A stretch of DNA of 64,000 nt from Chloroflexota bacterium. Lineage in GTDB: Bacteria > Chloroflexota > Dehalococcoidia > Lucifugimonadales > Lucifugimonadaceae. The notes beneath the pieces are model-generated. The model made no database searches and was not told the origin of the DNA. It saw nothing but the letters and a program-made list of their open reading frames with translations. Every line of letters starts with the position of its first letter. Position 1 is the stretch's first letter. The stretch lies in the NCBI GenBank assembly GCA_002718415.1, contig PBEM01000009.1, positions 1 to 64,000 of the forward strand. The letters are read 5' to 3'. The position numbers were made by a program, and so were the translations under genes. Positions 1 through 64,000 of the stretch are shown one piece after another.

Positions 1-99
1 GAATCTGTTTCGACCACCGAAGATACTAAGTCAGAGACTGATGTAGATACTACTGAGGAATCTGTTTCGACCACCGAAGATACTAAGTCAGAGACTGAT
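1..99 (+). repeat. 57-bp in-frame tandem repeat (about 1.7 copies), 19-aa unit
   Basis: gaatctgtttcgaccaccgaagatactaagtcagagactgat occurs at 1-42 and again at 58-99. Confidence 0.9.
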
Positions 100-132
100 T
101 CTTCTACAAAAAAAGATGAAAAATCTGGCTAA
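1..132 (+). CDS. C-terminal end of a truncated CDS; acidic Ser/Thr/Glu/Asp-rich repetitive tail
   Basis: Frame 1 reads ESVSTTEDTKSETDVDTTE|ESVSTTEDTKSETDSSTKKDEKSG* with stop TAA at 130-132; no start in window. Confidence 0.7.
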   Translation, partial: ESVSTTEDTKSETDVDTTEESVSTTEDTKSETDSSTKKDEKSG

Positions 133-248
133 TATTAGGAAGTTATTTTTTTATTATTTTAATGTCATAATTACGTTCGTATGATTTTTAGAAAAATAAC
201 TTAAAATAATACTTATAAAAATAATTAATTAAAATTTATTATTGAATC

Positions 249-1427
249 ATGGAAAGTAACAAAATAAATTCTAACAATTCTGAATCAGATTATTTGATCG
301 GACAGAGAAGTATTACTCATAAAGGATTTAAATCAAGATTTGATCTACTTAGGGATAAAAAAAATCAGAATAAACAATCTAGACCATTTTTATATTTAGG
401 ATTTATAATCATATTGATTATAGTCATTATTCCTGTTTATTCTTTTTATTCGACGTATATTAAACCCCCTACAGAAATCGCCTTACGTGTAAATGATAAG
501 GAGTATACAAGAGGAGATGTAGTGGATTATATAAGATTTAATCAGCGTATAACTGAAGATTTGGGTTCTCAATTTGAAATAGGTACTTCTCTTTTTGATG
601 CTTTACAAACTTTACAGGATAATGAAATTGCATATCAATTAGCTCCTCGTTATGGAATAACAGTGGAATCTACTGAAGTAGATGAACATATTGAAAATAT
701 GCTTGGTTATTTTTTTGAAAAAACTATGAATATTGATCAAGAAGAGCAAAAGAATTTTGAAGAATCAAAAAGGCAATTTTTAAATAAAATAGGTTTATCA
801 GAGGAAATTTATAGAGATTTCATAAAAAAAACAATTTTTAAAGAAAGATTAAGAACAGTAGTTGCTGAGACAATTCCAAGAGTCCAATCGCAAGTTCATA
901 TTTATCAGATTACACTTAGAAATCCTGATGATAATTTGATTAGAAAAATAAATAGAGATCTTGATGCAGGTAAACCCATAACCGATATTACTAGTTTATA
1001 TTCGGAAGATCCTAACATAAAAAGAAATAATGGAGAAGTTGGATGGTTTCCTTATGGGGTCGTAACTGATTTAGATTATTTATTTTTTGGGCTAGATTCT
1101 AATGGTGATAGGATTTTGCCTGTTAGAGAACTAAGTCCAATTCAATATGATCAAGAAGATCAATCATATATATTATATATTGTTGAAGAGGTTTCAGAAG
1201 CTAGAGAAATTAGCAACTCAAATCTGGAATCTTTAATCGATAGAGCTTTAGTAATTTTTCTAAATAAAGAGAGAAAAAAGATTGCAGCAGAAGGTGATTT
1301 ATATATGGATCTAAATGATAAGATTTATGGATGGGTCAACAAACAAGTTCAATTATCATCTTTACTTCCTACTCCTAATATAACTGAAGGTGATAATAAT
1401 ATGATTTCTGCAGATCAAATTAGATAA
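249..1427 (+). CDS. membrane-anchored SurA/PpiC-type peptidylprolyl isomerase (foldase)
   Basis: N-terminal TM segment, SurA-N-like region, rotamase-like segment VHIYQITLRNPDD...LYSEDPNIKRNNGEVGWFP. Confidence 0.75.
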   Translation: MESNKINSNNSESDYLIGQRSITHKGFKSRFDLLRDKKNQNKQSRPFLYLGFIIILIIVIIPVYSFYSTYIKPPTEIALRVNDKEYTRGDVVDYIRFNQRITEDLGSQFEIGTSLFDALQTLQDNEIAYQLAPRYGITVESTEVDEHIENMLGYFFEKTMNIDQEEQKNFEESKRQFLNKIGLSEEIYRDFIKKTIFKERLRTVVAETIPRVQSQVHIYQITLRNPDDNLIRKINRDLDAGKPITDITSLYSEDPNIKRNNGEVGWFPYGVVTDLDYLFFGLDSNGDRILPVRELSPIQYDQEDQSYILYIVEEVSEAREISNSNLESLIDRALVIFLNKERKKIAAEGDLYMDLNDKIYGWVNKQVQLSSLLPTPNITEGDNNMISADQIR

Positions 1428-1432
1428 ATATT

Positions 1433-2719
1433 ATGGAGAAAAAAAAGTTAAATATTGGATTGATTGGTTTAGGTGTAATAGGATCAAAAATTTTTGAAAT
1501 AATTACAGATTTAGAATCTCACAACTATAGTAAATTGATAAATGTTAAAACTATAGTCGTAAAAGATTTGTCAAAGAAAAGAAACTTTATATTTAATAAA
1601 ACTAAGATTTCATCAAATATAAATGATATTTTAGACGATGAAGAAATAGATTTAGTTGTTGAAGTAGTAGGTGGAGAAAGTCCTGCATTCGATTATATTT
1701 CCAAATGTTTAAAATCTGGCAAAGATGTAGTAACAGCAAATAAGGAAGTTATGGCTAAAAGAGGATTAGAACTATTAGCTATAGCTAAGAATTCTTCAAC
1801 ACAACTTAGATTTGAAGCTAGTGTAGGTGGAGGTATTCCTATCATTTCATCTTTAAAAAATGATTTTTCATCAAACAAAATAGATGGAATCAGAGCAATT
1901 ATTAATGGAACTACAAATTATATTTTAACCCGTATGTCTAATGAAGGTTTATCTTTTAGGGAAATTCTAAATGATGCTCAGAAATTGGGTTATGCAGAAA
2001 CAGATCCTACTAATGATGTTGAAGGTTTTGATTCTACTTATAAATTGGCAATACTTACAAATTTGGCATTTGGGGCAAAAGTAGAAATCAAGAAGATTTA
2101 TCGTGAAGGTATAACAAATATAAAAAATAAAGAATTTAAGTATGCAAATGAATTAGGTTTTTCTATTAAGTTAATTTCTTCTGTAAAAAAAATCAATAAC
2201 AAATTATTATTACGTGTTCATCCAGCTTTAATCCCGATCGAAATTCCAATGGCAAATGTAAATAGTGTATTAAATATGATTGAGGTTCATGGTAATTTGA
2301 CAGGCCCTTTGTGGTTTCAAGGTGCTGGAGCAGGTCCAGATACAACCTCAAGTGCCCTACTAAATGACATTTTTAGAATAATGGATGGGATTTCAAAATC
2401 TGAGGAAAATAAAACAAAAATTTTTGAAGAAAAATTTAGTTTAATTAATATGGATTATCATAATAGTAAATATTATTTAAGAATTACTATTAAGGATAAA
2501 GCTGGGGTTTTAGCAAGATTATCTAAAATATTAGGTGATAATGGAATTAGTATTCATACTGTTCTTCAGAAAGATACTAATATCGAATTGAAAAATGCTG
2601 AATTGGTAGTGATGACTCATAAGGCACAAGAAAAAATTATGTTAGAGGCAATAAAAAAAATAAAGAAACTTGAAGATCTCGTTACTTTTGACTCATTATT
2701 AAGAGTCGAAGAATATTAA
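1433..2719 (+). CDS. hom: homoserine dehydrogenase with C-terminal ACT domain
   Basis: GLIGLGVIGSK, TANKEVMAKRG, INGTTNYILTRM, C-terminal ACT (YYLRITIKDKAGVLARLSKILGDNGISI). Confidence 0.95.
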   Translation: MEKKKLNIGLIGLGVIGSKIFEIITDLESHNYSKLINVKTIVVKDLSKKRNFIFNKTKISSNINDILDDEEIDLVVEVVGGESPAFDYISKCLKSGKDVVTANKEVMAKRGLELLAIAKNSSTQLRFEASVGGGIPIISSLKNDFSSNKIDGIRAIINGTTNYILTRMSNEGLSFREILNDAQKLGYAETDPTNDVEGFDSTYKLAILTNLAFGAKVEIKKIYREGITNIKNKEFKYANELGFSIKLISSVKKINNKLLLRVHPALIPIEIPMANVNSVLNMIEVHGNLTGPLWFQGAGAGPDTTSSALLNDIFRIMDGISKSEENKTKIFEEKFSLINMDYHNSKYYLRITIKDKAGVLARLSKILGDNGISIHTVLQKDTNIELKNAELVVMTHKAQEKIMLEAIKKIKKLEDLVTFDSLLRVEEY

Positions 2720-2732
2720 TAATGGAGTAATT

Positions 2733-3791
2733 TTGCCTATTTTCAAGCCACTTTTATCTAAATATAAAGAATTTTTACCTGTAGGTAAAAATACTCCTCT
2801 TATTACATTAGGTGAAGGTGCTACTCCTTTAGTTCAGTCTTTAAATATAGGACCATCTTTAGGATGCAAAAATCTATACTTTAAATTGGAAGGTTGTAAT
2901 CCTACAGGATCATTTAAGGATCGTGGAATGGTACTAGCTGTAGCAAAAGCATTAGAAAAAGATAAAAAAAAGATTGTTTGCGCTTCAACAGGAAATACTA
3001 GTGCTTCTGCTTCTGCTTATGGAGCTAGATATGGTCTTGAAGCTATAATAATTGTACCTTCTGTAGAAATTGCTTTAGGCAAAATTGTTCAAGCTATGGC
3101 GTACGGAGCGAAAATTATTGCCATAGAAGGTAATTTTGATCAGGCGTTATCAATTGTTCGCTCTATAGTGGAAAAAATGGATATTGAATTAGTAAATTCG
3201 ATAAATCCATATCGTATAGAAGGTCAAAAAACCGGTTCATTTGAAATAATTGATGAAATGGGAAATAATCCAGATATTTTATGTATTCCAGTAGGTAATG
3301 CAGGTAATATTACCGCTTATTGGAAGGGATTTAAGGAATATTATGAAATTGGTAAATCTGAATCTTTACCTAAACTGATGGGATTTCAAGCTTCTGGATC
3401 TGCCCCTATAGTAAAAGGAACAAAAATCGAAAATCCTCAAACATTAGCTACTGCTATAAGAATAGGTAATCCTGCTAGTTGGCAAGGAGCTTTGAAAGCT
3501 AGGGATGAATCTAATGGTTTAATAGATATGGTTACAGATGAAGAGATTATTCAATCTTATCTTAAGTTAACTCGTGAAGAAGGTATATTTTGTGAACCAG
3601 CATCTGCTGCTTCTCTTGCAGGTTTAATAAAATTAGTTAATGATGGAGAGGATATTTCTAATAAATCTGTTGTTTGCGTCCTTACAGGAAATGGACTGAA
3701 AGATCCAGAAACCGTTCAAAAAAAATCAGAAACTAAAATAGAAACTATAGATCCTAATGTAGAAAAAATCTTCGAATTATTAGATGACTAA
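2733..3791 (+). CDS. thrC: threonine synthase (TTG start)
   Basis: PLP motif GSFKDRGM; TPLITLGEGATPLV; follows hom. Confidence 0.93.
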   Translation: MPIFKPLLSKYKEFLPVGKNTPLITLGEGATPLVQSLNIGPSLGCKNLYFKLEGCNPTGSFKDRGMVLAVAKALEKDKKKIVCASTGNTSASASAYGARYGLEAIIIVPSVEIALGKIVQAMAYGAKIIAIEGNFDQALSIVRSIVEKMDIELVNSINPYRIEGQKTGSFEIIDEMGNNPDILCIPVGNAGNITAYWKGFKEYYEIGKSESLPKLMGFQASGSAPIVKGTKIENPQTLATAIRIGNPASWQGALKARDESNGLIDMVTDEEIIQSYLKLTREEGIFCEPASAASLAGLIKLVNDGEDISNKSVVCVLTGNGLKDPETVQKKSETKIETIDPNVEKIFELLDD

Positions 3792-4794
3792 TAAAAATAT
3801 AGTATTAAATACTAATAAAAATCTTCAAGAGTTGTCATGGGATCAAATTTCAGATCAATGGGATGAAGTTTTTAATTCTTTTGATGGTAATCGTTTTTTT
3901 CAATCACAAATAGTAAAAAATATTTGGAAGAAAAATTTTGGTAAAGATAGTAAGTATAAAATTTTTGTAGTTTCCGATACTAATAATAAAATAATTTCAC
4001 CATTTAAAATAAACAAAAATAAATATACTTTTATAGGATCCAAGGATTTATTTGATTATCAGGATTTAATTTATTCAGGTCATAATGGTATTGATGAATT
4101 ATTAGAAACGTTAGTTATCTTTCTCTCGAATGATTTAAGTATAAATGAATTAGAATTAGATTCTATTCCTACCTCATCACCCACAATAGAAAAGATTACA
4201 GTCTATTTAAAAAAATATAATTGGGATGTTGAAATCTCTTTGGAAGATGTCTCTCCAAGGATAATATTACCTGAAACATTTGAAGAATATTTATCTTCGT
4301 TAAATAAAAAAAACAGACATGAAATTAGAAGAAAATTAAGACGTTTGAATAAGATAGAATCTGTAAAATCCTATGAATTTTCAGATAAAAAAGATATTAA
4401 AGAAAATATGGGAGAATTTTTTAGACTACTCAGGAAGAGTACACCTGATAAAAATAATTTTATGACTGTAAATAGAGAAAATTTTTTTAGAGATATATCT
4501 ATAAATATGTCAAAATTAGGAAGTACCAGGTTACGATTTCTAGAAGTGGATAACAAAAAAGTGGCAACTTCATTGAGTTTTTTAAAGGATAAGGTTAAGT
4601 ATTTATATAATAGTGGTTATGACCCTGAATATAGTGATTTATCAGTAGGTGTTTTAAATCATGTTTTATCAATACAACATTCAATATTGGAAAATCACTT
4701 AATTTTTGATTTTATGAGGGGGGATGAGGTTTATAAATATAGATTAGGTGGTGTTGACGAAACTGTTAGCAAAGTACTTGCAAAAAAAAGATAG
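3784..4794 (+). CDS. GNAT/FemAB-like (CelD/BcsL-type) acetyltransferase family protein
   Basis: NKKNRHEIRRKLRRL ... DNKKVATSLSFLKDKVKYLYNSGYDPEYSDLSVGVLN typical of Acetyltransf_6/CelD-type proteins. Confidence 0.65.
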   Translation: MTNKNIVLNTNKNLQELSWDQISDQWDEVFNSFDGNRFFQSQIVKNIWKKNFGKDSKYKIFVVSDTNNKIISPFKINKNKYTFIGSKDLFDYQDLIYSGHNGIDELLETLVIFLSNDLSINELELDSIPTSSPTIEKITVYLKKYNWDVEISLEDVSPRIILPETFEEYLSSLNKKNRHEIRRKLRRLNKIESVKSYEFSDKKDIKENMGEFFRLLRKSTPDKNNFMTVNRENFFRDISINMSKLGSTRLRFLEVDNKKVATSLSFLKDKVKYLYNSGYDPEYSDLSVGVLNHVLSIQHSILENHLIFDFMRGDEVYKYRLGGVDETVSKVLAKKR

Positions 4795-4796
4795 AT

Positions 4797-5972
4797 ATGA
4801 AACTTGCCGTAATTAGTGTACATGGTTGTCCAGTAAGACAAATAGGTTTAGGTAGTGCAGGAGGGATGAATGTTTTTTTATTGGAATCATCAAAAATAAT
4901 TTCTGATTTAGATGTGAATGTGGATATCTATACTAGACATCATGATATTAAAGATCCAGAAATAATTCAACTTACACCTAATGTTAGGGTGATTCATATA
5001 AAAGCTGGAGGATTTGATATCGATAAAGAATCTATATATCCTTTACTCCCTAATTTTGCTGAAAAAATCAATTTATATTCTAATGAAAATCATCTTAAAT
5101 ATGATCTTATTAGCTCTCATTATTGGTTATCGGGATTGGTAGGAAATATATTAAGTAAATCTTGGAAATTAAATCACGTTATTATGTTCCATACATTGTC
5201 TTTAATAAAAGAAGATTATATTAAATCAAAAACTTCAATTTTAGATAGAAAAAATGGAGAACTTCAGGCAATAGAAAATAGTGATGGAATACTTGTTTGG
5301 TCAGAAAACGAAAAGCAATCAATAATTGATAAATATTCTGCTAAATCTTCAAAAATAAAAATAATTAGGCCAGGTGTGTATTCAGAACTTTTTAATCGAA
5401 ATTTTATAAAAAAAAATCATGACTCGAATAATATTAGTATACTTTTTGTAGGCAGATTAGAACCATTGAAAGGTATTGAAACTGTTATTAAAGCAATTGC
5501 AGAATTAAATGATATAGATATTAAACTAAACATAGCTGGAGGAGATGCGGAAGAGGGAGAAACGCTTAGGCTAAAAAATATTGCGTTGAAATATAATATT
5601 ATGGATAGAATAAAGTTTTTAGGAGTGATTAATAGAAAATTATTACCAAAATTATATAAAGAACATGATATTTTAATTATGCCATCATACTACGAAAGTC
5701 TTGGCCTTTCAGCTCTTGAAGCCCAATCTAGTGGTTTGCCTGTTATAGCATCAGATGTAGGTGGGATTTCTGAAGTAGTTATTAATAATGAAACGGGTTT
5801 TTTGGTTTATCCTGCGGATAATTTTGCTAAATATGCTGAAAAGATAAGGATTTTATCTAAAGATCATAATTTAAGGAAATCATTTGGGAATAATGCTAGA
5901 AGACATGCTAAAACTTTTGATTGGAAAATAGTTGGGCCAAGGTTAGTAGATGTATACAATTCATTTATCTGA
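4797..5972 (+). CDS. family 4 glycosyltransferase (MshA-like)
   Basis: GSAGGMNVFLLE, YDLISSHYWLSGLVG, ILFVGRLEPLKGIE, MPSYYESLGLSALEAQSSGLPVIASDVGG. Confidence 0.85.
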   Translation: MKLAVISVHGCPVRQIGLGSAGGMNVFLLESSKIISDLDVNVDIYTRHHDIKDPEIIQLTPNVRVIHIKAGGFDIDKESIYPLLPNFAEKINLYSNENHLKYDLISSHYWLSGLVGNILSKSWKLNHVIMFHTLSLIKEDYIKSKTSILDRKNGELQAIENSDGILVWSENEKQSIIDKYSAKSSKIKIIRPGVYSELFNRNFIKKNHDSNNISILFVGRLEPLKGIETVIKAIAELNDIDIKLNIAGGDAEEGETLRLKNIALKYNIMDRIKFLGVINRKLLPKLYKEHDILIMPSYYESLGLSALEAQSSGLPVIASDVGGISEVVINNETGFLVYPADNFAKYAEKIRILSKDHNLRKSFGNNARRHAKTFDWKIVGPRLVDVYNSFI

Positions 5973-5974
5973 GA

Positions 5975-6883
5975 TTATTTTTCCCACCAAATTATTTCCC
6001 CGGTTTTATAAAAGTTAAATTTTTTATATATAGATATAGCGCTACGATTCTCTGAATCTACATCAAGAATAACTTCTACAACACCTTTTTGTTTTAAAAT
6101 AGAGATCCCATTTTCTAGTGCCAATTTTCCTATACCTTTTTTTCTGAACTCTTCATCGATTCCTATCATAGAAATTTTTCCTAACATATGGTCTTTCTCT
6201 CCTAAAATCGATAAAGTTAAGAATCCGGCTATTTTATTTCCATTTAATATTAATAAAAAATTAAAATCTTCATGATTAAAATCATTAATCGTATTTGGGG
6301 CGAATCCCCAATGAGTATTAAAAATTCTATTTTTTGTATTTGTAAACTCTTGTATTTCGTTTTCTTTAACAATTTCTTTTAAGATTAATGTTTTATGAGA
6401 CGAAGAAATTATAGTGTTTTCTATTTTAGTATTCATTTTTAGATACTTACGTACTTTTCTTAATTTCAAATAATTAAGATCGATGTTATTTAGTGATGTT
6501 TTTTGATGAATCGGGACATGGATATTTTTAGATTTATAAACTTTTCTTTTCGAATAAATTTTCAACATTTTATCGATCAAAAATTTAGTATATTCTATTT
6601 TTTTTGCACCAATTGATACAATTATTCTGTTAATCTTTTCTTCTTCTTCTATTAATGTATATCCTAATATATTTGATTTATTTTTTAGTAAATATATTTC
6701 AAATGAAGAACAATTATGAAAATTGGCTATTATTTTAGAAATAATTTTTTGATTATTTGGCCAATCGCGATGCCCATGTGCACCAATACTAAATATGAAA
6801 TTACTTAATTCATCAATTTCGTTATTAGTAAGTAGTATTAAATTATTTTTGTCATTAGTCATAATTAATAATAAAAATTTCAA
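5975..6883 (-). CDS. GNAT-family N-acetyltransferase, tandem-GNAT/MshD-like architecture
   Basis: C-terminal GNAT motif IGIDEEFRKKGIGKLALENGISILKQKG...DSENRSAISIYKKFNFYKTG; N-terminal half resembles a degenerate second GNAT. Confidence 0.7.
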   Translation of the reverse strand: MKFLLLIMTNDKNNLILLTNNEIDELSNFIFSIGAHGHRDWPNNQKIISKIIANFHNCSSFEIYLLKNKSNILGYTLIEEEEKINRIIVSIGAKKIEYTKFLIDKMLKIYSKRKVYKSKNIHVPIHQKTSLNNIDLNYLKLRKVRKYLKMNTKIENTIISSSHKTLILKEIVKENEIQEFTNTKNRIFNTHWGFAPNTINDFNHEDFNFLLILNGNKIAGFLTLSILGEKDHMLGKISMIGIDEEFRKKGIGKLALENGISILKQKGVVEVILDVDSENRSAISIYKKFNFYKTGEIIWWEK

Positions 6884-6941
6884 GTATTAAACATTTCATG
6901 AACATGAACATTTAAATATGAGTTATAATTATATAAAAATT

Positions 6942-7168
6942 AAACGCTGAGAATGATAGTATTAGCATCTTGTGCTTACTTAGAGAGCTGTGTTTGCTGC
7001 AAACAGTTAAGTATGATTTGTGAACTCGATCAGGAGTGGTTGATCTGAATTTTAGTAAGATCGGACGTTTATGGTACGTTATAGCCATAAAATTAAGAGG
7101 CTTGTAAATCAGGCAATAAAGGTGGTACCGCGAGTATATCTCGTCCTTTTTATGGACGGGATTTTTAT
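6942..7168 (+). promoter_or_regulatory. T-box riboswitch leader of the ilv-leu operon; candidate specifier CUC (Leu) at 7025-7027
   Basis: Canonical T-box aaaggtggtaccgcg (7118-7132); Stem I distal elements AGAGAG...GCTGCAA; GAACTCG specifier-loop-like sequence flanked by TGAT/ATCA pairing; intrinsic terminator immediately 3'; upstream of ilvB. Confidence 0.93.
7138..7168 (+). terminator. intrinsic terminator of the T-box leader
   Basis: atctcgtcc/ggacgggat 9-bp stem (one G-T wobble) followed by a T-rich tract. Confidence 0.9.
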
Positions 7169-7212
7169 TTTAATAAATATTAAAATTAATTTAGAGTTTT
7201 TGGAGAACTGTA

Positions 7213-8895
7213 ATGTCGAAACAATATACCGGAGCTGAAATAGTTTGTAGAGCACTAATAAATGAAGGTGTTGATGTAGTATTTGGTTTACCAGGTGGCG
7301 CAGTTCTACCTCTATATGGAGTTTTATCTCAATTTCCAGAAATTAATCATATTTTAGTTAGACATGAACAAGGTGCTGCTCATGCTGCAGATGCATATTC
7401 GAGATCTACTGATAAAGTAGGTGTCGCTTTTGCTACTTCTGGCCCTGGTGCTACCAACTTGATAACTGGGCTAGCTACTGCAATGATGGATTCAGCTCCA
7501 ATGGTAGCTATAACAGGACAGGTTGGCAGATCTGCAATTGGTACAGACGCATTTCAAGAAACAGATATTACAGGGGCTACTCTACCAGTTACCAAACATA
7601 ATTATTTAGTTATGAATGCATCAGATATAGGAGATGTTATTCATGAAGCATTTTATATAGCTAAAACTGGAAGACCAGGACCGGTTTTAATAGATATTCC
7701 TAAAGATGTTTTTACAGAAAAGTCTTATTATAATGGTAGAAATGAAATTTCCATACCAGGATATAAAATACCTTCAAAAACTACTAAGAATAAAATTGAT
7801 GAAGCTGTAGCTTTAATTGAAAAATCTAAGAGACCTGTAATTTTAGCAGGTCATGGGGTTATAATTTCTAAGGCATTTTCTCAATTAAAAGAATTTAGTG
7901 AGAAATCCCAAATTCCAGTTGTTACAACTTTATTAGGGATTTCTAGTTTTCCCGAAGATCATATACTTTCCTGTGGTTTTCCTGGTATGCATGGAATGGC
8001 ATACGCTAGTCTTATATTGGATCAAAGTGATTTAATAATAGGGATTGGTACTCGATTTGATGATAGGATTGTTGGAGATCCGAAAAGATTTTCAACTAAA
8101 TCTAAAAAAATTCATATTGATATAGATGCTTCTGAAATTGGAAAAACTATCAAGGTTGATGTCCCTATAATTGGAAATATTATAGATGTATTAAATCAGA
8201 TTAATCCTGAATTATCGAAAAATTTAAGACCGGAGTGGTTAGATACAGTATCAAAATTGAAAGTAAATCATCCATCATTAGAAATACCTAATTCTGACCA
8301 TTTACTTGGGCAAAGTGTAGTTAAGGCTTTATCAGAAATTACTCAAGGTAATGCGATAATATGTTCAGGAGTTGGGCAACATCAAATGTGGGCTGCTCAA
8401 CATTATAAATTTATTCAACCTAACTCATGGATTTCTTCTGGAGGGTTAGGAACAATGGGTTATGAAGTTCCATCTGCTATAGGGGCACAAGTTGGAAATC
8501 CTGATAAACTTGTTTGGTCAATTTGTGGGGATGGAGGTTTTCAAATGACTATGATGGAATTAGCTACAGCTAAAGAAAATAATCTTCCTGTTAAATATGC
8601 AATTTTAAATAACAATCATTTGGGGATGATTACCCAATGGCAAGGTTTATTTTATAATGAAGATTATCAAGCCGAAACTTATACTGGTAATCCGGATTTT
8701 GTTAAATTGGCTGAATCTTATGGGATAAAAGGCCTGCGGGTAGATAATAAAGATGATTTATTTGATGTCATAAAAGTAGCTAATTCTCATTCTGGTCCTG
8801 TAGTAGTAGATTTTGTAATAAAAAAAGTTGATAATGTATATCCTATGATACCTGCTGGCCAAAGTGTTTCAGAATTAATTGGGGAGAATATTTAA
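7213..8895 (+). CDS. ilvB: acetolactate synthase large subunit
   Basis: RHEQGAAHAADAYSRST, GPGATNLITGLATAMMDSAPMVAITGQV, ThDP motif GDGGFQMTMMELATAKENNLPVKYAILNN; adjacent ilvN. Confidence 0.97.
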   Translation: MSKQYTGAEIVCRALINEGVDVVFGLPGGAVLPLYGVLSQFPEINHILVRHEQGAAHAADAYSRSTDKVGVAFATSGPGATNLITGLATAMMDSAPMVAITGQVGRSAIGTDAFQETDITGATLPVTKHNYLVMNASDIGDVIHEAFYIAKTGRPGPVLIDIPKDVFTEKSYYNGRNEISIPGYKIPSKTTKNKIDEAVALIEKSKRPVILAGHGVIISKAFSQLKEFSEKSQIPVVTTLLGISSFPEDHILSCGFPGMHGMAYASLILDQSDLIIGIGTRFDDRIVGDPKRFSTKSKKIHIDIDASEIGKTIKVDVPIIGNIIDVLNQINPELSKNLRPEWLDTVSKLKVNHPSLEIPNSDHLLGQSVVKALSEITQGNAIICSGVGQHQMWAAQHYKFIQPNSWISSGGLGTMGYEVPSAIGAQVGNPDKLVWSICGDGGFQMTMMELATAKENNLPVKYAILNNNHLGMITQWQGLFYNEDYQAETYTGNPDFVKLAESYGIKGLRVDNKDDLFDVIKVANSHSGPVVVDFVIKKVDNVYPMIPAGQSVSELIGENI

Positions 8896-9479
8896 TGTCT
8901 TCTAATAAAAATCAACGTACCATAACTTCTTTAGTTCAAGATAGACCAGGTGTACTTTCAAGAATCTCAGGATTATTTCGAAGAAGAGGATTTAATATTG
9001 CTAGTTTAGCAGTAGGTTCTTCAGAAGAACCAGGATTATCTAGAATGACTTTTGTAGTTGAAGGTTCAGCTACTTCACTAAAAAGTGTTGCTGAACAGTT
9101 AGATAAATTAATTGAGGTAGTTGAAGCTAAGGATATTACCGATAAAAATATTGTTTGGAGAGAACTTGCTTTGATTAAAGTTTCTTCAAATGAAAAAACC
9201 AGGAGTGAAATATTAGACTTAGCAAAAATTTTTAGAGTGAACATTATAGATATTGGAGTTTCAAGTCTCACTATGGAAATTACTGGAGGTAAAGAGAAAA
9301 TTGACTCTTTGATTGAATTATTACGTAAATTTGACATTAAAGAAGTTATAAGAACAGGTAGAGTAGCTACATTAAGAGGAACTTTAATTGAAGGAAGGCC
9401 AGATGGAGAGTATAAATCTCATTCAGGTGCTAATATTCAGAATGATTCTGAAGAAATATACGAGAGCGGAAGTGTATAA
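8895..9479 (+). CDS. ilvN: acetolactate synthase small regulatory subunit
   Basis: ACT domain TITSLVQDRPGVLSRISGLFRRRGFNIASLAVG. Confidence 0.96.
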   Translation: MSSNKNQRTITSLVQDRPGVLSRISGLFRRRGFNIASLAVGSSEEPGLSRMTFVVEGSATSLKSVAEQLDKLIEVVEAKDITDKNIVWRELALIKVSSNEKTRSEILDLAKIFRVNIIDIGVSSLTMEITGGKEKIDSLIELLRKFDIKEVIRTGRVATLRGTLIEGRPDGEYKSHSGANIQNDSEEIYESGSV

Positions 9480-9524
9480 AATTTATATTTTAAATAATTA
9501 TTAATAAGTTTAGGAGAAAAAATT

Positions 9525-10523
9525 ATGGCGATATTATATTATGACAAAGACATTGATGATTCTATTTTAGTAGACAAAACTATAGCTGTTTTAGGATATG
9601 GTTCTCAAGGACATGCTCATGCACAGAACTTAAAGGATAATGGATATAATGTTGTTATAGGTTTGTATGAAGGTAGTAAAAGTAAATCCAAAGCTGAAAA
9701 TGATGGTTTTGAAGTATTATCTAATTCAGACGCTACTAAAAAGGCTGATTTAATTTCTTTTTGTTTACCTGATACAGTTCAAGGAAAAGTATATAAAGAG
9801 GAAGTTTTACCTAACTTAAGACCAGGACAAACACTATTATTTGCACATGGATTTACAATATTGTATGAACAAATAAATCCTCCAAAAAATATTGATGTGG
9901 TAATGATAGCTCCTAAGGCTCCTGGACATAGAGTAAGAGCTGTTTTTGAAAGAGGTTTGGGTGTTCCATGCCTAGTAGCAGTGGATAATGATTTTTCAGG
10001 GAATGCCAAAAACACTGCTTTAGCATATGGTAAAGGAGTAGGAGGAGGGCGTGCAGGTATTTTAGAGACAACATTTAAAGAAGAAACTGAGACTGATTTA
10101 TTTGGTGAACAAGCAGTTTTATGTGGAGGTGTAACCGAGTTAATTAAAGCTGGATTTGAAGTTTTAATTGAAGCTGGATACGAACCTGAATCTGCTTATT
10201 TTGAAGTTTTACATGAATTGAAACTTATAGTCGATTTGATTTATCAGGGTGGTTTGGGATACATGAGATATTCTGTTAGTGAGACAGCGGAATATGGTGA
10301 TTATACTAGAGGCCCTAAGGTAATTGATGATAATGTGAAAGAGAATATGAGAGCTATTTTAAAACAAATTCAATCTGGGGAATTTGCAAAAGAATGGATC
10401 GCTGAAAATGATGAAGGTTTACATAGATTTAATCATCTAAGAAAACAAAACGAAAAACACCCTGTAGAAAAAGTAGGTAAGGAACTTAGAGATATGATGC
10501 CTTGGTTGGAATCTACTACTTAG
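9525..10523 (+). CDS. ilvC: ketol-acid reductoisomerase
   Basis: [50 protein letters not shown]. Confidence 0.97.
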
Positions 10524-10563
10524 TGGGAAATAATTTTTTTTATAAGAGTATTTATTAGAATAT

Positions 10564-12108
10564 ATGAACAAAGATAAAGTAATAATTTTTGATACTACAT
10601 TAAGAGATGGTGAACAGACTGCTGGGGCTGGTCTTACTGCTGATGAAAAGATGCGTATCGCCAAACAGCTCGCTAAATTGAAAGTTGATGTAATTGAAGC
10701 TGGTTTTGCGGGTAGTTCTCCTGGAGATTTTGAAGCTGTAAAAAGAATAGCAAATGAAATTACAGGTCCTATAATTACTACATTAGCACGAGCTTTACCA
10801 GCTGATATTGACGCAGCAGGAAATGCCTTAAAAGGTGTTCCTAACTCTAGGATACATACATTTCTTTCTTCTTCTGATGTTCATCTTATGCATCAAATGA
10901 AAAAAGACCGTGAAGCTATTATGGTTATGGCTGTCGATGCGGTAAAAAGATCTAAAGATTATGTTGATGATGTAGAATTTTCTCCTATGGATGCCACTAG
11001 GACTGATCCTGAATATTTGTATGCGATTTTAGAAGAAGTTATTGAAGCAGGAGCAACAACTGTTAACATTCCAGATACAGTAGGATATTCAAACCCTAAG
11101 GAATTTGGAGATTTAATTAAATCTATTAAAAAAAATGTGTCAAATATCGATAAAGCAATAATTTCTGTACATTGTCATAATGATTTAGGTATGGCAACGG
11201 CGAATTCATTATCTGCTGTAAGTGCTGGAGCCAGGCAGATAGAAGGATGTATTAATGGTTTAGGTGAAAGAGCTGGTAACGCGGCTCTAGAAGAAGTCAT
11301 TATGGCATTATCTACCAGACCTAGTTTTTATAATTTATTTACTGACGTAAATACTGAAGAGATAGGTACTTCTTCTAGATTAATTAGTTCTATTTTTGGT
11401 TTTCCTATTCAATATAATAAAGCTATCGTTGGTCAAAATGCTTTTCGGCATTCATCTGGCATTCATCAAGATGCTTTCTTAAAAGAACGTACAACTTTTG
11501 AAATCATGGAACCTGAAACAGTTGGATGGAGAGGAGAGGCACTTGTTTTAGGAAAGCTTTCTGGTAGAGCAGGTCTTAGGTCGCGATTGAATGATTTAGG
11601 ATACAACTTAGGTGATGAAGAATTAAATGAAATATTTAAGGCTTTTAAGGAATTAGCTGACAATAAGAGAGAATTAACAGATTTAGATTTAGAAGCATTA
11701 ATGTCTGAACAACATAGAATTTCCGATACTCAGACGAAATTTGAAGTAAAGACTGTTAAGGTTATATGTGGGAATTCATCTGATCCGAATGCTGAAATTT
11801 TATTACTTTGTCCTGATGGTCGTGAAATTAATGCAAATAGTGGTGGTACTGGACCTGTGGATGCTGTATGTAAGGCAATTGATCAAATCACTAAAATAGA
11901 TGTTGAACTTACAGAGTTTTCAGTGAGCGCAGTTACAGAAGGTATAGATTCTATAGGGGAAGTTACTATCAGGATAGAAAAAGATGGTTCTATATATTCA
12001 GGTAGAGGTTCTGATACTGATATAGTTGTTGCATCTGCTAAAGCTTATGTGAACGCAATAAATAGATTTATTTCAATAATTGATCAATCTAAAAAAACTA
12101 TTATATAA
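10564..12108 (+). CDS. leuA: 2-isopropylmalate synthase
   Basis: [45 protein letters not shown]-terminal LeuA dimer/regulatory domain. Confidence 0.96.
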
Positions 12109-12140
12109 AAACTGACAAACAATTTTTTGGAGGAATTGTA

Positions 12141-13544
12141 ATGGGATTAACTATGTTTGATAAGATCTGGAGAGATCATTTAGTTTTTGAATCATCAGGT
12201 AAACCAGCTCTTATTTATATAGATTTACACCTTGTTCATGAAGTTACTTCGCCTCAAGCTTTTGAAGGGTTAAGATTACAAAATCGAAAGGTTAGGCGAC
12301 CTGAATTAACTATATCTACAGTTGACCATAATATACCAACTGATGATACTAGGAATGATGAAATTAAAGATGTTATTGCTAGGCAACAAGTAGAAACTCT
12401 TCGAAAGAATTGCAAGGATTTCGGTGTTACCCTATACGATATTGATAGTAATGCTCAAGGTATTGTACATGTAATAGGTCCAGAACAAGGTTATACACAA
12501 CCAGGAATGACTATAGTTTGTGGAGATTCTCATACTTCTACTCATGGAGCTTTTGGTTCTTTGGCATTTGGAATTGGGACTTCTGAAGTAGAACATGTTT
12601 TAGCAACCCAAACATTAAGACAAAATAAACCTAAAACTATGCAAATAGACTTTGTAGGAGAATTACCTCTCGGGGTTACAGCTAAAGATATGATTTTATC
12701 TACTATAGGTAAAATTGGCACTGCTGGAGGTACAGGTTATGTTATTGAATATACAGGCAATGCCATAAGATCATTAAGTATGGAAGGCCGAATGACAATT
12801 TGTAATATGTCAATTGAAGCTGGTGCTCGGGCAGGAATGATAGCTCCTGATGATACTACTTTTAAGTGGATGAAAGGAAGGAAATTTGTTCCTTCAGGAG
12901 AAAGTTATGAAGATTCAATAAAAAAATGGCGAGAATATCAAAGTGATAAAGATGCTATTTTTGATACTAAAATAGAAATAAATTGTTCTGAACTTGAACC
13001 ATATGTTTCTTGGGGTACTAATCCAGGTCAAGTTTCAAAGATTACAGATTCAATACCATATCCTGAAACATTTGAGGATCCAGTTGATCAAGAATCTGCT
13101 AATCGAGCTATGGATTATATGGGATTGAAACCAGGAACTAATATTGAAGATATAAAAATTGATAGAGCTTTTATAGGTTCTTGTACTAATGCTCGACTAG
13201 AAGATTTACGTTCTGCTGCTGAAATTGTTAAAGGAAAAAAGATTTCTTCAACAGTTCGGGCACAAGTTATGCCGGGTTCTACTCTAACTAAAATTCTTGC
13301 GGAAAAAGAAGGATTAGACTCTATATTTATTGATGCGGGTTTTGAGTGGAGAAATTCAGGATGCTCAATGTGCTTAGGTATGAACCCTGATATTTTAATT
13401 CCAGGAGAAAGATGTGCTTCAACCTCGAACAGAAATTTTGAAGGAAGGCAAGGGAAAGGCGGACGCACCCATCTTGTTAGTCCTACAATGGCAGCGGCTG
13501 CAGCAATAGCTGGTAATTTTGTAGATGTTCGCAATTGGAAATAA
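12141..13544 (+). CDS. leuC: 3-isopropylmalate dehydratase large subunit
   Basis: [60 protein letters not shown]. Confidence 0.97.
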
Positions 13545-13553
13545 AAGATTATA

Positions 13554-14477
13554 TTGAGAAAAAACTTTTTTAGAAAATTATCTGGTAGGGAAGAATTAGA
13601 TCGTATTAAATCTGAAAGGTATGATCCTTATTGTTATGAATCCAATAGTTTTAATATCGTTTTATTAGCTATTTTCTTGGGATTATGGAGTTTAGTAAGT
13701 ATATCTCTAGCATTTCAAGATTACAATATAAGTTCTTTTGTTACAAAATGGCAATCTAATGGTATCTCAAGTTTACCTCCTTCAACTTTTGATCCAGAAT
13801 CCTTGATAGATTTTTCTGAAAGAGAAAATTTTGAATGTTTAGATGTTATTGATTTAATAAATGAGCAAAAGGAATGTCCGACAGTCTTAAAATATTATGA
13901 CGAATATTCTAAATCTCAGAATATTTCATTTTTATTATTTCTAGTCTTATTTGTAGACTTCATTATATGTATATTTATTTTTGGTTCCTTTATTCATAGA
14001 TCTTCAAGAAATTTATTAACTCTTAAAAGTTCAGAACAGAGGTTCTCTCCAGAAATGTCAGTACTTTGGTTTTTTATTCCTGGGATGAATTTTTTCCGTC
14101 CTTGGCAAATTTTGAAAGAATTATTCAAAGGAAGTGATCCGAGTGTTGAAGATAATTGGCAGTCTGATGGTAATTTTGACTTTAGTATACATTTTTGGGC
14201 TGTTTTTTATTTAATTGCATTTCTTTTTAATCCTGTAACTGTTCCTAGAATATGGTTTAGTAACAGGGAAAATATTGGAGATATCATCTCAACATATAAA
14301 ATATTGATTATTTCCGATATAATTTTATTTTTGCTTGGAGTGTTAGCTTTTATAGTGGTATTTAAACTTCATAAATTACAAGAAAGAAAAAGAAATATAG
14401 TTGGTTTAGTCACTGTATACCCTAAAAAGCCTATAGATCCTATCGAAGAATTATTAAATAATAATGATAAAAAATAA
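13554..14477 (+). CDS. DUF4328-like multi-pass membrane protein (TTG start)
   Basis: Several TM segments; ...SVLWFFIPGMNFFRPWQILKELFKGSDPS motif typical of DUF4328. Confidence 0.65.
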   Translation: MRKNFFRKLSGREELDRIKSERYDPYCYESNSFNIVLLAIFLGLWSLVSISLAFQDYNISSFVTKWQSNGISSLPPSTFDPESLIDFSERENFECLDVIDLINEQKECPTVLKYYDEYSKSQNISFLLFLVLFVDFIICIFIFGSFIHRSSRNLLTLKSSEQRFSPEMSVLWFFIPGMNFFRPWQILKELFKGSDPSVEDNWQSDGNFDFSIHFWAVFYLIAFLFNPVTVPRIWFSNRENIGDIISTYKILIISDIILFLLGVLAFIVVFKLHKLQERKRNIVGLVTVYPKKPIDPIEELLNNNDKK

Positions 14478-14507
14478 TATGGAAATATCATATTGGAGGT
14501 ATAAATA

Positions 14508-15101
14508 TTGGAAAAATTTATTAAGCATGAAGGGATAGTTGCTCCACTTGATAGAGCTAATGTTGATACAGATCAAATTATTCCCAAGCAATTTTTGAAA
14601 AGAATTGAAAGAACTGGATTTGGAGAATTTGCATTTTTTGATTGGAGGTATTTAGAAGATGGAATCTTAAATCCCGATTTTATATTAAATGACACTAAAT
14701 ATAAAAAAGCATCAATATTAGTTTCAGGAAGAAATTTTGGTTCTGGATCATCTAGAGAGCATGCACCTTGGGCTCTTTATGAGATGGGATTTAAAGTGAT
14801 AATTGCTCCTAGTTTTGCGGATATTTTTAGAAATAATTGTATGCAAAATGGTTTATTAACTATCGTTTTAGATGATGAAATTGTGGATCTTATAATGGCA
14901 AATTCCACAAAATCTATATATAAATTGACGATTGATTTACAAAAACAAACTATTAAAGATTCTGAAAAATTTTCTACTACATTTGAAATAGATAGTTTTA
15001 GAAAAGAGTGTCTAATAGAAGGTTTAGATGATATAGATTTGTCATTTAGAATGGAAGAAGAAATAAGTAATTTTGAATCACTCAGAGCACCTAGATGGTG
15101 A
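14508..15101 (+). CDS. leuD: 3-isopropylmalate dehydratase small subunit (TTG start)
   Basis: DRANVDTDQIIPKQFLKRIERTGFGEFAFFDWRY; GRNFGSGSSREHAPWAL. Confidence 0.96.
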   Translation: MEKFIKHEGIVAPLDRANVDTDQIIPKQFLKRIERTGFGEFAFFDWRYLEDGILNPDFILNDTKYKKASILVSGRNFGSGSSREHAPWALYEMGFKVIIAPSFADIFRNNCMQNGLLTIVLDDEIVDLIMANSTKSIYKLTIDLQKQTIKDSEKFSTTFEIDSFRKECLIEGLDDIDLSFRMEEEISNFESLRAPRW

Positions 15102-15190
15102 AAAATTATTGAATCTCTGAATTAAGTGATAAAATTTTAATATTGAAAAATTTATTACATTACATTACTAGTGTTTTTTGAGAGAGTTAA

Positions 15191-16309
15191 ATGGAAGCAA
15201 GAATAGCAATTTTAGGTGGAGACGGTATCGGTCCAGAAGTTACAGCAGAATCTATAAGGGTATTAGATGCTGTAGCAGAAAGATTTGGACATGATTTTAC
15301 ATATGTTGCAGGTAGAGTAGGAGGTAATGCCATAGATGAATTTGGGACTGCGTTACCTCAAGATTCATTAAATTTAGTTTTAGGTGCTGATGCCGTTTTA
15401 TTTGGTGCTGTTGGGGGGCCAAAATGGGATAATCCAGAAATGCCTGTAAGACCTGAAGATGGTATTTTGAAATTAAGGAAAAATTTAGGACTTTTTGCAA
15501 ATTTACGTCCATGTAAGATATATCCTCAATTAATTGACTCTTCTCCTCTAAAACCAGATCGTATTGAGGGTGTTGATTTTGTAATAGTTAGAGAATTGAC
15601 AGGAGGTTTATATTTCGGAAAACCTAAAAGGAAATGGGAGAACAGTAGAGGTAGAAGAGCAGTTGATACTTTGGCTTATACTGAAAAGGAAATTGAACGT
15701 GTAGTTAGAGTCGCATTTGAATTGGCAAGAAGAAGAAGAAAAGTATTGCATTCTGTGGATAAGATGAATGTAATGGAAACTTCACGTTTATGGAGAGAGG
15801 TTACTTCTGAATTGTCTGTTGAATTTCATGATGTTGAATTGCATCATATGTTAGCAGATAATGCTGCTATTCAAATGGTAACTAACCCTTCTATTTTTGA
15901 TGTAATAGTTACTGAAAATATGTTTGGAGATATTTTATCTGATGAATCTGCTGTAATAGGTGGTTCTATGGGGATGTTACCATCTGCTTCTCTTGCTTCA
16001 GCACCACCAACAGATGGGAAAAAAAGAAGAAGAGGAGGTAAACCTGCTTTATATGAACCAATACATGGATCAGCTCCTGATATTGCAGGTAGAGGTATTG
16101 CAAACCCGATGGCATCTATATTAAGTGCAGCTATGATGCTAAGATGGTCTTTTGGATTACAGGATGAAGCCGATTCTATTGAATTAGCAATAGAAGGCGC
16201 TATTTCTGATGGATATAGAACTGTGGATATTGCAGGTGATGGAGGTAATGTTATGGGGACATCACAAATAGGTGATATGATTGCAGGTAGAGTTAGAATG
16301 AATAGGTAA
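15191..16309 (+). CDS. leuB: 3-isopropylmalate dehydrogenase
   Basis: ILGGDGIGPEVTAESIRVLDAV; RELTGGLYFGKP; FGDILSDESAVIGGSMGMLPSASL. Confidence 0.97.
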   Translation: MEARIAILGGDGIGPEVTAESIRVLDAVAERFGHDFTYVAGRVGGNAIDEFGTALPQDSLNLVLGADAVLFGAVGGPKWDNPEMPVRPEDGILKLRKNLGLFANLRPCKIYPQLIDSSPLKPDRIEGVDFVIVRELTGGLYFGKPKRKWENSRGRRAVDTLAYTEKEIERVVRVAFELARRRRKVLHSVDKMNVMETSRLWREVTSELSVEFHDVELHHMLADNAAIQMVTNPSIFDVIVTENMFGDILSDESAVIGGSMGMLPSASLASAPPTDGKKRRRGGKPALYEPIHGSAPDIAGRGIANPMASILSAAMMLRWSFGLQDEADSIELAIEGAISDGYRTVDIAGDGGNVMGTSQIGDMIAGRVRMNR

Positions 16310-16311
16310 GG

Positions 16312-17940
16312 TCACTTAATTAAGGGTTTTATACCATTAGTTATCAACCACCATTCTATACTATCTGAAAGTGCTATCCATGATGCTTCAATAATATTTG
16401 AAGAAGCTCCAACAGTGTTCCATACCTGTTTATCATCAGCAGATTCAATAATTACCCTCACTGTAGCACCAGTACCATGATCTTCATTTACTACTCTGAC
16501 TTTATAATCTGTAAGTCTGATTCTTTCAATAGAAGGATAAAAATTTTTAAGACCTTTTCTAAGTGCTTTATCTAGAGCATCTATTGGACCGTCTCCTTCT
16601 GAAACAGTGTGTCGTATTTCTTTATCTACCTGTATTTTTACTGTAGCTTCAGATAGCATTGGATGTTCATTACCATCATTTCTCCATCCTGATCCAAATG
16701 AAGATCTTCTCTTATTTTCTACTAAAACCATAAAATCAATTAAAACAAAAGGAGCTTCATAATTAGGTGTGTGTTTAAATAAGATTAGATCTAAAGATGC
16801 TTCGCTACTTTCGTAAGTAAAACCTTCGGATTCTTTATTTTTTACTATATCTACTATTTCTTTTGCATCGTTACTATCTATTATTGAGTCTAGATCTAAA
16901 TCTTTAACCCTTTGCATAACATTACTTTTGCCAGATAATTCAGATATTACTATCCCTGACGTATTACCTACTGATTCAGGGTTTATATGTTGATAGGCAT
17001 CTTTATTTTTTTGAGTACCAGAAGCGTGTAAACCCCCTTTGTGAGTAAATGCATTAGATCCTACAAAAGGTTGAAAAGGAAAAGGTCTTCTATTGACTAT
17101 TTCTGCTACAAAATTAGAAACTTCAGTCAATGAGGATATTTTATTTTTTGGGATAGTTTTGTATCCTAATTTTATTGATAAGTTTCCAATAATACTTACC
17201 ATATTTGCATTTCCTGTTCGTTCACCATAACCATTAATACATGCTTGGACTTGAATAACTCCAGATTTTACTGCTGATAAAGATGATGCAACCGCAGTAT
17301 CAGTATCATTATGAGTGTGAATACCAAATATAACTGAGTTGTTTTGAACTTTTAACTTTACTTCCTTTACGATTTTTTCTATTTCTTCAGGTAAACTTCC
17401 TCCGTTAGTATCACATAAAATTATTCTATTAGCTCCAGAGTTAATAGCAATATTTAAACTTTGTAATGAATATTCTGGATTTTCTTTATAGCCATCAAAA
17501 AAATGTTCTGCATCAAAAAAAACTTCTCTATTTTTAGATTTTAAATAACGGATTGAATCTTCAATCATAGCTAAATTTTCTTCTAAAGAAGTTTCTAATA
17601 TATTTTCAACTTGAAACGCGGAAGATTTACCTACTATGGTCAAGACATTAGCTTTACTGTTCAATAGTGCAGATATTGATTGATCTTCAGAAACTTTGGT
17701 TTCAGGTTTTCTAGTATTACCAAAGGCTGTAATTTTTGAATTTTTCAATTTTAAAGATGACACTCTCTTAAAATATTCATCATCTTTAGGGTTAGCTCCA
17801 GCATAGCCGCCTTCAATGTAATCGATTCCTAATTCATCTAATTTTAGAGTGATTGCTATTTTATCTTCAACAGATAATGAAATACCCTCTTGTTGGGTAC
17901 CATCTCTTAATGTAGTATCGTATAGTTCTATTTTCTTCAT
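16312..17940 (-). CDS. cimA: (R)-citramalate synthase (CimA-type)
   Basis: LYDTTLRDGTQQEGISLSVEDKIAI; IHTHNDTDTAVASSL; GLHASGTQKN; about 540 aa, distinct from leuA in the same window. Confidence 0.88.
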   Translation of the reverse strand: MKKIELYDTTLRDGTQQEGISLSVEDKIAITLKLDELGIDYIEGGYAGANPKDDEYFKRVSSLKLKNSKITAFGNTRKPETKVSEDQSISALLNSKANVLTIVGKSSAFQVENILETSLEENLAMIEDSIRYLKSKNREVFFDAEHFFDGYKENPEYSLQSLNIAINSGANRIILCDTNGGSLPEEIEKIVKEVKLKVQNNSVIFGIHTHNDTDTAVASSLSAVKSGVIQVQACINGYGERTGNANMVSIIGNLSIKLGYKTIPKNKISSLTEVSNFVAEIVNRRPFPFQPFVGSNAFTHKGGLHASGTQKNKDAYQHINPESVGNTSGIVISELSGKSNVMQRVKDLDLDSIIDSNDAKEIVDIVKNKESEGFTYESSEASLDLILFKHTPNYEAPFVLIDFMVLVENKRRSSFGSGWRNDGNEHPMLSEATVKIQVDKEIRHTVSEGDGPIDALDKALRKGLKNFYPSIERIRLTDYKVRVVNEDHGTGATVRVIIESADDKQVWNTVGASSNIIEASWIALSDSIEWWLITNGIKPLIK

Positions 17941-18034
17941 AATTTAATAATAATAAAATCTATAACATTTATTTATTTTTTATTTAGCTTTTAGATCAGT
18001 TATGATTAAAAAAATACTTTTTTATGGAAATGAA

Positions 18035-18541
18035 ATGAAATATTTTATTGGACTATGTGAATATATTAACGCAGATTCAATTGGGAATCCTGGGAAGAGG
18101 ACTTTTAAAATTGTTGCAAGATCTAACAGTAATAATGTTACTATTTGGATGGAAAAAGAGAGTTTATTCCAAATCGGGATTTCATTAGCACAATTTATTG
18201 CTACTAACACAGAGCCCAAAAATAAAGATAATTTTGAGGATAAAAATTTAGTAATTAATAATGATATTGAATTTCGTTCAGATGATATTTCTTTATCTCA
18301 TGATTCTAGGGCTGATATATTTACTATTTTTTCATCTGGATATATCGAAGATGAATATATTGATTCCTCTTTTTCTTTTTCCAGAAATCAAGCTGAAAAA
18401 TTATCAAGAAAAATTTTAGATGTTGTTTCATCTGGTAGAAAACCCTGTTTTTTATGCAATGTTCCTTTGGATCCAGATAATACCCATTTGTGCAATAAAT
18501 TGAATGGATATTCTGTCAAATCAGACTCAATAACTAAATAG
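18035..18541 (+). CDS. DUF3090 family protein (TIGR03847-like); ORF track extends to 18002, internal ATG at 18035 likely the start
   Basis: NADSIGNPGKRTFKIVAR and C-terminal GRKPCFLCNVPLDPDNTHLCNKLNG pattern of DUF3090. Confidence 0.8.
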   Translation: MKYFIGLCEYINADSIGNPGKRTFKIVARSNSNNVTIWMEKESLFQIGISLAQFIATNTEPKNKDNFEDKNLVINNDIEFRSDDISLSHDSRADIFTIFSSGYIEDEYIDSSFSFSRNQAEKLSRKILDVVSSGRKPCFLCNVPLDPDNTHLCNKLNGYSVKSDSITK

Positions 18542-18552
18542 GTTATAATTTC

Positions 18553-19281
18553 TTGGAAAATTATAATGATATTATCGATAAATTAAGTAATTGGAATTTC
18601 AAAAAAATAGTTCTTTTTCCTGAAGGATCCAATTATGTTTTTCTCGTAAAACTTCAATCAGATAAAAATCATAAAGATGAAATGTTCGCAATTTATAAGC
18701 CTGCATCAGGTGAAAGACCTCTTAGAGATTTTCCTAATAAATCTTTATATTTAAGAGAAAAATTTGCTTGGATTATTTCTACTGAACTAGGATGGCCTAA
18801 TCTTCCTCCTTTAGTTATCAGAGATGGTCCATATGGATTAGGAAGTCTGCAGTTTTATATTAATTCTTTTACTTCTAAAAACTATTTCACAGAACGTGAT
18901 TCAAGATTGGAAGATTTTATTTATATCGCTGCTTTTGATGTTTTAGTAAATAATTCTGATAGAAAGGCCAGTTCATGTCTGATTGATAAGAATGACAAAA
19001 AAATATGGGCAATTGATCATGGACTTACTTTTAATTATTTTTCAAGAATAAGGACGGTGATGTTTGAATTTATTGGGAGAAAATATCCTTTAGAAATAAT
19101 GGATAATATTAAAAGATTAGTATATTTGCTTGAAAATGACAAAAAATTTATTGATGATACAAATAGATATATAAGTGATTTGGAATTAAAATCTTTGATA
19201 AATCGAGGAAAAAACATGGTAGAAAAAGGTAGTTTCCCTAATCTGGATTCAAAAATTAATATTCCTTGGCCTTTGGTATGA
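18553..19281 (+). CDS. SCO1664/TIGR03843 family protein (distant PI3/PI4-kinase-like; TTG start)
   Basis: YKPASGERPLRDFPNKSLYLREKFAWIISTELGWPNLPPLVIRDGPYGLGSLQFYI; AFDVLVNNSDRKASSCLID; adjacent to DUF3090. Confidence 0.8.
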   Translation: MENYNDIIDKLSNWNFKKIVLFPEGSNYVFLVKLQSDKNHKDEMFAIYKPASGERPLRDFPNKSLYLREKFAWIISTELGWPNLPPLVIRDGPYGLGSLQFYINSFTSKNYFTERDSRLEDFIYIAAFDVLVNNSDRKASSCLIDKNDKKIWAIDHGLTFNYFSRIRTVMFEFIGRKYPLEIMDNIKRLVYLLENDKKFIDDTNRYISDLELKSLINRGKNMVEKGSFPNLDSKINIPWPLV

Positions 19282-19297
19282 AATTAATTCTTGAAGA

Positions 19298-20188
19298 TTA
19301 AAATATTCCTAGTTTCTTTTTCTTTTTAATATTTTTCGAAATAAAATTAACTATATTTGGATTACCGGCTAATATTAACCCTTTCCATCTACGTAAATTT
19401 TCAATACTTTTAGTTTTATCATGAGATATATTCCAGCAGATAAATTTTTTAAAATTTTTTTCTTTGTTTAAATAATATATTTCTCCTCCAGCTTCTTGGA
19501 TAATTATTATTGAAGCTGCAAAATCCCATACATTTGCAAAACCACTAATTGCGAATTGCATAGAACCATATGCAACTAAAAATAGTTCATATGCTGTACT
19601 TCCTATTACTCGTTCTTCTCCTAAGTTATTTCTTAATTTTTTATTTGTAAAGTATGTTTCTGTTAATCTATTTGGGACTCCGGATAATTTTCCTCTAATA
19701 GGTTTATCATTATCTTGATTGATAATTATTTTTTGATTACCTATCCAACAACCATTATCTTTTGAAGAGTGGATTATTAGACCTGAATCAGAATTAGCCC
19801 ATGGTACCCATACGACTCCTATTACTGGTATACCACGATATAAAACACCTACTGAAATGGCATATTGTAGAGAATTATTAACAAAATTATTAGTCCCGTC
19901 TATAGGATCTACAGCCCAAATCCAATCAGTTGAAGGATTATAAATATTTTCATCTTCTTCTCCTAAAAAATAATGTTCTGGAAAATTTTCAGATACAATA
20001 TTTTTTATAATTTCTTGACTTTTCTTATCTACATCTGAAACTAAATCTTGCCCTGGATTTCCAGATTTTGATTTAATACTTAAATTAGTCCCAAATCTAG
20101 AACTTACATATTTAGAAGCCATTTTGACACTTTCAATAGCGATTTTTTCTATTTGGCTAAAATTTGAATTTGTTGGAGTTTTACTCAT
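19298..20188 (-). CDS. inositol monophosphatase family protein
   Basis: GEEDENIY, WAVDPIDGTNNFVNNS, ANVWDFAASIIIIQEAGG. Confidence 0.88.
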   Translation of the reverse strand: MSKTPTNSNFSQIEKIAIESVKMASKYVSSRFGTNLSIKSKSGNPGQDLVSDVDKKSQEIIKNIVSENFPEHYFLGEEDENIYNPSTDWIWAVDPIDGTNNFVNNSLQYAISVGVLYRGIPVIGVVWVPWANSDSGLIIHSSKDNGCWIGNQKIIINQDNDKPIRGKLSGVPNRLTETYFTNKKLRNNLGEERVIGSTAYELFLVAYGSMQFAISGFANVWDFAASIIIIQEAGGEIYYLNKEKNFKKFICWNISHDKTKSIENLRRWKGLILAGNPNIVNFISKNIKKKKKLGIF

Positions 20189-20303
20189 ATAATTTACGTA
20201 TAAAATTTGTATTATAAAAAAAATGTTACTATGGTTTATGAAAATTTAATAATTTTTTAGTAACCTTTATTTAAAAGAATTTAACATTTTGGAGAGAGTA
20301 ATT

Positions 20304-21206
20304 TTGAACAACGGCATTAAATCTTTTAGAAGAGATCCAAAACTAGTATCAAGAATGTATTTTACAATGTTTATGTTAGGCATTCTTTATGCAGGATTTT
20401 CATTTTTTTTAATGAGTTTAGGTATTCCAATAAGATTTGTGATTATTCTAGTTGGAATTATGGCTATTTTTCAATATTATTTTTCACATAAAATGGTGCT
20501 TAAATCTACTGGAGCTAAAGAAGTTTCTAAATCCGAAGAACCTGAACTTTATGAAATTGTTAGTTTTCTGGCTAACAGATACGAAATGCCAATGCCTAAA
20601 TTGGCCGTTATTGATTCAGAAGTTCCTAATGCTTTTGCGACAGGACGTAATCCAAAAAAATCTCTTGTTGCTGTCACTACTGGTATCCAAAAAAGATTGA
20701 ATAAAAAAGAATTGACAGCTGTAATTGGACACGAACTTGCGCATATAGTTAATGGTGATATTAAAGTTTTGGCCATGGGAAACTTTTTTGTTATGTTGAC
20801 AAGCTTTTTAATGCAGATGTTTTTTTGGAATATGTTATTTGGTGGAATGGGAAGACGAAGAGAAGGTGGCGGAGGTGCTATGATGATAGCATATTTGGCT
20901 ACCATTATTGTTTATTTTATTGGTCAATTGTTGGTTTTAGCCTTAACGAGATACAGAGAATATGGTGCAGATCATACAGGTGCTGAAATATGTGGAGATC
21001 CTGGAGCATTAGCAGATGCTCTTGCTAAAATAAGTGGTACAGTTTCAAAAATACCTGATCAAGATTTAAGGAAATTACAAACTGCAAATGCTTTTCTAAT
21101 TATTTCTGCTTCTCTTAAGGGTTCTAGTGGTATGCATTTATGGTCTTCTCACCCACCTGTTGAAGAACGAATTAAACGTTTGAGAGAACTACAATCTAGA
21201 ATGTAG
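20304..21206 (+). CDS. htpX: HtpX-type M48 zinc metalloprotease (ORF track start 20289; TTG at 20304 sits behind ggagagag)
   Basis: VIGHELAHIVNGDIKVLAMGNFF; EYGADHTGAEICGDPGALADAL; SSHPPVEERIKRL. Confidence 0.92.
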   Translation: MNNGIKSFRRDPKLVSRMYFTMFMLGILYAGFSFFLMSLGIPIRFVIILVGIMAIFQYYFSHKMVLKSTGAKEVSKSEEPELYEIVSFLANRYEMPMPKLAVIDSEVPNAFATGRNPKKSLVAVTTGIQKRLNKKELTAVIGHELAHIVNGDIKVLAMGNFFVMLTSFLMQMFFWNMLFGGMGRRREGGGGAMMIAYLATIIVYFIGQLLVLALTRYREYGADHTGAEICGDPGALADALAKISGTVSKIPDQDLRKLQTANAFLIISASLKGSSGMHLWSSHPPVEERIKRLRELQSRM

Positions 21207-21222
21207 TTTTCAAATTTTAATT

Positions 21223-21819
21223 ATGAGATTTTTCAATTCTAAAAAAGCTCCTATAGATGATTGGAGTGCATTATCAACTTTTTTGACATCTGAGAAACTA
21301 TTGCAATCCAAGGGAGAAGTTTCACCTGCTAGGAGAGCGGGAGTTTTATTTTCAGATGATAAAAATAATAATTTTTTATTAAACTTTTCGAATGAAATCG
21401 ATAGTATTTTATATGATGGTGATGGAGCTACAAGAACATTGTATGAAATAAAAAAAGAAGCTGATGGTTTGGTATGGGTAATTCTTGAAGATGGTAATTT
21501 CAATGATTTAGTTTCGAGTATTTATACTATTGGTAATGCCATTTCTTCTAATGGAGGTTCTGAAAATTTAATTGCTGCAATTTTTGAAATATATTTGTCC
21601 ATAGATATAGACGATAATTCTACTAGGAGAGGATTGAGAAGTTATTGTATATACAGATATGATAGAAAATCTTTCTACCCATTTATCCCTACTGGAGATA
21701 ACGAAGGAGAAAGAGATAAAACTGCAGAGAGCGTATTAGGCAGAGACTTATCTGATTCTGGCCTATTAATAGAGAAGGATTTTTCTCAGTGGATGGGATT
21801 ATGGGGCATACCATTTTAG
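21223..21819 (+). CDS. PspAB-like (PspA-associated) protein
   Basis: Position directly after htpX; N-terminal and C-terminal (LIEKDFSQWMGLWGIPF) pattern resembling PspAB proteins. Confidence 0.6.
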   Translation: MRFFNSKKAPIDDWSALSTFLTSEKLLQSKGEVSPARRAGVLFSDDKNNNFLLNFSNEIDSILYDGDGATRTLYEIKKEADGLVWVILEDGNFNDLVSSIYTIGNAISSNGGSENLIAAIFEIYLSIDIDDNSTRRGLRSYCIYRYDRKSFYPFIPTGDNEGERDKTAESVLGRDLSDSGLLIEKDFSQWMGLWGIPF

Positions 21820-21825
21820 AATTTT

Positions 21826-22422
21826 ATGTCAAATAAAATTATCGGAATAATCAGCCCAATAAATGAGACTTCAGAAGAATATATTAAGTTAATTTCAAAT
21901 CATAAAATTAAGTATGAAATTTTTAGAAATGGTAATAATTTTTCTAAATATTCAGGCTTATTATTCGTTGGTAATAAAAATTTTAATGAAAATGAGATTA
22001 GTTTAGATTTATTTTCATATGCTGAAAAGATAAATATTCCAGTACTCTGTATAGGTTGGGGGATGCAGGTTCTAAATTATTTTTATGGTGGGAAAAATGA
22101 ATCTAAACCAAATTTAGAAAATAAATTTAGTAATAATTTAAAACATAGAATTTTTTTGGTTCCTGGCTCAAAAACTTCCTTTACTATTGGAGGGTCGGGG
22201 TGGGTTAATATATTAAGATCTAAACCCAGATTAGTTACAAATAAAACTATATCATCTGATTTACTTGTTTCTGCTTATAATAAAGATTTAAAAGTTGAAG
22301 CCCTAGAAAGACCTGGTCATTTATGGATTTTGGGAGTCCAGTGGCATCTTTATGATACAAGTCTATTGCCTTCCGGATTTGATAGTATATTTTTATCTTT
22401 TCTAGATCGTTCGACAGATTAA
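21826..22422 (+). CDS. class I glutamine amidotransferase-like (peptidase C26/PuuD-type) protein with altered His-x-Glu motif
   Basis: VLCIGWGMQVLNYFYGG nucleophile elbow; ALERPGHLWILGVQWHLYD in place of QWHPE. Confidence 0.6.
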   Translation: MSNKIIGIISPINETSEEYIKLISNHKIKYEIFRNGNNFSKYSGLLFVGNKNFNENEISLDLFSYAEKINIPVLCIGWGMQVLNYFYGGKNESKPNLENKFSNNLKHRIFLVPGSKTSFTIGGSGWVNILRSKPRLVTNKTISSDLLVSAYNKDLKVEALERPGHLWILGVQWHLYDTSLLPSGFDSIFLSFLDRSTD

Positions 22423-22474
22423 TTTAAACTATTCGTAAATATTATATATAAATACTATATATAACATTATTGGT

Positions 22475-22504
22475 CTCGCGCGCCCGCGCTTGCGCGCACG
22501 CGAG
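22475..22504. other. GC-rich imperfect hairpin/alternating CG tract upstream of gyrA
   Basis: ctcgcg-cgcc-cgcgc-tt-gcgcg-ca-cgcgag; stem CTCGCG/CGCGAG plus CGCGC/GCGCG in an otherwise AT-only spacer. Confidence 0.9.
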
Positions 22505-22560
22505 GGAAATGGTATAAATTTATAGTATCTAGTTGTTCTAATTTTAAGGAGTAATTCATT

Positions 22561-25137
22561 ATGGTAAATGATGAAATAATAAATGATGATAAATTAGTAC
22601 CTTCTAGCGATTTAGGGACAACTACACCTATCGGTATAGAACAAGAAATGCGAAGCTCGTATCTCGATTATGCTATGAGTGTAATTATCTCTAGAGCATT
22701 ACCAGATATACGTGATGGATTAAAGCCTGTTCAAAGAAGAATTTTATATGCTATGCATGACCAAGGAATGCGACCTAATTCTTCCTATAAAAAGAGTGCT
22801 AGATTAGTTGGAGAGGTATTAGGTAAATATCATCCTCATGGTGATAGTTCTGTTTACGAAGCTCAAGTAAGAATGGCTCAACCGTTTTCATTGCGTTATC
22901 CGTTGGTAGATGGGCAGGGTAATTATGGCTCTGTGGATGGAGATGCAGCAGCTGCGATGCGATATACCGAGTGTAAATTATCTCCAATAACTGAGATGGT
23001 TCTTAGCGACATAGAGAAAGATACTGTTGATTGGATGGAAAATTTTGACCAATCTTTACGAGAACCTTCTGTTCTCCCTGCTAGGCTTCCTACTTTATTA
23101 GTAAATGGAGCGTCAGGAATTGCTGTTGGTATGGCTACAAATATTCCTCCACATAATTTAACTGAAATTTGTAATGCAATAAATCACCTGGTAAAAAATC
23201 CTGATGCTACCATTGATTCTTTAATGAAACATGTTACCGGTCCTGATTTTCCTACTGGTGCTCATATTTGGGGTCAACAAGGTATAAGAGATGCTTATAC
23301 TACTGGAAGAGGAAGAATTATAGTACAGTCTGAACACCAAATTGAAGATGTTAAAAGGCAAGATCGTAAAAGGATAGTTTTTAGTGAGATACCTTTTCAA
23401 GTTAATAAAGCTAATTTAATATCTCGTATAGCAGATTTAATCAAATCAAAAAAAATTGATGGAATTTCGGAAATTCGAGATGAATCAGATCGAAAAGGTA
23501 TGAGAATAGTCCTTGAAATGAAAAGAGGATCTCATATACCTGTGGTGTTAAATAATTTATATAAACAAACTCCACTGAGGTCTTCATTTTCAGTTAATAT
23601 GATAGCTTTAGTAAACGGTACTCCCAGAGTTTTAAATCTAAAACAATCATTAATTCACTATATTGAATTCCGTGAAGAAGTAGTGAGACGAAGAGCTGAA
23701 TTTGAACTTAAAAAAGCAAATGCAAGGCTGCATGTTTTAGAAGGTTTGAGAGTAGCTATAGATAACCTAGATAAAGTTATTGAATTAATTAGATCTTCAG
23801 CAGATGTAGAAGAAGCTCGTAATAATTTAGTTAATGAATTTTCTCTATCTGAGATCCAGTCGCAAGCTATTTTAGATATGCAACTTAGACGTTTGGCTGC
23901 TTTAGAAAGACAAAAAATTGAACAGGAATACAAAGAATTATTAGATTTTATTTCCGAATTAGAGTCTTTGTTAAATGATCCAGAAAAAGTTCTTGAAGTG
24001 ATTCGTAAAGAAACAAATGAATTAAAGAAAAAATATGGAGATGAACGTAGAACTATTGTACATCCTGAAGAACTTGGTGAATGGAAGAGAGAAGATACTG
24101 AACCAAAAGAAGAAGTTGTAATTACTTTAACACGAAATGGATACGCTAAAAGAGTAAAGACTGATACTTATAGGAGACAACATCGTGGCGGTGTAGGTAA
24201 AAGAGGACAGAGAATGACTAAAGAAGATGATATTACTCCTTTTTTACAACTTGCAAATACTCATGATTATTTACTCTTTTTTACTGATAGGGGGCGCGTA
24301 TTTAGATGTCGAGTATTTGATTTACCACCAGACCAATCTAGAAATTCTAGAGGGACACCTGTAAATAATTTAGGTTTTAATATTGAACAAAGAGAACAAA
24401 TTCATGAAATGATTTCTGTATCTAGTTTAATAGAGGATACTTATTTGGTTATAGTAACCAAAAAAGGACAAGTAAAAAGAATGCATCTTCCTTTGTTAAA
24501 AAATATGAATAGATCTGGATTGAGAGCATTTAATCTTAAAAATGATGATGAATTAGTTGGAGCTAGTCTCGTAAGTGAACATCAAGATATAGTTATAGTA
24601 ACGGCAGCAGGTTTATCTATTAGAGTAGCTTCAAATAATATCAGGTCAACACAAAGAAATGCAGGAGGTGTAAGAGGTATAAACCTTAATCAAAGAGACG
24701 AAGTAGTAGCAATGGATGTTGTTGACGAAGATGGATACCTATTGATTGTAGGTAAAAAAGGTAGAGGTAAACTTACAGCCATGCGACATTATAAAACCCA
24801 ACGCAGAGGTGGAAAAGGACTGATCACATTGAAAGTAACTACAGGTAGAACGGGCACAGGTAAGGTCGCAGATGCGGTTGTAGTGAGTTCTGAAATTACG
24901 GATGATGACCAAGGTAACATAATGCTTGTTACCGAGAAAGCACAGATTTTACGAACTAATTTAAAAGAGATAAGAAGGACAGGTAGAAATGCTCAAGGAG
25001 TTAAAATTCATGATGTTTCGTCAGGAGATAATGTTAGCAAAATAAGAGTTATTGATCCGGCTAAACAGAAAAATGAAAATGAAGATGAAAAAAATATTAC
25101 TGATTCAATAAAAGATTCTGATAATAATGTTGAGTAA
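22561..25137 (+). CDS. gyrA: DNA gyrase subunit A
   Basis: [90 protein letters not shown]-terminal beta-pinwheel repeats. Confidence 0.97.
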
Positions 25138-25157
25138 ATTACAAATTCTCCTAAATC

Positions 25158-25631
25158 ATGATTGAGAAAAAACTTAAAGATGCATGGTCTATGTTTCCAA
25201 CTGGTGTTTCTATAATTACATCGACAGATGATCAAGGAAATTGTCATGGGATGACAGCAAATGGAATTATGTCACTATCTATTACTCCTCCTTTAGTATT
25301 AATTTCTGTGGATGTTTCTCGAGATACTCATTCTTATATAGTAAATAAAAAAAAATTTGGTATTAATATACTAAGTAATGATCAGAAAGAAATAGCTGAT
25401 TATTATGCAGCACCATCTAAATTTAAAAATACTTCGAATATTAATTGGTCTATTAATTTAAATTCTGATATTTATTTTATTTCTAATTCTTTAGTTAATA
25501 TGGGATGTAAAGTTATAAATTCATTTGAAGAGGCTGACCATACTTTATTTATAGGTTTAGTATTAAACGTTGAAATTAAAAATAAAAAACCTTTAGTTTG
25601 GTTTAATCGTTTTTATTCAGATTTAGTGTAA
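25158..25631 (+). CDS. flavin reductase family protein (FMN-binding split barrel)
   Basis: MFPTGVSIITSTDDQGNCHGMTANGIMSLSITPPLVLISVD... Confidence 0.9.
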   Translation: MIEKKLKDAWSMFPTGVSIITSTDDQGNCHGMTANGIMSLSITPPLVLISVDVSRDTHSYIVNKKKFGINILSNDQKEIADYYAAPSKFKNTSNINWSINLNSDIYFISNSLVNMGCKVINSFEEADHTLFIGLVLNVEIKNKKPLVWFNRFYSDLV

Positions 25632-25638
25632 CTAAAAA

Positions 25639-27027
25639 TTGAGAATTACTGGAATTTCTATAGCTCCAATTTATCCTAATAAAATAATTGGTGGTTCTCA
25701 AAAAATCTTAATGGATCTCTTTTCAGGATTAAGTAAAAGAGATCATCAATTAAATATTTTATCTACTAGAACAAATGAGATTAGTAGTAAGTTTTATTTT
25801 GATAATGTTTTAGTTGACCCAGTTTTAAATTTTAGAGGAATTTTTCCTTCTACCCATCAGATACCACCGTATAAATTATTATCTAATTTAGAGGAAATTC
25901 AAAATCAATCAGATAAAAGTGATGTAATATATTTACATGCTGATACATTGTATTTAAGACCGAATCTAAATTCCTCTAAAGTTATTAGATCTTTTCATGA
26001 TTATTTTTATGAAGAATCTATTTTGTCATCTTTATTATTATCTTCAAACAAAACAGTAGTACCTTCTAATTATTTGAAAAATTGCATCGAAACAAATGTA
26101 TTAATGTCTGGGTTGAAAAATTTAGAACAGGTTAGTTGTATTCCAAATGGTGTTTTTAGTAATAAAACTATAAAAGATTCGAAATTTATTATAAATCTAA
26201 AAAATAAATCTAAAGAAGATTTGTTTGTTTTATTTCCACATAGACCTACTCCTGAAAAAGGCTTGATAAATGCTATTGAAATTACAAAAAAACTTCAGCA
26301 AAAACTTTCAAATCGACGAGTTAAACTCTTAGTTCCATTTTATTCAAATGAATCAGTATTCGATGAATCAAATTTTGAAATAAATGTTATAAAAAAAATA
26401 ATCAAAGAGTATGATGCAGCAAACATTATTTTATTACATGATTGGCTGAATGTAGATCAAATGTCATCATATTTATCTATTGGAGATGTAGTAATTAGTC
26501 CTGGTAAATTTATAGAGTCTTTTGGATTAATTCCGTTAGAATCAATTTACAATATGACTCCTGTAGTATGTTATAAAGTTGGAGCATTAAGAGATTTATC
26601 AGACATTCCAGGGATTTTCCAAGTTAAATTTAATGAAATAGATATCTTTGTAGATTCTATTTTAGAAGCTATTAACATTGATGAGAGTATATTAATTCAA
26701 GGAAAAAAATATATTGAATCTAATTATTCTATTACTAATATGGTTAACAAATATGAAGAATTATTTTTGAGTATAAATGATAAAAAAAACATGAAATTCA
26801 TTATTCAAAACAAACTTACTTTATCACCATGGTCTTACATTGAAAATGGTTCAATATTTAATGACTATACTTCAACATTTTATACATATCCTAAATTATT
26901 TAAACATTTTTTTTCAATTGGTAAATCAATTATTAATACAGATGAAATCTTGTCTAAAGATTTATTATATGAAATTGATTTAGCTAAAAGAGATGGCTGT
27001 ATTACCAATTTAATTGGTAGTTATTGA
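25639..27027 (+). CDS. family 4 glycosyltransferase (TTG start)
   Basis: APIYPNKIIGGSQKILMDLFSGLSKRDH; LFPHRPTPEKGLINAIEI; SPGKFIESFGLIPLESIYNMTPVVCYKVGAL. Confidence 0.75.
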   Translation: MRITGISIAPIYPNKIIGGSQKILMDLFSGLSKRDHQLNILSTRTNEISSKFYFDNVLVDPVLNFRGIFPSTHQIPPYKLLSNLEEIQNQSDKSDVIYLHADTLYLRPNLNSSKVIRSFHDYFYEESILSSLLLSSNKTVVPSNYLKNCIETNVLMSGLKNLEQVSCIPNGVFSNKTIKDSKFIINLKNKSKEDLFVLFPHRPTPEKGLINAIEITKKLQQKLSNRRVKLLVPFYSNESVFDESNFEINVIKKIIKEYDAANIILLHDWLNVDQMSSYLSIGDVVISPGKFIESFGLIPLESIYNMTPVVCYKVGALRDLSDIPGIFQVKFNEIDIFVDSILEAINIDESILIQGKKYIESNYSITNMVNKYEELFLSINDKKNMKFIIQNKLTLSPWSYIENGSIFNDYTSTFYTYPKLFKHFFSIGKSIINTDEILSKDLLYEIDLAKRDGCITNLIGSY

Positions 27028-27108
27028 CATATTATTACCTCTAAATTGTTGATTTGAGACAATTAAAATTCGTAAAATTAAATATCTAATTTTTATTTTA
27101 TAAATAAC

Positions 27109-27453
27109 ATGACTATTAATTATGCAATATTTTCAACTGGCGGACACCAACATCGGGTTCGGGAAGGTGATACTATATCCATACAAGGTCAAAAAGGTAA
27201 TATTGGCGATTCGATATCTTTTGATAATGTAGTATTATCATTTATTGAAGGTGAATTGATTGTTGGTTCTCCAATAATTTCAGGAGCATCTGTAAAAGGG
27301 AAAATTTTATCTCATAATAAACTTAAAAAAGTCACTTCGCTTCGTTACAAAAACAAGACTAGACATAGGGTTAAGACAGGTCATAGACAGCCTGTTACTA
27401 GTGTAACTATAACTGATATAAATAAAGCTACTACTAAGAAATCTGGTAAATAA
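27109..27453 (+). CDS. rplU: 50S ribosomal protein L21
   Basis: YAIFSTGGHQHRVREGDTISI...VKGKILSHNKLKKVTSLRYKNKTRHRVKTGHRQPVTSVTI. Confidence 0.95.
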   Translation: MTINYAIFSTGGHQHRVREGDTISIQGQKGNIGDSISFDNVVLSFIEGELIVGSPIISGASVKGKILSHNKLKKVTSLRYKNKTRHRVKTGHRQPVTSVTITDINKATTKKSGK

Positions 27454-27467
27454 AATGAGGTTTTACT

Positions 27468-27728
27468 ATGGCTCATAAAAAAGGTGGTGGAACTTCTCGT
27501 AATGGACGAGACAGTGCAGGTAAAAGATTGGGTGTAAAAGCTTTTGCAGGTGAAATTGTGAACGCCGGATCTATTATAGTGAGACAAAGAGGCACTAGAT
27601 TGAATCCTGGACTAAATGTTGGAATGGGGAGAGATCATACACTTTATTCATTGATAGATGGTAACGTGAGATTTGATTATAAATCCAAAGGAAAAAAAAG
27701 AGTTAACGTAGATCCTAAGAGTAATTAA
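27468..27728 (+). CDS. rpmA: 50S ribosomal protein L27
   Basis: [29 protein letters not shown]. Confidence 0.98.
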
Positions 27729-27731
27729 TTT

Positions 27732-27956
27732 ATGAAATCTGAAATTCATCCTGAATATAATAAAAATGTTACTGTGAAATGTGGTTGTGGAGCTACATGG
27801 ACAACTTCTTCCACAAAATCTGAAATTAGTACAGAGATATGCAGTAGCTGTCATCCTTTTTGGACCGGGGAACAGAGAATTGTTGACACTGAAGGTCGTG
27901 TAGAAAGAATGAAGAGGCGATATAGTTTATCTGAATCAGAAGATAAAAATTCGTAA
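27732..27956 (+). CDS. rpmE: 50S ribosomal protein L31
   Basis: MKSEIHPEYNKNVTVKCGCGATWTTSSTKSEISTEICSSCHPFWTG. Confidence 0.96.
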   Translation: MKSEIHPEYNKNVTVKCGCGATWTTSSTKSEISTEICSSCHPFWTGEQRIVDTEGRVERMKRRYSLSESEDKNS

Positions 27957-28856
27957 GTGACTCTTAAAAAATCACCTAATACCTCCGCTCCAATGTACGG
28001 TGGTCAAGCAGTAATTGAGGGTGTAATGATCCGGGCTAGGACTTGTTGTACTGTGGCTGTTAGACGACCTAATGGAAAAATAGTTAGACATGTTTTACCA
28101 CTTCATTCTTGGGCAAATGGGAAATTACGTTTAATCCCATTGGTAAGAGGTATAGTGGTTTTACTAGAGACGATGATAATAGGTATGAAAGCACTAGCTA
28201 TTTCTTCAAGTGAGTCTTCCGGTGAAGAATTAATTGATAAACCAGGTAAGTTATCTATGGCAATAACTCTATTTATTGCTTTTATTTTTTCTATAGGCAT
28301 TTTCTTTTTATTACCACTTTATTTATCCGAAATTTTTGATAATAGTTTTGAAAATGAATTAATGTCGAATATTGTTGAAGGTGTTTTAAGATTGATATTG
28401 TTTATTGGATATATTTGGCTTATAGGACAATTCAAAGATATAAAAAGAGTTTTTGGATACCATGGTGCCGAGCATATGACGGTACATTTAGTTGAAAAAA
28501 AGGATACTTTATCCGTAAATAATGTGAAAAAATATCCTCCAGAACATGCTAGGTGTGGGACGTCTTTTTTATTGACTGTAGTTTTTATTTCTATTTTATT
28601 TTTTATTATTGTGCCTAGAGAACCTTTTTGGTTTCTTATTGTTTCTAGGATAATTTTTGTTCCATTAATTGCTGGAATAAGTTATGAATTAATTCGCTTT
28701 AGTGGTCGTTATTCTACAAATTTTCTTGTTAATTTGATTGGTTATCCAAATTTATTATTACAAAAACTTACTACAAGAAATCCAGATGATTCGATGATAG
28801 AAGTAGCAATTAATGCTATGGAATATGCTATAGAGCTCGATAATAACTCAGATTGA
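27957..28856 (+). CDS. DUF1385 (YqhQ-like) membrane protein
   Basis: MYGGQAVIEGVMIRARTCCTVAVRRPNG; YHGAEHMTVH; RCGTSFLL. Confidence 0.93.
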   Translation: MTLKKSPNTSAPMYGGQAVIEGVMIRARTCCTVAVRRPNGKIVRHVLPLHSWANGKLRLIPLVRGIVVLLETMIIGMKALAISSSESSGEELIDKPGKLSMAITLFIAFIFSIGIFFLLPLYLSEIFDNSFENELMSNIVEGVLRLILFIGYIWLIGQFKDIKRVFGYHGAEHMTVHLVEKKDTLSVNNVKKYPPEHARCGTSFLLTVVFISILFFIIVPREPFWFLIVSRIIFVPLIAGISYELIRFSGRYSTNFLVNLIGYPNLLLQKLTTRNPDDSMIEVAINAMEYAIELDNNSD

Positions 28857-28861
28857 TAAAT

Positions 28862-29488
28862 TTATTTATTTCTATTTGTAAGAATTTTATAAATATCTTT
28901 TGGTTCTAAATCTGATATATACATACCTACTAGTAAGTGATAAATTAGATCAGCCATTTCTTCTGATATATCTTCTTTTGTTTGTGACATTATAGCTACT
29001 GCAACCTCTCCAGATTCTTCTACTATTTTCTGCGATATTCTTCCTTTTCCAGATTTAATCAATTTTGTAGTGTATGAATCCTCCGGTAATTTTTTTGCAC
29101 GATCTTTTATAACTGAGAAAATTATGTCTATTATTTCTGAATTAATTTCAGTAGAGGTTTCTTCCTTATCGAAACATGATTCAGTATTATTATGACATGT
29201 TGGCCCTATTGGATTTACACTTATAAGTAATGCATCTTCATCGCAATCTATAGAAACATCCATAACTTTGAGGTAATTTCCTGAAGTTTCTCCTTTTTTC
29301 CAAAGTTTTTTTCTACTTCTACTATAAAACCAAACATCTGGTCCTATTAATGTGAGTTTAAATGCCTCAGAATTCATGAAACCAACCATTAAAACTTTTT
29401 TTGTTACAGAGTTTTGTATTACTGCTGTAATTAATCCATCTGAATTATATTTTGGAGTTATTTTTTTATCTGATCTAAAATTTTGCAT
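28862..29488 (-). CDS. hisIE: bifunctional phosphoribosyl-AMP cyclohydrolase/phosphoribosyl-ATP pyrophosphohydrolase
   Basis: GFMNSEAFKLTL, WFYSRSRKKLWKKGETSGN, DCDEDALLISV, GPTCHNNTESCF plus HisE-like C-terminus. Confidence 0.95.
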   Translation of the reverse strand: MQNFRSDKKITPKYNSDGLITAVIQNSVTKKVLMVGFMNSEAFKLTLIGPDVWFYSRSRKKLWKKGETSGNYLKVMDVSIDCDEDALLISVNPIGPTCHNNTESCFDKEETSTEINSEIIDIIFSVIKDRAKKLPEDSYTTKLIKSGKGRISQKIVEESGEVAVAIMSQTKEDISEEMADLIYHLLVGMYISDLEPKDIYKILTNRNK

Positions 29489-30195
29489 AATTCACTAAGT
29501 TCACTAATAATTATATCTGGTTTTTCCTCATTTTTTTCAATTTTAGAATTGTTTCTATTAATCCATATAGCTGTTGAACCTACTGAATGGGCTCCTAAAA
29601 TATCGTCAAATAGATGATCTCCAACATACCATGAATTTTCAGGTTTTACTTTTAGAGAATTGAAAACTTTCATAAATGCTAAAGGTGAAGGTTTATATAC
29701 TTGAGCTTTTTCTGAAGAAAGAATTATATCAAATTTTAATCCTGAATTTTTTATTAGTGGTTGTAATCCTTCTTCATCTGCATTTGAAAAAATTCCTAAT
29801 TTCACTTTATCTGATAATTCATTTATAGTAAATTTTGTTTCTGGAAAAATAGGTCTGATTGACATATGTTGAGCTGCAATATGTCCTGCTAGTTTATAAT
29901 CAGATTTTATATCTAATTCTTTAAAAGTTATTCGAAAACAATCTGTCCATGCTGTGCGATAGTTTATAAATGTTGGACTTTTCATTGGATTTTCCAAATT
30001 TGTTCTATTTTTTCTAAAATTAACTTCATGAAATTTCCATTTTTTCCATAATTTTTCTTTTGAAATCTTTAAATTTAAATCATTTATTATTTTATTAAAT
30101 GTAGTTATCCAATCAGAAGTTGAATTTTCGAACAAAGTTTTATAACAGTCAAAAACTATTGCTTCTGGATAACTTAAATCTTTATTTCTAATCAT
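29458..30195 (-). CDS. HAD family hydrolase (L-2-haloacid dehalogenase-like)
   Basis: AIVFDCYKTLF; IFSNADEEGL; YKPSPLAFMKV; WYVGDHLFDDILGAHSVGSTAIWI. Confidence 0.88.
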   Translation of the reverse strand: MIRNKDLSYPEAIVFDCYKTLFENSTSDWITTFNKIINDLNLKISKEKLWKKWKFHEVNFRKNRTNLENPMKSPTFINYRTAWTDCFRITFKELDIKSDYKLAGHIAAQHMSIRPIFPETKFTINELSDKVKLGIFSNADEEGLQPLIKNSGLKFDIILSSEKAQVYKPSPLAFMKVFNSLKVKPENSWYVGDHLFDDILGAHSVGSTAIWINRNNSKIEKNEEKPDIIISELSELCKILDQIKK

Positions 30196-30204
30196 AATTA
30201 ATTT

Positions 30205-30960
30205 TTATTTTCTAATAATGAAACCATTACTACTTAAATATTCTTTGACTTCTATAATTCTTAATTTTCTAAAATGGAAAAGTGAAGCGGCTAGAACTGC
30301 ATCAGCTTTTCCATATTTGAATGCATCATTAAAATGTTCTAGTTTTCCAGCTCCTCCGCTTGCTATGACTGGTATTTCTACACTATCGGAAATATTTTTT
30401 AGTAGTTCGTTATCATATCCAGTTTGCTGGCCATCTTGATCTATACTAGTAACTAATAATTCACCAGCACCAAGATTATATGCTTCTTTTGCCCAATTTA
30501 AAGCATCCTTATTAGTTTCTATTTTTCCTCCATGACTATACACTTTCCAACCTGTATTTGTTTTTTTTGCATCCATTGCTACCACTACACACTGTGAACC
30601 GAAATATTTACTACAATTTTGAATTAATTTTGGGTTTGTAATAGCTGCTGAGTTAATAGCTACTTTATCTGCTCCGGCGTTTAACATATTTCCCATGTCT
30701 TTTGTAGAACTAACTCCTCCACCTACGGTCAAAGGGATAAAAACTTCTGAAGAAACTTTTTCCACTACTTCTATCATAGTTTTTCTTTTTTCTGACGAAG
30801 CTGTAATATCTAAAAATACTAATTCATCTGCTCCCTCACAGTTATAATAGTTTGCTAATTCGGCTGGATCACCTGCATCTTGTATATCGATAAAACTAAC
30901 ACCTTTTACTACTCTTCCTCGGTCAACATCTAGACACGGTATAATTCTTTTTGAAAGCAT
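30205..30960 (-). CDS. hisF: imidazole glycerol phosphate synthase subunit HisF
   Basis: RIIPCLDVDRGRVVKGVSF; LTVGGGVSS; SIDQDGQQTGYDNELL; VIASGGAGKLEHF. Confidence 0.97.
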   Translation of the reverse strand: MLSKRIIPCLDVDRGRVVKGVSFIDIQDAGDPAELANYYNCEGADELVFLDITASSEKRKTMIEVVEKVSSEVFIPLTVGGGVSSTKDMGNMLNAGADKVAINSAAITNPKLIQNCSKYFGSQCVVVAMDAKKTNTGWKVYSHGGKIETNKDALNWAKEAYNLGAGELLVTSIDQDGQQTGYDNELLKNISDSVEIPVIASGGAGKLEHFNDAFKYGKADAVLAASLFHFRKLRIIEVKEYLSSNGFIIRK

Positions 30961-30964
30961 ATTA

Positions 30965-31531
30965 CTAAGTTTTTTTAAAAATTACAATGTAGTGATTTTC
31001 AGAAATATTTCTACGTGTAATAATTTTTAACCCTACACTTTTTCCTAATGTAATTATTTTTTCTTGACTAATTCTTCTAGATTTTGCAGGTCCAAAATTT
31101 ATTTTACCTTCCACAGGTATCCATTCTATTATTGAGATCCAACCAGTTTTCTTGGTAATGCGCGAAAATTCTTTAAATAAATTTTTTATCCCAGTAATTT
31201 TGTTTAGGTAGTCAGAAATAATTAGGCCATCTAAAGAATTTTCATTAATAGGAATGGTGTTACCATCTGAAATGATAGGCTTAATATTACTTAAATTAAA
31301 TTTTTTCCCTGACTTAATAAGATCATTATTGAATTCTTTTTTGATATCTATAGCATAAACTTTTCCTCTATAAAGATATTTTGCTAATGTTATAGGTAAG
31401 TCGATGTTTCTTGAACACATATCTCCAACAATTTGATCAGGGTGTATGGGAGCGAGAGTAATTAATGATTGTGGATCAAATGTAGCTTCGATATGTTTAG
31501 TTTTTTTTACGTTACTTTTTACATTTGTCAT
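30965..31531 (-). CDS. class I SAM-methyltransferase-like protein with degenerate motif I
   Basis: IVGDMCSRNIDLPITLAKYLYRGKVYAIDIKKE ... ENSLDGLIISDYLNKITGIKNLFKEFSRITKKTGWISIIEW. Confidence 0.65.
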   Translation of the reverse strand: MTNVKSNVKKTKHIEATFDPQSLITLAPIHPDQIVGDMCSRNIDLPITLAKYLYRGKVYAIDIKKEFNNDLIKSGKKFNLSNIKPIISDGNTIPINENSLDGLIISDYLNKITGIKNLFKEFSRITKKTGWISIIEWIPVEGKINFGPAKSRRISQEKIITLGKSVGLKIITRRNISENHYIVIFKKT

Positions 31532-32247
31532 TTTTTTTGTTCTAATGTATTTATTGATGTTTTTAAGTCGATTGCACCTGTGTATATAGCCATACCTACA
31601 ACTACTTCTTGTATACCTAAATTTGATAACTTTATAATGTCATTAATATCTGCAATCCCTCCAGCAACAATGATATGAGATTTAGTTAAATTTCTTATTT
31701 TTTTAATTGATTCAAAATTAGGATGATGTAGTGTACCATCTTTTAAGGTGTCGGTAAACATATACTTTTTTACCCCTAAGGTTTCCATTTTTTTAACAAT
31801 TTCTTGTATTTTTATACCAGTATTATTTATCCACCCTCTAGTTTTGACAAATCCGTTTTGACTATCGATACCTACTATAATTTTTTCATCTCCAAATTCT
31901 TTTAATGAGAGATGTATTTCTTCTGGATGTTCTATAGCGGCTGTTCCAAAAATTATTTGTTCTACGCCAATATTAATCATTTCTTTTGCTATAGTTATAT
32001 TTCTTATCCCTCCACCTACTTGAATAGGAATTTTTACAGATTCTAATATTTTTTTTATAATTTCGTAATTATTGTTATTCTGTTTTGCTGCATCCAAATC
32101 TACAATATGTATTTTTTTTGCTCCGCAGCTTTGCCATCTTTTTGCAATTTTAATAGGATCTTCATCAAAAACAGTTTCTTTATTATAGTTTCCTTGGGTA
32201 AGTCGTACACACTTACCATTTCTAATATCTATAGCTGGAATTATCAT
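31528..32247 (-). CDS. hisA: HisA isomerase (ProFAR isomerase)
   Basis: IIPAIDIRNGKCVRLTQGNY; IPIQVGGGIRN; IVAGGIADINDI. Confidence 0.96.
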   Translation of the reverse strand: MIIPAIDIRNGKCVRLTQGNYNKETVFDEDPIKIAKRWQSCGAKKIHIVDLDAAKQNNNNYEIIKKILESVKIPIQVGGGIRNITIAKEMINIGVEQIIFGTAAIEHPEEIHLSLKEFGDEKIIVGIDSQNGFVKTRGWINNTGIKIQEIVKKMETLGVKKYMFTDTLKDGTLHHPNFESIKKIRNLTKSHIIVAGGIADINDIIKLSNLGIQEVVVGMAIYTGAIDLKTSINTLEQKK

Positions 32248-32249
32248 TT

Positions 32250-32882
32250 TTATCCTGAAACCTTTTTAGTAAAATTATCATATATTTCCAAACCTAAATC
32301 ACCACTCTTTTCTGGATGAAATTGTGTAGCAATAACATTTTTTTTTACTGATACTGAACAAAATGAAATTCCGTAGTTTGTTTCTCCTAAAAAATATTTA
32401 TTTTCTTTAGGTTTACAGTAGTAAGAATGTACAAAATAAAAGTTTGATTTGTTAGGTACCCCATTAAAAATAGTATGAGTAGATTTAAAATTAACGGTAT
32501 TCCATCCCATATGTGGGATTTTGAGGTTTATATTTTTATTATCTCTTTGAAATTTTTTGACTTCTCCATCTATAAAGCCCAACCCTTTTTTATTTCCCTC
32601 TTCTGAAGAGTTGAATAATACTTGCATACCCAAACAAATATTAAGGAAAGCATGACCTTTGTCCATTAGGGTTGTAATAGTATTAATTAGATTATTTTTT
32701 TCAACGTAATTCATTACAGCGTCACTACTTCCAACACCTGGAAATATAATTCCATCAGACTTATATAAATCTTTTTTATTTGATGTAATTGATACGTTAG
32801 TACCAACTCTTTTACATGCCTTTAGTACGCTATGTAAATTAGCTGAACCCGTATCGATTATAGCTATCTTTGATTTTTTCAT
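32250..32882 (-). CDS. hisH: imidazole glycerol phosphate synthase subunit HisH
   Basis: IAIIDTGSANLHSVLKAC; FLNICLGMQVLFNSSEEGN; ATQFHPEKSG. Confidence 0.97.
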   Translation of the reverse strand: MKKSKIAIIDTGSANLHSVLKACKRVGTNVSITSNKKDLYKSDGIIFPGVGSSDAVMNYVEKNNLINTITTLMDKGHAFLNICLGMQVLFNSSEEGNKKGLGFIDGEVKKFQRDNKNINLKIPHMGWNTVNFKSTHTIFNGVPNKSNFYFVHSYYCKPKENKYFLGETNYGISFCSVSVKKNVIATQFHPEKSGDLGLEIYDNFTKKVSG

Positions 32883-32998
32883 ATGAGTTCTTTTTAATTA
32901 TTTCATTTGTTACTATAAAAAAGTATGATCAAAATATGTAAAATTAGATACTATTAAGAAGTATATGTTGAAAAATATATTTTATAAAGAAAATAGAT

Positions 32999-33358
32999 AT
33001 GACTAATTTAGATCAACAAAGTGTTCCTATAAATACTATACGTATTACTGAAAGTGCAGCTAATAAAATTAATGAATTTGCTAAACGTGATGGTAAAAAA
33101 AAATTTGGTTTAAGAGTAGCAGTTAAGGGTGGTGGTTGTTCTGGATTACAATACGTTTTGGAAATTGTAGATTCTGCCGATGACTCAGATAAAATTATTG
33201 ATCAAAATGGTATACAAGTTTTTATTCCTAAGAAAGCCTTTGTTTTTTTAGCTGGTACTGTTTTGGATTATTCAGACGGTCTTAACGGAAAAGGTTTCGA
33301 ATTTCAGAATCCCAATGCTAAAAGTACTTGTGGATGTGGAACGTCTTTCGCTGCGTAA
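32999..33358 (+). CDS. HesB/IscA/ErpA-type iron-sulfur assembly protein
   Basis: LRVAVKGGGCSGLQY...STCGCGTSF. Confidence 0.95.
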   Translation: MTNLDQQSVPINTIRITESAANKINEFAKRDGKKKFGLRVAVKGGGCSGLQYVLEIVDSADDSDKIIDQNGIQVFIPKKAFVFLAGTVLDYSDGLNGKGFEFQNPNAKSTCGCGTSFAA

Positions 33359-33366
33359 AATTTTAA

Positions 33367-34272
33367 ATGAAAAAGAATGCTTACTATTATTTAAGATCAA
33401 ATTCTTCAATAATTAAACATTCTGGTGCAGATTCTTTAGATTTATTAAATAGATTAACAACAAATGAATTATCAAATTTAAATCAACTTAATCCTATTCG
33501 AACACTTCTTACAAATAATAAAGGGAGGATAGTTGATTCCTTTTTAATATTAATGAGAAATGATAATGATTTATATTTGTTATCTGATTCTAATGATCTA
33601 TCTATAGTTATTAATGAAATAGAAAAATATACAATAATTGAAGATTCTATGTTGTCTGATATTAGTAAGAATATTTCTAGAATAATCCTATATGGTAAAG
33701 ATATAAAATCATCGTTACAAAAAGAATTAAATTTAGTAAATGAGAATTACAATATATGCGACATTAATGGTTATCAAATTACCGTAATAAAAGATATTTC
33801 TAAAAAAGTTGATTGGTATGAAATAATTTTGGACAAAAAAAACATTTCTGATTTTCTTGAAACTTTAAACTCTTTTGATTTTATAATATCTACTGAAAAA
33901 AATTTCAGTTCATATTGTGTAAAAAATATGATTCCTAGTTACCATAGAGAATTTGGTCTCCACACCAATCCAATCGAAGCGGGATTGATAAATTTGGTCA
34001 ACTTTGAAAAAGGTTGTTACGTTGGACAAGAAGTAATAGCTAGATTATTGAATTATAAAAAAACAAAAAGATCATTAGTTTTATTGAAATCAAATAATCA
34101 TGTTATGATTGGAGATAAAATAAATCATAATTCCTTAACCGTTGGAGAAATAACTTCAGTAGATAATGATGATAATAATGCTCTAGCATTGGTGAAAATT
34201 TTATATTCAAAAAAAGGTACTAAATTAAAAATTAATGATTTAGATGTTATAGTGACAAAATCATCTGAATAA
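33367..34272 (+). CDS. YgfZ/GcvT-like folate-binding protein
   Basis: GADSLDLLNRLTTNELSNL; EAGLINLVNFEKGCYVGQEVIARLL (YgfZ signature). Confidence 0.9.
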   Translation: MKKNAYYYLRSNSSIIKHSGADSLDLLNRLTTNELSNLNQLNPIRTLLTNNKGRIVDSFLILMRNDNDLYLLSDSNDLSIVINEIEKYTIIEDSMLSDISKNISRIILYGKDIKSSLQKELNLVNENYNICDINGYQITVIKDISKKVDWYEIILDKKNISDFLETLNSFDFIISTEKNFSSYCVKNMIPSYHREFGLHTNPIEAGLINLVNFEKGCYVGQEVIARLLNYKKTKRSLVLLKSNNHVMIGDKINHNSLTVGEITSVDNDDNNALALVKILYSKKGTKLKINDLDVIVTKSSE

Positions 34273-35034
34273 TATTGTTTCACCTCCATCTAATATTATT
34301 GTTTGACCTCTAATCATTTCTGCATCTTCTCCACAAAGCATAGCTACTACATTTCCTACATCTTTACCAGATACTGGCCTTCCTGCAGGTGTATTTCGTT
34401 TAGCTAAATCTTTTATAGACAAATTTTCAGGAAAAGCATCTAAAGCTTTAGTTTGTATAAATCCTGGTGATACTGCATTTACTGATATAGATTTTTCAGA
34501 CAATTCAATAGCCATATATTTAGTTATTGTTTCAAGTGCTGATTTTGATACTCCTACTGCAAAATAAGACGGAAGAACTGTTTTTGAACCAGGACTAGAT
34601 ATGTTTATTACCCTGCTACCTTTTGGCATGATTTTAGAAACCTCTTTCGTCATTATCCAAGGACCTTTTGCATTAATATTCATTGTCCAATCCCATTGAT
34701 GGGAATTTAACTCAGAAGATGTTTTCATTACACCTGATGCAGCGTTATTAATTAAGAAATTTAATTCACCAAATTCTTTTTTTATTGCTTTTACCACTCC
34801 ACTAATAGATTCTGAATCACCAATATGATTACGAATTTTTAGTACTTTTATATTCTTAGATTTAAGAATTTCTTCTGATTTTTTGGCTGAAGAATGGTCT
34901 TTTAGATATGTGAAACAAATGTTACAACCTCTATTTGCTAATTCTAATGCTATAGATAATCCTATACCCCTAGAACCACCAGTAATTAATGCTACCTTTC
35001 CTTCAAAAATTTTATATTTTTTCTCACTATCCAT
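34261..35034 (-). CDS. SDR, FabL-type enoyl-ACP reductase-like
   Basis: NNAASGVMKTSSELNSHQWDWTMNINAKG; VGVSKSALETITKYMAIELS; NTPAGRPVSGKDVGNVVAMLCGEDAEMIRGQTIILDGG closely resembles FabL pattern. Confidence 0.78.
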   Translation of the reverse strand: MDSEKKYKIFEGKVALITGGSRGIGLSIALELANRGCNICFTYLKDHSSAKKSEEILKSKNIKVLKIRNHIGDSESISGVVKAIKKEFGELNFLINNAASGVMKTSSELNSHQWDWTMNINAKGPWIMTKEVSKIMPKGSRVINISSPGSKTVLPSYFAVGVSKSALETITKYMAIELSEKSISVNAVSPGFIQTKALDAFPENLSIKDLAKRNTPAGRPVSGKDVGNVVAMLCGEDAEMIRGQTIILDGGETILFR

Positions 35035-35040
35035 AACTGT

Positions 35041-35784
35041 TTATATTGCCATGCCTCCATCAACCCTTATAATTTCACCAGTGATATATTTTGCCTCATC
35101 TGAGGTTAAAAAAACTATAATCGGTACTATTTCTTCTATTTCTCCAAATCTACCCATAGGAATCCAACTTTTAACAGTTTCCTTCATTTTTTCGGAAAGA
35201 ACATCAGAAGTAGCCGTTTTTACATATCCTGGAGCTACCACATTTACTGTGATTCCTCTTGTTGCTACTTCCTTAGCAATAGATTTACTAAAACCATGTA
35301 TAGCAGATTTAGAAGCAGCGTAATTTGATTGACCTATATTTCCTCTTATTCCCACGACTGAAGAAATGTTTATAATTCTACCCCAACGATTTTTTACCAT
35401 TGATTGAATGACTCTATGAGTGCAGTAAAAAGTACCATACATATTTGTTTGCATCGTATGTTCAAAATCTTCATCTTTCATCCTTAGAAGTAAAGAGTCA
35501 CTTATTACTCCAGCATTATTTATAAGAATTTCAACTGTACCAAATTTATCTTCTGTAGTCTTAATTATGTTTTCGCAGTCATTTTTATCTTTTACATTAC
35601 CTTGAATTGAAATTGCATTACCACCTAATTTTTTAATTTCTGCAACTACTTCATCAGCTTCATCTTTATGACTATTATAATTTATAGCTAAATTATGATT
35701 CATTGAGGCAAGTTTTATTGCAGTAGCTTTTCCTATACCTCTGGATGCTCCTGTAATAAGTACTGTACGAGATTTATTTTCCAA
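35041..35784 (-). CDS. fabG: 3-oxoacyl-ACP reductase
   Basis: VLITGASRGIGKATAIKLA; NNAGVISDSLLLRMKDEDFEHTMQTNMYGTFYCT; SSVVGIRGNIGQSNYAASKSAIHGFSKSIAKE. Confidence 0.93.
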   Translation of the reverse strand: MENKSRTVLITGASRGIGKATAIKLASMNHNLAINYNSHKDEADEVVAEIKKLGGNAISIQGNVKDKNDCENIIKTTEDKFGTVEILINNAGVISDSLLLRMKDEDFEHTMQTNMYGTFYCTHRVIQSMVKNRWGRIINISSVVGIRGNIGQSNYAASKSAIHGFSKSIAKEVATRGITVNVVAPGYVKTATSDVLSEKMKETVKSWIPMGRFGEIEEIVPIIVFLTSDEAKYITGEIIRVDGGMAI

Positions 35785-35815
35785 TTAGTATTTCCTTTCA
35801 TAGTAAAATTTATGA

Positions 35816-36832
35816 TTATTTTACTGTCTGTCTTACTCTTTCTAGTTCTTTTAATTGTGCATTAACTAGATCTGAATCTATTACATACTTTGCAGTAGAA
35901 ATTGCATTAGAAATTGCATTAATTCCAGATCCTCCATGTCCTACAATTGAAACTCCTTTTACTCCTAATAAAGGTCCTCCACCAAAAGATTCTAAAGTAT
36001 TTGTTTTTTCAAATATAGATTTAGTAATCTTTTGTGAAATTTCTGTATCACCTAATTCTGAAGTAATTTCATCACAAATTCTTTTGCCTAATGATTCTGT
36101 TAATTTCAGGACAATATTACCTACGAAACCATCACAAAGTACTACCTCTACTTGATTATTTAATAATTCTTCTGGTTCTATATTACCAACGAAATTCAAG
36201 TCACTGTTTGAGAGTAAATTTGTAGTATTTTTGACTAAAGAGTTTCCTTTGCCTTTTTCTTTACCAACACTCAATAATGCAATTTTAGGATTTTCATTTT
36301 TATAAATTAATTTTGACATGATACTACCCAAGGCACCGAAATCTAATAGTTGTTCAGGTTTAGTATCTACATTAGTACCTAAATCAATAATTATAGAATT
36401 GGGAGAGTAACCTATTATTGGACCTCCTAGAGCCCCTCTTTCAACTCCACTCATAGTTCCATAAATTACTGTAGAAGCTGCTATGGATGCTCCTGTAGAA
36501 CCCATACTAACTAAACCTGATGCTTTTCCAGATTTGACAAGATATGCTGCTACAAAAATAGAGGCTTTAGGTTTTGATTTATAAGCAAGTACAGGGCTTT
36601 CGTCTTCGTTTACTACTCCTGTTGAAGGAACAATTGAAATTAGAGCTGTATCTTTAGGGTTATATTTTTCTAATTCATAGTTCACTTCGGTTTTATCTCC
36701 AACTAATAATATTGGAATTTTATTTTCTTTTATAGATTTAATAGCAGCTGGAATTGTTACTGAAGGACCATGATCTCCACCCATAGCATCTAAAGCGATA
36801 ATTGTATTTTTTTTATGAATTTGTTCAGTCAT
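35816..36832 (-). CDS. plsX: phosphate acyltransferase PlsX
   Basis: IIALDAMGGDHGPSVTIPAAI; SMGSTGASIAAS; CDGFVGNIVLKLTE. Confidence 0.96.
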   Translation of the reverse strand: MTEQIHKKNTIIALDAMGGDHGPSVTIPAAIKSIKENKIPILLVGDKTEVNYELEKYNPKDTALISIVPSTGVVNEDESPVLAYKSKPKASIFVAAYLVKSGKASGLVSMGSTGASIAASTVIYGTMSGVERGALGGPIIGYSPNSIIIDLGTNVDTKPEQLLDFGALGSIMSKLIYKNENPKIALLSVGKEKGKGNSLVKNTTNLLSNSDLNFVGNIEPEELLNNQVEVVLCDGFVGNIVLKLTESLGKRICDEITSELGDTEISQKITKSIFEKTNTLESFGGGPLLGVKGVSIVGHGGSGINAISNAISTAKYVIDSDLVNAQLKELERVRQTVK

Positions 36833-36847
36833 GTTTTTTCCTATTTA

Positions 36848-37210
36848 TTATATTGTTACAGTGATTTTTCCTTCTATAACTGTTTCACCATTGTTTTTTT
36901 TACATCCTATTTTACAAATAATATTTTTTTTATTTTGATTTAAATTTATAGATAATATTTCTCCAAATGTTTTTATAGTTTCATTCGGTAAAACAGGTGC
37001 TGTAAATTTAGTTTTAACTTCAGAGTTAGAGTATAAGTTTTTACCAAAAAATTTTTCCAACATTTCTGTCACGATTGCCAAACTCATCATTCCATGTGCT
37101 ATACAAGATTTAAATTGTGTAGTTCTAGCATATTCATAATCTAAATGTATTGGGTTATGGTCACCAGATATAGAAGCATAAGAATTTATATCTTTTTGTG
37201 ATATTTTCAT
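36848..37210 (-). CDS. MaoC-like (R)-hydratase/dehydratase (HadB-like)
   Basis: YASISGDHNPIHLDYEYARTTQFKSCIAHGMMSLAIVTEM hydratase 2 motif. Confidence 0.85.
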   Translation of the reverse strand: MKISQKDINSYASISGDHNPIHLDYEYARTTQFKSCIAHGMMSLAIVTEMLEKFFGKNLYSNSEVKTKFTAPVLPNETIKTFGEILSINLNQNKKNIICKIGCKKNNGETVIEGKITVTI

Positions 37211-37263
37211 AGTTATTTCAGGTAATATATCACCTAAATTATATTCAATTTTTGTAATAGTAA

Positions 37264-37653
37264 TTACCTCTTTCTAATTATAATAGTAGTAGATGATTCT
37301 CCAATCATCAAAGATTCTATATTATATTTCACGTTAATTGTTGCAAACCTTAAATTTTTTCTTTCGGTATTAGATTTCAACTCACAAGTTGCGATAATTT
37401 TTTTTTCTGGTGTAGCTGGCTTATACCACTTTATTCCTTGCCCAGCATGTATGGTTTCAATTTCTTTTGAAATAACACCTATATCATCAATTAATTTAGT
37501 CAATGCTAGTACTATATGTATTATTGGTGGTAAAGTTTTTTTTTCAGAAATACCAAAAATTTTCTCATATTCATGAGATTTTTTTCTTGAAACGCTAACA
37601 TCATAAGGTCCATAAACTTGTCCAGGTTTATCTATTTCTAATCTGTGATTCAT
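37264..37653 (-). CDS. MaoC/HadA-like dehydratase partner subunit
   Basis: Hot-dog-like ORF paired with the HadB-like gene: VSRKKSHEYEKIFGISEKKTLPPIIHIVLALTKLID...IHAGQGIKWYKPATPEKKI. Confidence 0.65.
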   Translation of the reverse strand: MNHRLEIDKPGQVYGPYDVSVSRKKSHEYEKIFGISEKKTLPPIIHIVLALTKLIDDIGVISKEIETIHAGQGIKWYKPATPEKKIIATCELKSNTERKNLRFATINVKYNIESLMIGESSTTIIIRKR

Positions 37654-37708
37654 TTTGTTATAAATATTTATTTATAATAATTTTACTCTTATTTTTATTA
37701 TAAATGTA

Positions 37709-38299
37709 CTAATTATTTTTCAGTATTTCAGTTGTTAACTGATCGAGAATTTTCTCTAAAGATGGTTTTGTAGAAGGTCCTATAATTCTATGGATAATTT
37801 TCCCTTTAGAATCAATTATAATTTTTTCTGGAATTCCTCTTACTCCAAAATCTATGGCAATTTGACCATTTTTATCTATAGCATTCGGATATTGAATATC
37901 ATTTTTATTTATGAAATCTAATACATTTTCTTTTGTATCCCAAACAGATACTCCTAAAAATTGTACATTTCTATCACTCCATTCTTTAGATAAATTTGAT
38001 AATACAGGACCTTCTTGTATACACGGTATACACCATGAAGACCAAAAATCTAAAATTATTATCTTTCCTGGGTAATCTTTTTTAGAGATTTGATCTCCTA
38101 AAAGTGTTTTTATTGTAAAATCTTTATCTTCTGGTATAGCAATAGGAGCATATGAAAAACTAGAATTAACACCTAATTGATTATTATCATCTGATTTACC
38201 TAAACTAGATATCAATAATATAATAATTAATAATGATATAGGTAATAATGCTAGAATAATTTTTTTTCTATTTTTCATCAGTTTGATTTGTAATTTCAT
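37709..38299 (-). CDS. TlpA/ResA-like membrane-anchored thioredoxin (CcmG-type)
   Basis: N-terminal TM; IILDFWSSWCIPCIQEGPVL. Confidence 0.92.
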   Translation of the reverse strand: MKLQIKLMKNRKKIILALLPISLLIIILLISSLGKSDDNNQLGVNSSFSYAPIAIPEDKDFTIKTLLGDQISKKDYPGKIIILDFWSSWCIPCIQEGPVLSNLSKEWSDRNVQFLGVSVWDTKENVLDFINKNDIQYPNAIDKNGQIAIDFGVRGIPEKIIIDSKGKIIHRIIGPSTKPSLEKILDQLTTEILKNN

Positions 38300-39452
38300 C
38301 CATTAATTTTTTTCGATTAGAGAAATATTCTTCTGAAGAAATTTTATTATCTTCATATTTTTTATCCAAAATAGCAATTAGTTTTATATTTTCTAATTGA
38401 TAGTTAGAAAATTTTGATATGTAATTTTTTTTTCTAAAAATTACTAAACCTAAAATCAATAATAGAATTATTGAGATAAATATAACTAGAACGATAGAAT
38501 ATCCTCTACTTTTTAGGAAATCTACTGTTTTTTCCTGAATATTTGGTTCTGGAAGATCTGTAAACTCTACATTCAGCTGCGAATTTCTTATAATATTTTC
38601 CCCTTTAAAAACTTTAAAAATTTTATCATTTAAGGTTACATTTTCAGATTTTTTTAAGTATTTGCTAGTTAGTCCTCCATTATTTTCAGGGAGTAAAATT
38701 TTTATTCTATTCGCTCCAAATGGAAGTCGTAGAGGGTAATTAAAGTTATTATTATTATATTTTTTTTCAAAGCTCATTATTATAGAATGTTCTCCTGGCG
38801 GAATGGGATTAGTCATAGCGAAACCTGTATTTATTTCCATAATGTTTCCTTCAGGTAATTGAGATTCTACTGATAAAGAGATATATCCTTCAGGAAGATT
38901 AAATCTAAATAAGTCCAATCCTGTTAATTCTGGACTAGTAATATCAGGTATCCAAGTTGAATCTGAAGTATTAGTTATTTTTGCAACTGATAGAACTGAA
39001 ATGTTTCTATCGCGACCAACTATATTTGTAATCATTATTGTGTAATCTAATATTGAAATATCTTCTAGGGATGGGGAAGACGAATAAATTATTATTTCTA
39101 TATATCCAGGTTCGTTGACTAATATATCTCTATATTCAATATATTCACCTCCAAGTATCAAAATTCTATAATTATATTTTTCCCTATTGTGATCAAAAAT
39201 GAATTTTCCATTTGTATCTATATTTGTAGATTCTACTTCTATTATTTGATTATTATTTTCGTCAATTTTAAAAAGTTTTAAAGTTATATTTTCTGGTAGG
39301 TTTTCTCCTTTAGTACCCATTAAAACTTCACCATATATGAATTCTTTATTTTCAGAAGATTCTGTTACTTCTGTATTAAGTAAAATGATTGTTATTATAA
39401 AAATAATAGATATTAAGATTAGGTTTAGATTCTTATTTTTTTGTTTTATCAT
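38268..39452 (-). CDS. exported membrane-anchored protein of a cytochrome c maturation cluster, function unknown
   Basis: N-terminal signal/TM, extracellular beta-rich region, C-terminal TM (IVLVIFISIILLLILGLVIF) and short cytoplasmic tail; between resA-like and ccmF. Confidence 0.6.
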   Translation of the reverse strand: MIKQKNKNLNLILISIIFIITIILLNTEVTESSENKEFIYGEVLMGTKGENLPENITLKLFKIDENNNQIIEVESTNIDTNGKFIFDHNREKYNYRILILGGEYIEYRDILVNEPGYIEIIIYSSSPSLEDISILDYTIMITNIVGRDRNISVLSVAKITNTSDSTWIPDITSPELTGLDLFRFNLPEGYISLSVESQLPEGNIMEINTGFAMTNPIPPGEHSIIMSFEKKYNNNNFNYPLRLPFGANRIKILLPENNGGLTSKYLKKSENVTLNDKIFKVFKGENIIRNSQLNVEFTDLPEPNIQEKTVDFLKSRGYSIVLVIFISIILLLILGLVIFRKKNYISKFSNYQLENIKLIAILDKKYEDNKISSEEYFSNRKKLMDEITNQTDEK

Positions 39453-39624
39453 TATTTAATTCTTGTTTTGTTTTTTCTATTTCTTTCTCAATTTTGGAAT
39501 AGATAATTTGGTTATTAGAATTTTTACTATGTTCATTTTTGTTTATTTCATTACTGAATAAAATAGGATATAAAACCACACATATAGAAAAAATAACAAT
39601 TATTGTAATTAAGAATACGTACAT
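39433..39624 (-). CDS. small single-TM protein in ccm cluster
   Basis: 63-aa ORF with N-terminal TM; overlaps next gene by 20 nt and follows ccmF closely. Confidence 0.5.
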   Translation of the reverse strand: MYVFLITIIVIFSICVVLYPILFSNEINKNEHSKNSNNQIIYSKIEKEIEKTKQELNNDKTKK

Positions 39625-39627
39625 TAT

Positions 39628-41661
39628 TTAGAAATTATTATTTTTTTTATTTCTACTAGTGGGCCACAAAGCAAAAATTGTTCCGAATATAAAAAACGGA
39701 CCTGAAATCCAAAGCCATGACGCAAGCGGATTAATACTTACAGCTAAACCTATCCTACCATCTTCCAAGAAATCTCGTGGTATGACATAAAGATCTTCTA
39801 TAGGGGTAGATAATATTCCTGATCTGACAGAGATTTGATTGAAATTAGGAAAGAATTCATGTTTTAAAATAATATTTCCAATTTTTTTATCATTAATTCC
39901 TCTTATATTTTTTGGTATTTTGTATCCATTTGATTCCTCTTCATAATATTCTTTATATTCTGAGGGATTAATTTTATAAATATTCATATATGCTGAACTA
40001 GTAATCCTATCAGGTTTGGTATTTTCTATTAGATCAATATATTCAATTCGGTAATTATCTAAAACTATACTTTCTTCTAAAAAAATAGCTTGATCCGTTC
40101 TTTGATCGAAAAAGTTTGTTCCTATTACTCCCATACCAATCATAATGATAGAAATATGTACTATATAACCTCCGTGTCTTTGGCGATTAGAATTAATTAA
40201 ATTCCACCAAGCAAAAAATTTATTATCTCCAGAGGATATTCTAATTTTAGTATTTTGAACCCAGTCTTGAAATATTGAGATAATTGCAAAAGATAAAGAT
40301 CCAAAAGCTATTGCTGCTAAGTATTTTTCTAAACCTATAAAAATAATTAATATAATAATAATTAAGAGTGAGATTGTTAGCGGAAAAAAAATTTTATTTA
40401 CTAATTGTTTTGGATCTGATTTTCTCCAGTTTAGCAATGGTCCTATTCCCATCATTAATACTAATAATATTAATAATGGCCCGTTAGTACGATTAAAATA
40501 TGGCGCTGCTACCGTTACACTTATATCTCTGATAACGTCTGAAAAAACGGGATAAATCACTCCCCACAGCGTTATAAATGTGATGCACAATAGTAAAAAA
40601 TTATTTATTAAGAATGATGCTTCTCTTGACAAGAAAGATTCCATATTTCTTTCAGATCGAATTTTAGGTATTCTCCAAAAAAATATTGTAAATGAAAATA
40701 TTAGACTGAAAATTAGAAATCCTAAAAAAATGTAACCAAGAGTGGACGATGCAAATGAATGCACAGAAACTACTGGTCCACCTCTGTTAATAAATGTTCC
40801 AAATTGAGCTAATATAAATGCGATATTAAGTAGAATAATATTCCAAATTTGAAACATACCTCTTCTTTTTTGTACCATAATTGAGTGAATGAAAGCAGTG
40901 AGAGCTAACCAAGGCATCAGAGCAACATTTTCTATTGGATCCCAACTCCAGTATCCTCCCCAACCTAATATAGTATAAGCCCACCATGCTCCAAGTAACA
41001 TACCAATGCCTAAAATTCCCCATGATAGCAATGTTGTGATGCGGCCAATATCAACCCAATCGTCTAATTTATTTCCATTAATTAATGATCCATTTGCGAA
41101 AGCAAAAGGGATAGTTATTATTGCTAGGCCAGCCATTAACATTGGAGGATGACTGAACATTCCTGGATGTAATAAAAGAGGATTAATTCCTATACCATCT
41201 ACTACCTCTTTATTCATGTGTTCGAAAGGATTAGCAAAAAAGGCTAAAACTAAAATATAGAAAAATATCACTCCAGATAAGATAGTAGTTGACCAAGGTA
41301 TAATATCTTTGTTTTTTAACTTACTGAATCTTAGAACAATAGATGATGCAAATGTTAATATGAAAGTGATATATAATAATGAGCCTTCATTACCTGAATA
41401 AAAAGCTACCCAGACATAAGATTTGTCCATTGCTAAATTAGAATGATCATGAACATATTTAACAGAAAAATCATTTGATATAAAAAGGTATATTAAAGAA
41501 ATTACTGAAATTGAGACGCTTAATGTAGTCATATATATAGATCTACGACTACTTATAATAAGTTCCGGAGAATTAGTTAATATACCCACTAGATTTCCAA
41601 TTATTCCGTAAAGTGATAAACAGAGACCAAGCAGTAAACATGTGTATCCTAATTCTGACAT
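39628..41661 (-). CDS. ccmF: cytochrome c heme lyase CcmF/NrfE-type
   Basis: Multi-TM; WWD motif region WGGYWSWDPIENVALMPWL; NRGGPVVSVHSFA. Confidence 0.95.
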   Translation of the reverse strand: MSELGYTCLLLGLCLSLYGIIGNLVGILTNSPELIISSRRSIYMTTLSVSISVISLIYLFISNDFSVKYVHDHSNLAMDKSYVWVAFYSGNEGSLLYITFILTFASSIVLRFSKLKNKDIIPWSTTILSGVIFFYILVLAFFANPFEHMNKEVVDGIGINPLLLHPGMFSHPPMLMAGLAIITIPFAFANGSLINGNKLDDWVDIGRITTLLSWGILGIGMLLGAWWAYTILGWGGYWSWDPIENVALMPWLALTAFIHSIMVQKRRGMFQIWNIILLNIAFILAQFGTFINRGGPVVSVHSFASSTLGYIFLGFLIFSLIFSFTIFFWRIPKIRSERNMESFLSREASFLINNFLLLCITFITLWGVIYPVFSDVIRDISVTVAAPYFNRTNGPLLILLVLMMGIGPLLNWRKSDPKQLVNKIFFPLTISLLIIIILIIFIGLEKYLAAIAFGSLSFAIISIFQDWVQNTKIRISSGDNKFFAWWNLINSNRQRHGGYIVHISIIMIGMGVIGTNFFDQRTDQAIFLEESIVLDNYRIEYIDLIENTKPDRITSSAYMNIYKINPSEYKEYYEEESNGYKIPKNIRGINDKKIGNIILKHEFFPNFNQISVRSGILSTPIEDLYVIPRDFLEDGRIGLAVSINPLASWLWISGPFFIFGTIFALWPTSRNKKNNNF

Positions 41662-41687
41662 TTATCCTTTTATTCCTATATTTTTTT

Positions 41688-42077
41688 TCATTTTCTTTTT
41701 TTTATATTTTTGTATGTATTTAATATAATGAGTACACCTGTTACAAATATTGTAGTAGGAATAATCCATAAAAAAATATTTAATCCTTTTTGGGGAGGAT
41801 ATGCTAATACTTCTTCCCCATATCTATTAACAAAAAAGTCTCTTATTTGTTCGTTTGTTTTTCCTTCAGATAATTGATTTAAAATTGTGATCTTCATATC
41901 TTTTGCAAGTTGAGATTGAGATTGATCTAATGTTTGTGCGTCACATATAGGACACATAATTTGTTTTGAAAGTTGATATGATCTTTGCTCTAAAGTTAAA
42001 TCATTTTCGTTTATACATCCAAAAAATAGAATGAAAAATAAAGATAAGAATATTAAAACTTTTTTTTGATGAAGCAT
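41688..42077 (-). CDS. ccmH: CcmH/CycL-type cytochrome c maturation thiol oxidoreductase
   Basis: LSKQIMCPICDAQTLDQSQSQLAKDMK; LRCxxC-like motif, C-terminal TM. Confidence 0.9.
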   Translation of the reverse strand: MLHQKKVLIFLSLFFILFFGCINENDLTLEQRSYQLSKQIMCPICDAQTLDQSQSQLAKDMKITILNQLSEGKTNEQIRDFFVNRYGEEVLAYPPQKGLNIFLWIIPTTIFVTGVLIILNTYKNIKKRK

Positions 42078-42140
42078 ATTTAGTGTATTACTAGGTGAAT
42101 ATTAATGACTTAGTAAGTATAAGTTTGATTAATATAATAA

Positions 42141-42701
42141 TTAATCTTCTTCCAGTGGAGTACCTGAAGTTTTGTATATATACGTAACTATTTCAAAAAT
42201 ATCAGATTCATTTAATAATTTTCCATATCCCGGCATAGGCCCTCTGCCACCTTGTATAAAACCTACCATTGCATCCCTTGAATAATTATTTGTGGATTCT
42301 ATAAGATTTGGAGGAGATTTTTCATACGGAGCATATGCATCTTCAGAAATGATATATTCTGCAACAGGACCGTTCCCATCTAGATTTGTTCCATGGCACA
42401 TACTGCAATTAACTCGATAAAGATCTTTTGCATTTATCTCATTGTAAGAATGAGATTTCTTGGAAATTAGTAAAGTTTCATCTGAACTAGATTTAAAAAC
42501 TACAGCTTTTGAAGAAGCTTCAATTCTAGGAGGCTCTTGAGATTTATATGCTTGAGAATAATGCATTTCAGAAAAAATTTCAACTGGATAAGTATTAGTC
42601 TGTTGAATACCACTTTTATCCATACACCCAAATAAAAAAATACTACTAAAAATTAAAAATACTATTATATTTTTACTATGTTGTTTAGTCTTGAATAACA
42701 T
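42141..42701 (-). CDS. actE: monoheme cytochrome c lipoprotein, ActE of alternative complex III
   Basis: Lipobox LFGC; VNCSMCHGTNLDGNGPVAEY. Confidence 0.85.
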   Translation of the reverse strand: MLFKTKQHSKNIIVFLIFSSIFLFGCMDKSGIQQTNTYPVEIFSEMHYSQAYKSQEPPRIEASSKAVVFKSSSDETLLISKKSHSYNEINAKDLYRVNCSMCHGTNLDGNGPVAEYIISEDAYAPYEKSPPNLIESTNNYSRDAMVGFIQGGRGPMPGYGKLLNESDIFEIVTYIYKTSGTPLEED

Positions 42702-42714
42702 AATTTAACTCTTA

Positions 42715-43224
42715 TTAAGAATGTTTAACCTCAATTGCTCCAGCTTTCTCTAGAATTTTTTGTGCATCTTTTACTTTGGAATCATTATCGACTGTAACTA
42801 CAACACCTATTAATCCTTCAGTAATTCTTTTATCATATACTCCTGGAGCTAAATTAGGTAACCTAGATTCAAAAATTATTCCCACTACTGTAGCAATAAC
42901 TCCTGCTAACATCGTCATTTCATACATGATAATAAGCATTGCGAAAATAGATAAGATAGGTTTACCTCCAGTGACTAGAGGATAAGCTATTTGAGTTCCA
43001 GCTGTTAGAAAAACTGCAAGAGTGAAACCAACTATTGCTCCAAATGCAGGGAAACGGAAAAGTCTGTGTTGTGGTACATGTTCCCCAAAAGCACCTTCAG
43101 GATATGGAGTTCCAGTTAGTACATCAAACGACCCTAACTCGTAACCTCCGTTATTAAAGCCATCCATAGCATCTGCTGCAGAATCTGCTTTTTCAAAAAG
43201 TCCTATTAAACTTTGCTTTGCCAT
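42715..43224 (-). CDS. actD: alternative complex III subunit ActD
   Basis: DUF3341-like: GLFEKADSAADAMDG...YELGSFDVLTGTPYPEGAFGEHVP, two TM segments. Confidence 0.88.
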   Translation of the reverse strand: MAKQSLIGLFEKADSAADAMDGFNNGGYELGSFDVLTGTPYPEGAFGEHVPQHRLFRFPAFGAIVGFTLAVFLTAGTQIAYPLVTGGKPILSIFAMLIIMYEMTMLAGVIATVVGIIFESRLPNLAPGVYDKRITEGLIGVVVTVDNDSKVKDAQKILEKAGAIEVKHS

Positions 43225-43239
43225 TTATTGTCCTCTCTA

Positions 43240-44619
43240 TTAATCTATTTCACGAATAATGGCGGGCACCTTAGCCCTACCAATTTTAACATCGTCTGTA
43301 AATACTTGACTTTCTTTTTGTTCAAAAAGTGGTACAAGTGGAAAAAATCTACTAAATAACAACATAAGGAATGTAACCCATGCAAAAGACCAAACTAATA
43401 TTAGCCATTCTAAACCACTTGGTCTATATGCTTCCCAAGTAAAAACAAAAGGTTGTTTACGAGCTAATCCTGGAACTATAATTAAATATCTTTCTAACCA
43501 CATTCCAATATTTACTAATATCGATGACCAAAACATTAAGGCTATGTTTGATCTTACTGATTTAAATAACCACATACCGACAGGTATGATATAACCAGTA
43601 AATAGAAAAATTATAAAAAGTAAATTCCAAGGCCAATGAAAAATTTGCATCTCTCTTAAAGCTAGTTCAGGAGCATCAAGTCCATAAACCGCAAATATTA
43701 ATTCAAGAAATGTAAAACCTAACCAAGCTGTCGCAACAACTATAAGAAGTCTTGCTAAAGCATCAAAATGTTCAGGTCGAATAAAATCGTCCCATTTCCA
43801 TAACCATCTCATTAGTGCCATCATAGTTACAACTGCAGACACTCCAGAATGAACCGCGCCAATAACGAAATATGGGGCAAAAATTGTAGAGTGCCAACCT
43901 TCCACAGAAGGTATTATTGCGAAATCCCAAGATACTATCGAGTGAACAGATACAAATATTGGTAACATAAGAGCTGAAAGTAAAATTCCTCCTATTGTTT
44001 GCATCTGCCATTGTCTAGGATTTCCTCTCCAACCAAGAGCAAGAATAGTATAAAGGGCGTTTTTCCATCCAGTAGTTCTATCCCTAAGATTACCAAGGTC
44101 AGGAATTAATGCAACATACAAAAATAATGTAGAACCAGTAAGGTAAGTACTTATAGCTACAGGATCCCAAATAAGAGGTGATCTAATATTAGGATAGATT
44201 CCTCTTGAAAAATCATAAGGGATTATATAGTAAATTATTCGCCATGGTCTTCCAGCATGCATAAGTGGAAAAAATAATGCTGTTAATAATGAAAAAACTG
44301 TTAACAATTCTGCAGCTCTAGTTACAGGTCTTCTCCATTCAGCTTGAGTAAGTCTTAATATAGCTGAAATCATTATACCTGCATGAGATATACCAACCCA
44401 GAACACAAACGTTGTAATGAATAGACCCCAGTATACTGGTCTTGATAATCCTGTTACCCCCAGGCCTTTATTTACCATTATTCCTATAGCTGTAAAACCA
44501 ATTAGTACCATAATACCTAGAAGGGCAACTGTTGGAGCCCACCATTTAGGAACGTTAAGTTGTCCATTAAGTAATACTTTGTTTGTGTGTACTTGATTTA
44601 AATCTCTTCTTTGTTGCAT
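43240..44619 (-). CDS. actC: alternative complex III NrfD-like subunit ActC
   Basis: FWVGISHAGIMISAILRLTQAEWRRPVTRAAE; PLMHAGRPW; PNIRSPLIWD; SVHSIVSWDFA. Confidence 0.92.
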   Translation of the reverse strand: MQQRRDLNQVHTNKVLLNGQLNVPKWWAPTVALLGIMVLIGFTAIGIMVNKGLGVTGLSRPVYWGLFITTFVFWVGISHAGIMISAILRLTQAEWRRPVTRAAELLTVFSLLTALFFPLMHAGRPWRIIYYIIPYDFSRGIYPNIRSPLIWDPVAISTYLTGSTLFLYVALIPDLGNLRDRTTGWKNALYTILALGWRGNPRQWQMQTIGGILLSALMLPIFVSVHSIVSWDFAIIPSVEGWHSTIFAPYFVIGAVHSGVSAVVTMMALMRWLWKWDDFIRPEHFDALARLLIVVATAWLGFTFLELIFAVYGLDAPELALREMQIFHWPWNLLFIIFLFTGYIIPVGMWLFKSVRSNIALMFWSSILVNIGMWLERYLIIVPGLARKQPFVFTWEAYRPSGLEWLILVWSFAWVTFLMLLFSRFFPLVPLFEQKESQVFTDDVKIGRAKVPAIIREID

Positions 44620-44628
44620 AAATTTTAT

Positions 44629-46035
44629 CTAGTCGGGTTTAGCTACTAGAACTCCATGTGTTTTCATATATTTTATAGGTTTCGCTAAAAGATTAAATTG
44701 TTGAACTTCCCAAATAGAAAGCACAGGTATAACACGAGAAATAAGTAATACAGGTAGGAATGCTAGAGAAATACCACCAATAATTATAAGAATATCTAGA
44801 TAATTAGGTAAAACCAATTCGGGTATAATCTTTAGGTACTTTTCGTGGATACTTTCAGTAGGAACAGACCATGCAGTCACAAATAGCCTCAATCTGTCCA
44901 AAAATAATCCTATTAATATTAATATTGCACCTATAATTGGGCCATTAACACTTCTTCTAACCTTATTCCAAATTAACCACCACCAAGGAGCTATCCATAT
45001 AAAAAATGCACCTGTTAAAAATACCCACATCATAGGTCCAGTAATTAATAATTCAATCCATGCTATATCATTAGCTGATCTTCCATACCAAAAAACTATA
45101 AATGCAGAATAGAAGAAATATATCCATAATAATGTCAGTGCAAAAAGTAATCTTGATAAAGACCAAAATTGATCAACATGTATGTATTTTTCTAATTTAA
45201 AGTATTTTCTTATTATCCAAAGCGATGCTACAACTATTGCCACTCCTCCCTGAAGAGATGTAATTGCATGGTACATTGGAAAAATAGCATCTCTCCAACC
45301 AGGAACCATAGACATTGCGAAATCAGTAGCAAATAGGAAATTTACAAATATCAAAATTAAGAAATAAAAAGTGCCGAACATACCTATTCGCATTCTTAGT
45401 GTCCTCCATTGAGAGTCAGTTCCTATCCATCCTCTAGAAAGAGTTTTACCAAGATTTTTTCTCCAGCCAGAAGAATGTTCACGCATGGCAGCAAAGTCAG
45501 GTAAAGCGGCAGAATAAAATAAAGCTAATCCTGTCAAGACTAGGCCCATAAGAGCTACATAATCCCATACATGAGGTGAATATATAGGACCCTCAAACCA
45601 AATTGATCTTCTTCTAACACCATCGACCATTAATGGAGGCAACATCATCATAAGTGGAATAATTAGTATTAGAGTTGATACACCTGTTAAGGAAAAAATA
45701 GCTGAAATTCTTGTGACTGGTCGTACCCAGTTTGCTTTAGCTAATACAGGGGCAATACCGACCATAGGGGCTCCTCCACCTACCGATAAAAGGAAAGAAA
45801 TTAAAGCTGCTACATAACCCCATTTTGTAGAATCATCATGATCAGCAAAATATTTAACTATTAGTGCTATTATTCCAATAATTGACAATATAGATAATAG
45901 TATCGATATTTGTTTTATTTTCTTTGAACCAGTAACCGTTGTAGCAATAAGATCCTTAGTTATTTCATTAAAAGGGACATTTTTAGGAGGTAAATGATGT
46001 CCTTTATTATGAGTATTTGTGTCGGTCTTACTCAT
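44629..46035 (-). CDS. second NrfD-like membrane subunit, ActF-like
   Basis: ANWVRPVTRISAIFSLTGV; YVALMGLVLTGLALFYSAALPDFAAMREHSSGWRK; NFLFATDFAMSMVPGWRDAIFPMYHAITSLQGGVAIV. Confidence 0.75.
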   Translation of the reverse strand: MSKTDTNTHNKGHHLPPKNVPFNEITKDLIATTVTGSKKIKQISILLSILSIIGIIALIVKYFADHDDSTKWGYVAALISFLLSVGGGAPMVGIAPVLAKANWVRPVTRISAIFSLTGVSTLILIIPLMMMLPPLMVDGVRRRSIWFEGPIYSPHVWDYVALMGLVLTGLALFYSAALPDFAAMREHSSGWRKNLGKTLSRGWIGTDSQWRTLRMRIGMFGTFYFLILIFVNFLFATDFAMSMVPGWRDAIFPMYHAITSLQGGVAIVVASLWIIRKYFKLEKYIHVDQFWSLSRLLFALTLLWIYFFYSAFIVFWYGRSANDIAWIELLITGPMMWVFLTGAFFIWIAPWWWLIWNKVRRSVNGPIIGAILILIGLFLDRLRLFVTAWSVPTESIHEKYLKIIPELVLPNYLDILIIIGGISLAFLPVLLISRVIPVLSIWEVQQFNLLAKPIKYMKTHGVLVAKPD

Positions 46036-46780
46036 GTGATATAGCTTCCTCAGAATGTGATTCTATTTTTTTTTCAGGATCAACCTTAGCAAGGTAAGTT
46101 ACATTTTGTTCCAAATTCAAATGTGGTAAAAGTTTATAATTGCGATCATCATTTTTAAGTTTTGACACTTTACTTTCTTTATCATTTAGATCACCGAAAA
46201 CTAAAGCAGAAGTAGGGCATGCCTGACTACATGCGGTTTGTATTTCTCCATCAACTATACCACGATTTTCCTTATTTGCTGTTCTAACTCCTCTACGAAT
46301 TCTTTGGATGCAAAAACTACATTTTTCCATTATTCCTCTGCTTCTAACAGTTACATCTGGGTTCAGATGATTTCTTAGCGAATCAGGCCAAACAGGTTCC
46401 CAATAGTTGAAAAATCTCACTGTAAATGGACAACCATTAGCACAGTATCTTGTCCCTACACATCTGTTATATACCTGAATATTTAAACCTTCCGAATTAT
46501 GATAGGTAGCATAAACTGGACAAACTGGCTCACATGGAGCATTTTCACATTGTTGACATAAAATAGGAATGAAACGAGCGTGTACATCAGGGAAATCACC
46601 TTCCCAATAACGTTCTACTCTAATCCAAGAAATTGCACGAGCTCTTTCAAATCTATTTTGTGTGTTAAGTGGGATGTTATTTTCTGATTGACATGCTAAC
46701 ACACAAGCCTGACATCCCGTGCATTTATCAATATCTACTACCATACCCCAATTTTGTTTTCCAAATTCTGCTGTTGTCAA
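46028..46780 (-). CDS. 4x[Fe-S] ferredoxin-like subunit of alternative complex III (ActB iron-sulfur half as separate ORF)
   Basis: CTGCQACVLACQSENN; CQQCENAPCEPVCP; CVGTRYCANGCPFTVRFFNY; CSFCIQRI...CSQACP. Confidence 0.9.
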   Translation of the reverse strand: MTTAEFGKQNWGMVVDIDKCTGCQACVLACQSENNIPLNTQNRFERARAISWIRVERYWEGDFPDVHARFIPILCQQCENAPCEPVCPVYATYHNSEGLNIQVYNRCVGTRYCANGCPFTVRFFNYWEPVWPDSLRNHLNPDVTVRSRGIMEKCSFCIQRIRRGVRTANKENRGIVDGEIQTACSQACPTSALVFGDLNDKESKVSKLKNDDRNYKLLPHLNLEQNVTYLAKVDPEKKIESHSEEAISHE

Positions 46781-46801
46781 ATTTTGTTTTCCTTATATTA
46801 A

Positions 46802-49165
46802 TTAGTGTCCAGCATCATGTTTATCATGATTACTATGATCATTGTTATCTGTATGTTTATTACCTTTATTACCAAGGAACTCGCTTTGATATTTATGGTG
46901 ATTTGCAATTTCTGCTTCATGTACAGTTTCATTTGGCCCTAAAACTAGTATAGGTACACCTGGTTCTACCGGTCTAGCTATAACATTACCTTCAAATTTT
47001 GCAACCTTTTTATTTCTACCTGATCTTTGCACCTTAACTTTAGTGGCTGCCCATGCAATAGCTCCAGACTCAGAGTCTTTCATAGGGCTTAAGATTGAGA
47101 AAATATTAGCACCTAATCCTGAAGAATATCTGCCATTATTTTCTTTTCCTTGTCCAGTAGGGATACATACTGTACCAGGCTTAACACCAGGGTGGGGATA
47201 TGCCAAAGCTTCAATTTCTCCAGAAGTAGATTTTATTAATAATATATCACCTTCTTTTATTCCTAGTTTTTCTGCTTCTAAAAGATTAATTTCTGCCCAA
47301 GTAGTCCAAGCTGCAGTAGACATAGGGTCAGGGTTTTGTTGAGCCCAAGGAGTTGAAGATAATTCCCCATTAAGAAGAGAATTAGATGTGAATGGAATTA
47401 AGCTGAAATCATCCCCCTCACCTAGGTTTTCTGTCTGAGAAAATTCTGGTGAAGGACCAATTTTTGAGGAGACCTTATAATTTCCAGATATTTCGCCTTT
47501 AAATTCTGTATTCCACCAGCCACCTCTTTGTAGTGCTCCATTAAGTAATAATCTACCTCTATTCCCTTCAATATTGTTATCGACTTTTACCGATCCACTT
47601 CCACTTTCTACTATTTCTTGAGATGTGGATATAATTAGATTTTCTAAGGAACGTCCACCCAATGCACCATCAGTAACTGAAAGTAAGGTGTCAGCAAAAG
47701 ATTTTGAGTTTTTTGTAATTTTTGAAGCATTTGGGGAAATTACAGGTTGTTGTAAACTTAATACTTCAAATCCAGGAGCAGGTTCAGGAATATCGCTTCC
47801 CCAAGATTCAAAAAAAGTGCTTTCTGGAAGAATTAAATCAGCCTCTTTTGATGTGTTGTCCATAACAGTGTTAAATATAATCACATTTTTAACATTAGAC
47901 AATGCTCCCTTAACGTCAATATGATTGGGAAGACCATGTACTAGATCTACTCCTCTAATAATTACCGTATCAACATTTCCGGCTCTCCAATGTGAAACTT
48001 CTTCTTCTATTTGTTCTAGACTAGAAGGCTTACTTGAAGCTGGTAAACCAGTTACTTCTTCGGGGTTTGGTATTATTCCTCCCTTAACCCCAACAGAGCC
48101 TAGTAAAATATTTAGAGCATAAATCGACTTCATATTGAAGGTACCATTGGTATGGGCTTCTGCATTTCCTCCACCAAAAATTAGTGCTGGTGTTTTATCA
48201 GAAATTATTTTTGCAGATTTTATTATTTTTTCTGTAGGGATAGAAGTTCGGTTACTTACATCTCTAAGCTGGTAACCATTTAGGAATCCTGCGGGTAAAT
48301 ATTTTTCAAAATTACTAATATTTTCTTCAGGAACTAATTTTTCTTCAATTATAATTCTGGCAATGCTTAATGCTAAATCTCCTTCAGTTCCTGGATTTAC
48401 AGGTAGCCATAAATCTGCATTTGCAGCTGTCATAGACATCCTAGGATCGACATGAATAAAATACCCTCTATCTTCTTGACTGCGGAAGTCTCCATAACAT
48501 TTAGAATAATGTACAGGCGAAATCCAAGTACTAAGCCAATCAGCTCCAAATGACATTATGGATTTGGAATTTGCTAAATCAAAATATGGTAGAGAATTAA
48601 CAGAAAACAAATCATTTACTGTTTTGTGTAATATACCTTGATTCATTGGATCAAAAATTATATGCTCACCACCGTAATTTTCTATAAATCTTTTTACTAC
48701 TAGACCATTGTGCCCCCTCAGGGGATTTGTAACTAAAGATATATTGTTACTTTTTGATAAAACTTCTCTGAACTTATTTTCTGCTTTGTCCCAAGATATT
48801 CCATCTATGTTCCCACCTTTTGAAAATCTCATTTGTGGTTCAAGTAAACGATCTGGATGGTAAAGAATCTGTAACATTGAATCGAATCTAGCATTAGATT
48901 TACCAAGCGAAATAGGATGATCAGGATTTCCAGCAATTTTTTTTGCTCTTCCTTCCATGACTCTTACTATTACTCCATCATTACCTGGGAGATCACCTAA
49001 TGTGGTAGCATACCAAGCATCTTCGCCTCTAAGTAAATCTTCAGGCATTTCAACAGGGGCCTGTACGATTAGTTCATTTTCAGGTAGTCCACATGCAGCG
49101 AAAATCACTGCTCCTGCAGCAGATTTTCCTGCTAGTGATAAAAATTCTCGTCTATTTATTTTCAT
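46802..49165 (-). CDS. molybdopterin oxidoreductase-like subunit of alternative complex III (ActB large half as separate ORF); Tat/lipoprotein signal and His/Asp-rich C-terminus
   Basis: MKINRREFLSLAGKSAAGAVIFAACG; molybdopterin-oxidoreductase-like body; tail NKHTDNNDHSNHDKHDAGH. Confidence 0.9.
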   Translation of the reverse strand: MKINRREFLSLAGKSAAGAVIFAACGLPENELIVQAPVEMPEDLLRGEDAWYATTLGDLPGNDGVIVRVMEGRAKKIAGNPDHPISLGKSNARFDSMLQILYHPDRLLEPQMRFSKGGNIDGISWDKAENKFREVLSKSNNISLVTNPLRGHNGLVVKRFIENYGGEHIIFDPMNQGILHKTVNDLFSVNSLPYFDLANSKSIMSFGADWLSTWISPVHYSKCYGDFRSQEDRGYFIHVDPRMSMTAANADLWLPVNPGTEGDLALSIARIIIEEKLVPEENISNFEKYLPAGFLNGYQLRDVSNRTSIPTEKIIKSAKIISDKTPALIFGGGNAEAHTNGTFNMKSIYALNILLGSVGVKGGIIPNPEEVTGLPASSKPSSLEQIEEEVSHWRAGNVDTVIIRGVDLVHGLPNHIDVKGALSNVKNVIIFNTVMDNTSKEADLILPESTFFESWGSDIPEPAPGFEVLSLQQPVISPNASKITKNSKSFADTLLSVTDGALGGRSLENLIISTSQEIVESGSGSVKVDNNIEGNRGRLLLNGALQRGGWWNTEFKGEISGNYKVSSKIGPSPEFSQTENLGEGDDFSLIPFTSNSLLNGELSSTPWAQQNPDPMSTAAWTTWAEINLLEAEKLGIKEGDILLIKSTSGEIEALAYPHPGVKPGTVCIPTGQGKENNGRYSSGLGANIFSILSPMKDSESGAIAWAATKVKVQRSGRNKKVAKFEGNVIARPVEPGVPILVLGPNETVHEAEIANHHKYQSEFLGNKGNKHTDNNDHSNHDKHDAGH

Positions 49166-49197
49166 ATTTATTCATTCTATAAATTTTCTATAATTTC

Positions 49198-49965
49198 CTA
49201 ATGATGACATACGGCACAGTCTGTGGGAGCTCCATTATCTCTGTGACAATCAACACATTGCCCCATTTTGAGAGCCTCCACTTGAGCTACCTGTTCCATA
49301 CTAGCTACATCACCATGACAAGTTGAACATACACCTGCAGCTCCTTCTTTGACTCCTGAAGTTGTGTTTTTAATTGTGTCAGGATTCTCTAATAAATATC
49401 TAATGTGTGGTTCATGAACAAATCTTACATGATCCGGCATTCTATGTACTCTTTTCCAATTTATGGGTTGAGGGTCGTTACCTTCTATTCCTCCTGCTTT
49501 ACGGACATTTGAAAGAGCTATACTATCTTTTGAACCAATTACACTATGGCAAGTGGTACATAAGGCTACTGGAGGTACCCCTGCATTTTTTTGTTTGGTG
49601 ACAGTTCTATGACAAAAAGTACAATCCATACCTAAGCCCATTATGGGGTCTCCATTTTCTGAAACATGTTCAAGTTGATTGGTACTTGCATGTATAGTAT
49701 GAGGGAAACTAATAGGTTGTTCAACTGTTTGTTCGAAACCTAAAATAGGTATAGGTTGCCCCCACCATGCAGTGATAATAAAAGCAAAAAAGGCACCAAA
49801 AATAGCAACTGCCCCAAAACCACCAATTCCTACCAATGGGATTAGGATTTTCATCCACTTTTTGGATGATGTAGATTCAGTTTTTTCTTTAGAATTCAAA
49901 TAATTCTTCCAAATAATATTGAGATTTTGATTGTAAAATTTTTCATATATTTTTCTAGTTAACAA
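49198..49965 (-). CDS. actA: pentaheme cytochrome c, ActA of alternative complex III
   Basis: Five CxxCH motifs: CTFCH, CTTCH, CSTCH, CVDCH, CAVCH; N-terminal TM. Confidence 0.92.
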   Translation of the reverse strand: MLTRKIYEKFYNQNLNIIWKNYLNSKEKTESTSSKKWMKILIPLVGIGGFGAVAIFGAFFAFIITAWWGQPIPILGFEQTVEQPISFPHTIHASTNQLEHVSENGDPIMGLGMDCTFCHRTVTKQKNAGVPPVALCTTCHSVIGSKDSIALSNVRKAGGIEGNDPQPINWKRVHRMPDHVRFVHEPHIRYLLENPDTIKNTTSGVKEGAAGVCSTCHGDVASMEQVAQVEALKMGQCVDCHRDNGAPTDCAVCHH

Positions 49966-49996
49966 TTTAAATATTTCAATAATTTAGATTTCATAA

Positions 49997-50287
49997 TTAT
50001 TGCCACCACCTAGAGTATGTATCCCAAATAAAATCTAATTGTGTAAAAGCTAAACCAAAAAAAACAAAAATCCCTATAACTGAAAGGAAGCCTAATAAAT
50101 ACAGAGGTTTCCTAAGTTTAGACCAATCCTCAGATATAGTTTTTGTGTCTACAGCTGAAGGTATAATTGCATGTGCTGCCAATAAAGATGGGCCGGCTAC
50201 TAGTGCACATGCCAAAGCAAGCCAAAGAAATTGAAGAGAGTGTCCAGCTTGTTCCCATTGTTCAGTTGTAAGCGGTAAAGGATCCAT
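49997..50287 (-). CDS. small two-TM protein upstream of actA, possible accessory ACIII subunit
   Basis: 96 aa; LWLALACALVAGPSLLAAHAIIPSA and LYLLGFLSVIGIFVFFGLAF TM segments; first ORF of the act operon. Confidence 0.6.
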   Translation of the reverse strand: MDPLPLTTEQWEQAGHSLQFLWLALACALVAGPSLLAAHAIIPSAVDTKTISEDWSKLRKPLYLLGFLSVIGIFVFFGLAFTQLDFIWDTYSRWWQ

Positions 50288-50675
50288 TCCTTTTTCAGTG
50301 CTCCAATAAATTACGAAATATTTATTTCTAAGTTAGAACTATATGAATTTAGACGAAGCAAAAAATATCGATATAAATTTAAGATTTATCGTGTATTAAT
50401 AATGCTTCTAAAAAGAAATTATCATGATCGTCTTTCAATGTCTATAAATATTGGCATATGAAATTATTCAAATCGAAAAATAATCATAATTTCGATCATA
50501 AAATAATTATTTTTCCAATAAATTTTCATCTTTTTAATGTTTAATATAAAAATGTTTTATTATTTTTAGTGGTTTTTGTTAAAAAAAAACATGTAACATA
50601 ACGATGAAAGTAAATCTATTTGTAAATTTTTGGGATATTTCCCAATAAAATATTTAAATAAAGAGTAAAAGTAAG

Positions 50676-51716
50676 TTGAAAAAAAATCCAAAATCAAAAA
50701 CCAACACAAAAACTTCCTTTGATATTTCCAAAGAAAAGTTAATATGGATGTACTCATCTATGTTTAGAATTAGGCGTTTTGAAGAAACAATGCTTGAACA
50801 AACTTTTAAAGGTAACTCTATGGGAGTAACTCATCCGTCTGATGGTCAAGAAGCAGGTCCAGTAGGTATATGTGCTCATCTTACGGATAAAGATTGGATC
50901 GGATCTACTCATAGAGGGCATGGACATTGTATTGCTAAAGGTTTAGAAACAGACCGTATGATGGCTGAAATAATGGGGAGATCCACTGGGCAATGTCATG
51001 GTAAGGGTGGATCAATGCATATAGCTGATTTTTCAAAAGGTATGTTGGGGGCAAATGCAATAGTAGGAGCTTCAATACCTTTAGCTGTGGGTGCGGCTTT
51101 AACATCTAAGTATAAAAATAATGAAAAAGAATCAATAGCGGTAGCATTTTTTGGAGATGGAGCTACTTCTCAGGGTGTTCTACATGAATCTATGAATTTA
51201 TCATCAATATGGAAATTACCTGTAATTTTTGCATGTGAAAATAATGGATATGCAGAGGCTACACCTTCTTGGTATGCTGTTTCTACTGATGATATTGCTT
51301 CTAGAGCTGAAGGATATGGTATACCAGGATTACAGGTTGATGGAATGGATGTGTTTTCGGTGTATGATGCAGCTAAGGAAGCTGTGAATAGAGCAAGGTC
51401 AGGTGAAGGTCCTACATTTTTAGAAATTAAAACTTATAGATATCATGGACATTTTCATGCTGATGATCCTAAAAAATACAGGAAACAAGAAGAAGAAGAC
51501 TATTATAAGAGTAGAGATTGTTTAATTCTTTTCGAGAAAAAAGTAGTTGATTCTAATTTAATAAAAACTGAAGAACTAAAAAAAATAAGAGATCAAATAG
51601 AGGATGAACTAGTTAGAGCTACCGAATTTGCTCTATCAAGTCCTATGCCTGATAATGAAGAATTATATAAGGATGTATATGTAGAATATTCTAATTCCTT
51701 AATGGGCTTAAGATAG
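50676..51716 (+). CDS. 2-oxoacid (pyruvate/acetoin-type) dehydrogenase E1 alpha subunit (TTG start)
   Basis: MFRIRRFEETMLEQ; HRGHGHCIAKG; GRSTGQCHGKGGSMHI; FFGDGATSQGVLHESMNLSSIWKLPVIFACENN. Confidence 0.93.
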   Translation: MKKNPKSKTNTKTSFDISKEKLIWMYSSMFRIRRFEETMLEQTFKGNSMGVTHPSDGQEAGPVGICAHLTDKDWIGSTHRGHGHCIAKGLETDRMMAEIMGRSTGQCHGKGGSMHIADFSKGMLGANAIVGASIPLAVGAALTSKYKNNEKESIAVAFFGDGATSQGVLHESMNLSSIWKLPVIFACENNGYAEATPSWYAVSTDDIASRAEGYGIPGLQVDGMDVFSVYDAAKEAVNRARSGEGPTFLEIKTYRYHGHFHADDPKKYRKQEEEDYYKSRDCLILFEKKVVDSNLIKTEELKKIRDQIEDELVRATEFALSSPMPDNEELYKDVYVEYSNSLMGLR

Positions 51717-51754
51717 TATTCACAAATAAAAGTATAGAGGTTTTTTAAAATAAA

Positions 51755-52819
51755 ATGACAATATCTTCACAATCATCAGCTTTAGGACCTGGATATGATG
51801 GGGTTCCAGGAAAAGTAATAAGGTATAGAGATGCATTTAATTCTACTCTTAGATCAGAAATGGAACTAGATCCAGATGTTTTTTTGATTGGAGAGGATAT
51901 TTCAGGGGGATTTGATAAAGATACTCTAGAACCTCTTGATGCTTGGGGAGGACCATTTGCTGCAACTAAAGGTTTAATACAAGATTTTGGTCCAGAAAGA
52001 ATTCGAGATGCCCCAATTTCTGAGGCTGGTTTTGTTGGTGCAGCTATAGGAGCAGCTTTAACTGGACTCAGACCAGTGGTTGATGTGATGTATTTTGATT
52101 TTATTACTGTTGCTTATGATCAGCTTTTATCTAATGCTGCGAAAAGTAGATATATGTTTGCTGGTCAGACAAAGGTTCCACTAACACTTTTTGCCAGATC
52201 TGGAGCCGGTACTGGACATGCTGCTCAACACTCTGAAAGTTTTTATTCTATGCTAGCCCATATACCTGGTTTAAAAGTTGTTGTTCCTTCAGACCCATAT
52301 TCATGCAAAGGACTTTTGGCTGCAGCAATTAGAGATGATGATCCTGTTTTTGTGGTCAATGATAAAAAATTGATTAATCTTGAAGGTTTTGTTCCTGATG
52401 AATCTTATACCATTCAATTAGGAAAAGGTCGTTATCTTAGTCGTGGTACAGATGTTACTTTAATAGGAATGTCATATACTTCAGTAGTTTGTCAGGAAGC
52501 AGAAAAAATTCTTAAAGAACAAGGTATTGATGCAGAAGTAGTAGATATGTTATCTTTATCTCCATTTGACGAGGAAATTATTATTGAATCTGTAAAAAAG
52601 ACGAATAGGGTAGTAATAGTTGATGAAGATACCCCAAGAGCTTCTATGGCATCTGAGTTTGCAGCTATTATTTCTGATAAAGCTTTTGATTATCTAGATG
52701 CTCCTGTCAAAAGAGTTACTGCACCGCATACTCCAGTTCCTTATAATAAAAATTTGGAACAAGCATTCATGCCAGACGCAAACGATGTAGTAGCAACAGT
52801 CAAATCAATAATTTCATAG
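51755..52819 (+). CDS. 2-oxoacid dehydrogenase E1 beta subunit
   Basis: VFLIGEDISGGFD; GPERIRDAPISEAGFVGAAIGAALTGLRPVVDVMYFDF; GAGTGHAAQHSES. Confidence 0.93.
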   Translation: MTISSQSSALGPGYDGVPGKVIRYRDAFNSTLRSEMELDPDVFLIGEDISGGFDKDTLEPLDAWGGPFAATKGLIQDFGPERIRDAPISEAGFVGAAIGAALTGLRPVVDVMYFDFITVAYDQLLSNAAKSRYMFAGQTKVPLTLFARSGAGTGHAAQHSESFYSMLAHIPGLKVVVPSDPYSCKGLLAAAIRDDDPVFVVNDKKLINLEGFVPDESYTIQLGKGRYLSRGTDVTLIGMSYTSVVCQEAEKILKEQGIDAEVVDMLSLSPFDEEIIIESVKKTNRVVIVDEDTPRASMASEFAAIISDKAFDYLDAPVKRVTAPHTPVPYNKNLEQAFMPDANDVVATVKSIIS

Positions 52820-52822
52820 ATA

Positions 52823-53137
52823 TTAGTTCTTTATAACTGCATCATCACTATTAGAGAGTTTAATTAGGTAATCAAAAGGATAAATTCCAGTCTGATGTCC
52901 ATCTGACCAGAGTATTTGTATTGCATATTTACCCACTTCTATAAAGTCTACGGCAATAATATCGTCTTGAATCGTTTGGACATTAAGTAATTTTTTCCCA
53001 GTCATTTCTTCAACACATCCTGCGCAACTACATTGTAATCTAAGATATTTGAAAGGGTATATATGTTTGTTTTGTTTGTCCCAATTAATTTCAATACCAA
53101 ATTCAGTTATGTTTATAGATTCTGGTAATTGTTTCAT
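52823..53137 (-). CDS. DUF971 (gamma-butyrobetaine hydroxylase-like N-terminal) protein
   Basis: YPFKYLRLQCSCAGCVEEMTG ... YAIQILWSDGHQTGIYPFDYLIKL. Confidence 0.88.
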   Translation of the reverse strand: MKQLPESINITEFGIEINWDKQNKHIYPFKYLRLQCSCAGCVEEMTGKKLLNVQTIQDDIIAVDFIEVGKYAIQILWSDGHQTGIYPFDYLIKLSNSDDAVIKN

Positions 53138-53262
53138 TTTTTCCTCGATTAATCACATAAAAGATGTTTAAAATAATTCTTATTATAAGAAAGATCATAT
53201 TACTATTATAAGTCGTACAATTTTAGGTGAATGATAAGAATTTTACTTAGACAGGAGATTTA

Positions 53263-54336
53263 ATGACAAAAAATATTAACGTTGGTTTTATAGGTGCTGG
53301 AGCTAATACAGAGCTAAGACATGCGCCAGGTTTTAATTCTATAGATAATGTTTTTCTAAAAGGTGTTGCTAATAGAACTATAGAATCAGGAGAAAAAGCA
53401 GCCAAAAAGCTAGGTATAGAAAAAGTATATTCAAATTGGGTAGACTTGATTGAGGATGATGAAATTGATGCTATATGTATAGGCACTTGGCCTTATACTC
53501 ATGCTAGTATGTCTATTGCAGCATTGGAAAACTATAAACATGTACTTTGTGAAGCTAGAATGGCTATGAATTCGATAGAAGCACATGCTATGTTAGATGC
53601 TTCTTTGAATAGCCCAGGGACTATTGCTCAGGTCGTTCCTCCGCCACATACAATGAAAATTGAACAACATGTAACAGATTTAATTAATGAAGGTTATATT
53701 GGGGATATTATTGGAGTGAACGCTAGAATTTTCCAAGGGTCAACATTTCCAAATCCTAACACTCCAATTCATTGGAGGAATCGCAAGGATTTATCTGGTA
53801 ATAACATCATGACGATGGGAATATGGTATGAAAATTTAATGAGATGGGTAGGTACTGCATCATCTGTATTATCTGTAGGTCAGACTATTGTAAAAAATAG
53901 ACGTCATTCCAATGGAGAAAGAATGGAAATACAAATTCCTGATTATTTAGATATAATTTATAAACTTTATGGAGGAGGTGTTGTTAATCTTTCTATGTCT
54001 ACAGTAGCTGGAAATTTTGCACCTGAATTAGATATTTGGATTTTTGGTTCATCAGGGACACTTAGAATTTTATCATCAGATTTTTCTAATCCTGGAAAGC
54101 CTGAATTAATTGTAAAAGGAGCTAATATTTCTGATAAAGAGATGAAAACTTTAGAAATACCGAAAGATAAACAATCTAGTTGGAGAGTAGAAGAAGAATT
54201 TATTAATTCTATTAGAGGTTTAGAAACAGTTAGGAGAACTAACTTTACAGATGGAGTTAAATATATGGAATTTACTGATGCTGTTTCAGAATCTTTACAA
54301 ACAGGGGACACAGTAAATTTACCGATACATTATTAG
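53263..54336 (+). CDS. Gfo/Idh/MocA family oxidoreductase
   Basis: NVGFIGAGANTELRHAPGF...; ALENYKHVLCEARMAMN (EKP-like position). Confidence 0.88.
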   Translation: MTKNINVGFIGAGANTELRHAPGFNSIDNVFLKGVANRTIESGEKAAKKLGIEKVYSNWVDLIEDDEIDAICIGTWPYTHASMSIAALENYKHVLCEARMAMNSIEAHAMLDASLNSPGTIAQVVPPPHTMKIEQHVTDLINEGYIGDIIGVNARIFQGSTFPNPNTPIHWRNRKDLSGNNIMTMGIWYENLMRWVGTASSVLSVGQTIVKNRRHSNGERMEIQIPDYLDIIYKLYGGGVVNLSMSTVAGNFAPELDIWIFGSSGTLRILSSDFSNPGKPELIVKGANISDKEMKTLEIPKDKQSSWRVEEEFINSIRGLETVRRTNFTDGVKYMEFTDAVSESLQTGDTVNLPIHY

Positions 54337-54351
54337 ATTTAGGAAATATTT

Positions 54352-55125
54352 ATGATTCATAAAAGTATTGATATTAACTCGGATATAGGTGAATCATTTG
54401 GTACATATAAGTTAGGATCAGATGCTGAAATATGTAAGTATGTTTCTAGCGTTAATATAGCTACAGGATTTCATGCAGGTGATCCTAATTGTATGAATGA
54501 AACTGTTTTAATAGCTAATAAAAATAACTTAGGTATTGGGGCACATCCCGCATATCAAGATTTGGTTGGATTTGGACGAAGAGAAATGTCTCTTTCATAT
54601 GAGGATATTTACAATTTAATGACATATCAAATTGGAGCTTTGGCAGCATTTACTAAAGATCATAAAATACAACATGTTAAACCTCATGGAGCATTATATA
54701 ATTCTGCTGTTTCGAATAAATTAGTTGCTGAATCTGTCGTAAATTCTATTTATGATTATGATCCTAATGTAATTCATGTTGTTCTTGCAGGTTCGGAATG
54801 GGAAAATATAGCTAAATCTCGTGGAGTAATAGTCGCAAGAGAATGCTATGCTGATAGAGCAATTAATTCAGATGGGACTTTAGTTTCTAGGAAAATAGAT
54901 AAAGCAGTAATACATGATCCTTCAGAAGTGATTGATAGGTCTCTAAAATTAGTATTAGATCATAAGGTGCAAACTATAGATGGTGATCAGATAGATTTTG
55001 AAGCTGATACCATATGTGTACATGGTGATACAAAAGGTTCTGTAGAATTAGCTAAATTAATTCGTATAGAAATGGAAAAAAATTCTATTAAAATCGATAA
55101 AATGAGTAATATATTGAGAAATTAA
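54352..55125 (+). CDS. pxpA: LamB/YcsF family, 5-oxoprolinase subunit A-like
   Basis: IDINSDIGESFGTYKLGSDAEI; NIATGFHAGDPNCM; GAHPAYQDLVGFGRREM; HVKPHGALYN. Confidence 0.94.
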   Translation: MIHKSIDINSDIGESFGTYKLGSDAEICKYVSSVNIATGFHAGDPNCMNETVLIANKNNLGIGAHPAYQDLVGFGRREMSLSYEDIYNLMTYQIGALAAFTKDHKIQHVKPHGALYNSAVSNKLVAESVVNSIYDYDPNVIHVVLAGSEWENIAKSRGVIVARECYADRAINSDGTLVSRKIDKAVIHDPSEVIDRSLKLVLDHKVQTIDGDQIDFEADTICVHGDTKGSVELAKLIRIEMEKNSIKIDKMSNILRN

Positions 55126-55812
55126 TTGGTTGATTATCCTCGTATATTGAATTCTGGAGATTCAGCTATTAGTGTTGAATTTGGGAATAAGATTGATATA
55201 GATATAAACTTAAAAGTTTACGCTTTGAAAAGTTTATTGGAATCAGATAATTCTTTCAAATTTCTAAGCTTGATCCCTTCTTACTGTTCTTTGTTAATCG
55301 AATACGATATTGTTTTATATTCTCACTCACAAATAAAAGAATATATAAATAATAAAATTAATATTTTAAATCCTTACAAACCGAAAAAGAATCAAAACCA
55401 AGTTATTAAGATACCTGTTGTATATGGGAAAGATTTTGGACCAGATATAGATTATGTTTCAAGTTATACAAAATTAACAATTAGTGATTTGATTTCTATA
55501 CATACTTCGAAAGAATATTACGTATATATGATTGGTTTTTCACCAGGGTTCCCATATTTGGGAGGAATGGATAAAAGAATCTTTTGTCCTAGATTAGAAA
55601 CTCCTAGAATTAAAATTCATGAAGGATCTGTAGGGATAGCTGGTCAGCAAACTGGAATTTATCCTTCTGAAAGCCCTGGTGGTTGGCAAATAATAGGCCG
55701 TACACCTCTTAAATTATTTAATCTTAATCAAAATCCTCCGGCTTTAATACTTCCAGGTTCTTATGTTAAATTTTACCCAATATCAGAAGAAGAATATTTT
55801 GAAAAATTATGA
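55126..55812 (+). CDS. pxpB: 5-oxoprolinase subunit B-like/allophanate hydrolase subunit 1 family (TTG start)
   Basis: IGFSPGFPYLGGMDKRIFCPRLETPRIKIHEGSVGIAGQQTGIYPSESPGGWQIIGRTP. Confidence 0.94.
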   Translation: MVDYPRILNSGDSAISVEFGNKIDIDINLKVYALKSLLESDNSFKFLSLIPSYCSLLIEYDIVLYSHSQIKEYINNKINILNPYKPKKNQNQVIKIPVVYGKDFGPDIDYVSSYTKLTISDLISIHTSKEYYVYMIGFSPGFPYLGGMDKRIFCPRLETPRIKIHEGSVGIAGQQTGIYPSESPGGWQIIGRTPLKLFNLNQNPPALILPGSYVKFYPISEEEYFEKL

Positions 55813-56849
55813 AAAATATAATTAAAGTTTTAAAAGCTGGCCCAATGCTTTTATTGCAAGATTCTGGTAGAAGAGGATTTGAAGAATATGGTGTTTCTAT
55901 ATCAGGTGCAGCTGACACAGAAGCATATAATGTGTCCAATCGTTTAGTTTTTAATAATGAAAACGATACAGTTTTAGAAATATTTTATGGAGATGTCTCT
56001 CTTAAATTTTATGGAGATAATGTTATTGCTATTTCAGGTGGAGATTTAGGTGCAGAAATTAATTCAATAAAATGTCCATTGAACATGTCATTCTTTGTTC
56101 CAGATGGGAGTGTTTTGAAATTTCATTATCCATTAAATGGTGTTAGATCATACTTAGCTATTTCAGGCGGAATTGAAACAAAAAAAATTTTAGGATCTAG
56201 ATCTATGCATGTAACTTCTGGTATAGCTGGGCACAAAGTTAAATCAGGAGATATCCTGCCTATTGGACTTAATAATAAATTCAAATCTGGATTTACAATT
56301 AAAAACTACAAAAGAGATTTAGATTTTGGCATCAATAATATCGGCGTTGTTTTAGGGCAACAAGTCGATAAATTTAGCTCTGAAATGATAGAACGTTTTT
56401 TTAAAGATAAATATATATTGTCAGATAAATCAGATAGACAGGGATTGCGATTGAATGGTAATAAAATTTTTACAATAAATAATGACCATGATATTATTTC
56501 TGATCCTGTAATTCATGGTTCGATACAAATTCCTGGTAGCGGATACCCGATTATATTAATGCCGGATACTCAGACTACTGGAGGTTATCCTAAAATAGGG
56601 AATATAGGTAAAATTTATTTAGATGTTCTAGCTCAATTAAAAGCTGGTGATGAAATTATTTTCTTTCCAATTTCACCAAAAAAATCTCGTGAAGAATATA
56701 TTATTAGGAGATCATTAATCTATCAGAGTAAAATTTTTAGAGATATAAAATTAGATGATTATATGGTCAATGGGAAAGATATAATGATAGGTATGAACGA
56801 TAATATTATTTTTACTGAAAATCATGCTTTTTTATTTAATTTATTATAG
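55809..56849 (+). CDS. pxpC: 5-oxoprolinase subunit C-like/biotin-dependent carboxyltransferase family
   Basis: VLKAGPMLLLQDSGRRGFEEYGVSISGAADTEAYNVSNRLV; MPDTQTTGGYPKIGNI. Confidence 0.94.
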   Translation: MKNIIKVLKAGPMLLLQDSGRRGFEEYGVSISGAADTEAYNVSNRLVFNNENDTVLEIFYGDVSLKFYGDNVIAISGGDLGAEINSIKCPLNMSFFVPDGSVLKFHYPLNGVRSYLAISGGIETKKILGSRSMHVTSGIAGHKVKSGDILPIGLNNKFKSGFTIKNYKRDLDFGINNIGVVLGQQVDKFSSEMIERFFKDKYILSDKSDRQGLRLNGNKIFTINNDHDIISDPVIHGSIQIPGSGYPIILMPDTQTTGGYPKIGNIGKIYLDVLAQLKAGDEIIFFPISPKKSREEYIIRRSLIYQSKIFRDIKLDDYMVNGKDIMIGMNDNIIFTENHAFLFNLL

Positions 56850-56900
56850 ATGTTTGATTATAAATGATATTATTTTCACTGAGTAGGATATAAAAATATT

Positions 56901-57260
56901 ATGAATGAAAGCATTGAACAGGGTATTCTGGTAGCAATACAAGGAATGATAGTAGTTTTTATTGTTTTAATTTTACTGGCATTATTTATAGTAATATTTA
57001 AATTTTTCGATCAAAAATTATATCCTTTACCAAATAATAAAAATACTCAGGATATAAAATATAGTGATCCAATTTCTCCAGAAAAAATTGCTGCTATAGC
57101 ATTAAGTATATTTTTGAGAAATAATAAAGAAATTTCTCCAGAAAAATTTGTATCTAATGAACTAAAAGATTCGGTAAATCCATGGGTAATACAAGGTAGA
57201 CAAATAATCTTAAATCAAGAAAATTCAACTAGTAATAATTCTTGGAGAAAAGCAGATTGA
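56901..57260 (+). CDS. OadG/MmdD-like small membrane subunit of Na+-pumping decarboxylase
   Basis: EQGILVAIQGMIVVFIVLILLALFIVIFKFF; precedes biotin carrier and OadB-type genes. Confidence 0.8.
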   Translation: MNESIEQGILVAIQGMIVVFIVLILLALFIVIFKFFDQKLYPLPNNKNTQDIKYSDPISPEKIAAIALSIFLRNNKEISPEKFVSNELKDSVNPWVIQGRQIILNQENSTSNNSWRKAD

Positions 57261-57697
57261 ATTCAAAAAAATTTAATATTGTTATAAATGGTAAATCATA
57301 TGAAATACTTATTGGTGATGTAAATTCTTCGCCTGTTTCTGTATTTGTTGATGGGGTAGAGTATAAGGTTGATTTAAAAGAAAACAAAAATAAAACTTCC
57401 CAAACTCAAGAAGAAAATATTCCAACAAAAAAACCTAAAATTCAAGATAAAAATGTTTCAAATATAAGTTCACACAATATTAATGATGGAACTGTCAGAG
57501 CCCCAATGCCTGGGGTAATATTAGAAGTTAAAGTTGCGGTTAACGATAAAGTAAATGAGGGTGATACATTAATGATTTTGGAATCAATGAAAATGGAAAA
57601 TACTATTAAATCTTCCAGAGGCGGAACTATTGAATCTATTTATATTTCTCAAGGAGATTCAGTTCAACATGGACAAAGTTTGATAGAAATTAAATAG
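57257..57697 (+). CDS. biotin carboxyl carrier subunit (MmdC/GcdC-like); TTG at 57257 overlapping the upstream TGA preferred to 57242
   Basis: VRAPMPGVILEVKVAVNDKVNEGDTLMILESMKMENTIKS; biotinyl-lysine motif ESMKMEN. Confidence 0.92.
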   Translation: MNSKKFNIVINGKSYEILIGDVNSSPVSVFVDGVEYKVDLKENKNKTSQTQEENIPTKKPKIQDKNVSNISSHNINDGTVRAPMPGVILEVKVAVNDKVNEGDTLMILESMKMENTIKSSRGGTIESIYISQGDSVQHGQSLIEIK

Positions 57698-57705
57698 GAA
57701 AAAAA

Positions 57706-58899
57706 TTGGAAAATTACGAAATATTTTTTGAAGGATTCATTTCCTTAGCAGAAGATCCTAGAATGATAATAATGTGGATTATTTCATGCTTGTTACTATA
57801 TTTAGGAATATCAAAAAAGAAAGAACCTTTATTATTAATACCCATTTCAATGGGGATTCTGTTTGCTAATCTACCTTTAGGAGAATTAATAAAACTAGAT
57901 GATAGTGGGCATTCGGGAATTTTGAGAACTTTTCAAGATTTTGGAATGAAAAATGATATTTTCCCATTGTTAATTTTCCTGGGAGTTGGAGCTTCAACAG
58001 ATTTCTCTCCTATGCTTTCAAATCCGAAAACTCTTCTTTTAGGTGCCGCAGCACAAGCAGGTGTTTTTTTTGCTATATTAGGGTCGTTATTATTAGGTTT
58101 GACAACTTTTTTTAATTTTGGGCTACTTGAAGCTTCATCTATTGCGATAATTGGTGGAGCAGATGGGCCAACAACTATATATATTGCTACTAGAATGAAA
58201 GAACTAGGAGAATCACTACCAGGGATAAATGTAAAAGACATAGTTGGTGCTACAGCTGTAGCAGCATATTCATATATGGCATTGGTACCTATAATTCAAC
58301 CTCCTATTATTAAATTACTAACCACAAAAAAAGAACGAAGAATTAGAATGAACTATACTACGGATTCGGTATCGAATAGGACTAAAATACTTTTTCCTAT
58401 TATTTCTATATTGCTAGTAAGTGTTTTAGTCCCTTCAGCATCACCATTAATAGGGATGTTAATGTTAGGTAATTTGATAAAGGTTTCTGGGGTAGTAAAA
58501 CGTTTAGCAGATGTAGCAGAAAATAGTTTAATGAATGCTGTAATAATAATTTTAGGTTTAGCAGTAGGATCAACAATGCCAGGTAATGTTTTTTTACAAT
58601 ATGAAACATTAGGTATTTTTATAATAGGTTTATTTTCATTTATTACAGCTACTGCCTCAGGAATTTTATTAGCTAAACTAATGAATTTATTTATTAAAGA
58701 AAAAATCAACCCAATGATTGGAGCTGCTGGTGTATCTGCTGTTCCTATGGCTGCAAGAGTTGTTCAGGAGATGGGACAAAAAGAAGATAATGATAATCAC
58801 TTATTGATGCACGCTATGGGACCAAATGTAGCTGGCGTTATTGGCACAGCTACAGTAGCAGGAGTACTAATGGCTATAGTACCAGTAATATTAGGATAA
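57706..58899 (+). CDS. Na+-translocating decarboxylase beta subunit (OadB/MmdB/GcdB family; TTG start)
   Basis: LGVGASTDFSPMLSNPKTLLLGAAAQAGVF; AIIGGADGPTTIYIATRM; MGAAGVSAVPMAARVVQ-type segment; MHAMGPNVAGVIGTATVAG. Confidence 0.95.
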   Translation: MENYEIFFEGFISLAEDPRMIIMWIISCLLLYLGISKKKEPLLLIPISMGILFANLPLGELIKLDDSGHSGILRTFQDFGMKNDIFPLLIFLGVGASTDFSPMLSNPKTLLLGAAAQAGVFFAILGSLLLGLTTFFNFGLLEASSIAIIGGADGPTTIYIATRMKELGESLPGINVKDIVGATAVAAYSYMALVPIIQPPIIKLLTTKKERRIRMNYTTDSVSNRTKILFPIISILLVSVLVPSASPLIGMLMLGNLIKVSGVVKRLADVAENSLMNAVIIILGLAVGSTMPGNVFLQYETLGIFIIGLFSFITATASGILLAKLMNLFIKEKINPMIGAAGVSAVPMAARVVQEMGQKEDNDNHLLMHAMGPNVAGVIGTATVAGVLMAIVPVILG

Positions 58900-58913
58900 T
58901 TTGACTATTTATA

Positions 58914-59816
58914 ATGAATAATTTAAATAATTCTTTTCAAGGAATATTTCCTATATTGTCTACTCCTTCGGATAAGAATGGGAATATAGTTTTTGAAGAT
59001 CTTAGAAAAGAAGTTGAATGGATGATTCAAAATGGGGTTAATGGAGTAGGTATTGCTATAGCATCTGAGATTTATAAGTATTCTGAAAAAGAAAGAGATG
59101 AAATTTTATCAACTGTTGTAGATCAAGTTAACGGGAGAGTAATAGTTGTAATGAATACTGGTGGAGAAAGTACTGATCTATCAATTCATTATTCTAAGAA
59201 AGCTATTGAATTAGGTGCTGATGCTTTGATGATAAGACCAGCAACGTTTATACCTACAACCTTTCAAGAAAACATTAATTATTTTACTGAGATTTCGAAA
59301 ACAGTTAAATGCCCTATATTTATGCAGGATCAATCTAGTGCACAGATTTCACCTTCTCTTGCGATAGAGTGTGCTAAAAGAAGTGATAATTTATGTTATA
59401 TAAAAGTAGAAACTCCTCCTACAATTCCACGCATTACGGAGTTAGTAAGTTTAAGGGCTAATGAAAATATAAAAATTTTTGGAGGTGCTGGAGGAGCATA
59501 TTGTGTAGAAGAATTTTCTAGAGGTTCAATTGGTACTATGCCTGGATCTACAATGCCAGATGTGTGGGTTAAAATATGGAATAATTTCATATCGGGTGAT
59601 GTAGAAGAAGCTTTCAAAATACAAAATAGATTTTCACCATTAATTAAAATACTTTCTCAAACATTAGGTTTATCTGCTTTTATATATAAATATATTATGA
59701 TTAGACGAGGAGTTTTTTCAGAAAAATCAGGTTATGTTAGAGGACCTTCTTTACGACCTGACAATTTGCATCTTGAGGAGATCGATATGTTATTAGAAGA
59801 ATTGGAGCTAATATAA
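58914..59816 (+). CDS. DapA/DHDPS-NAL superfamily aldolase-like protein (retains candidate Schiff-base Lys)
   Basis: FQGIFPILSTPSDKNGNI; NGVNGVGIAIASEIYKYSEKER; YIKVETPP. Confidence 0.88.
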   Translation: MNNLNNSFQGIFPILSTPSDKNGNIVFEDLRKEVEWMIQNGVNGVGIAIASEIYKYSEKERDEILSTVVDQVNGRVIVVMNTGGESTDLSIHYSKKAIELGADALMIRPATFIPTTFQENINYFTEISKTVKCPIFMQDQSSAQISPSLAIECAKRSDNLCYIKVETPPTIPRITELVSLRANENIKIFGGAGGAYCVEEFSRGSIGTMPGSTMPDVWVKIWNNFISGDVEEAFKIQNRFSPLIKILSQTLGLSAFIYKYIMIRRGVFSEKSGYVRGPSLRPDNLHLEEIDMLLEELELI

Positions 59817-60713
59817 ATGAATGATTTTTTTAACAAAATTCCTATTGTTGCGCCTACTCCAACTCCTTTCACTAATGATGAGGTAGATTATAAAAAACTT
59901 AGCAATAATATTGAAAAATGGCATAATACTTCTATTTCTGGATTCGTTTTAGGTTCTCATGGAGGTGAAGAATTACATACATCGATTGATGAAAAAAGAC
60001 AGATAATTGATACTGTCGTAGAAACGAATAATAAACAAAAGGTAATTATAGCTGGAATAGAAACCCCTTCTCCAAAAGTGGCTTTAAATCTTATTGATGA
60101 TTACGCATCAAGAGGTGTAGATTTTGTACGAATTCGAATCCCTGGAAGGTTTAAAAAAGGTTCTTTATATTCAGAAAGTGTGGTGAAGTATTTTGAAAAC
60201 ATTTTAAGTGATAGCGCTTTACCTGTAATAGTTATACACCAACCTCGAACTTCTTTAGAACCAGATGTTAGTCCAGAAGAATTGAGTGTTATTTCAGAAA
60301 TTGAAGGCATTGTTGCGTATATAATTTCTTTAAATTTTCGATGGGAAACTGTAATTCCAAAAATAATTTCTAAAAAAATTTATTTATGGACATGTAATGG
60401 AAGTTTATTATTCCCTGGAGCATCAATTGGAGCAACAGGAGCATGTTTGTTTTTTGGTAATTGGGCTCCAGAAAAATGTAGAGAAATTATTAAACTCACT
60501 TTGAATGGAAATTCTGAAGAAGCAATCTCTCTTCAAAAGAATTTAATTTCTGCTGATTATATTGGAATGTCTAGAGGCGTTGGAGCTTTAAAATATGGAT
60601 TAAATCTATTGGGATATGATGCAACTGTGCCTAGATTACCAACTAAACCACTTAGCACAGATGATCAAAAATTACTTAAGAGTGCATTTAAAGATGCATT
60701 AATATTAGATTAA
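59817..60713 (+). CDS. DapA/DHDPS superfamily paralog lacking the canonical Schiff-base lysine
   Basis: IPIVAPTPTPFTNDEVDYKKL; ISGFVLGSHGGEELHTSIDEKRQII; GIVAYIISLNF where GIVGIKDSSGD-like sequence is expected. Confidence 0.85.
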   Translation: MNDFFNKIPIVAPTPTPFTNDEVDYKKLSNNIEKWHNTSISGFVLGSHGGEELHTSIDEKRQIIDTVVETNNKQKVIIAGIETPSPKVALNLIDDYASRGVDFVRIRIPGRFKKGSLYSESVVKYFENILSDSALPVIVIHQPRTSLEPDVSPEELSVISEIEGIVAYIISLNFRWETVIPKIISKKIYLWTCNGSLLFPGASIGATGACLFFGNWAPEKCREIIKLTLNGNSEEAISLQKNLISADYIGMSRGVGALKYGLNLLGYDATVPRLPTKPLSTDDQKLLKSAFKDALILD

Positions 60714-60722
60714 TTAAATTTT

Positions 60723-61526
60723 ATGGAATTAGAACTTTGGAGAATATTGGTATTATTATTTTCTTCTCTTTTAATCGGTTTTATTGGGGGATGTGTAGGT
60801 ATAGCATTGGGTGTAGTAAGAGTCCCTATTATGACCTTTCTAGGAATTGATCCTTTAGTTGCGGCTGGAAGTAATTTATTTGTAACGCTTTTAGGATCTA
60901 TTGGTGGATTATGGCCAGCCTTTACACAAAAACGAATAGTATGGAGAGTGGTTATTCTAGTAGGGATTCCTTCCCTTTTTGGTTCTTTCATAGGAGCTCT
61001 ATATGCTGGAAATTTTTCTCAATTTATTTTACTGATTTTGATAGGAGCAATTTTGTTTTTATCAGCTATTTCTATTATTTTAGTTTCTTCATTTGAGTTA
61101 TTTAAAAAAGATAGAAATGACCCAAATGAGATACTTAAGATAGAAATTGGAAAATTTGGTTTTATTAGAGAAGGCATAGTTGGTGTTGCTATAGGTTTTG
61201 TTGGTGGTTCTGTTGGAGTGGCACTAGGTGTATTGAGGGTACCAGCTCTTGTATATATCCTGAAAATGCATCCGAGTTTATCTGGAGGAACTAATCTTGC
61301 TATTACGATAATTGTGAGTTTATTTGGATTTATGGGACATTCAATAGGTAATAATTATGATATAGATATAATAATAATAATGGGTATCTCAGCTGTTATA
61401 GGTATGTATATAGGTTCTAGATTAGCAGGAAGTTTTGATCCACTTAAATTGAGACTTGGTATAGGTGTTTTGTTGTTATTCGTATCTCCTTTTGTTTTTT
61501 ATGATGCATTTACTAGAATTACATAA
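60723..61526 (+). CDS. TauE/SafE-family membrane transporter
   Basis: Two-fold repeat GFIGGCVGIALGVVRVPIMTFLGIDPLVAAGSNLFVTLLGSIGG / GFVGGSVGVALGVLRVPALVYILKMHPSLSGGTNLAITI. Confidence 0.88.
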   Translation: MELELWRILVLLFSSLLIGFIGGCVGIALGVVRVPIMTFLGIDPLVAAGSNLFVTLLGSIGGLWPAFTQKRIVWRVVILVGIPSLFGSFIGALYAGNFSQFILLILIGAILFLSAISIILVSSFELFKKDRNDPNEILKIEIGKFGFIREGIVGVAIGFVGGSVGVALGVLRVPALVYILKMHPSLSGGTNLAITIIVSLFGFMGHSIGNNYDIDIIIIMGISAVIGMYIGSRLAGSFDPLKLRLGIGVLLLFVSPFVFYDAFTRIT

Positions 61527-61632
61527 AGTTAAAATCATTCAATTTTCTTTTTACTTCAGAGATAAAGTAGCACATATAATGGAATAAAATTTTATTTTTA
61601 ATCAAAAATATTTAGCTAATTGATAAGGATTT

Positions 61633-63312
61633 ATGATGAGTATAACCGGAAGTGATCTAGTTGTTAAATCATTGAAAGAACATGGTGTAGATACTTTATT
61701 TGGAATAGCAGGGGATCATATCTTGCATTTATTAGATGTAATCTATGATGATAATTTTAGAATGGTTGATTTTAGACATGAATCTGGAGCTGTGCACGCT
61801 GCTGATTCATATTCAAGAATTTTACGTAAACCAGCTGTAACATTGTCTACAACACCAGGCCATGCTAATGCTGTTCCAGGACTGGCTAATGCGATGCATT
61901 CAGAGGCCCCGATTATTAATATTTCTGGTAGTGCAGATTCACTAAATTTAGGAAGAGGAGCTATGCAGGAATTTGATCAAGTTGGTGTGGCAAGACCGAT
62001 TACAAAAGGAGCTTGGCAAGTTCCATCACCTGAAAGGATTCCGGAATTTATATCACTTGCTTTTAGAACAGCACTTAGTGGAAGACAAGGTCCTGTGCAC
62101 CTAACAATTCCCCATGATTTTCAATCAGCTAAAGTGGACGAAAAGGATTTATATAGATATTCTACTAATTCGTTTGGCGTACCTCGGGATGTAAGAGGTG
62201 ACAGTAATCAGATTGTAGAAGCAGTTAGTATACTTAATAATGCTGAAAGACCTTTGATTTTTGCTGGGTCTACTGCATTATTTTCTTTAGAAGAAGAATC
62301 TATAATAAAGTTTTTAGATTTAACAAATATTCCATTTTTTTCTGAAGACTCAATTAGAGGAATTGTCCCTGATTCTCATCCGGTTTCTTTTGGCTTAGGA
62401 TATCAACCATTGAACGAAGCCGCGCAAAATATTAAAGAAGCTGATGTGGTTTTGATGTTAGGTAAGAAATTAGACTATACTTTAGGTTTTGGTGGTGATC
62501 CTCCATTTGCTAATAATGTCAAACAAATAATTATAGATCCTTCAATTTCTCAAATTGGAATAGCTAGAACTCCAGAAATTGGAATTTTGGGTGATATAGG
62601 ACCTGTGGTTTCTGAAATGTTTGAAATTGCAAAAAAGAAAAAATGGAGAAAAAATATAGATTGGATAAAAAAACTTACTAAATCTAGTGATGAATGGATA
62701 GATAAATTAGATAGTTTATCAACAAAAACCGATCCTATTCATCCGATGTTTATTTCCAAGATTTTAAAAAAATTTATTGATGATGAAACACATATAACTT
62801 TTGATGGCGGAGATTATTGTCATTTCCTAAGAGCTTCAATTGAAAGAAATAAACCTTATAGATTTAATAATGTTTCTAGTTTTGGAATGATAGGAACAGG
62901 AATTCCTTATGCTATTGGAGCACAAATTGCACTTCCTAAACATAAAGTTGTAGTAGTTACAGGTGATGGTTCTTTTGGTTTTAATGGTATGGAAATTGAC
63001 ACAATGGTAAGACATAATTTACCAGTAAAAATCATACTTGGGAATAATTCAATTTGGGGTATTGATTGGCAAATACAGAAGGGACTTTATGGAAGGCCTG
63101 TTTGGACGGATTTGTTACCTACTAGATACGATAAGATGGCTGAGTCATTAGGGGCACATTCAGAATATGTTAAAAATTCCTCCGATCTTGAAAGTTCATT
63201 ATTAAGATCTTTTTCACATGATGGTCCATCTTTAGTGAATATTGAAATTGATCAAATAATAAGTCCGGTTGCAGAAGCTGCGATAAATCGTAAATTAGGT
63301 TCACATGGATAG
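61633..63312 (+). CDS. ThDP-dependent enzyme of the acetolactate synthase/oxalyl-CoA or benzoylformate decarboxylase superfamily
   Basis: DFRHESGAVHAADSYSR; VVVTGDGSFGFNGMEIDTMVRHNLPVKIILGNNS. Confidence 0.92.
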   Translation: MMSITGSDLVVKSLKEHGVDTLFGIAGDHILHLLDVIYDDNFRMVDFRHESGAVHAADSYSRILRKPAVTLSTTPGHANAVPGLANAMHSEAPIINISGSADSLNLGRGAMQEFDQVGVARPITKGAWQVPSPERIPEFISLAFRTALSGRQGPVHLTIPHDFQSAKVDEKDLYRYSTNSFGVPRDVRGDSNQIVEAVSILNNAERPLIFAGSTALFSLEEESIIKFLDLTNIPFFSEDSIRGIVPDSHPVSFGLGYQPLNEAAQNIKEADVVLMLGKKLDYTLGFGGDPPFANNVKQIIIDPSISQIGIARTPEIGILGDIGPVVSEMFEIAKKKKWRKNIDWIKKLTKSSDEWIDKLDSLSTKTDPIHPMFISKILKKFIDDETHITFDGGDYCHFLRASIERNKPYRFNNVSSFGMIGTGIPYAIGAQIALPKHKVVVVTGDGSFGFNGMEIDTMVRHNLPVKIILGNNSIWGIDWQIQKGLYGRPVWTDLLPTRYDKMAESLGAHSEYVKNSSDLESSLLRSFSHDGPSLVNIEIDQIISPVAEAAINRKLGSHG

Positions 63313-63334
63313 ATAAAAAATATATCTTTTTTGT

Positions 63335-63380
63335 TTTAAAGACTTTTTAGAAATTTATTTATTCCTAAAAAGTCTTTAAA
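63335..63380. terminator. bidirectional terminator-like hairpin between convergent genes
   Basis: Perfect 16-bp inverted repeat tttaaagactttttag (63335-63350) / ctaaaaagtctttaaa (63365-63380), 14-nt loop. Confidence 0.85.
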
Positions 63381-63414
63381 TAATGATCTTAGTCAGAATA
63401 ATTACGGGGAAATA

Positions 63415-63852
63415 TTATTTCTTTGTCTCCCAAAAAATTTCTCCAATTTCTTCCAAAGCAGATTTAAATTCATTGGCTTTATCCATATCAACATGTTGTT
63501 TAACATAAGAACCAAGTTTACAGGCATTCCAGACTTTATCGTGCAAATTGGGGTATTTTTCTAAGTGTTCAGGCTTAAAATAATCCGTCCAGATTATTAA
63601 GATATCATCTTTAGCTTTTTTTGCATGTTCCTCTTTTACTGTTACATATCTTGCCATTGAATTGGCTAGATCATGTGATGGACCCCCAGAAAAATCTATT
63701 TCTTCGATTAACTCAGTCATTCGAATCACAGTTTGAGCAGCTTGAATAGCATCTCTTGGGTCGTATATTCCACATGGGATATCACAATGAGCATTGACTA
63801 TTTGAAAAGGGCCTAATTTATTTGAAGTAATTTTAGATATAAAATTAATCAT
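63415..63852 (-). CDS. sodN: nickel superoxide dismutase precursor
   Basis: Nickel-hook motif HCDIPCGIYDP after a short N-terminal leader (MINFISKITSNKLGPFQIVNA); NiSOD-length ORF. Confidence 0.96.
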   Translation of the reverse strand: MINFISKITSNKLGPFQIVNAHCDIPCGIYDPRDAIQAAQTVIRMTELIEEIDFSGGPSHDLANSMARYVTVKEEHAKKAKDDILIIWTDYFKPEHLEKYPNLHDKVWNACKLGSYVKQHVDMDKANEFKSALEEIGEIFWETKK

Positions 63853-64000
63853 TATTGTTCTCCTAAAATATTGGATGTTAAAATATATTCAACTATATAT
63901 ACGTAAATTTATCATGAAGAAGTTAAGAAAAATTAAAAAAATAATCGATTTTTTAAAATTTAAATTTTTAACAAGATATATTTTGATTATAATAAATGGT

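Follow-up and report, generated by a model that had tools for sequence, protein, structure and literature searches.

A candidate Na+-coupled carboxybiotin hub encoded beside pxpABC in a Chloroflexota lineage

In an operon of a Chloroflexota bacterium, pxpABC is followed by genes for an OadG-like subunit, a biotin carboxyl carrier protein (BCCP), and the carboxybiotin decarboxylase subunit OadB, and this OadG-BCCP-OadB module seems to stand in place of the usual ATP-driven biotin-loading enzyme, biotin carboxylase (BC), which is missing from most of the related genomes. The explanation that we tentatively prefer, giving it somewhat less than an even chance, is that OadG-BCCP-OadB acts as a Na+-coupled carboxybiotin hub that would replace BC and would be common to several carboxyltransferases (CTs) and probably to PxpBC, for lactam opening. 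We consider unlikely, if plausible, the stronger form of this idea, in which BC-free cells would make carboxybiotin through OadB and a Na+ gradient and one hub would power both acyl-CoA carboxylation and a biotin-dependent lactam opening by PxpABC.

Operon layout and conserved residues

Within the window (the whole 64,000-nucleotide stretch of DNA analyzed), the operon runs 5' to 3' in the order Gfo/Idh, pxpA, pxpB, pxpC, oadG, bccp, oadB, dapA, dapA, tauE, with the following features:

53263 to 54336, + strand: Gfo/Idh/MocA oxidoreductase (PF01408), at the operon's 5' end, 15 bases before pxpA; not a Pxp subunit
54352 to 55125, + strand: pxpA, LamB/YcsF family hydrolase, proposed lactam hydrolase (PF03746, 300 bits; NF003814 above cutoff)
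55126 to 55812, + strand: pxpB, carboxyltransferase subdomain C/D (PF02682, 232 bits; TIGR00370 above cutoff; R156 by alignment)
55809 to 56849, + strand: pxpC, carboxyltransferase subdomain A/B (PF02626, 246 bits; TIGR00724 above and NF045499 below cutoff)
56901 to 57260, + strand: oadG-like subunit, N-terminal transmembrane (TM) segment and soluble tail (PF04277, 42.9 bits, cutoff 27; TIGR01195 below cutoff)
57242 to 57697, + strand: bccp, biotin carboxyl carrier protein (PF00364; motif LESMKMENT)
57706 to 58899, + strand: oadB, Na+-translocating carboxybiotin decarboxylase subunit (TIGR01109, 474 bits, cutoff 190)
58914 to 59816 and 59817 to 60713, + strand: two DHDPS-family genes (dapA), same operon (PF00701)
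60723 to 61526, + strand: TauE/SafE-type exporter, same operon (PF01925)

Profile matches agree with the families and the order pxpABC-oadG-bccp-oadB given in a first-pass annotation, and the tight spacing that it described was found as well, with overlaps of 4 bases between pxpB and pxpC and of 19 bases between the OadG-like gene and bccp; its gene set was right as to families, but the first open reading frame in it is the Gfo/Idh/MocA oxidoreductase. Because the tight spacing goes on into the two DHDPS-family genes and the TauE gene, the operon extends past position 58899; almost all of the family f1 genomes examined likewise have a DapA-family gene after oadB. The pair pxpBC sits where classical Na+ pumps, with the order CT-OadG-BCCP-OadB, carry their CT.

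As in the prokaryotic 5-oxoprolinase, all three PxpABC subunits are present (NF003814, TIGR00370, and TIGR00724 over cutoff) and adjacent, as they are in many bacteria; here, however, they are operonic with OadG-BCCP-OadB, and PxpC scores 206 bits against NF045499, the PxpC/5-oxoprolinase equivalog, below its cutoff of 500 bits. PxpBC is homologous to CT subdomains A to D of urea carboxylase (PF02682 and PF02626; PDB 3va7 and 5i8i), and, as in the system of urea carboxylase plus allophanate hydrolase, a biotin carrier is encoded alongside. That system differs in having a BC domain and an amidase-signature hydrolase, which PxpA is not, and in its catalytic general-base Lys (K1605 in Kluyveromyces lactis urea amidolyase), which aligns with R156 of the window's PxpB in a column located by counting along the alignment rather than from coordinates. 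Nearly all PxpB examined have Arg at this position, and apart from urea carboxylases, Haladaptatus alone has Lys there; since the Arg replaces a Lys essential to the urea carboxylase CT, a mechanism like that of urea carboxylase cannot be taken for granted.

OadB of the window, like that of 27 aligned relatives, keeps all six of the residues named as essential for the Salmonella OAD beta subunit (E40, D203, R304, N311, S382, and N412). The biotin motif of the carrier is intact, with MKM in all carriers examined, and the gamma/delta anchor subunit is present, its PF04277 match being over cutoff though TIGR01195 is below. In a comparison of tails, that of the OadG-like subunit (AAIA...W-x3-GR) resembles the tail of OadG from MMD operons, which fits an MmdA partner. 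Gene order, OadB residues, biotin motif, and OadG tail are shared with the MMD, GCD, and OAD Na+ pumps. The differences are that pxpABC here occupies the place of the CT, that the gene for the acyl-CoA CT lies outside the operon and its product falls in a different clade from MMD-operon MmdA, and that most genomes here are without BC.

Distribution among related genomes

The first-pass annotation had proposed pxpABC-oadG-bccp-oadB as a unit whose conservation should be examined across relatives, and such conservation was found: within the window's order, PxpC and OadB genes adjoin in 38 of the 41 resolvable genomes that have both, compared with 0 of the 22 genomes elsewhere in the phylum that carry the two. 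Chance would produce adjacency in about 1% or less per genome (the 41 genomes are related and hence not independent draws), and the adjacency is far beyond chance. It occurs in two arrangements, tandem and divergent, over about ten families, with oadB linked to pxpABC and not to mmdA. The two proteins also co-occur (43 genomes with both, 10 with neither, 7 discordant; Fisher P = 3e-6), as they do across families f2 to f24 with one genome per family (P = 3e-4). Genome G003 has pxpABC about 140 kb away from bccp-oadB-dapA-tauE, which lies together with a methylcitrate-type set; several genomes have methylcitrate-type genes close to oadB. In the OadB tree, the tandem (f1) and divergent (f2) forms fall in different clades, yet their joint grouping was not rejected; because of this AU test (P = 0.42), we do not claim that OadB was gained twice independently next to pxpABC. 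A literature search on the pxp-oadB linkage found no paper.

With two Pfam models, BC was missing from 38 of 47 OadB genomes, among them the single-contig G003, G013, and G029; the other nine OadB genomes carry BC, as do 11 of 13 OadB-less genomes. Acyl-CoA CTs stay in the BC-less genomes, including AccDA in G013 and G003, and in the seven family f1 genomes closely examined, with all Biotin_lipoyl matches listed, there is one free-standing carrier per genome. No paper was found in a literature search on BC-less acetyl-CoA carboxylase. Three OadB-less genomes (G004, G009, and G023) keep pxpABC-bccp with only a TM-less soluble OadG tail, and G004 and G009 have BC in the genome.

A tie between PxpBC-type genes and biotin carriers, in line with the first-pass annotation, is seen elsewhere too: pxpBC-bccp-accC clusters occur in Bacillota and Haladaptatus, and both PxpBC-type subunits are present in PDB 9yx5 along with AccA3, a biotin enzyme. 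These clusters, like the operon here, place pxpBC beside a biotin carrier and a gene whose product forms or consumes carboxybiotin; in the clusters that product is ATP-driven BC, whereas here it is Na+-coupled OadB. No residue signature dividing biotin-linked from unlinked PxpB was seen, Arg standing at the Lys position in both, and no separate clade of BC-linked PxpBC was found; in the PxpBC tree, BC-linked members lie dispersed among the unlinked.

As first described, the operon encodes no canonical CT, and in the window's genome, which is only 74% complete, the sole PF01039 match, on another contig, is an AccD-AccA fusion; a PF02436 search of this genome gave no match. At genus level, however, the reading that no CT exists was rejected, for G001 and G002, of the same genus, encode an MmdA-like CT elsewhere in the genome, and G001 also an OadA-like CT. 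A PF01039 CT of some kind is present in 60 of 60 relatives, and an MmdA-like CT in all except G000, G012, and G033, in which AccDA was the only CT seen. Family f1 genomes have the gene for this MmdA-like CT next to one for isocitrate or malate dehydrogenase. Many BC-less genomes are without an OadA-like CT. The order's MmdA-like CTs form one clade, apart from MMD-operon MmdA, and are accompanied by BC in some families and by OadB in others. A dedicated CT elsewhere that consistently pairs with OadG, BCCP, and OadB would speak against PxpBC as the pump's CT; since the CT found elsewhere does not track OadB, whereas PxpC does, this objection applies only by half.

Proposed mechanism and competing explanations

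In the hub that we tentatively favor, the intact membrane module would interconvert biotin and carboxybiotin, coupled to Na+ movement, having replaced ATP-dependent BC in this lineage. Its single carrier would feed the acyl-CoA CTs encoded elsewhere (MmdA-like, AccDA, and in some genomes OadA-like) and probably also PxpBC, the CT-fold pair of the same operon. For AccDA at least, the module would most likely run in the direction in which Na+ influx drives biotin carboxylation. PxpBC may then carboxylate the ring nitrogen of 5-oxoproline or of a related lactam, and PxpA would hydrolyze the activated ring; the N-carboxy product would lose CO2, much as when urea carboxylase acts with allophanate hydrolase. 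Gene order and its conservation, the intact OadB residues and biotin motif, the lack of BC, and the single carrier are read from the sequences themselves; the direction, the use of biotin by PxpBC, and the substrate are inferred from them. Judged from sequence comparisons, the linkage, the OadB/PxpC co-occurrence, the absence of BC with CTs kept, and the single carrier suggest such a hub, as do the MmdA-like clade with either BC or OadB, the OadB-less pxpABC-bccp units, and the pxpBC-bccp-accC clusters. From the literature, it is favored by the energy that 5-oxoproline opening requires (Keq about 0.035; PMC13274462) and by the reversal of such pumps, including acetyl-CoA carboxylation, reported by Dimroth and Hilpert in 1984 (as cited in PMC7274780). 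Against it stand the PxpB Arg, the MMD-like OadG tail, the separation of pxpABC in G003, the nine OadB genomes with BC, the scatter of BC-linked PxpBC, and the description of known PxpABC as ATP-dependent, with phosphorylation of 5-oxoproline assumed. If the hub is real, a Na+-gradient-driven step can replace ATP-driven biotin carboxylation, held to be the step with which every acetyl-CoA and propionyl-CoA carboxylase begins, uncultured Chloroflexota may rely on this replacement, and the unexplained likeness of PxpBC to carboxyltransferases becomes a directly testable mechanism; even a modest reading would account for carrier loading in genomes with CTs and without BC.

The main competing explanation, doubtful in our view yet a serious possibility, is that one operon holds two independent functions: PxpABC would be a 5-oxoprolinase of the usual ATP-dependent kind, and the other function would be that of a methylmalonyl-CoA decarboxylase or propionyl-CoA carboxylase, with a CT from elsewhere (MmdA-like, sometimes OadA-like) docking to OadG and the carrier. 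The wide occurrence of MmdA-like CT, its dehydrogenase neighbors in family f1, the OadG tail, the methylcitrate-type genes near oadB, and the distant pxpABC of G003 are all consistent with this, but it is PxpC and not the MmdA-like CT that tracks OadB, the linkage of oadB to pxpABC rather than mmdA recurs in both arrangements and about ten families, and other phyla also show pxpBC linked to biotin genes. Transcarboxylation, in which an MmdA or OadA-like CT would load the carrier from methylmalonyl-CoA or oxaloacetate and so supply AccDA and PxpBC, with OadB, as a forward Na+ pump, only bleeding off excess carboxybiotin, would suit one shared carrier, several CTs, and no BC, as well as the OadA-like CT of some genomes. 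We think it improbable: the many BC-less genomes without OadA-like CT argue against it, and net carboxyl supply would then need a steady methylmalonyl-CoA source, which is not evident.

More improbable still is the substrate-coupled Na+ pump of the first-pass annotation, in which PxpBC, with PxpA, would move a substrate's carboxyl group to biotin and OadB would decarboxylate carboxybiotin and export Na+. The conserved unit, the intact OadB, PxpBC in the CT position, and the ties of PxpBC-type genes to biotin carriers support it in part, but the absence of a CT and the direction are not supported; no carboxylated substrate is suggested, and the CT Lys is not conserved (R156 in the window). BC works in the carboxylating direction, and the decarboxylating, Na+-exporting direction is unsupported because G004 and G009 pair the same pxpABC-bccp unit with ATP-driven BC instead of OadB.

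Linkage of pxpABC with oadB

The window operon is tightly spaced and contains genes for a Gfo/Idh/MocA oxidoreductase, pxpA, pxpB, pxpC, an oadG-like protein, a biotin carboxyl carrier (bccp), oadB, two DHDPS-family proteins, and TauE. The first-pass annotation is otherwise correct, but its first coordinate, 53263, marks the oxidoreductase gene and not pxpA:

53263-54336, Gfo/Idh/MocA oxidoreductase, first gene of the window operon

A nickel superoxide dismutase-like gene, called by eye, lies near the operon end (63415-63852, minus strand) and several streamlined relatives also keep it nearby.

Of 60 genomes compared within the window's order, 46 have PxpC, 47 have OadB, and 43 have both. Their genes lie no more than about 3.5 kb apart in 38 of the 41 genomes whose contigs permit judgement and are separated in G003, G041, and G046. 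The pxpABC-oadB linkage is real and conserved, bearing out the first-pass annotation on this point, and is specific to the order as far as sampled: of 22 genomes from the rest of the phylum that carry both, none pairs them, and OadB in that part of the phylum sits mostly within an mmdA-oadG-bccp-oadB operon. Gene order in the window's own family (f1) is pxpA-B-C-oadG-bccp-oadB-dapA-tauE; in other families of the order, oadB-bccp is divergent from pxpABC. Loci with named records come from metagenome-assembled genomes of Chloroflexi or Dehalococcoidia. A methylcitrate-type set lies downstream of oadB-dapA-tauE at L065, L073-L077, L135, L137, L150, and L174; only in L075 did family models identify prpB, prpC, and an MmgE/PrpD gene.

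Biotin carboxylase and carboxyltransferases

Using PF02785, and again PF00289, we found no biotin carboxylase (BC) in 38 of the 47 OadB genomes of the order; BC was present in 11 of the 13 OadB-less genomes (P = 3e-5, with kin genomes treated as independent), and the two lacking both are G014 (69% complete) and G023 (61% complete). Three genomes of one contig each (G003, G013, and G029) lack BC and keep two PF01039 carboxyltransferases (CTs). Among the Biotin_lipoyl matches listed for these three and for G004, G007, G008, and G009, each genome has one free-standing carrier, the others being long E2-type frames. Judged by sequence, OadB is the only enzyme found in the BC-less genomes of that set that would add CO2 to biotin or remove it. 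Pumps of this type have been reported to run in reverse, with acetyl-CoA carboxylation among the reactions (Dimroth and Hilpert 1984, as cited in PMC7274780), and because AccDA requires carboxybiotin, the simplest inference for BC-less genomes is Na+-driven carboxylation of biotin; alternatively, AccDA could receive carboxybiotin through transcarboxylation by another CT.

The assembly that contains the window spans 1.06 Mb and is 74% complete. Its only PF01039 protein is a fused AccD-AccA, and no PF02436 match was found in this incomplete assembly. A CT other than PxpBC does exist in the same genus: G001 and G002 encode an MmdA-like CT outside the operon (in G001, 789 bits to TIGR01117, under the model's cutoff), and G001 additionally an OadA-like CT. 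Nearly every genome of the order has the MmdA-like CT, which therefore does not follow the distribution of OadB; in our tree, the order's copies form one supported clade, taking in BC genomes and OadB genomes and separate from MmdA of methylmalonyl-CoA decarboxylase (MMD) operons (99/97).

In family f1, the MmdA-like CT gene adjoins isocitrate or malate dehydrogenase genes (L109-L118 and L128), and the G009 cluster with this gene additionally contains BC. One genome of the order, G043, has thirteen PF02436 (OadA/pyruvate carboxylase CT) matches, and four genomes of one genus (G010, G019, G028, and G036) have open frames of 1110-1160 aa combining BC and PF01039 CT domains.

The sodium-pump-type module and PxpBC

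Six residues named essential in the beta subunit of Salmonella oxaloacetate decarboxylase (PMC7274780) are kept in the window OadB and 27/27 aligned relatives, and all biotin carriers in the same comparison have the MKM motif, from which the sodium-pump biotin module is predicted to be intact. Gene order in Ilyobacter, Parabacteroides, and Peptoclostridium is CT-oadG-bccp-oadB; pxpBC thus occupies the usual CT position. G004, G009, and G023 keep pxpABC-bccp and lack OadB, with BC found in the first two. All three have a small ORF corresponding to the soluble OadG tail (AAIAVAIAL...PW-x3-GR), its membrane segment lost:

OadG-tail-only ORFs of OadB-less relatives, between pxpC and bccp
L066, about 7400-7660, plus strand
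L071, 5131-5481, minus strand
L094, about 3700-3940, minus strand

Since OadG of MMD operons has the same tail motif, the tail may dock an MmdA-type CT. These relatives fit a partner switch around one carrier, membrane Na+-coupled versus soluble ATP-driven; by themselves, they are no proof that PxpBC is the CT.

PxpBC shares homology with the urea carboxylase CT domain. Bacillota (L178, L181, L193, L198, and L210) and Haladaptatus have pxpBC-bccp-accC clusters, and PDB entry 9yx5, by its contents, holds allophanate hydrolase subunits 1 and 2 (PxpB/PxpC relatives) alongside the biotin enzyme AccA3. The equilibrium lies against opening of 5-oxoproline (Keq about 0.035; PMC13274462), so a driving step is needed, either ATP or carboxybiotin. 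A shared carboxybiotin hub would stand in place of BC, with PxpBC a probable but unproven client. We consider this likelier than the forward pump first proposed, in which PxpBC loads biotin from a substrate and OadB decarboxylates carboxybiotin while exporting Na+. The main rival is that PxpABC may be an ordinary oxoprolinase adjoining an MMD-type module whose CT is encoded elsewhere. In the alignment, R156 of the window PxpB takes the place of the catalytic Lys known from urea carboxylase (PMC5770610), nearly all PxpB have Arg there, whether or not they are linked to biotin genes, and BC-linked PxpBC formed no clade in our tree; the substitution and the lack of a clade count against biotin use by PxpBC.

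Unlike other PxpB examined, a PxpB-like protein next to BC on a Haladaptatus plasmid (L129) has Lys at this position. Sporomusa silvacetica (L181) has two nearby pxpBC pairs, one of them followed by bccp and accC.
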